Shown: one piece after another, positions 1 through 23,876 of the stretch
How the letters are laid out: each line of letters begins with the position of its first letter
How positions within the stretch are numbered: position 1 is the first letter of the stretch
Virus record (IMG/VR): IMGVR_UViG_3300046747_000423
Location: 1 to 23,876 of that record
Source of the DNA: a virus
Length of the DNA stretch: 23,876 nt
Direction: 5' to 3' (one strand)
Made by a program: the position numbers and the translations under genes
Notes under the pieces: model-generated
The model's input: the letters and a program-made list of their open reading frames with translations, nothing else
The model's database searches: none
What the model was told of the DNA's origin: nothing

Positions 1-444
1 CGTCGACAGCGCGCGTATCAGCCCGGCACCCGCTTCATCCTTCCGCGGCAGCCCCAAGGCATCGCAGCTTTTGCTCAGTTTCCCCGGCAGGTTATTCGCC
101 TCGGCCTGCGCCATTACACACACCGTCTGACGTATCGGTAGCGGCGGCCAGTCGTACTTCGGCACCAGCACGGAATTCCAGATGTGCCGGTCAAAGTGCA
201 TGTTCCACGCAGCGACAATGCCCTTGTCGAATTCGACGTAATCGTGCAGCCGGGCCAGCTGGTCGAGCGTGTGCGCATCCGGCTCGCCGAACGCCCACGC
301 GGGCGACCAGACGTTGACGGGTTCGTCATCGAACGCCCACGTCCACACCAGCACTTCCGTCGAGGGGTGGCGCGCGTACGCGTACGCACCCACCTCCGGC
401 AGATCCGCGAGCGAACGCGTTTCGAAGTCACCGAACACGATCAC
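1..444 (-). CDS. DNA polymerase, family A phage type; N-terminal exonuclease part, cut by window edge
   Basis: Replicative polymerase of which only the first 148 codons are in the window; the frame is open through base 1. The N-terminus reads VIVFGDFETRS, the exonuclease I motif (D6, E8) of the DnaQ-like 3'-5' proofreading domain, followed by AYARHPSTEVL, typical of phage family A polymerases. N81 and D85 in AWNMHFDRHIWN fit exonuclease motif II, and NLPGKLSKSCDALGL near residues 118-132 is also typical of the family. The start is taken as GTG 444-442, whose GTGA overlaps the stop of the upstream gene; GTG 438-436 is the alternative. No ATG fits. The polymerase palm and fingers lie outside the window, so family A is inferred from the N-terminal signature. 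Confidence 0.85.
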   Translation of the reverse strand, partial: MIVFGDFETRSLADLPEVGAYAYARHPSTEVLVWTWAFDDEPVNVWSPAWAFGEPDAHTLDQLARLHDYVEFDKGIVAAWNMHFDRHIWNSVLVPKYDWPPLPIRQTVCVMAQAEANNLPGKLSKSCDALGLPRKDEAGAGLIRALST

Positions 445-695
445 AGTCGGTGCACCGCCATGAGGGCAGCCGCGTGCATCTTCTCGATGCTGCGGATGAC
501 GCACCCGACGGTGTCCAGCAGCTGGCGTTCGTACGGCACCTGATCGGCCGGGCCGATGAACCGCGTCGAGGTGATGACGCCGCCGCTATGCCAACTCATT
601 CGGTAAGCACGGCGGCCGTCATCGTCGTCGCTAAAGGCGACCGTCCGGCCGGGCGTTTCCTTGACCCACTGCATCAGCAGCTGTGCGCTGTTCAT
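441..695 (-). CDS. hypothetical protein, 84 aa
   Basis: Not recognised. An 84-aa soluble-looking protein with an acidic patch (FSDDDDGRR, about residues 21-29), a predicted beta-rich middle and a helical C-terminus. It is coupled at both ends: its ATG overlaps the stop of the upstream membrane-protein gene (ATGA, 692-695) and its TGA overlaps the GTG of the polymerase gene. This makes it the gene directly upstream of and probably co-translated with the polymerase. A replication accessory role is only inference from position. Confidence 0.6.
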   Translation of the reverse strand: MNSAQLLMQWVKETPGRTVAFSDDDDGRRAYRMSWHSGGVITSTRFIGPADQVPYERQLLDTVGCVIRSIEKMHAAALMAVHRL

Positions 696-901
696 GGCGA
701 CACGTGCAGGGCGATGAACAGGAAGAACCCGAACGCGAACGCCGTGATGTTGACCATCAGCCGTTCGGCCTGCCGGGCCGCAGCCGCTGCAGCGCGCGCG
801 TGGCGCACCTGCGGAATGGCGCTGTGCGCCTCAAACCAAGCGAGCCGGCCCGCACCGATCCGCCAGATGTAATTGTCGCCCGCGTGATAACGCCGTCGCA
901 T
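692..901 (-). CDS. small membrane protein, 69 aa, C-terminal anchor
   Basis: Function not recognised. The first 48 residues are basic and Arg/Ala-rich, and residues 49-67 (VNITAFAFGFFLFIALHV) form one strong membrane segment, giving a tail-anchored layout with the basic part probably in the cytoplasm. The ATG at 901-899 follows a good Shine-Dalgarno GAGGGG on the minus strand. It is the first gene downstream of the terminator at 921-948, so it heads the polymerase segment of the leftward operon. A single C-terminal anchor does not by itself indicate a holin. Confidence 0.65.
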   Translation of the reverse strand: MRRRYHAGDNYIWRIGAGRLAWFEAHSAIPQVRHARAAAAAARQAERLMVNITAFAFGFFLFIALHVSP

Positions 902-920
902 ATCGAATTCCCCTCAGCCA

Positions 921-948
921 AGGAAGAAAAGGGGCGGTTGCCCGCCCC
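921..948 (-). terminator. Rho-independent terminator upstream of the polymerase genes
   Basis: On the minus strand GGGGCGG, loop GCAA, CCGCCCC (948-931) is followed directly by TTTTCTT (930-924). This is a 7-bp all-GC stem with a tetraloop and a U-rich tail. It lies nine bases beyond the 274-aa gene and before the membrane-protein gene at 901, so it should separate recombination genes from polymerase genes or attenuate read-through. Confidence 0.8.
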
Positions 949-956
949 TCCAGTTA

Positions 957-1781
957 CTACACCGCGCGGCGGCGGCGTTTCACTTCCGCTGCAGGCGCAG
1001 CTGCGGCGGGGGCCGCAGTCTCCGCCTGCGCCGGCGGGACGGCCGCTGCAGGCGCAGCTGCGGCGGGGGCCGCAGTCTCCGCCTGCGCCGGCGGGACGGC
1101 CGCTGTAGCGGGGGGAGCCGCAGCAGCTACGGTGGGGGCTGAAGTCACCGCCGTCACCGCCGGCGCCGACGAAGTCGGTTGGCCGTGCATGTCGACCCAG
1201 CCGACCACTTTGATGTCCGGCGTGTAGGTCACGCCGTACTTCTTGTGCTGGTAGGAGTCGACTTCGATCGTGATCACCGGCACGAAGTGCGTGGCGTCGA
1301 TCTTTACCTGCTGCATGATCGCCACGATCAGTTCCTTGAACGCGTTGCGCTGACCGAGCGAAGTGCCTTTGTAAAGCACCTCAACCCCTTTGTCCTCGCC
1401 GTTCAGGCAGACCAGATCGGCCGACACCTGCTGCCTCCACTCGTGGCCGTAGTCGGGCAGCGTCTCGCGTCGCGGCAACAGCGTGTTGAACGGCACCATC
1501 TGTTCGCCGAGCAGCACGCCTTCGTCCCAGCACGCCCAGCCGTGCTGCAGCGAGGCCGGGTTCATCGCCCAGTGCGAGCCGTCCTGCACTTCGACGTTGT
1601 TGGGGCCGAACACGAACAGGCCCGACTTCAACAGCCGCAGCAGCGGCTTGCCGCCCATGCCGGACTGTATGGTCGAGTTCATCGTATTCAGCGCCTTGAC
1701 CAGATCGTCAGCGGTCTGCGGCAATCCCGCCATCCCGCCAAATACCATCACCGCACTGCCGGCTTCCGTTACTTCGTTCAT
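957..1781 (-). CDS. hypothetical protein, 274 aa, with Ala/Pro repeat tail; possible recombination partner
   Basis: Residues 1-200 look like a folded alpha/beta domain containing HGWACWDEGVLLGEQMVPF and VVGWVDMHGQP; residues 203-265 are an Ala/Pro/Thr-rich low-complexity tail holding two exact 19-aa repeats (PPAQAETAAPAAAAPA core), ending in the basic tip KRRRRAV. I do not recognise the family. The ATG overlaps the stop of the DUF2800 nuclease (ATGA 1778-1781), and in other phages DUF2800 genes sit beside a small single-strand-binding or annealing-like gene such as DUF2815. A DNA-binding role is therefore a positional guess; no OB-fold signature is visible. The tail looks disordered and could tether partner proteins or DNA. 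Confidence 0.7.
   Translation of the reverse strand: MNEVTEAGSAVMVFGGMAGLPQTADDLVKALNTMNSTIQSGMGGKPLLRLLKSGLFVFGPNNVEVQDGSHWAMNPASLQHGWACWDEGVLLGEQMVPFNTLLPRRETLPDYGHEWRQQVSADLVCLNGEDKGVEVLYKGTSLGQRNAFKELIVAIMQQVKIDATHFVPVITIEVDSYQHKKYGVTYTPDIKVVGWVDMHGQPTSSAPAVTAVTSAPTVAAAAPPATAAVPPAQAETAAPAAAAPAAAVPPAQAETAAPAAAAPAAEVKRRRRAV
986..1105 (-). repeat. 57-bp perfect tandem duplication inside the 274-aa gene
   Basis: Bases 986-1042 and 1043-1099 are identical 57-bp units, and the first six bases of a third copy (CCGCTG) follow at 1100-1105. Each unit codes 19 residues, so the reading frame is kept. Perfect identity, including third codon positions, points to recent slippage or unequal recombination. 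Confidence 0.9.
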
Positions 1782-2977
1782 TTTCCTGATCCTGTATTGA
1801 GTAGTGATCCCTTGAGTGCATTAGCGAGCAACCCCATCGAATTCACGACGGCAGGCCGCTTATCGCTATCCGGGACCAAGGTGAGCCCCGAACTTTTCGA
1901 CTCCACGCAGGCATCGAGCTTCGCCGCGTAGAATCCTTTATCTAGTTTCTCAGCTTGCGCGGGCGACAGCAGTTCCTTTTTGAAGGACAGCTTCACGCCG
2001 AACTTTCTGCGCATCAACGCTTCGGCCGCTTCCTCGTCGACCCACTTACGGCGCGGCAGTTTCTCGACCATCTTCCAGCCCGGGATCGCGACACCGCTTT
2101 CGGCTTCGCGCTCGGCCAGATCGAACACCGAATTGGCCCAGTCGCGCATCAGCACGGCTTTGGTCAGCAGCGTCGCCAGTTCGATCGAGGTGGCCGCCTT
2201 CGGATCCACCTTGATCATGTCGTTGGCGGTGTCGATGTGCGCCGGACAGATCGGCCGCGCAGTGCAAAATCTACAATGCGAACCGGCCTTGAACGGCGGA
2301 TTCAGACTCTGCGCGAGGCGCACCGCTTCGGCCGCCAGATCCACCAGATCGTCGACCCACGCGACCGACGTCGGCCACATGTCGATGACTTGGTTGGCAC
2401 CGCGGCGTGGCTGAATGATGGCCAGCACCACGTCGGTGACGCCTTTGGTGAATTCCTGATATTCCTCGTCTTCATCGTACAGCGCCGCGGCGGCGTAGAA
2501 CCCCAGCTGATAGTTGCCCTCCGCCTCGACGCCGATGCCGTCACCGAACTTCCAGTCGATCACCCACAGCATGCCGGTCTTGTCTTTCGCCAGCACGTCG
2601 CAGGTGCCATGCGCGCCGGCAATCTCGGAATCGAGCGACACGCGCGCCTCAGTAAACCAGTCGTTGAGGCCGAACTGCTCGACCAGACCCCAGAACGCTT
2701 CGGTGGCCGGGCCCAGCTTGTCGATGACATGGTCACGGGTCACCGGCATGTCGGCATACTCGTGGCCCATCGTCTGCCCGACCAGTTCCATCAGAGCTTC
2801 ACCGCGTAGCTCGCTCGTCAGGATCAGTTCCATCGCCGCGTGCAGCATCGAGCCTTCGCGGGCGTAGTCGGAACCGGTGTCGGGTGCGTTCACCTTCTGT
2901 TCCAGCTGATAGGAACCGGGACAGTTGATCCGCTGCACGGCACGCGAGCCGGACAGAATGTTGGAGTGGTTAGCCAT
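1778..2977 (-). CDS. DUF2800 / Cas4-AddB-like PD-(D/E)XK nuclease with Fe-S cysteines
   Basis: Probable single-strand or end-processing exonuclease for phage recombination. The 399-aa protein shows the ordered motifs of the RecB-like superfamily: INCPGS with C19 near the N-terminus, GSMLHAAME (H46), GTCDVL (D127), IDWKFG (D141, K143) and NYQLGFYA (Q157). A C-terminal cysteine group follows (C235, C238, C244 in CRFCTARPIC). C19 plus these three is the split four-cysteine iron-sulfur arrangement of Cas4/AddB and DUF2800 proteins. All catalytic positions appear intact. The ATG at 2977-2975 overlaps the upstream gene by 8 bp, and the stop overlaps the 274-aa gene. Family assignment is strong; substrate polarity cannot be told. 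Confidence 0.88.
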   Translation of the reverse strand: MANHSNILSGSRAVQRINCPGSYQLEQKVNAPDTGSDYAREGSMLHAAMELILTSELRGEALMELVGQTMGHEYADMPVTRDHVIDKLGPATEAFWGLVEQFGLNDWFTEARVSLDSEIAGAHGTCDVLAKDKTGMLWVIDWKFGDGIGVEAEGNYQLGFYAAAALYDEDEEYQEFTKGVTDVVLAIIQPRRGANQVIDMWPTSVAWVDDLVDLAAEAVRLAQSLNPPFKAGSHCRFCTARPICPAHIDTANDMIKVDPKAATSIELATLLTKAVLMRDWANSVFDLAEREAESGVAIPGWKMVEKLPRRKWVDEEAAEALMRRKFGVKLSFKKELLSPAQAEKLDKGFYAAKLDACVESKSSGLTLVPDSDKRPAVVNSMGLLANALKGSLLNTGSGK

Positions 2978-3200
2978 CGGGTAGTGCTCGCTTGTTCATG
3001 ATCGCCGAAACTGCGTCGAAGGTGCCTTCGGCGGCGAAGCGTTCCACCACCGCAGCCGCGGAATACTGGCGCAGCTGTTCCAGCACGTCTTCTACCTCCC
3101 GCATGTTGTGCCCATCAGTGACCACTTCGATGACGTGCACACAGACCGCGGGCTGCCGCTGCCGCACGTAATCGGGACGGCCTAGTTTGACTTTGCTCAT
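2970..3200 (-). CDS. hypothetical protein, 76 aa
   Basis: Not recognised. MSKVKLGRPDYVRQRQP begins with a basic stretch, followed by a beta strand (CVHVIEVVTDG) and two amphipathic helices. The frame stays open upstream, but the start is placed at ATG 3200-3198 because it forms ATGA with the stop of the 152-aa gene, the coupling used throughout this operon. It ends in TAA at 2970, inside the start region of the DUF2800 gene. A small nuclease accessory or regulator is possible, without direct evidence. Confidence 0.65.
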   Translation of the reverse strand: MSKVKLGRPDYVRQRQPAVCVHVIEVVTDGHNMREVEDVLEQLRQYSAAAVVERFAAEGTFDAVSAIMNKRALPDG

Positions 3201-3655
3201 GGCTGAAACTCCGATTCGGGCATGTCCAGTGCGCCGCTGACGGCGTTGCGTGATTGTTCCAGCCCGTGCAGGTAGGCCGACATCAGTTCCCGCATCCCCC
3301 AAGGGAATTCGTTGGGCTGCACCACGCACAGCGCCAGCGGCTCGGTGCAGCCTTCCGGCTGAACGATGTGGACGTTGTACGATTCGGTCACGAATTCGAA
3401 CGGCTGATCACCGGGATGGGTGAGGATCAGCTTCGGCCGCTTGCCGGTCGCCTCGATCACCGGCATACCGGCCGGGATGGGACGCAGCGCGCCGGCCAGC
3501 ATGCCGCCGACGAAGAAGCCAGCCACCATCGTGCCGTCCGCCGGCAGCTGCGTTTCTTGGCGCGGCACCGGCGCAAACGGCCGCACGATGGCGCCCGGCT
3601 TACCGTTCAGCGCGGCCGCCTTGCGCCGCTCGTGTCTGTTCATGTTGACGATCAT
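3197..3655 (-). CDS. hypothetical protein, 152 aa, with NRHERRKAAA N-terminus
   Basis: The N-terminal MNRHERRKAAAL motif is a basic segment seen at the start of many uncharacterised phage and plasmid proteins. The rest is an apparent single domain with a hydrophobic Gly-rich stretch (VAGFFVGGMLAGAL, about residues 44-57) that is probably buried rather than transmembrane. Two starts are possible: ATG 3655-3653, coupled by ATGA to the upstream gene, and ATG 3643-3641, directly at the conserved motif. The first is used here for the coupling. No function can be assigned. Confidence 0.65.
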   Translation of the reverse strand: MIVNMNRHERRKAAALNGKPGAIVRPFAPVPRQETQLPADGTMVAGFFVGGMLAGALRPIPAGMPVIEATGKRPKLILTHPGDQPFEFVTESYNVHIVQPEGCTEPLALCVVQPNEFPWGMRELMSAYLHGLEQSRNAVSGALDMPESEFQP

Positions 3656-3843
3656 GGGACGATCCTATCGCTGGGGTCAGCCTTCAGAGCAACGGCCGCC
3701 TCGTGGATGAGTAGTTCGATGATTTCGCGCCGGCCGCGTTTGTTGATGCGCGACAGGATGTCGAGTTCGCGCAGCGCGTCGTAGCTCATGCGGAAGCCGA
3801 CGGGCCGCGTGTTGTATCGGTTCGGGTCACGCGGCCGCGGCAT
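3652..3843 (-). CDS. putative ribbon-helix-helix DNA-binding protein, 63 aa
   Basis: Candidate transcriptional regulator. After a basic arm (MPRPRDPNRYNTR), PVGFRMSYDALRELDILSRINKRGRREIIELLIHEAAVAL fits the Arc/CopG pattern: a short strand with alternating side chains (VGFRM), helix A (DALRELDILSR), a basic turn, and helix B (REIIELLIHEAAVAL). Length is typical for the family. It is the second gene after the divergent promoter region, where a dimeric repressor with symmetric operators would be expected. The stop overlaps the next ATG (ATGA). Assignment rests on pattern only. Confidence 0.6.
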   Translation of the reverse strand: MPRPRDPNRYNTRPVGFRMSYDALRELDILSRINKRGRREIIELLIHEAAVALKADPSDRIVP

Positions 3844-4009
3844 CGGGGTGCTCCTGCTTCATGTGTTCGTTGAGCAGGCCGCGCAGCTTCGACGCGATGG
3901 CGAGCGCGTTGTGGCGCGGCCCGCGGAAGGTGCGGTGGCAGATGGGGCACTCGATATACCGCATCGTTCCGCGTATTCCGGTGGTGATGTCGGCGAGTCG
4001 GTGGCGCAT
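3827..4009 (-). CDS. C2H2 zinc-finger-like protein, 60 aa, first gene of leftward operon
   Basis: C21-P-I-C24 and H49-x4-H54 (CPICHRTF ... HMKQEH) make a single zinc-finger-like motif with a longer than usual 24-residue spacing. Basic residues lie between the pairs (RGPRH, SKLRG). Start is set at ATG 4009-4007; ATG 3964-3962 would give a 45-aa form that keeps the finger and has GCGGAAC upstream. The open frame continues to 4132 but would cross the promoter region. As the first leftward gene beside the divergent promoters it may be an early regulator, which is inference. It overlaps the next gene by 17 bp. Confidence 0.65.
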   Translation of the reverse strand: MRHRLADITTGIRGTMRYIECPICHRTFRGPRHNALAIASKLRGLLNEHMKQEHPDAAAA

Positions 4010-4020
4010 CGAAAAATCCG

Positions 4021-4048
4021 TTGACGTAGTGTTAGCAGTTGTTATACG
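4021..4048 (+). promoter_or_regulatory. rightward sigma70-type promoter
   Basis: Plus strand: TTGACG (4021-4026), 16-bp spacer, TATACG (4043-4048). Five of six and four of six positions match the consensus. Expected start is near 4055, about 40 bases before the first rightward gene. It overlaps the leftward promoter. Confidence 0.6.
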
Positions 4049-4059
4049 TTGTGTAACAC
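4029..4059. promoter_or_regulatory. candidate operator, inverted repeat centred on shared -10
   Basis: GTGTTA (4029-4034) and TAACAC (4054-4059) are perfect inverted half-sites 19 bases apart, centred at 4044 within the overlapping -10 elements. A dimeric repressor bound here could control both operons together. Six-base arms could arise by chance, so confidence is moderate. Confidence 0.4.
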
Positions 4060-4069
4060 CGCGAGTCAA
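4041..4069 (-). promoter_or_regulatory. leftward sigma70-type promoter
   Basis: Minus strand: TTGACT (4069-4064), 17-bp spacer, TATAAC (4046-4041). Both hexamers match the consensus at five of six positions with ideal spacing. Expected start is near 4034, upstream of the zinc-finger gene. Its -10 shares bases with that of the rightward promoter. Confidence 0.75.
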
Positions 4070-4094
4070 GCGGCCAATCACGGAGACAGGAAAA

Positions 4095-4346
4095 ATGAGT
4101 AGACCACGCATCGGCGGCGACATCGCGTCCATAGTTTATGAGCTGTGGGACGACGAGCAGGAAAACTTTATGGGCAACCACGACGTTGACGTTGACGTGT
4201 TGCGCGAACACCTTTTCGTCAGTCTCGCACGGGTGAACCACGCCTTCAGCTTCGGGCAGTACGTCGAGCCCGAAGCCGCCAAGCTGCTGCGCGAAATGGG
4301 AGAGGACGTCATCGGCGACATGGAAGGGCACGGAGATACACCATGA
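4095..4346 (+). CDS. hypothetical protein, 83 aa, first gene of rightward operon
   Basis: Not recognised. MSRPRIGGDIASIVYELWDDE begins with a short basic arm; the rest is acidic and mostly helical, including a DVDVDVLREHL segment. The frame is open further upstream, but ATG 4095 is chosen because it follows GGAGACAGG with good spacing and lies just after the rightward promoter. Its stop overlaps the next ATG (ATGA 4343-4346). First genes of early phage operons often encode small host-acting proteins, but nothing in the sequence proves that here. Confidence 0.75.
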   Translation: MSRPRIGGDIASIVYELWDDEQENFMGNHDVDVDVLREHLFVSLARVNHAFSFGQYVEPEAAKLLREMGEDVIGDMEGHGDTP

Positions 4347-4897
4347 ACCACCCCAGCGAAAACCAGCCCGGCGTCGAAACGTGCGACGGCTGCGGCCTGC
4401 AGTTCAATCAGGACGATCGCATGTTGAACGACGATGATCTGTGCGGCCTGTGCGCGCAGGCGAAGCTCGACAACTACGATCCGACGCCCTACTGCGCCGG
4501 CTGCGGCGCGACGAGCCGCAAGACGTGCCGTTGCGACGGCCTGCGACAGGCGGTCTATGCAGCCGCGCAGCGGGCGAACAACGCGCCGTTCGGCGCGAAC
4601 CTGCTGCAGCCGCAGAAACCGTTGCTGCTGACGCGCCGGTTCCGTTCGATCGCCTACCCGGCCAGCTACCGCGGCGACAGCCGGTTTCAAGTCTGGTGCG
4701 ATCTGATCAAGGGGCGCGCGGTGCGGACCGGTCTGTCGACGTGGTCGACTGACTTGCTCGCGATGTCGCAGCAGCAACAGAACGCTTACGGCATGCAGCA
4801 GGCGGCGCTGGCGAACCAGCAGAATCGCAGCGCCCTTTTCGGCGGCGCCGGTTTTGGCGGCGCGTTCGGCGGCATCTTCGGAGGCGGCCGGCAATGA
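4343..4897 (+). CDS. zinc-ribbon-like protein with Gln/Gly-rich tail, 184 aa
   Basis: The N-terminal 70 residues carry two cysteine clusters: C14xxC17 with C34xxC37, a four-cysteine zinc-ribbon spacing, and C51xxC54 with C62-R-C64. The middle (about residues 95-140) is basic and looks folded. The tail has a Gln-rich stretch (SQQQQNAYGMQQAALANQQN) and ends in Phe/Gly repeats (GFGGAFGGIFGGG). Zinc-ribbon plus low-complexity tail suggests a nucleic-acid or protein adaptor, but no family is recognised. It is coupled to both neighbours by ATGA overlaps. The Phe/Gly tail could be sticky or membrane-associating. Confidence 0.75.
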   Translation: MNHPSENQPGVETCDGCGLQFNQDDRMLNDDDLCGLCAQAKLDNYDPTPYCAGCGATSRKTCRCDGLRQAVYAAAQRANNAPFGANLLQPQKPLLLTRRFRSIAYPASYRGDSRFQVWCDLIKGRAVRTGLSTWSTDLLAMSQQQQNAYGMQQAALANQQNRSALFGGAGFGGAFGGIFGGGRQ

Positions 4898-5022
4898 AGA
4901 AAACGCTTTGGTGGGCCGTCGTCATTTTGCTGTGTCCGCTGTGGGCGCCGTTCACGCTGTTCTATCTCGTGCGCAGCATCGGCGAGGTGATGGCGCGCGT
5001 ACTGGTCGAGGTGTACGAATGA
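4894..5022 (+). CDS. very small membrane protein, 42 aa
   Basis: MKKTLWWAVVILLCPLWAP followed by FTLFYLVRSIGEVMARVLVEVYE. A Lys-Lys N-terminus precedes one long or two short hydrophobic segments covering about residues 5-28, then an amphipathic helix. It may be a single-pass inner-membrane peptide or a hairpin; the start also resembles a signal peptide with a Cys at 14, but no lipobox is convincing. ATGA overlaps join it to both neighbours, the main evidence that so short a frame is real. Function unknown; holin is possible but unsupported. Confidence 0.65.
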   Translation: MKKTLWWAVVILLCPLWAPFTLFYLVRSIGEVMARVLVEVYE

Positions 5023-5237
5023 ATACGCACGTCATTGTTGCGGCGGTCGGCGGCACGGACGGCACGCTGTTCGACATCGGCCCGGAACCGTTCGGCGTGG
5101 GTCCGGGTGAAATGGTCATCGAAACGCGGCGCGCACTGAGCGATCAGCTGGTGGAAATATCCTTCTACCTGCTGCCGGCCAAGTTGGGCCCGGCCCTGCC
5201 CTTGTGGCAATCCGTTCAATCGGTGTATCTGCGATGA
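5019..5237 (+). CDS. hypothetical protein, 72 aa, coupled to helicase gene
   Basis: Not recognised. Starts MNTHVIVAAVGGTDGTLFDIG and is predicted mainly beta, with a short Leu/Pro-rich C-terminus. The start at ATG 5019 forms ATGA with the stop of the membrane peptide, although the frame runs open upstream inside the zinc-ribbon gene. Its own TGA overlaps the ATG of the helicase gene, so the two are probably co-translated. A helicase accessory role is positional inference only. Confidence 0.65.
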   Translation: MNTHVIVAAVGGTDGTLFDIGPEPFGVGPGEMVIETRRALSDQLVEISFYLLPAKLGPALPLWQSVQSVYLR

Positions 5238-6631
5238 GGACGCGTGATCAGTTGCGCAGCTACCAGCAACGCTGCGTCGACTTCATCAACGCCGGCGAGG
5301 ATGCCCTCATTTACGCCGACGTCGGCACCGGCAAGACCGCGATCGGACTGACGGCGATGGTCGACAATCCGTTTCGCTGGCTGGTGGTGGCACCTGAGAA
5401 GGTGGCGCGGCTGCGCTGGCCGGCGGAGGTCGGACTGTGGGAGCACACCGCGCACCTGCAGCTGCGCGCCGCGATCGGCACGCCGAAGAAACGGTTGGAA
5501 GTGCTCAATGACCGATCCGCGCAGATCGTCACGCTCAGCTACGAAAACCTCGAATGGTTCCTCTACCAAGCACCGAACGCGTTCCAGCACTTCCGCTTCC
5601 AAGGCGTGTTCTTCGACGAGGTCGACAAGCTGAAAGATCCCAGTACCAAACGCTTCAAGGCACTGCGGGTGAAGAAGGGCACGCTGCTGGCGCCCCTCAA
5701 GAAGCGCGTCGGTGCCACCGGCACGCCAACGCCCGATCACCTCCTAGACGTGTGGGCGCAAGCCTACGTGACCGACTTGGGTGAATCGCTCGGCACGTCG
5801 TTCGACCGCTTCCGCAAGCGGTACTTCTTCCCGACCGACTTCTACCAGCACAACTGGGCGCCGTTCCCGAAAACGCAGGAAGAGATTTACGACAAGCTGG
5901 CCGGGCTGGTCGAGCGCGTGTCGCGCGACGACTGCGCCGACATGCCGGCGGTGATCGACCTAGAGCCGCGCTACCTCGATCTGCCGCCGCCGCTGCTGAA
6001 GCAGTACCGCCGGCTGGAGCGCACGCTGTCGTTCAAGATCGACCATGACACCAGCATCGACGCAGCGTCGGCCGGCTCGCTGTCCGGCATGCTGCAGCAG
6101 TTCGCCAGCGGCTTCCTGTACACCGAATTCGACGGCGTGCACGCGCTGCACGATCTGAAGTTTGACGATCTGGATGAACTGGTCAGCGAACTGCAGGGGC
6201 AGCAGCTGCTGGTGGTCTACCACTTCATCCAAGAGGCGCGCGAGATACAGCGGCGCTACCCGCAGTCGCGCAGGCTAGGCGGCGGCGTTGGCCGGCAGGA
6301 AACCGACGCGACGATCGAGGCGTGGAACGCAGGCAAACTCGAAATGCTGGTGCTGCATCGGCAGTCGGCCGGGCACGGCCTTGATCTGCAGCTATCGCAA
6401 GCCGCCCACATCTACTTCATGACGCGACCGTGGTCGGCCGGCTCGGTCGAACAGGTAGTCGGCCGGCTGGCACGGCCCGGCGGCGCGCCGCACGTGTGGA
6501 TCCACACGCCCGTCGTACGCCACACGATCGACCAAGACGTGCTGACCGCCAACGCCGTCAAAGGGGGGTGGCAAGACGCCTTCCGCGCGGCGTTCAAGGC
6601 CCGCGTCGCGCAACTGGAGACAACAGAATGA
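5234..6631 (+). CDS. SNF2-type superfamily 2 DNA helicase, 465 aa
   Basis: ATP-dependent DNA translocase of the phage replication or recombination set. Motifs run in order: RSYQQ (residues 8-12, Q-like), Walker A DVGTGKTA (29-36), VVAPEKV (motif Ia, 51-57), FFDEVDKL (motif II as DEVD, 126-133), GATGTPTPD (motif III, 160-168), VVYHFIQEA (motif IV region), SAGHGLDLQ (motif V, about 378-386) and EQVVGRLARPG (motif VI, 406-416, with Q407, R411 and R414). Length suits minimal phage SNF2-like helicases without extra domains. A start at 5204 is open, but ATG 5234 fits the ATGA coupling with the 72-aa gene and places the Q motif correctly near the N-terminus. It is the largest gene and clear core of the rightward operon. 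Confidence 0.9.
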   Translation: MRTRDQLRSYQQRCVDFINAGEDALIYADVGTGKTAIGLTAMVDNPFRWLVVAPEKVARLRWPAEVGLWEHTAHLQLRAAIGTPKKRLEVLNDRSAQIVTLSYENLEWFLYQAPNAFQHFRFQGVFFDEVDKLKDPSTKRFKALRVKKGTLLAPLKKRVGATGTPTPDHLLDVWAQAYVTDLGESLGTSFDRFRKRYFFPTDFYQHNWAPFPKTQEEIYDKLAGLVERVSRDDCADMPAVIDLEPRYLDLPPPLLKQYRRLERTLSFKIDHDTSIDAASAGSLSGMLQQFASGFLYTEFDGVHALHDLKFDDLDELVSELQGQQLLVVYHFIQEAREIQRRYPQSRRLGGGVGRQETDATIEAWNAGKLEMLVLHRQSAGHGLDLQLSQAAHIYFMTRPWSAGSVEQVVGRLARPGGAPHVWIHTPVVRHTIDQDVLTANAVKGGWQDAFRAAFKARVAQLETTE

Positions 6632-6951
6632 CCGCCGACACCGTACCGGGTGAGCGACCGAAGACGTCAGCCAAGGCGCAGGAGTTGGTGAGGGCGTTCA
6701 TGCGCGCGTGTCTTAACTATGAGCCAGACCACACCGACACCGGCGCAGAGGCTTGGGATAGCAGCGTCGCGCTGTGCGACTACATCGCCACCCTCGAAGC
6801 CGATCTAAGGGGCGACACTGCGCGAAGGGCGGAACTGGCGGACGCATTCGAGCGCGTTCTCAATTCAAATGGGCAGTGGTACGCAGAGCGAAAGGAAGAT
6901 GTTTCGGCGTTGCGCGCCTATCTACGCGCCAGTATTGGAGATAGCCAATGA
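6628..6951 (+). CDS. hypothetical helical protein, 107 aa
   Basis: No family recognised. After a short basic leader, the protein is largely helical, with acidic and basic residues alternating (TLEADLRGDTARRAELADAF), consistent with a helical bundle. Start ATG 6628 lies in the ATGA overlap with the helicase stop and follows GGAGACA. The longer open frame upstream is antisense-free but lies inside the helicase gene in another frame and was rejected. Its stop overlaps the next start by ATGA. Confidence 0.7.
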   Translation: MTADTVPGERPKTSAKAQELVRAFMRACLNYEPDHTDTGAEAWDSSVALCDYIATLEADLRGDTARRAELADAFERVLNSNGQWYAERKEDVSALRAYLRASIGDSQ

Positions 6952-7247
6952 GCCAAGACAAATACCAACTGCAAGCAATGGGCGATCAGCGCACCAACGA
7001 GATGAAAGAGATGGACGCACTGCGCGCCGAGATCATCTCGCTGCGTGAGCGGGTCAAGCATTGGGAAGGTGCATACGAAATCGCAATGAAGCAATGCTGG
7101 GAGGAGCGTGAGCGGGTCAAGGAACTGGAACAGGCGCTGAACAAGACCATTGTCACCAACGTATCTCCGGTGCTGATGGACGCGGCTGGTCGATGGATGA
7201 AGCCGTTTGACTCAGCCTTACCCACCGGCACTAAGGAGGACGAATGA
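6948..7247 (+). CDS. coiled-coil protein, 99 aa
   Basis: Residues 15-68 (from TNEMKEMDALRAEI to ELEQALNK) carry heptad-like Leu/Met/Ile spacing with dense Glu/Arg/Lys, indicating an extended coiled coil, probably a dimer. The C-terminal 30 residues are less ordered. It is joined to the upstream gene by ATGA (6948-6951). The Shine-Dalgarno of the next gene, AGGAGG, lies inside its last codons. Function unknown; adaptor or regulator are possibilities. Confidence 0.75.
   Translation: MSQDKYQLQAMGDQRTNEMKEMDALRAEIISLRERVKHWEGAYEIAMKQCWEERERVKELEQALNKTIVTNVSPVLMDAAGRWMKPFDSALPTGTKEDE
7234..7239 (+). promoter_or_regulatory. consensus Shine-Dalgarno deciding the start of the 37-aa gene
   Basis: AGGAGG, a full match to the anti-16S core and the strongest site in this operon. 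It is four bases from ATG 7244 and seven from ATG 7247, favouring the second ATG of the ATGATG pair. Confidence 0.7.
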
Positions 7248-7360
7248 TGCTGTACGGCATAACTGAAGAGGTGGGCGAAGTCATGCTGCTGTGGTTCGTC
7301 ATCATTCTGGTGGCGGTGCACGTCGTCGATCGCTGGCTAGATTGGTGGCGCGATCACTGA
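7247..7360 (+). CDS. very small membrane protein, 37 aa
   Basis: Reads MLYGITEEVGEVMLLWFVIILVAVHVVDRWLDWWRDH. One membrane segment (LLWFVIILVAVHVV, about residues 14-27) is followed by a Trp-rich charged tail. The Shine-Dalgarno spacing favours ATG 7247; starting at ATG 7244 would add one Met and make an ATGA overlap. Its stop shares a base with the next ATG (TGATG). The Trp-rich tail next to the membrane segment is typical of interfacial anchoring. Function unknown. Confidence 0.65.
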   Translation: MLYGITEEVGEVMLLWFVIILVAVHVVDRWLDWWRDH

Positions 7361-7485
7361 TGCCGTTCGTCGATCCCGAGAAGAAACGCAAGTACCAGCG
7401 CGATTGGGTGCGCGGCAAGCGCGGCCGGCAGCACAAGGTCGACGACGAAAAACGCGACGACGTCCTGCGGAGGAAGTGGAAATGA
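7360..7485 (+). CDS. small basic protein, 41 aa
   Basis: MPFVDPEKKRKYQRDWVRGK and a continuing Lys/Arg-rich sequence of 41 residues. The DPEKKRKYQRDWVR element recalls short basic motifs at the start of several phage HNH or nuclease-associated proteins, but no catalytic motif is present. It could bind nucleic acid. Start ATG 7360 overlaps the previous stop by one base (TGATG); the stop overlaps the next ATG. The longer open frame from 7291 lies inside the membrane-protein gene and is unlikely. Confidence 0.65.
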   Translation: MPFVDPEKKRKYQRDWVRGKRGRQHKVDDEKRDDVLRRKWK

Positions 7486-7583
7486 GTGTGGGTTGGCATA
7501 TCGCGGCGGCGTTGGCCGGTTCGTTTGTGATCCTGCTGGTTTTTTGGTGGCTTTTCGGGCGCCGCGATGAGTGGGACGAATGA
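7482..7583 (+). CDS. very small membrane protein, 33 aa
   Basis: MSVGWHIAAALAGSFVILLV followed by FWWLFGRRDEWDE. One membrane segment (about residues 7-25) followed by a charged tail GRRDEWDE, implying an N-out, C-in topology by the positive-inside rule. GGAGG lies upstream in the preceding gene, and ATGA overlaps exist at both ends. Like the 37-aa peptide, it ends in aromatic and charged residues. Function unknown. It is too short for most search cut-offs and would often be missed. Confidence 0.6.
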   Translation: MSVGWHIAAALAGSFVILLVFWWLFGRRDEWDE

Positions 7584-7774
7584 GTGCCGCTGAACTAGCC
7601 AAGCAGACCATGTTCGCCAAGCGCACCGCCGAGCAGCTGCGCACCGAAGCGGAAGTGATGAAGCTGGGTCACCTGCGCGTGCTGATCCTCACCGCGGCGA
7701 CGCGGCTGGATCGTTGCGCCGCCATCATCGAGCAGCTGCAGGAGAGACTAGATGCCGCATCGGAAGATCGTTGA
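7580..7774 (+). CDS. hypothetical helical protein, 64 aa
   Basis: MSAAELAKQTMFAKRTAEQL onwards is almost entirely predicted helix, with a hydrophobic stretch LGHLRVLILTAATRL near the middle and a coiled-coil-like C-terminus (IIEQLQERLDAASEDR). Start ATG 7580 overlaps the previous stop by ATGA; a GTG at 7571 is open but lacks that coupling. It overlaps the following gene by 23 bp. No function recognised. Confidence 0.65.
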   Translation: MSAAELAKQTMFAKRTAEQLRTEAEVMKLGHLRVLILTAATRLDRCAAIIEQLQERLDAASEDR

Positions 7775-8000
7775 TCTGAAGGTGAAGCAACCGGATTTCG
7801 AGAAAATATTCGGCATCCTGCTGGCGTGGCACAACGACAACTATCCCGAACACATCGCGCCGACGCGCACCTATGCGCTCGGCAACGCGCTGGCCGAAAT
7901 GGCTAGACGTGGGCTGATTGATTTCTCAGTGATGCCGACGGCCGCACCACAGACGAAGCTGCCGCCCGAAGATCCATTGCGCTGCCCAACACTGCCGTGA
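7752..8000 (+). CDS. hypothetical protein, 82 aa, last gene of rightward operon
   Basis: The first 55 residues (MPHRKIVDLKVKQPDFEKIF... LAEMARRGLIDF) look like a folded helical unit; the rest is Pro-rich (QTKLPPEDPLRCPTLP). GGAGAG lies eleven bases before ATG 7752. Its last 98 bp overlap, tail to tail, the convergent VRR-NUC gene, and this overlap coincides with its less ordered tail. No terminator is seen after it. Family unknown. The 5' two-thirds are well supported by operon context; the tail could be a result of the convergent junction. Confidence 0.6.
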   Translation: MPHRKIVDLKVKQPDFEKIFGILLAWHNDNYPEHIAPTRTYALGNALAEMARRGLIDFSVMPTAAPQTKLPPEDPLRCPTLP

Positions 8001-8259
8001 ACCCGTTGACGGAGTCGCACACATGAACGATGAAACCCCGAGCGCGCAGGCGTTTGTGCTCAGTGATCTGGTGCGGGCTCGGACGCTCGCCCGGCAACTT
8101 GAATTCGACAAAAAATGGAGCGAACTGCGGGTGGATAAAGAGCCGATCGCATCGCCCGCGGCGGCCGCGGATGCGATCGAGCTTGCTCGCCTCCCAGCCA
8201 TAGGCAAACGCAATCTCGCAGCAGACTTCCTCGATATTTTTCTCTAACGGTTTTCTCAT
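7903..8259 (-). CDS. VRR-NUC domain nuclease, 118 aa
   Basis: Small PD-(D/E)XK nuclease of the VRR-NUC family, found in phages alone and in FAN1-type repair enzymes; standalone members can cleave branched DNA. Motifs: N-terminal E6/E10 helix, GRRGRCDRLFI (active Asp D38), FFVEFKLPGERPS (E52, K54), HQITEHKRLRARGF (Q64). The usual Pro before the catalytic Asp is Cys37 here. The domain ends by about residue 88; residues 87-118 are Ser/Ala/Arg-rich and overlap the convergent gene. Start ATG 8259 is four bases past the upstream stop and lies at the edge of a perfect palindrome. It is the last gene of the late block. Confidence 0.85.
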   Translation of the reverse strand: MRKPLEKNIEEVCCEIAFAYGWEASKLDRIRGRRGRCDRLFIHPQFAPFFVEFKLPGERPSPHQITEHKRLRARGFIVHVCDSVNGFTAVLGSAMDLRAAASSVVRPSASLRNQSAHV

Positions 8260-8277
8260 GTGGCTAGACTAGCCACA
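8259..8277. repeat. 19-bp perfect palindrome at the VRR-NUC start
   Basis: TGTGGCTAGACTAGCCACA has 9-bp arms about a single central base; folded as RNA it gives a 7-bp stem with a 5-base loop. It includes the first base of the VRR-NUC start codon and the upstream gene's stop. No T-run follows on either strand, so it is not an intrinsic terminator. It may be an operator or a translation-controlling hairpin. Confidence 0.8.
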
Positions 8278-8671
8278 CCTGCCGACCCAGTCCATTCGCC
8301 GCCGATGTCCAGACGCGATTGCTGCCGTTGCCCCAGCGCCATTCGGCCGGGTTGGCGATGAACGTCGCCGCTGACGTCGGATACCAGCGGAACACGCTGC
8401 CGCCGTCTTGCACGAGGATGCCGGTGAAGTAGTCGCGCACCGCCGCGACGGTGCCGCTTTCCATGAGCAGATTGAGGTCATAGATGCTGTACGACGACAG
8501 CACGAAGATATTGTGGCCTTGGATGGTCGACGGCGAGCAGGCGCCGAAGCTGTTGAGGAACAGCGAATTGGAAAACCCCACACCGTCGCCCGCTCCGCCG
8601 CCCTCCAGCCCGACCGTCAGGACCAGCAGACGCGGCGTGATCGGGACGGCTATCGCTTGCGCCGCGGCCAT
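8264..8671 (-). CDS. hypothetical virion-associated protein, 135 aa
   Basis: Not recognised. Starts MAAAQAIAVPITPRLLVLTV; it looks beta-rich with Ser/Gly/Asn/Trp-rich loops (FRWYPTSAATFIANPAEWRWGNGSN), as in fibre or receptor-binding accessory domains. ATG 8671 makes TAATG with the stop of the fibre gene, so it is preferred to the open start at 8701. Location right after the fibre-like gene suggests a tip, chaperone or attachment role, which is inference. Its stop TAG lies in the palindrome before the VRR-NUC gene. Confidence 0.65.
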   Translation of the reverse strand: MAAAQAIAVPITPRLLVLTVGLEGGGAGDGVGFSNSLFLNSFGACSPSTIQGHNIFVLSSYSIYDLNLLMESGTVAAVRDYFTGILVQDGGSVFRWYPTSAATFIANPAEWRWGNGSNRVWTSAANGLGRQVWLV

Positions 8672-9414
8672 TAGCTGAGGCCCGTGCCCGAAATAAGCCA
8701 CGCGTTCGACAGGAATTTCACCGCCGTCGCGATGCCGTTCTGCGCCAGCGAGCGGGTGCCGACCGAGCCGGTGCCGGCGAGGATCAGCGTGTCGGTGGTG
8801 ATCGCGATGGATACCGCGGCCGCATCGTTGTTGATGAACGTCACCACGCTACCGATCGGGAACGGCACCGAGGCGTTGGCCGGAATCGTGTACGTGTCAC
8901 CGGCGCCGGCGCCGTTGTTGTGGAAGATGTGCGTGCCGCGGTCGGCGATGCCGAGCGTGTAGTTGCCGGCCTGAATGTTCTGCGGCAGTTCGCCGTACGG
9001 CGGCACGCCCAACAGCCGCAGGTTGGCGCCGTCGTAGCGGAACGCATAAATCTGTCCGGAAATCAGCGACGACGCCGTCAGCGCGTTGCCGGTCTGATCG
9101 TGCACGATGTTCTTGGCGCCGATGCCGTTGACGTTCATCGTCGAGGCGCCGGTGTTGTTGTTGTTGATCGAGCAGGCGAACAGCATGCCGGTGTAGTAGG
9201 CGGCATAGTTCGCGTTCAGCGTGACGGTGTACGCGTTCACCGAACCGCCACCGACCAGCGAGCCGTTGAGGTCGGCCCACAGTTCCTTGATGGCCGACAT
9301 CATTTCCCGGGCGGAGTTGTTGACCGCCGAATAGTTCATGTTCTCCGGCCAGCCGTCGGGGGGCGCCGCGTTGTTGTTCGCCGCCACCACGTCCCACGTA
9401 TTCACATTAGACAT
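8671..9414 (-). CDS. tail fibre-like protein, 247 aa
   Basis: Likely virion appendage for host contact. The N-terminus (DGWPENMNYSAVNNSAREMMSAIKELWADLNGSLVGGGSVNAYTVTLN) matches the attachment region common at the start of short phage fibre proteins. The rest is Asn/Gly/Thr-rich with short repeated beta elements (NNNNTGASTMNVNG, NYTLGIADRGTHIFHNNG), consistent with a trimeric beta fold, and ends WLISGTGLS, a usual C-terminal tag of such proteins. At 247 aa it is short for a full fibre and has no visible enzymatic spike domain. It follows the 126-aa gene after six bases. Confidence 0.75.
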   Translation of the reverse strand: MSNVNTWDVVAANNNAAPPDGWPENMNYSAVNNSAREMMSAIKELWADLNGSLVGGGSVNAYTVTLNANYAAYYTGMLFACSINNNNTGASTMNVNGIGAKNIVHDQTGNALTASSLISGQIYAFRYDGANLRLLGVPPYGELPQNIQAGNYTLGIADRGTHIFHNNGAGAGDTYTIPANASVPFPIGSVVTFINNDAAAVSIAITTDTLILAGTGSVGTRSLAQNGIATAVKFLSNAWLISGTGLS

Positions 9415-9787
9415 TACCCACCCCTCTAGCCACGCGTTGGGCGGCCTGTGCAGTGATACCGTAAACCGAAACCGTCAGCGCGTTCGCCGTGGCCGAACGC
9501 ATTCCGATCAAACCGCCCTTCTTCACAAACAGCCCGCTGCCCTGACCCTGCGCTTGGAATATCAGCGAGTCGTTAGCCGGCACGGCCTTGTCATAGTAGA
9601 GCGCGTTGCCGATGCCGAAGCCGGCTGCCGCGTCGTCGTGATATAGCCGCACCGCGATCGCGCCGGCTGTGTTGTTGGCGATGATGATCAGCATGACTTC
9701 GGTGGCGAGTTCGCCGCCGGTGAACACCACGTTGTCGGTGGTGTTGTTCGGGCGCGCTTGGGCGAGTAGGGAGCCTTCGGCGAACAT
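9407..9787 (-). CDS. putative virion protein with beta-sandwich pattern, 126 aa
   Basis: MFAEGSLLAQARPNNTTDNV is followed by alternating hydrophobic strands (EVMLIIIANNTAGAIAVRLYHDD, NALYYDKAVPANDSLIF, ANALTVSVYGITAQ). This strand-loop pattern is frequent in small phage structural proteins annotated as fibre, decoration or tail components. The ATG forms TAATG with the stop of the 713-aa gene, and the end overlaps the fibre gene start by 8 bp. It is most likely an accessory structural protein; the exact place in the virion is unknown. Confidence 0.7.
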   Translation of the reverse strand: MFAEGSLLAQARPNNTTDNVVFTGGELATEVMLIIIANNTAGAIAVRLYHDDAAAGFGIGNALYYDKAVPANDSLIFQAQGQGSGLFVKKGGLIGMRSATANALTVSVYGITAQAAQRVARGVGNV

Positions 9788-11928
9788 TATTGCTGCAACT
9801 GATCAAGCAGGCCCGGCACGGCTTGCGCGCCGAGGATACCGGACGTGGCGCCGAGCCGGGCGTTGGTCGGCGACAGCAGGCCCGCCTGAATCGCTTGGTT
9901 GGCGGCGGCCGGATCGCGCGACATCATCAGGCCCGCCATCGCGTCGTTAGTCAGCCCTTCCTGCCGGCCCAACAGCCGGCCCATCGTGCGGCCGCCGACC
10001 ACGCGACCGAAGTAGCCGGCGCCCGGCACGCCCGGCAGGATGCCTTGCGTGACGCCTTGACCCACCAGCGCACCGCCGGCGCTGGCCGGCGCGTTGATCG
10101 CGGTGGGCGCGCGCAGGGTCGCCTGAAACATTTCGTGCATGCGGGTGCGGTCCATCAGCAGCGTGTTGACGCTTTTGGCCTTGGCTTCGTCGCCGAACAG
10201 CCACACCAGCTTCGCGCGCAGGTTTTCGGTGCCGAGGATCTGCCGCACCCCGGTCTGCGCGTCGGCGACGTTGCCGAGCCGGTGTTCCAGATCGGACATC
10301 GCGGCGATCCGCGCGCTGTCCTGCGCGGCTTCGCTCATGGCGCCGTACTCGTGGACGATCGTGTCGACCTTGGTGCCGGGCGCGAACACCTTCAGGCCGA
10401 GTTCGGCGGCGTCCTGCATTTCCGCCTTGTCGCCGTAGACGCGGGTGGCCTGCGCGAACGCGGGGTTGGCGCGGTCGAGTTCGGTTTTCAACGCGCGCTT
10501 CAGCGTGAAGTAGTCGGACGCGGTCGCCTTGCTGTAGTTCTGGCTATTCGGGTTGTTGAGTCGCGCGCCGGTGTCGCCGAGGTTCGATAGCGTAATCTTC
10601 AGCCGGTTGATCAGGTTCGGGCCCGTGGTCGGGCTACCCGGATCCGGCGGCGTCGGCCGGAACATCGAAAAGTCGCTGGTCGGCTCGGGGTTCGGCGACG
10701 GCGTCGGCGGCGGATTGACGCGCACGTCCGGCGCCAACGGTTCGAAACGGGTGGCGAGTTCCTTACCGGCGTCGTTCCAGATCGGCGCGACCTTCGGATG
10801 ACTCAGCAGCTTCTGCATGGTCGGCGTGATTTCCATTGGCGTCTGTTCGGCCTGCTGGTACAGCGGCGCCGCCTGCGCGATCTTCGCCTCTTGCAGCTGC
10901 TTCTGCAGCAGCAGGTAGGACGTTGACGTGTCGTCGAGCCCCATCGCCTTACGCAGCACCGGCGCCAGCGCCCGCAGCGCGGTGTCTTCGCGCTGTTGGG
11001 CGAAGTCTGATAGCGCAGTGCGGCCCGGCCCGCTGCCGGTCGAGGCGATTTCGCCGACGGTCGACGGCATGAAGTCGGCCAGCACCAGATTCGGATTGCG
11101 GTCGTAGGCCGCCTTCAGCGACTCCGGCGTCAGCCCGTGCGCGCGCATCTGCGCGCCGAGTTCTTTCACCGCCGCGGCATTGACGTTGTCGCTCTTGCCG
11201 ACCAGCTTGCCGACCATCCGGCCGATCGAGCCGGCGGCGTTGGCGACACCCTGCAGCACCGTCGGCACGGCGCCGGAAATCACTGCGCCGGTGACCGCCC
11301 CGGTGCCCATGTTAATGGCGGCGTTGCCGAGCGCCTGCGGCAGCGTGGTGGTGTTGGCGTCCTGCTCGGTGGCGGCACCGGCGCCGAACGTGGCGCCGAT
11401 CGCGGCACCCTGCTTCATCAGCTGCGGCACCGCCTCGCGCAGCGTTTGCCCGGCGACGTTCTCTGCCGCGCCCGCGCCGCTCAGCGCCGCGCCGAGGATA
11501 CCGCCCTCGATGTAGTTGCGTGGGTTCGCTTCGTAGGCCGCTTCGCGGTGCTGCTTCTGGTTCTGCACGTAGTCGTTGAGCGAGTGCAGCGGGCCCGCGT
11601 CGCGCGCGGCGCCGTAGGCGTCCATCCGATCGCCGAAGCTGCCGGGTTCGTTCGGGTTCAGCGCGGCGTACAGCAGCGGGTCGACGTAGTCGTTCATGGC
11701 CTTGCGGATCAGCCCGCCGGCGGACGCGTCGAGCCCCATCGAAGCGACGTGGCCGAATCCCTGCGCCGCTGATTCCGCCGGCGCGATCGCAGGTGCCGCC
11801 GGCGCCGCCGGTGCCGCCGTCTGCTTCATCGCCGCATCCAGCGCGTCGTGCAGCTGCTGCGCCGCGGCGGTGTCGCCAGCGGCGTCGGCTGCGTTGAACG
11901 CGGCGGTTAGGGCGGCAATGTCAGCCAC
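9787..11928 (-). CDS. large internal virion / DNA ejection-type protein, 713 aa
   Basis: Probably an ejected internal protein. Residues 1-55 are Ala-rich and helical; residues 140-240 are a long Gly/Ala hydrophobic region with glycine-zipper spacing (GGILGAALSGAGAA, GAVTGAVISGAVP) able to enter a membrane; residues 405-436 form a Pro-rich linker; the rest is helical. No lysozyme or transglycosylase motif is seen. The open frame begins at 12081, but the first 51 codons copy the upstream gene's 3' end in another frame and are Arg/Cys-rich. GTG 11928-11926, preceded by GGAAAA and overlapping the upstream stop region by 8 bp, is the better start. Family membership is inferred from gene order. Confidence 0.7.
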   Translation of the reverse strand: MADIAALTAAFNAADAAGDTAAAQQLHDALDAAMKQTAAPAAPAAPAIAPAESAAQGFGHVASMGLDASAGGLIRKAMNDYVDPLLYAALNPNEPGSFGDRMDAYGAARDAGPLHSLNDYVQNQKQHREAAYEANPRNYIEGGILGAALSGAGAAENVAGQTLREAVPQLMKQGAAIGATFGAGAATEQDANTTTLPQALGNAAINMGTGAVTGAVISGAVPTVLQGVANAAGSIGRMVGKLVGKSDNVNAAAVKELGAQMRAHGLTPESLKAAYDRNPNLVLADFMPSTVGEIASTGSGPGRTALSDFAQQREDTALRALAPVLRKAMGLDDTSTSYLLLQKQLQEAKIAQAAPLYQQAEQTPMEITPTMQKLLSHPKVAPIWNDAGKELATRFEPLAPDVRVNPPPTPSPNPEPTSDFSMFRPTPPDPGSPTTGPNLINRLKITLSNLGDTGARLNNPNSQNYSKATASDYFTLKRALKTELDRANPAFAQATRVYGDKAEMQDAAELGLKVFAPGTKVDTIVHEYGAMSEAAQDSARIAAMSDLEHRLGNVADAQTGVRQILGTENLRAKLVWLFGDEAKAKSVNTLLMDRTRMHEMFQATLRAPTAINAPASAGGALVGQGVTQGILPGVPGAGYFGRVVGGRTMGRLLGRQEGLTNDAMAGLMMSRDPAAANQAIQAGLLSPTNARLGATSGILGAQAVPGLLDQLQQ

Positions 11929-13192
11929 TGGGTTTTCCGTACTTCGCCCACACGGCCGGATCCACGCCGGCGGGCGGCGTGTTCGGGTTGATATAGGCCG
12001 GCGCGCCCGGCGGCACCGGCGCTGGTGCGCCTCCGGTCGCCTCTGCCGGCACCGGCGCCGTGCGCAGGTTGCGTGACGCATCTTCGGGGGTCAGTCCGGA
12101 CAGCTGCCGCGCCTGCTTGCGCGTCTGGTCGAGCCAATAGTTGTACGTCGTCATGGCGTCTTTCCAGTCCTTCTGACTGGTCGCCTGACTGGCGCGCTGC
12201 GCCGCACTGAGCACGAGGTCGAGTTCTTTCTCCTGCAGCGCGCCGAAACCGGTGGCGCCGGTCTTGTCCGAGCGCATATTGACCAGCGTGCCAATGGTGT
12301 TGTTGGCGATGAACTGTTTCTGCGCCACTTCCCAGTTCGACGTGTCGGAGCCGCGCAGCGTCGGGAAGTAGCTGAACACGCTGTGCGCCAACGGCGTGTC
12401 CTTGTTCAGCAGGTAGTCGGCCTGCGACTGCAGCGCGTCGATCTGATTCTCTTTCGCCGGCAGATCTTTCCAATAGTTGTACTGGGTCTGCATCTTGTCG
12501 ACACCCTGCACGCGCCCCTGCACGTCGGTCGACGACAATCCTTCTACCGGCGTCGGCCCGTCGGTCTTAGAAAACTGCCAGCCCTGTCCCGACTTGTCGA
12601 ACGCCAGCTGCGGCTGCGCGGCGATGCCGACACCCGGCGCGGCCTGCGCGTTATCGGTCATGTCCCATAGCGTCGGCGGCTTGGTCGGATCGTACGGGTC
12701 GACGCGCGCCTGCCCGGCGTGGCCGTTGGTGAGTAGCAGCGGGCTGCCCACGGTGCCTTTCGGGTAGTGCGTCGAGCCGGATTTCTCCGCGGCGAGCAGT
12801 CCGGGGATGATCGCCATTGCCGACTTCGGATCGGCTGACGCGAGGTCGGCGATCGAGGCGCTGTACTGCCCCAGCAATCCCTGCGACTGGTCGGTGTTGA
12901 ACATGCCGGTGTTCGGGTCGAACGGCTGGTTGCGGCCGGGGTCGATCAGGCCGGGCAGCGTCTGGCGCAGCGCCGCGTCGGCCTTCTGCTGCGACATCTG
13001 TTCCTGTTGGGTGGCGTAGTCGCCGCGGTACTGCTGCGCGCCCAGCAGACCACTGAGGCCGGCGGTCGCGGGGTTGATGCGGCGGTCATAGCGCGACTGC
13101 AGCAGGCCAAGGCCCAGCCGGAAGGCCGAATTGCCGAGCAGGCCGGAGCCACCTTCGGGGTTGCCGAGGAACTGATCGAGCAAGCCGGCCAT
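11921..13192 (-). CDS. internal virion / ejection-type protein, 423 aa
   Basis: Begins MAGLLDQFLGNPEGGSGLLG with a Gly/Leu-rich amphipathic N-terminus (about residues 1-55), then a Gln-rich helix (QQEQMSQQKADAALRQTLP), a central domain ending in helical segments (WEVAQKQFIANNTIGTLVNMRSDKTGATGFGALQEKELDLV) and a disordered Pro/Ala-rich tail. The phrase about not-ignoring N-terminal Gly-Leu repeats and Gln helices is typical of podovirus ejection proteins between the nozzle and the largest internal protein. Start ATG 13192 forms TAATG with the upstream stop. Assignment is mainly positional. Confidence 0.65.
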   Translation of the reverse strand: MAGLLDQFLGNPEGGSGLLGNSAFRLGLGLLQSRYDRRINPATAGLSGLLGAQQYRGDYATQQEQMSQQKADAALRQTLPGLIDPGRNQPFDPNTGMFNTDQSQGLLGQYSASIADLASADPKSAMAIIPGLLAAEKSGSTHYPKGTVGSPLLLTNGHAGQARVDPYDPTKPPTLWDMTDNAQAAPGVGIAAQPQLAFDKSGQGWQFSKTDGPTPVEGLSSTDVQGRVQGVDKMQTQYNYWKDLPAKENQIDALQSQADYLLNKDTPLAHSVFSYFPTLRGSDTSNWEVAQKQFIANNTIGTLVNMRSDKTGATGFGALQEKELDLVLSAAQRASQATSQKDWKDAMTTYNYWLDQTRKQARQLSGLTPEDASRNLRTAPVPAEATGGAPAPVPPGAPAYINPNTPPAGVDPAVWAKYGKPSG

Positions 13193-14220
13193 TATTGGTA
13201 TCCCCCCACCGCACCGAGCAGGCCGCCGATCAGCGCGCCATAACCCGGATAGATCTGGTTACCGGCGGCAGCGCCGGCGATGCCGCCGCCGATCGCGCCG
13301 GTGGTCGGCGAGCCCTGCGGGTTCGGATTGGTCTGCGTGCCGTAGCCGCCCGGCAGCCCGTAGATCAGGTTCGCGTAGTTCTGCAGGTTCTGATACGGCG
13401 ACATCTGACCGAAGTTGTAGCGGCTCATCGCATCGTTGATGCCCAGCTGACCCTGCTGCTGCACCGCACTGCCGACCCCAGCCAGCCGGTCGATGTTGTT
13501 CCAGTCGATCTGCGATGCCTGCGGCGCGAACGCGCCGGCGCGACCTTGGTCGGCGCTGATCTGCCCGTACAGGCTGCCCTGCGCGCCGATGCCGCCGAGG
13601 CCGAGTTGCCCCAGCTGGCCCGCTGCACCCAGCTGATTCTGCCGCTCGTTGGCGTAGTTGCCGCCGTAGATGTTGGCCGACAGATCGCTGAGTGACTTGC
13701 CGTATTGGCCCGCCGCGTCGCCGAGGTATTCACCTTGGATGCCCGAGCCGGTGCGTGACGCCGCGCCGAAGGCGGCGTTGATGCCGGGGTTCACTACGTT
13801 CTCATAGTTCTGCGTGATCGGTCGCGACGCCGCACTGAACATCTGATCGAGGTAGGGGTTCGAATTCAGGTAGTCGCCGCGCGCCGTCTGACCGAGTTGC
13901 GACAGGCCGCCACCGATGCCGCCGGTTAGTTGGTCGGCGCCTTGCGCGGCACCGGACAGATCGACTTGGCCCTGCCCCAGCGATTGCTGCAGGTATTGGT
14001 TGAAGGCGCCTTCGGTCGGCGAGCCGTAGGCACGCTGTTCGGTCGCGCCGAAGGCCTGCTGCTGTTGCGGCGAAAAGGGCGCGTACGTCTGGTCCGGGAA
14101 GTAACTCGGACCGCCGCCGGCGTAGTTCTGCTGCCCCTGTTTGAAGAGGTCAGAGAGGTAGGGTTGCTGCCCCGCCCAAGGCGTGGTGGTGGTCTTGCCG
14201 CCGGTCTGTCCGCCGCCCAT
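13192..14220 (-). CDS. putative ejection protein with glycine-zipper C-terminus, 342 aa
   Basis: N-terminus MGGGQTGGKTTTTPWAGQQP followed by YLSDLFKQGQ and a PDQTYAPFSPQQQQA element, a pattern common in phage proteins placed among ejection genes. The middle is Gln/Gly/Asn-rich; the last 35 residues (GAIGGGIAGAAAGN ... GALIGGLLGAVGGYQ) form a glycine zipper able to insert in membranes or oligomerise. It has almost no Cys and few Lys. The ATG shares a base with the upstream stop (TGATG), and the stop is coupled to the 423-aa gene. Likely helps form the DNA conduit during ejection; inferred. Confidence 0.65.
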   Translation of the reverse strand: MGGGQTGGKTTTTPWAGQQPYLSDLFKQGQQNYAGGGPSYFPDQTYAPFSPQQQQAFGATEQRAYGSPTEGAFNQYLQQSLGQGQVDLSGAAQGADQLTGGIGGGLSQLGQTARGDYLNSNPYLDQMFSAASRPITQNYENVVNPGINAAFGAASRTGSGIQGEYLGDAAGQYGKSLSDLSANIYGGNYANERQNQLGAAGQLGQLGLGGIGAQGSLYGQISADQGRAGAFAPQASQIDWNNIDRLAGVGSAVQQQGQLGINDAMSRYNFGQMSPYQNLQNYANLIYGLPGGYGTQTNPNPQGSPTTGAIGGGIAGAAAGNQIYPGYGALIGGLLGAVGGYQ

Positions 14221-14648
14221 CAGCTGAGTTCCTTTCGGTAGATCGTGAACTTGGGTTTATAGTCCTGATGCCGCCGTTCGAAGATCCGCCAGCCGCGCCG
14301 GCCGCGGAATTCTACTGCGTCGCACATGTGGCTGCGCGCGAACGTCTCCATTACGGTGATCCAGTCGTCGAGCCACGTGCGCAGGTTCTGCCCGGCAAGG
14401 AAGTCGACGAACAGCACCCGCTCATACTGGCGGTGCTCGATCGAGGTGCCCACGACGCCTTCGAAGTCGTTGACCACCCACAGCTGAATCTTGCCGGCCT
14501 TCATTTCGCCGTACAAATATGCGACTTGCGCCTTGTCGATCCGTTGGAACAGCCGGGCCACGCGCGGCCACACCAGATCAATGCGGTTGACCGGCACGCC
14601 GCCGATGTGCGCTTTCAGGTTGGGCGGAAACTGTTCGGCTTCGCTCAT
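14220..14648 (-). CDS. GNAT-like phage protein, 142 aa
   Basis: The second half resembles the GNAT-fold proteins found in podovirus tail/ejection clusters: strands IQLWVVND and GVVGTSIEH, then RVLFVDFLAG, a long helix (LRTWLDDWITVMETFARSHMC), strand AVEFRGRRGW and a final strand FTIYRKEL. GRRGW recalls the GR-GW motif of those proteins. Whether it binds acetyl-CoA is unclear because the usual pyrophosphate loop (Q/RxxGxG/A) is not evident. The frame is open to 15473, but ATG 14648 forms ATGA with the upstream stop and has normal protein composition. Role in virion assembly or modification unknown. Confidence 0.6.
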   Translation of the reverse strand: MSEAEQFPPNLKAHIGGVPVNRIDLVWPRVARLFQRIDKAQVAYLYGEMKAGKIQLWVVNDFEGVVGTSIEHRQYERVLFVDFLAGQNLRTWLDDWITVMETFARSHMCDAVEFRGRRGWRIFERRHQDYKPKFTIYRKELS

Positions 14649-15238
14649 GAGAACAGCCTGCCGAACGGGTTGGGGGGCGTTACTTGCTGGCCGCCGTTCA
14701 TGCGCAGCTGCGCCAGCAATTCCGGCGGCAGCGAGTTCAGCGCCGAGCCGCCCGGCGGCGGCAGCATCTGCGGCGGCTGGCCGGGGTTGACCGGCATGGT
14801 GTGCATCATGTTGCCGCCCAGCGGTCCCTGCATGCCCGGGCCCGATCCCCCGAAACCGAGGGGCGGTCCGCCGAGGCCGCCCAAGCCGGGGGAGCCGAGG
14901 GGTCCCGCCTGCGCTTGAGCGGCCGCCGGCGGGACGGCGCCCCCGTAGGACAACCGCAGCGCCATGTCGTTGTACGGTCCGAGCCCGAACATCTGATTTG
15001 AGGGGCGGCCCGGGCCATAGGCCGGATTGCCGGAGACGGGCGCCTGCCGCATCGGCGCCAGCGAAGCACCCACCGCGGTCGCCTGCACGGCGTCGCGCTT
15101 GGCCTGCTGCTTGCCGCTGTTGCCGCTGCTGCCCTGAATGCCGCTGCGCAGCTGGTGTTCGTACTTCTGGAACGGCGACAGCTTGTTGAGGACGTTGTCC
15201 TTGAGCTTCAGCGGATTCAGATTCTCTAGGAAACTCAC
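14645..15238 (-). CDS. Gly/Pro-rich low-complexity protein, 197 aa
   Basis: Only the first 60 residues look structured (MSFLENLNPLKLKDNVLNKL with FQKYEHQLR). The remainder is Gly/Pro/Leu/Met-rich (GSPGLGGLGGPPLGFGGSGP, MLPPPGG), likely disordered or collagen-like without strict GXY periodicity. It starts with ATG 15238 in ATGA overlap with the nozzle gene. No function recognised. Placement between the nozzle and ejection genes suggests a minor virion protein or assembly linker. Confidence 0.65.
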   Translation of the reverse strand: MSFLENLNPLKLKDNVLNKLSPFQKYEHQLRSGIQGSSGNSGKQQAKRDAVQATAVGASLAPMRQAPVSGNPAYGPGRPSNQMFGLGPYNDMALRLSYGGAVPPAAAQAQAGPLGSPGLGGLGGPPLGFGGSGPGMQGPLGGNMMHTMPVNPGQPPQMLPPPGGSALNSLPPELLAQLRMNGGQQVTPPNPFGRLFS

Positions 15239-16701
15239 CGTCTACCTCCCAGTGCGGCCGCGTCGAGTTCGACGCCTTGCCCGTGTGTAAAGCCGCCGCC
15301 GATGTTGACGCGATACCGCTGATAGCGGCTGTTGGTGATGATGCACGCCTTGCCTTCCGGCGTGAGCCCGCGCGCGCTACCGAAGGTGACGTTGCCGGCC
15401 GGCAGGTTACGTTTGCCCGCCTGCACCGTGAACGTGGTGGCCGGCGTGCCATCGACGATCGGCCGGACAGCATTGGTGATCAATCGCTGTCCCGAGCGCA
15501 GTTCCTTGGTGTCGATGGTCGCGGCCAGCGCGGCGCCGGAGAAGTCCGCCGTTTTGTGGTCGGAGCCGAACGCCGCCAGCGACAGCGCGCCGCCTTTGAA
15601 TGCGTCGGTATCGACCGGTATAGACTGAATGTCTATACCGGAAGGAAATGGCGTGTCCAGCTGGTCGAGCGTGAGCCCCGAGGTGACGTACTCCGCCAGC
15701 CACTCGGTGTTCACTTCGCCGTAGGTGAAGCGCCCCGACGGCCAATGGAAGATCAACAGGCGATCGTTGTAGGCGAGCGACGACGACGAGCGGAACGCCC
15801 AGAACACCAGCGCGTTCTGCCGGTCGACGGCGGAGTTCATCTGCGCCACCGACGACATGTCCGAGTTGGCGCGGAACCACTTGTTCACCTTGTTGGCGCC
15901 GATCGGCGTGCACGGCGTCGAGCCGGAAAACATGTAGAAGCCGTCGTGCGAGTAAAAGAAGATGAACGGGCCGGTCCAGCAGACCGAGTTCGGCGCCGGC
16001 GTGCCGCGGCCGGGTTCGATTTCGTTGAACTGGAAAATGGTCGGCGGGCCCACGTATTCCATGTGATTTAGGGAATGCTCCTGCAAGACGAACCCGACTT
16101 CACCGGGGACGATCTTTTGAACCCGCCCGCCTTTACCGAACAGCTGCTGACGGTCCGACTGAGTCTGCCGCGACGGCGTCCACAGCGTCGCGTTGTTGTA
16201 GCCGGACCAGCCGAGGAAGTCAGGCCCGTAGGCTTGCAGATCCCCGAGCACCACGAAGTCGCGCACCACCGCGATCCGCTTGGCGTTGTAGGGCGAGCCG
16301 GTCTGATCGGCAAACGCCGACGACGTGCCCACGGTGTACTTCTGCATCGCGTCGAAGTAGTCGACGCCGAGCACGTCATTGCCGAACTTGGCGAATTCCC
16401 AGCTGGTGGCCGAGTACGCGTGCAGCGACTTCGACACGTTGGTCCACGTGGTGCCCGAGTCGAGCCGATACAGGTCCTGCGCATCGCCGGCAAAGTTGTA
16501 GATGACGTTGTCCGAGCCCTGCAGCCATATCGAACCGAGGCACGCCGCGGTCAGCGCGTTGGTGAACGACGCCAGCGAGTTCAGCTGCCGGTAGCTTTTC
16601 AGCTGCGGCAAACAGTTCTTCGCGATCAGCGCACCGGGGTTCTCCAGATCGGGCAGATCGGGGAGCCATTCGCCGAAGTCGAGCGGTGTCGGGTCACTCA
16701 T
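15235..16701 (-). CDS. tail nozzle / DNA stabilisation protein, P22 gp10-like, 488 aa
   Basis: Closes the portal channel below the adaptor. N-terminal LPDLPDLENPGALIAKNCLPQ followed by KSYRQLNSL is the characteristic start of podovirus packaged-DNA stabilisation proteins. The chain is beta-rich with Trp/Gly/Tyr blades (GWSGYNNATLWTPS, FIFFYSHDGFYMFSG, LIFHWPSGRFTYGEV), fitting a propeller-type fold. The length is close to P22 gp10. It is the first gene left of the antisense 68-aa cassette, with about 420 bases separating it from the adaptor gene. It contains a strong inverted repeat at 15615-15641. The Shine-Dalgarno before ATG 16701 is weak. Confidence 0.75.
   Translation of the reverse strand: MSDPTPLDFGEWLPDLPDLENPGALIAKNCLPQLKSYRQLNSLASFTNALTAACLGSIWLQGSDNVIYNFAGDAQDLYRLDSGTTWTNVSKSLHAYSATSWEFAKFGNDVLGVDYFDAMQKYTVGTSSAFADQTGSPYNAKRIAVVRDFVVLGDLQAYGPDFLGWSGYNNATLWTPSRQTQSDRQQLFGKGGRVQKIVPGEVGFVLQEHSLNHMEYVGPPTIFQFNEIEPGRGTPAPNSVCWTGPFIFFYSHDGFYMFSGSTPCTPIGANKVNKWFRANSDMSSVAQMNSAVDRQNALVFWAFRSSSSLAYNDRLLIFHWPSGRFTYGEVNTEWLAEYVTSGLTLDQLDTPFPSGIDIQSIPVDTDAFKGGALSLAAFGSDHKTADFSGAALAATIDTKELRSGQRLITNAVRPIVDGTPATTFTVQAGKRNLPAGNVTFGSARGLTPEGKACIITNSRYQRYRVNIGGGFTHGQGVELDAAALGGRR
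15615..15641. repeat. 11-bp perfect inverted repeat inside the nozzle gene
   Basis: CCGGTATAGAC (15615-15625), loop TGAAT, GTCTATACCGG (15631-15641). It is richer in A/T than its surroundings and lies fully within coding sequence (residues around SGIDIQSIP). No T-tract follows on either strand. On the plus strand TTGAAT (15596-15601) lies 17 bases before TATAGA (15619-15624), a weak antisense promoter match. Confidence 0.85.
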
Positions 16702-16795
16702 GGCAATGACCGTTCGTCGGATAGGTAATTCGCTGACGCGGGGTCACGTAACCCCTTGATCTGACCGTCGGGCGGGGGGGCGCGAAAAGTGCGTT

Positions 16796-16804
16796 TGGTA
16801 TAAT
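16796..16804 (+). promoter_or_regulatory. extended -10 promoter of the 68-aa gene
   Basis: TGGTATAAT: a perfect TATAAT at 16799-16804 preceded by the TGn extension. No -35 match is present at the right distance (the region is a G-run), as is normal for extended -10 promoters. Expected start is near 16811, about 50 bases before the ATG. Confidence 0.75.
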
Positions 16805-16859
16805 GGCCTTGTCGCGGTGCATCCACGACTAGTTCATTAACAATATCGGAGAACGGAAA

Positions 16860-17066
16860 ATGACTGCTCCTGTCATAGTAAACAACGACGGCGCCTACAT
16901 CGTGATCGACGTCGATCGCTACATCGACGGCGTTCAGCACTGGTACAGAGTCAAAATGTGGTCGCGCGAACTGGTCGCGCTCTACGGCGACAAGGCGCTG
17001 AAGAACAAAAGCCAGAAGGTGAAGGAAGCGCACGGCGCCGTCGTAGTCGAATACTTGGGCGTCTGA
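16860..17066 (+). CDS. moron-like 68-aa protein, antisense to the late block
   Basis: Function not recognised. MTAPVIVNNDGAYIVIDVDR starts a compact, probably alpha/beta domain: strands APVIVN, AYIVIDV and HWYRVKMW, a Lys-rich helical part (DKALKNKSQKVKEAHG) and a final strand AVVVEYLG. GGAG precedes ATG 16860 with good spacing. It is the only plus-strand gene between 8000 and 23876 and has its own promoter and terminator, the layout of a moron expressed apart from the phage programme. Candidates include a host-modifying, anti-defence or superinfection protein, but nothing in the sequence selects among them. Late minus-strand transcripts would be antisense to it. Confidence 0.85.
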   Translation: MTAPVIVNNDGAYIVIDVDRYIDGVQHWYRVKMWSRELVALYGDKALKNKSQKVKEAHGAVVVEYLGV

Positions 17067-17071
17067 CAGAC

Positions 17072-17103
17072 CAGCCCGGCCGCGCCAACGGCCGGGCTGT
17101 TTT
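17072..17103 (+). terminator. Rho-independent terminator of the 68-aa gene
   Basis: CAGCCCGGCCG (17072-17082), loop CGCCAA, CGGCCGGGCTG (17089-17099), then TTTT (17100-17103). A perfect 11-bp GC stem begins five bases after the stop codon. No T-run lies on the other side, so it should stop only rightward transcription. Confidence 0.9.
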
Positions 17104-17121
17104 ACTTGGGTGCGCGGCACG

Positions 17122-17772
17122 TCAGACCACCTGTCGGTTGCCGCTGGCAACCAGTGCATTCCCCGCAAAACGACGCCGCATTTCCGCCTTGTTGAATGAC
17201 GCAATCGCGGCGAGCGCGCGTGCGTCGTAGCCGTCGGCAATCTCAAACATCTGCGCCCAGCGCGCGCCGGCGGCGAGCATCGACCACAGATATACGTCGT
17301 AGCCGCGCGTCAGCAGCACGTTGGTGCCGCCGGCGGCCGTGATGATGCTCGGCAAGTCGCCGTGGTATTGCAGGTAGATCGTGGTCGCTGGCGAGCCGCC
17401 CGCGGGGGCGAACGTGAAGCCGAGCGTGCCCAGCGCGTCGATCGCCTCGATCGTGTAGTACATCGGCGAGCTACCCGAGCCGGCCGTCCAGACGGATGAC
17501 TGCCGGATCAGTTCCGGCGTGAGGTAGGTGATCTTCGCCGTCTGGTTGACGTCGAGATACAGCGCGATGCCCGACTTGTAGTCGGCCGGCACCGCCACGG
17601 ATCGGCCCGTCAGCGACAGCGACGTGAATTTCTGGAAGCCCATTGGATAGACTTCGCGCCCGAGCCACGCCTCCGCCGCGAGCGTGATCGAGTCGATCGA
17701 CGTGCCACTGACGGCGATGTCATCGCGCGCCAGCCAGCTGTCGACGTCGACCTTGAGCGTGGCGTAGGTCAC
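17122..17772 (-). CDS. head-tail adaptor protein, SU10/P22 gp4-like, 216 aa
   Basis: Binds below the portal and joins it to the nozzle. MTYATLKVDVDSWLARDDIA with SIDSITLAAEAWLGREVYP is the usual helical start of phage adaptor proteins of this group, followed by a beta-containing insertion (VAVPADYKSGIALYLD, TIYLQYHGDLP) and a C-terminal helical bundle (YDVYLWSMLAAGARWAQMFE, FNKAEMRRRF). Length agrees with such adaptors. Its ATG overlaps the stop of the 123-aa gene by four bases. The terminator of the antisense cassette lies 18 bp beyond its stop. Confidence 0.75.
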   Translation of the reverse strand: MTYATLKVDVDSWLARDDIAVSGTSIDSITLAAEAWLGREVYPMGFQKFTSLSLTGRSVAVPADYKSGIALYLDVNQTAKITYLTPELIRQSSVWTAGSGSSPMYYTIEAIDALGTLGFTFAPAGGSPATTIYLQYHGDLPSIITAAGGTNVLLTRGYDVYLWSMLAAGARWAQMFEIADGYDARALAAIASFNKAEMRRRFAGNALVASGNRQVV

Positions 17773-18140
17773 AGCCGTTTCACCAGCGTGCGCAGGTTGG
17801 CGTAGTCGGACGAATTGATCTTCATGATTTCAAACGTCGTCCACGTGAAATATTGGCGGTACTTGGTCCGCCACTCTTTCTTCCACTGCATGTAGATGTT
17901 GAGCGGCACGGTGGCCGCATGGCGCGCTTCCGCGCCGTGCGCTACTCGCCCGTTATTGCGGATGTCCTTGGCGTGATCGAGGATCGCGTTGTCGACCGAT
18001 GTCGGGGTGAATTCTTCGGCGATGAGTTCATCGTCGTTGACGTGCACCCGGTGGATGACACCGGTCGGCGAGCGACCTAGCTCAATCGTCTTCAAGAGCG
18101 CGACCTTCGGCCGCCAGCTGCCGGCGGCGTGCGCGGCCAC
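17769..18140 (-). CDS. hypothetical head-region protein, up to 123 aa
   Basis: Not recognised by family. LKTIELGRSPTGVIHRVHVNDDELIAEEFTP precedes a helical region and a C-terminal MQWKKEWRTKYRQYFTWTTFEIM. ATG 18140 would overlap the upstream gene by 59 bp. TTG 18095-18093, preceded by GAAGG with suitable spacing and overlapping the upstream gene by only 14 bp, is a likely alternative giving 108 aa. Between capsid and adaptor genes it is probably a connector or minor head component. The N-terminal 15 residues (MAAHAAGSWRPKVAL) may therefore be untranslated. Confidence 0.65.
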   Translation of the reverse strand: MAAHAAGSWRPKVALLKTIELGRSPTGVIHRVHVNDDELIAEEFTPTSVDNAILDHAKDIRNNGRVAHGAEARHAATVPLNIYMQWKKEWRTKYRQYFTWTTFEIMKINSSDYANLRTLVKRL

Positions 18141-18522
18141 TCAGTTCCGCGTCTTTCGCCTTCTCCTGCACCTGCTTCAGTTCTTCGAGCGGGTTCAGCC
18201 GGGCGGCAACCGCATCGCGGGCCTTCTCCATTTCGTCGTCCTCGTTGGGACCACTGGAGACGAATTCCGGCGAGCACAGCTGTGCTTCGCGTGCGTCCGT
18301 GAAATGCAGCGGCCGCGTCGGCATGTCGCGCACCATTTCAATCAGACCTTTGTCGTACATCCCTTCGAACAACGCTGCCTCTGCGGGCACTGCGTCATCG
18401 AGTTCCAGCACTTCGGTCGGCTCCAGACGGCGTGCCGTCGGACCGAGGTCGAAGTGAATACCGCCGCATGCGAACACCGGCGGATCGCCCATCTGCTTGA
18501 TCCGAAAACGTACTAGAGCCAT
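18082..18522 (-). CDS. hypothetical head-region protein, 146 aa
   Basis: MALVRFRIKQMGDPPVFACG opens a beta-like N-terminal part followed by a compact acidic middle; residues 95-146 (DDEMEKARDAVAARLNPLEELKQVQEKAKDAEL...) are a charged helical, probably coiled-coil tail. It is the first gene after the major capsid gene and its hairpin, a place often held by a decoration or minor capsid protein. No family is recognised. The end overlaps the following gene. Confidence 0.65.
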   Translation of the reverse strand: MALVRFRIKQMGDPPVFACGGIHFDLGPTARRLEPTEVLELDDAVPAEAALFEGMYDKGLIEMVRDMPTRPLHFTDAREAQLCSPEFVSSGPNEDDEMEKARDAVAARLNPLEELKQVQEKAKDAELSGRARRRQLAAEGRALEDD

Positions 18523-18541
18523 AACCCGACACCTTGGTAGA

Positions 18542-18564
18542 GGGGCGCCCGGAACGGGCGCCCC
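18542..18564. repeat. 9-bp GC hairpin just after the major capsid gene
   Basis: GGGGCGCCC (18542-18550), loop GGAAC, GGGCGCCCC (18556-18564), seven bases past the capsid stop. The stem is perfect, but on the minus strand it is followed by TCTACC rather than a T-run. It may stabilise the capsid mRNA 3' end or partly terminate transcription to keep downstream expression lower. Confidence 0.8.
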
Positions 18565-18570
18565 GTTTGC

Positions 18571-19587
18571 TTACGCTACCATCGCCGTGGCGGTGTTGAT
18601 GTCCGCGACCACGCCCGAAGAGGCTTGGTTGCGTCCGACCAACGTCCAGTCAACGAGGATGTGCCGGCGATTCGCATCGCCGATCTTGGCAATCTCTTCG
18701 GTCTTGTAGCCGTCGAGGTAGCCGAGCGCCCAGAATTCCGTATCGAGGCACCACACGTCCCGGCCCCGCTGGAAGCGGTTCGGCACGACGTCGATGACGG
18801 TGAAGTCCGTCACGTACACGTCGACCGCACCGACCACCGACACGCCGCCGCGCGGGTTGGAGCCCTGATCCTGATACTGCGTGGCGATCCGCGCAGTCGT
18901 ACCCGAAAACATGAAGCTGGAGAAGTTTTGCTTACACGTCGGGTCCATCATCAGCATGTTGGGGTTGCCGCCGGCCACGTAGCAGTTCTTCAGCACCGTG
19001 AGCAGCGTCGCTTGCGACAGCGCCCGGGTGGTGCCGTCACCTGCCGCCGCGTTGGGCGTGCCGAACGTCGAGCCCGACAGGGTCGGGTCCGTGCCGAGCA
19101 AACCGCGGTTGGTGTTGGTGCGCATGTACGCGCCCAAGCCTGCAGCGACCGACGCGGCCGATGCCGTACCGGCTACCGCGGCGAGGTTCGCACACACCGA
19201 CGACTCGACGTCCCGGCGCAGTTCCTTGCCCTTCTTCGCGACTTGGTATGCCAGTTCCGACTTGCGGCCGGCTTTCTTGATGATGTCGGCCCGGCGGGAA
19301 ACGGCCAGATACTTGATCGAAATCTGGCAGTAGTTGCCGAGTCGTACCGAGGCCGAAGACGAGTCGGTGCCGAAGTCGGCGCCGTCGATCGCGGCGTTGG
19401 CCGAGGACGCGGCGGCGAGCGCATCGGTCTGCCACTCGTGCAGCACCGCCGAGACGTCTTCGCGGCCGAAGTTGGACACCGCCGGCGTTTCCGTCGGGCT
19501 GATGTTGTAGATGATGTCGGTCAAATCTTCGCGGACGCTGTCGCCAGTCGTGGCGAGGTCATAGCGGTCCCAGTTCGTCGTGGACAT
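18571..19587 (-). CDS. major capsid protein, SU10/DUF5309 type, 338 aa
   Basis: Main shell protein, HK97 fold. The N-terminal REDLTDIIYNISPTETPAVSNFGRE (about residues 19-43) is the signature of the SU10-like/DUF5309 capsid family, followed by the HEWQTDAL strand, AGRKSELAYQVAKKGKELRRDVE (spine-helix region), MLMMDPTCKQNFSSF and the C-terminal VDVYVTDFTVIDVVPNRFQ. No protease or N-terminal delta domain is apparent, agreeing with the separate scaffold gene immediately upstream. AGGAAAA precedes the ATG with good spacing, as expected for the most highly expressed gene. A stable hairpin follows its stop. Confidence 0.9.
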   Translation of the reverse strand: MSTTNWDRYDLATTGDSVREDLTDIIYNISPTETPAVSNFGREDVSAVLHEWQTDALAAASSANAAIDGADFGTDSSSASVRLGNYCQISIKYLAVSRRADIIKKAGRKSELAYQVAKKGKELRRDVESSVCANLAAVAGTASAASVAAGLGAYMRTNTNRGLLGTDPTLSGSTFGTPNAAAGDGTTRALSQATLLTVLKNCYVAGGNPNMLMMDPTCKQNFSSFMFSGTTARIATQYQDQGSNPRGGVSVVGAVDVYVTDFTVIDVVPNRFQRGRDVWCLDTEFWALGYLDGYKTEEIAKIGDANRRHILVDWTLVGRNQASSGVVADINTATAMVA

Positions 19588-19605
19588 TGGTTTTCCTGTG
19601 GGGTG

Positions 19606-20781
19606 TTAGATCAATCGTTCAATAAGTTTGGCCGCATCACCCACGGAGCGCGTTTTGTTCAGGTTGGCGCGAAGTTTGCTCAACTGCTTGGCCCCGGCGA
19701 CGAGTTTGCCGCCGCTTTGGGCACCGGGCCGAACCCGTAGGGGGACGTCCTTCTTGATCCGTTTGACGGCGTCGGCGGCTTTCGCCTTGTCTGCCTTCAG
19801 CGCGGCGTTTTCAGCGCGGAGGGCATGCAGTTCCAACGCCCCGACGATCAATCGGGAGTCATACACCTGTCCGAGTTCTTCATCCGAGTAGCCGAGCGTC
19901 TGCATCGTCTTGCGCACGATGCCTTTCTTGTCTTCACTCCAATCCGGAACGGCTTCGCTCAAACGCTGAGATTCCGCCTGCACCAGCGTGCGAAGGTGGT
20001 TCTTCTGCGTGTCTTCGTAGTGCGTGGCCGCCTGCTGCTGGGCCTGTTGGAGCCGTGCCGCGCGCGCCTGCAGGTCGAACATCCGGGCCGCGAATTCGGC
20101 CGGGTCCGTCGCGCGCAACTGCTGCAACTGCGGGTTGTTCGCCTCGATCTGCAGCTGGTCGGCTGCAACGCGAAACGTGGCCGCGAGTTGGTGCGATTGC
20201 GCGATGAATTCCTGATTGCGTGCGTTGGCCTGCACTTCGAGTGCGCGGCGTTCCTCACCTAGCTTTGACTTATCGCGTCGATAGTCCGCCCCCATCTGGT
20301 AGCCGGCAACGAGGTCTTCGAGCGTCGCGGTGACGTCCTGACCGGCCGCCTTGAACGTGTGCTTCAGCTGCTTGGCGAGGTCCGCAACGGGAACTTCCAA
20401 TGCTGCTGCCAGCTGTTCAAGGGTTTCGATCGGATCGCCCGCGGGTTCCGAAGCGTCATCGGCTTTGTCCGGGTCTTCCGTATCTTCCGCATCATCCTCC
20501 GACGCGGCAGGCCGCTTGGGCGCCTCTTCCTCGTCGGTTACATCGCTGTCGTCGGCTTCGTTCGCTTCATCAGCAGCGTCCGTGTCGGCGGCGGCAGCTT
20601 GTGCTTTGAACCGACCGCGTTGATCGCGGTCGGCACCTTTGTCGGGGTCTTTCAGACGCGACGGATTGCCGGCGTCAGTGTTGCCATTGTCGTCGAGCAA
20701 GCCGGCGATGCGCGCGGCGGCGTCGGACACCTTGATGCCTTGGGGCTGGGTCGCTTGGTCGACGGCTTGCAGTGGTGGCAT
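19606..20781 (-). CDS. capsid scaffolding protein, 391 aa
   Basis: Assembly chaperone for the procapsid. It has a strongly acidic disordered region (residues 64-118, many Asp/Glu), a conserved-looking segment (IETLEQLAAALEVPVADLAKQL), a long coiled coil (about 170-275, Gln/Ala/Arg-rich), a VPDWSEDKKGIVRKTMQTLGYSDEEL block (278-303) typical of phage scaffolds of this type, and a basic C-terminus (340-391) that would contact the capsid protein, as in other scaffolds. It lies directly before the major capsid gene. The ATG forms TAATG with the upstream stop. Confidence 0.85.
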   Translation of the reverse strand: MPPLQAVDQATQPQGIKVSDAAARIAGLLDDNGNTDAGNPSRLKDPDKGADRDQRGRFKAQAAAADTDAADEANEADDSDVTDEEEAPKRPAASEDDAEDTEDPDKADDASEPAGDPIETLEQLAAALEVPVADLAKQLKHTFKAAGQDVTATLEDLVAGYQMGADYRRDKSKLGEERRALEVQANARNQEFIAQSHQLAATFRVAADQLQIEANNPQLQQLRATDPAEFAARMFDLQARAARLQQAQQQAATHYEDTQKNHLRTLVQAESQRLSEAVPDWSEDKKGIVRKTMQTLGYSDEELGQVYDSRLIVGALELHALRAENAALKADKAKAADAVKRIKKDVPLRVRPGAQSGGKLVAGAKQLSKLRANLNKTRSVGDAAKLIERLI

Positions 20782-21104
20782 TAAGCAGATTCCTTGGGTT
20801 CTGGCGCATGGGGGCGGAAATCAGCGGCGCGCAGCTGTTGCCCTTGGGCTGCGGTCAACAGGGCGCGGCGTACGCCGGACAGTCCCCGGAGTTGCTGGCA
20901 AATCTCGTGCTCGGTCGCCAGATCGCGGGGGTCACCGCTGATCGGCGCGCTTTCGATCTGCCGCACCAGCGACATGCGCACGTCTTCGAACGCTTTCTGC
21001 AGCGTCGGATCGGTCGCCAGCCGGGCGGCTTCGTCGGCCACCACCGGCTGTTTCGCCCCCGGCGTCTGTCCCCGGATGTGGGCGTTGTTCTTGCGCTCGG
21101 CCAC
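20781..21104 (-). CDS. hypothetical protein between portal and scaffold, 107 aa
   Basis: Helical, charged protein starting MAERKNNAHIRGQTPGAKQP, with DPTLQKAFEDVRMSLVRQIESAP and a C-terminal ALLTAAQGQQLRAADF. The start codon is GTG (21104-21102), two bases after the stop of the 47-aa gene, and its stop overlaps the scaffold ATG. Short helical proteins at this place are common in podovirus head clusters but of uncertain role. A head assembly or minor capsid role is likely by position. Confidence 0.7.
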   Translation of the reverse strand: MAERKNNAHIRGQTPGAKQPVVADEAARLATDPTLQKAFEDVRMSLVRQIESAPISGDPRDLATEHEICQQLRGLSGVRRALLTAAQGQQLRAADFRPHAPEPKESA

Positions 21105-21106
21105 GG

Positions 21107-21250
21107 TTACTCGGTGGTGTCTTTCGGCGGCCGTGGAATCCGCTTGGTGCCGAAGTGCGGTCGCGTCACTGCCTTCTGCGGTTCGCGGTATGACATGTCT
21201 TTCTTGCCACCTTTGAACGGCTTCTGCTGTTCTTTCGTATATACCGTCAT
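21107..21250 (-). CDS. small basic protein, 47 aa
   Basis: Reads MTVYTKEQQKPFKGGKKDMS, then YREPQKAVTRPHFGTKRIPR and PPKDTTE. The protein is very rich in Lys, Arg and Pro, without hydrophobic core, hence probably extended or disordered. A strong GGAGGG lies eight bases before ATG 21250, and the stop is two bases from the next start, so it fits the late block well although it is very short. Function unknown; nucleic-acid or capsid interaction is possible from its charge. Confidence 0.65.
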   Translation of the reverse strand: MTVYTKEQQKPFKGGKKDMSYREPQKAVTRPHFGTKRIPRPPKDTTE

Positions 21251-21286
21251 TGCTGCCCTCCGGGGTCGCGTTAGAGCCTAATCGAA

Positions 21287-21619
21287 TTATCGCCGCGGAG
21301 TCACGCGGATTCTGCGCGACCCACCTGCCTCGTCAGGAATTTCGATGTCGTAGGCCTTCGGCTTGGCCGGCGCCACCGGCACCGGCAGCGGCCGGCTGGC
21401 GATGCCTTCCACTGACGCGGCGAACGTCGCCAGCGCCTCGTTGATCACCTTCTGCTGCTCGGCCAGCGCCGCGTTGACCGTGTCCATGAATGCCTGCAAC
21501 GGCGCCGCCGGCGCGGCAGCGGTGTCCGGCATGTGCATGTGCACATGCACGTTGCGGGTCACCTCAGTGGACGGCGAGGTCGGGCGCGCTGTTATCTGTG
21601 CCTTCAGATCCGTCTGCAT
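21287..21619 (-). CDS. hypothetical protein downstream of portal, 110 aa
   Basis: Begins MQTDLKAQITARPTSP and has a striking His/Met/Val run (NVHVHMHMP, about residues 23-31), then a helical middle (LQAFMDTVNAALAEQQKVINEALATFAASV) and a Pro/Ala linker leading to IEIPDEAGGSRRIRVTPRR. GGAGAAA precedes ATG 21619 with correct spacing. Its first 56 bases overlap the 3' end of the portal gene in another frame. The His/Met run could bind metal. The DNA coding it is an 18-bp palindrome (21533-21550). Function unknown. Confidence 0.65.
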   Translation of the reverse strand: MQTDLKAQITARPTSPSTEVTRNVHVHMHMPDTAAAPAAPLQAFMDTVNAALAEQQKVINEALATFAASVEGIASRPLPVPVAPAKPKAYDIEIPDEAGGSRRIRVTPRR

Positions 21620-23807
21620 TCTGTTTCTCCACGATTTGTTTGGCTTGCTGGAATGTGTCGGATGCCTCGACGGCGGTATGGCCCGCTTCGGCGTTGGCCT
21701 TGTTCGCCTGCGCCAGCTTCAGCGTGGCGTCGGCGTGTTTCTGCTTAACGGTGGCGCCGGTGTCGGCCGACGCTAGTTCGTGCGCGGCGTTGGCTTTGTC
21801 GGCTTCGAAGCGCAGCTTGGTGAAGTCGAGTTGCTGGCCTTTGGTCTTCAGCTGCTGTTCGTTGAGCGACAGCTGATGCTTCGACTGCAGTTCGGCCATG
21901 CTGATCTGACCGGTCTGCTGCAGTTCCTGCACCTTGCGCTGCGACTCCGCGGCGATGCCTTGGGCCTGCGCCTGCGCCAGCACCATCGCCGGATCGGGCG
22001 CCGGCTGCGGCTTCTGCCACCCCGGTGCCTTCGGGTCGAGGAAGTATTGGCCCGGCTCGCCGAGGTTCGATGCGTTCACCAGCTTCGACAAACTGTTGTA
22101 GAGCGTCTTCTCATCGGCCAATCCCACCTGCAGCGCCTGCTGTTGAACTGCCAGCAGCTGCGTGATCAGTGCGATCTGCTGCTGCTTGTTGTTGTAGCCG
22201 AGGCCGACGTTGGCGGTCATGTCGGTGCGGTCGCGCCAGCCCTGCGGGTCGACCGGGATCCACTTGCCCCGTATTTTGATCGTCTTGGCGACATCCTGAT
22301 GCTGCCGCATCAGCTGGTGCGCCTTCAGCATGAGCTTCTTCACGCCGGTTTCAGCGAAGATCCGCACCAGCATTTCGATCCGCTGCGACGACTGATCGAG
22401 TGCTTGGCCGAACGCCGCCGCGGTCGACTCCTGCAGCACCTCCGGATCGAGCGCGAGGTTGGGCGCGACACCAGTGCGCATGTTCTTCGACTCGTCGAAA
22501 AACTGGATCACCGGCATCAGTTCGCCGACGATCGACTGCGACGGCTCCGGAAAGAACGCATCCTGCGCGCGGCCGCGCACCGGAATGAATTCGGCCTGCG
22601 TGTTGAGCATTGCCGCCATCGTGGTGCCGTCTTCGGTCAGTGCGTCTTCCGAGAAGGCTTTGCGGCGGATGTTGATCTTGTAGATGTTGTCGAGCAGCTG
22701 CCGCTTCAGCGTCGACATCAGTAGCTGCAGATCCTTGACCGGGTCGACGTAGCTCATGCCCTCGTGCTTGTGCGGCATCAAAATCGCCGACAGCGCGACC
22801 AGCGGTTGGTAGTTGTCTTCTTCGTTCCTGAAAATCTCGTCGCCGATCATGGTCACGGCACGCTGCTCGGCAATGCCGTCGCCGTCGTAGTCCATCAACA
22901 CGGTGCACTCGTGCACCCACATTTCGCGGGTCGAGTCGTCCATGTTCTCGGCGTTGTGCTGCGGATCCTCGTCGGCGTAGAACAGCCGGTTCACCTCTTC
23001 GGTGCCCCACGAATAGCCGTCGTCAGATGTCTGCCCGACCTTGTCGAGTTGATCGCGATCGTAGCCGTAGGCGACCAGATCGCTGTACGTCTTGCGGCTG
23101 CGGTGGCAGACGAACGGCGACGTGTCCAGATCGACTGAGCGGCATGTAACGTCCACCAGCGCCTCTTCACCCGGCACCGGTTCCATGCACAGCTGCTTGA
23201 CGTTGCGGGTGGTGCGAATCTTCAGGTCGAACACCTCGACGTCCTGCGGCATTCCGTCAGGCCCGGTCACCTGAACCGTCTTCGCTTCCTGCTCCAGAAT
23301 GCTGACGGTGTCGTCCTTCTCCAGCAGCGCGACGCCGTCGGCGGTGAGGCCCGTGACCATCCCGACGTCGGTCTGCTCGCATTCGTCCATGTACAGTTTG
23401 ACGTACGCCGTCGGATTCATGAGCGCGTCTTTAAACCAGTGGTGGAACGCGAGGAAGCCGCCGCCTCTGTTCGCCTTCAGCACCTCGTGGTTGATGATGT
23501 CGGTTTCCTGCGCGGCCGCGTCTTCATCCGCCGGCGTCATCGGGTCGAACACCACCACATGATCGCCGGATACGAACACCCGCAGGATCGACGGCATCAC
23601 CCATTCAACGACTTCGAAGGCTTCGCGGCTGACGATCTTAGAGTAGCCGTCGCGTTCGTTGCCGAACGGCATGCCGTTGTAGTAGTTGAAATTCTCCTGC
23701 CGCACGGTCGAGACGTCGTTGCCGTCGGTATTCATCGCCGAGTCGACTTTGCGGCCGATGAAGGCGCGCACCTCGTCGTCGGTCATCTTTTTCGCTTTCT
23801 TAGCCAT
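21564..23807 (-). CDS. portal protein, P22-like, 747 aa
   Basis: Dodecameric DNA channel at the capsid vertex. The N-terminal region (VSTVRQENFNYYNGMPFGNE ... DGYSKIVSREAFEVVEWVMPSILRVF) and the following IINHEVLKANRGGGFLAFHHWFKDALMNPTAYVKLYMDE are typical of large P22-type portals. Core features include WVHECTVLMDYDGDGIAEQR and LVALSAILMPHKHEGMSYVDPVKDLQ. Residues about 600-747 are Gln/Ala-rich helices (AQAQAQGIAAESQRKVQELQQ), matching the long C-terminal barrel of this class. Length is close to P22 gp1. It follows the probable terminase gene by two bases. The Shine-Dalgarno is weak (GTGGTG). Confidence 0.88.
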   Translation of the reverse strand: MAKKAKKMTDDEVRAFIGRKVDSAMNTDGNDVSTVRQENFNYYNGMPFGNERDGYSKIVSREAFEVVEWVMPSILRVFVSGDHVVVFDPMTPADEDAAAQETDIINHEVLKANRGGGFLAFHHWFKDALMNPTAYVKLYMDECEQTDVGMVTGLTADGVALLEKDDTVSILEQEAKTVQVTGPDGMPQDVEVFDLKIRTTRNVKQLCMEPVPGEEALVDVTCRSVDLDTSPFVCHRSRKTYSDLVAYGYDRDQLDKVGQTSDDGYSWGTEEVNRLFYADEDPQHNAENMDDSTREMWVHECTVLMDYDGDGIAEQRAVTMIGDEIFRNEEDNYQPLVALSAILMPHKHEGMSYVDPVKDLQLLMSTLKRQLLDNIYKINIRRKAFSEDALTEDGTTMAAMLNTQAEFIPVRGRAQDAFFPEPSQSIVGELMPVIQFFDESKNMRTGVAPNLALDPEVLQESTAAAFGQALDQSSQRIEMLVRIFAETGVKKLMLKAHQLMRQHQDVAKTIKIRGKWIPVDPQGWRDRTDMTANVGLGYNNKQQQIALITQLLAVQQQALQVGLADEKTLYNSLSKLVNASNLGEPGQYFLDPKAPGWQKPQPAPDPAMVLAQAQAQGIAAESQRKVQELQQTGQISMAELQSKHQLSLNEQQLKTKGQQLDFTKLRFEADKANAAHELASADTGATVKQKHADATLKLAQANKANAEAGHTAVEASDTFQQAKQIVEKQNADGSEGTDNSAPDLAVH

Positions 23808-23809
23808 AG

Positions 23810-23876
23810 TTACACCACGTGATCATGGGCAGGGTTATAGATCGGATTGGTTCCGTGTGACTGATTTTTGCGGTAC
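23810..23876 (-). CDS. probable terminase large subunit, last 21 codons only
   Basis: The frame entering from the right edge (first full codon 23875-23873) reads YRKNQSHGTNPIYNPAHDHV and one more Val before TAA 23812-23810. It ends two bases before the portal ATG, in the tight spacing of this block, and nothing else fills the space. The terminase large subunit is the normal gene directly upstream of the portal, and short NPIYNP-like tails are common there. With 21 residues the identity rests on position. Confidence 0.5.
   Translation of the reverse strand, partial: YRKNQSHGTNPIYNPAHDHVV

Follow-up and report, generated by a model that had tools for sequence, protein, structure and literature searches.

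A probable moron, inserted antisense between adaptor and nozzle genes, in a podovirus whose head is of the SU10 type

Time and again, compact genes with switches of their own inside the late operons of phages have proved to encode superinfection or defence proteins. The experimentally studied design that comes closest to the locus described here is Tab, encoded by gene 31 in Pseudomonas phage JBD26. This moron of 83 aa lies antisense in the late operon, has its own promoter and blocks tail assembly (PMC10884400). The late operon of P22-like phages carries the 'ant moron' on the 5' side of the tailspike gene (PMC2629481), and the olg1/olg2 exclusion genes of phage Fc02 have been described as matching a DEDDh exonuclease domain (PMC9936078). 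Here we describe a locus that is probably a moron as well, namely a self-contained accessory gene cassette that separates the adaptor gene from the nozzle gene in a podovirus whose head is of the SU10 type. We read it in this way because the cassette is inserted at a junction that is empty in the phages of the same clade and brings its own expression signals.

The locus lies in IMG/VR record IMGVR_UViG_3300046747_000423, of which positions 1–23,876 were analysed; this whole stretch of 23,876 nucleotides, perhaps half a genome, is referred to as the window. It belongs to a short-tailed phage (podovirus) known from environmental DNA alone. All of the structural genes are on the minus strand, in a late block that runs from ~23.8 kb down to 8.3 kb (Table 1). 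Named phages are distant from the window, with at most ~35% identity in the nozzle and at most ~44% in the capsid protein, and a 3-kb region compared with phage records gave no near DNA match. The measured junctions between late genes are, in all but two cases, overlaps or gaps of no more than 48 bp. The two exceptions are the adaptor/nozzle junction, at 420 bp, and a gap of 182 bp. Within the former, on the plus strand and hence antisense to the late genes, a promoter, a Shine-Dalgarno sequence, a 68-codon gene (here p68) and a terminator make up a cassette at 16796–17103. An earlier sequence-only reading of this DNA had reported an extended −10 promoter, a Shine-Dalgarno sequence, a 68-aa gene and a strong terminator opposite to the structural genes, and each was found where it had been placed.

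Table 1. Positions of the cassette, its neighbours in the late block and comparable antisense genes in other phages
Feature	Position	Strand	Basis or remark
Extended −10 promoter TGGTATAAT	16796..16804	+	sequence only
Shine-Dalgarno GGAGAA	16848..16853	+	read directly; GGAG-to-ATG spacing 8 nt
p68 gene, 68 aa, ATG at 16860	16860..17066	+	coding score
Intrinsic terminator	17072..17103 (stem 17072–17099, then TTTT)	+	folding
14/16 palindrome GGGGTCACGTAACCCC	16740..16755		only close copy in window
Insertion between nozzle and adaptor genes, 420 bp	16702..17121		longest late-block gap
Nozzle-like structural gene	15235..16701	minus	phrog_3287, E 7e-61
SU10-type adaptor gene	17122..17772	minus	PF24175 (E 5e-13), phrog_2941
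SU10-type portal	late block	minus	PF23899, E 7e-164
Major capsid protein	late block	minus	PF17236, E 1e-79
Antisense gene 5' of nozzle	L124:14211-14582	minus	read out
Antisense gene 5' of nozzle	L112:6303-6689	minus	read out

The promoter, a perfect extended −10, stands out from its surroundings. TGGTATAAT holds the sole TATAAT and the sole TGN-TATAAT (TGNTATAAT) of the window on both strands, and under a Markov model only 0.035 occurrences of TGNTATAAT would be expected in the window by chance. No −35 box was found upstream of it. A scan of IMG/VR with the promoter string TTTGGTATAATGGC proved too unspecific and was set aside. The terminator is predicted to fold into an 11-bp stem with 10 G–C pairs (−27.6 kcal/mol, z −3.8) and ends 18 bp from the adaptor stop codon; read in the minus direction, the hairpin is without a U tract. 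The palindrome GGGGTCACGTAACCCC lies ~40 bp upstream of the extended −10, between this element and the nozzle start, and could be an operator.

On the basis of these signals, the predicted p68 transcript spans ~16811–17103. It begins ~110 bp away from the start codon of the nozzle gene, stays clear of both flanking coding sequences, adaptor and nozzle, and is antisense only to the spacer of the late mRNA. Host RNA polymerase of the σ70 type would initiate from the extended −10 at ~16811 once the DNA has entered the cell (or from a prophage, should there be one), giving a cassette mRNA of ~290 nt. The terminator would halt this transcription just before the adaptor gene, so that no antisense transcription would run into the structural genes. 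Late transcription from the opposite strand would in turn read through the cassette hairpin, since this lacks a U tract in the minus direction; late in infection the resulting collisions would tend to shut p68 down. The late mRNA would also include 420 nt of spacer ahead of the nozzle. It is conceivable that the cassette mainly regulates the late operon, with promoter collision or RNA pairing with the late-mRNA spacer tuning nozzle against adaptor and the peptide being secondary. We regard this as unlikely: the cassette does lie directly 5' of the nozzle gene, which it uncouples from the adaptor gene, and its transcript would be complementary to ~290 nt of late mRNA, but no structural coding sequence is overlapped, relatives make the nozzle without any cassette, and a frame with full phage codon usage would be needless in a pure regulator.

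Relatives of the phage were gathered by scans with the nozzle and capsid proteins. The closest, L047, shares 76% identity with the window in the capsid, 69% in the nozzle, 65% in the portal and 48% in the adaptor protein. At the adaptor/nozzle junction the cassette is absent from all seven other lineages of the clade (L047, L048, L050, L051, L053, L054 and L055). The adaptor stop and nozzle start codons overlap as TAATG in L047 and L053 and by four bases (NTGA) in L048, L050, L051 and L055, and the two genes are ~11 nt apart in L054. Comparison of this junction in related phages had been proposed beforehand as a check on the suggestion that the locus has the layout of a moron. With the genes overlapping by 1–4 nt or nearly abutting in 7/7 clade relatives, the suggestion withstood the check: an insertion with its own signals sits at a junction that is empty in the relatives. 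Many more distant relatives carry two sense genes, ~1.0–1.4 kb in total, between adaptor and nozzle.

In the nozzle tree the window and L047 group together at 100/100, within an eight-member clade that is itself placed at 100/100, and the window alone carries the cassette. Because the tree thus puts the cassette in one of eight members, a single insertion on the window's own branch would be the simplest account. The GC content is 57.9% for the gap and 56.0% for the p68 gene compared with 63.9% for the window (~4th percentile). The codon usage of p68 is like that of the phage genes, so the gene is not obviously foreign. This phage-like codon usage would also agree with p68 being ancestral to the clade, a core gene cleanly lost in every sampled relative, but such a history calls for independent loss in several lineages, with an exact start/stop overlap re-formed every time, where a single gain fits the tree; we consider it very unlikely. 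One junction upstream, L047 has a 143-aa, weakly cupin-like sense gene (L047:10807–11238) inserted between the p17769 homologue and the adaptor gene, at a place where the window shows a 4-bp overlap. Both phages have a strong G+C-rich hairpin just 3' of the major capsid gene (18542–18564 in the window and L047:10007–10028), formed by differing sequences, which is possibly an RNA processing or attenuation site that allows excess capsid protein to be made.

To judge from its codons, p68 looks like a genuine gene. With a codon model built from the phage's own genes, its frame reaches 0.53 bits per codon, compared with 0.45–0.66 for the large genes of the phage, and the other five frames give −1.34 to +0.04 bits per codon, none of them coding-like. 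An unsupervised gene pick on the window also chooses the p68 frame. An antisense 182-aa ORF on the minus strand (16698–17246) was rejected, with −1.05 bits per codon within the gap. The predicted product is a soluble protein of 7.7 kDa with a pI of 8.0 and without a membrane segment.

The protein had been said to match nothing known, and sequence-database, genome and structure searches agree. No homologue was found in Pfam, PHROGs, NCBIfam, PADLOC or the PDB, or in phage or plasmid records, and exact-peptide scans of IMG/VR and GTDB genomes gave no match; since these scans need short exact peptides, a diverged relative could escape them. A degenerate scan for WYRVxMW returned 31 contigs, none of which showed similarity to p68 beyond the motif in tblastn. 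Among 399 genomes of the order of Paraburkholderia there were 30 weak matches (E 0.001–0.05). The eight of these that were read out (L272–L279) were rejected as p68 homologues: they represent one common conserved stretch without a start codon of its own, which appears to be the non-coding strand of a conserved bacterial gene. The matches among 289 genomes of the class of Inquilinus were likewise rejected, all of them having internal stops or lying inside a large unrelated frame. No homologue elsewhere thus points directly to horizontal transfer of p68. Structure prediction had been put forward as a further check. In a single-sequence AlphaFold model of low confidence (pLDDT 67, pTM 0.51), a beta-hairpin seems to be followed by a short helix and, at the C terminus, a strand, but the model gave no match in the PDB or BFVD at E up to 0.001, and structural matches to kinases and homing endonucleases were rejected as not significant; no known fold was therefore assigned.

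The lack of homologues, in a finding from a single sequence, would sit well with a spurious ORF, any transcript then being a small non-coding RNA. The coding score, the correct start with its Shine-Dalgarno sequence and the five other frames that are not coding-like tell against this account, as does the absence of an Rfam match above the gathering score, and its probability is very small indeed. Hardly credible, finally, is a metagenome assembly artefact in which a fragment was wrongly joined to the phage contig: the cassette is on one contig only (the exact cassette string recovered no second contig, in a scan that may leave out near-identical records), but the sequences on either side match one and the same sister phage, in order, the codon usage of the cassette matches that of the phage, and the terminator and adaptor stop codon fit together with neither gene disrupted.

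The moron architecture of the cassette is well supported. The flanking genes are adjacent in relatives, the cassette has its own promoter (as judged by sequence) and its own terminator, and it fits the main points of the published definition of a moron (PMC2629481, PMC2920897). The orphan status of p68 does not bar it from membership, since the wording of the definition is 'may' (PMC2920897). Neither a tyrosine nor a serine recombinase (integrase or resolvase) was found in the five nearest records, which include one of 43.5 kb and may be incomplete. Lysogeny, the usual setting of morons, is therefore unsupported for this phage. An HTH_3 protein is present only in the more distant G004 record, and a search for a phage RNA polymerase gave no match, but control genomes likewise gave none. 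Capsid relatives with 32–46% identity occur in bacterial genome assemblies (L129, L134, L143 and others; Vogesella, Inquilinus, Paraburkholderia and others), some of them on long contigs, which suggests that this phage type has temperate relatives. If the phage is virulent, the most fitting view of p68 is that of an early gene transcribed by host polymerase at entry; if it is temperate, that of a prophage-expressed gene.

The place of the cassette had also been called unusual. This is true with respect to the close relatives, but not of a distant clade (nozzle identity ~30%) that has unrelated antisense genes at the same spot 5' of the nozzle. In L108, L109, L112 and L124 of this clade, an antisense gene of 86–98 aa immediately adjoins the 5' side of the nozzle gene, head-to-head with it. 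The start codons of the two genes overlap in CATG in L112 and L124, where inspection by eye revealed no promoter or terminator of its own beside the antisense gene. The second and third types of this family have 69% and 49% identity to the first. The gene is absent from the close sister L111, and L101 has a third, unrelated antisense frame at the same site. The family and p68 share both the slot and the orientation relative to a homologous nozzle gene, but they are different proteins (profile comparison probability 0.3%), and among the antisense genes 5' of the nozzle, a dedicated promoter and terminator were seen only for the copy in the window.

Because the distant clade has unrelated small antisense genes here, the site immediately 5' of the nozzle gene may be a slot that such genes enter recurrently. 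If it is a hotspot, it would offer a systematic route to further small orphan effectors in podoviruses; the cassette itself offers a clean insertion, the site being empty in the sister phage, together with an undescribed small protein and a named slot to search. A more far-reaching proposal combines two parts: p68 would be the first member of a new small-protein family acting to exclude or sabotage rival phages or to disable some function of the host, and the site 5' of the nozzle gene in SU10-type podoviruses would be a recurrent antisense slot in which unrelated small genes are swapped, shielded by their orientation from the late programme. That both parts hold seems rather doubtful.

In kind, the cassette is a known thing, a phage moron, and its product is an orphan in the databases searched; the host-modifying or anti-defence role suggested beforehand is a guess from precedent. 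Of the described systems, the Fc02 olg1/olg2 exclusion genes resemble p68 in specifying a very small protein (7.9 kDa) opposite another gene and from their own promoter (PMC9936078). This likeness is one of description, and they differ from p68 in overlapping gene 10, whose transcription falls early in the lytic cycle, and in belonging to a temperate phage. The 'ant moron' is expressed independently, as the cassette is predicted to be, and like it forms a variable insert in the late operon of a podovirus, immediately 5' of a tail gene and missing in some relatives (PMC2629481). It is, however, an immunity region of several genes that includes repressors and a regulatory RNA, and the cassette has none of these. 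Tab and p68 are not homologous, BLASTP giving no alignment at E up to 100, and the stretch upstream of Tab holds no extended −10 like that of the window. The neighbours of Tab are the genes for the small and large terminase subunits in a phage that is temperate and Mu-like, whereas p68 lies between the nozzle and adaptor genes, and Tab has been reported with an anti-Tab partner gene, whereas no companion gene was seen at p68. Even so, Tab is like p68 in being a small protein that contains no known domain, is encoded opposite to the late operon under its own promoter and is present in only some related phages (PMC10884400). Tab illustrates that an antisense late-operon gene can block virion assembly, and by analogy with it and other small antisense morons, p68 might act on the host or on competing phages, a guess that we offer tentatively as somewhat less likely than not.
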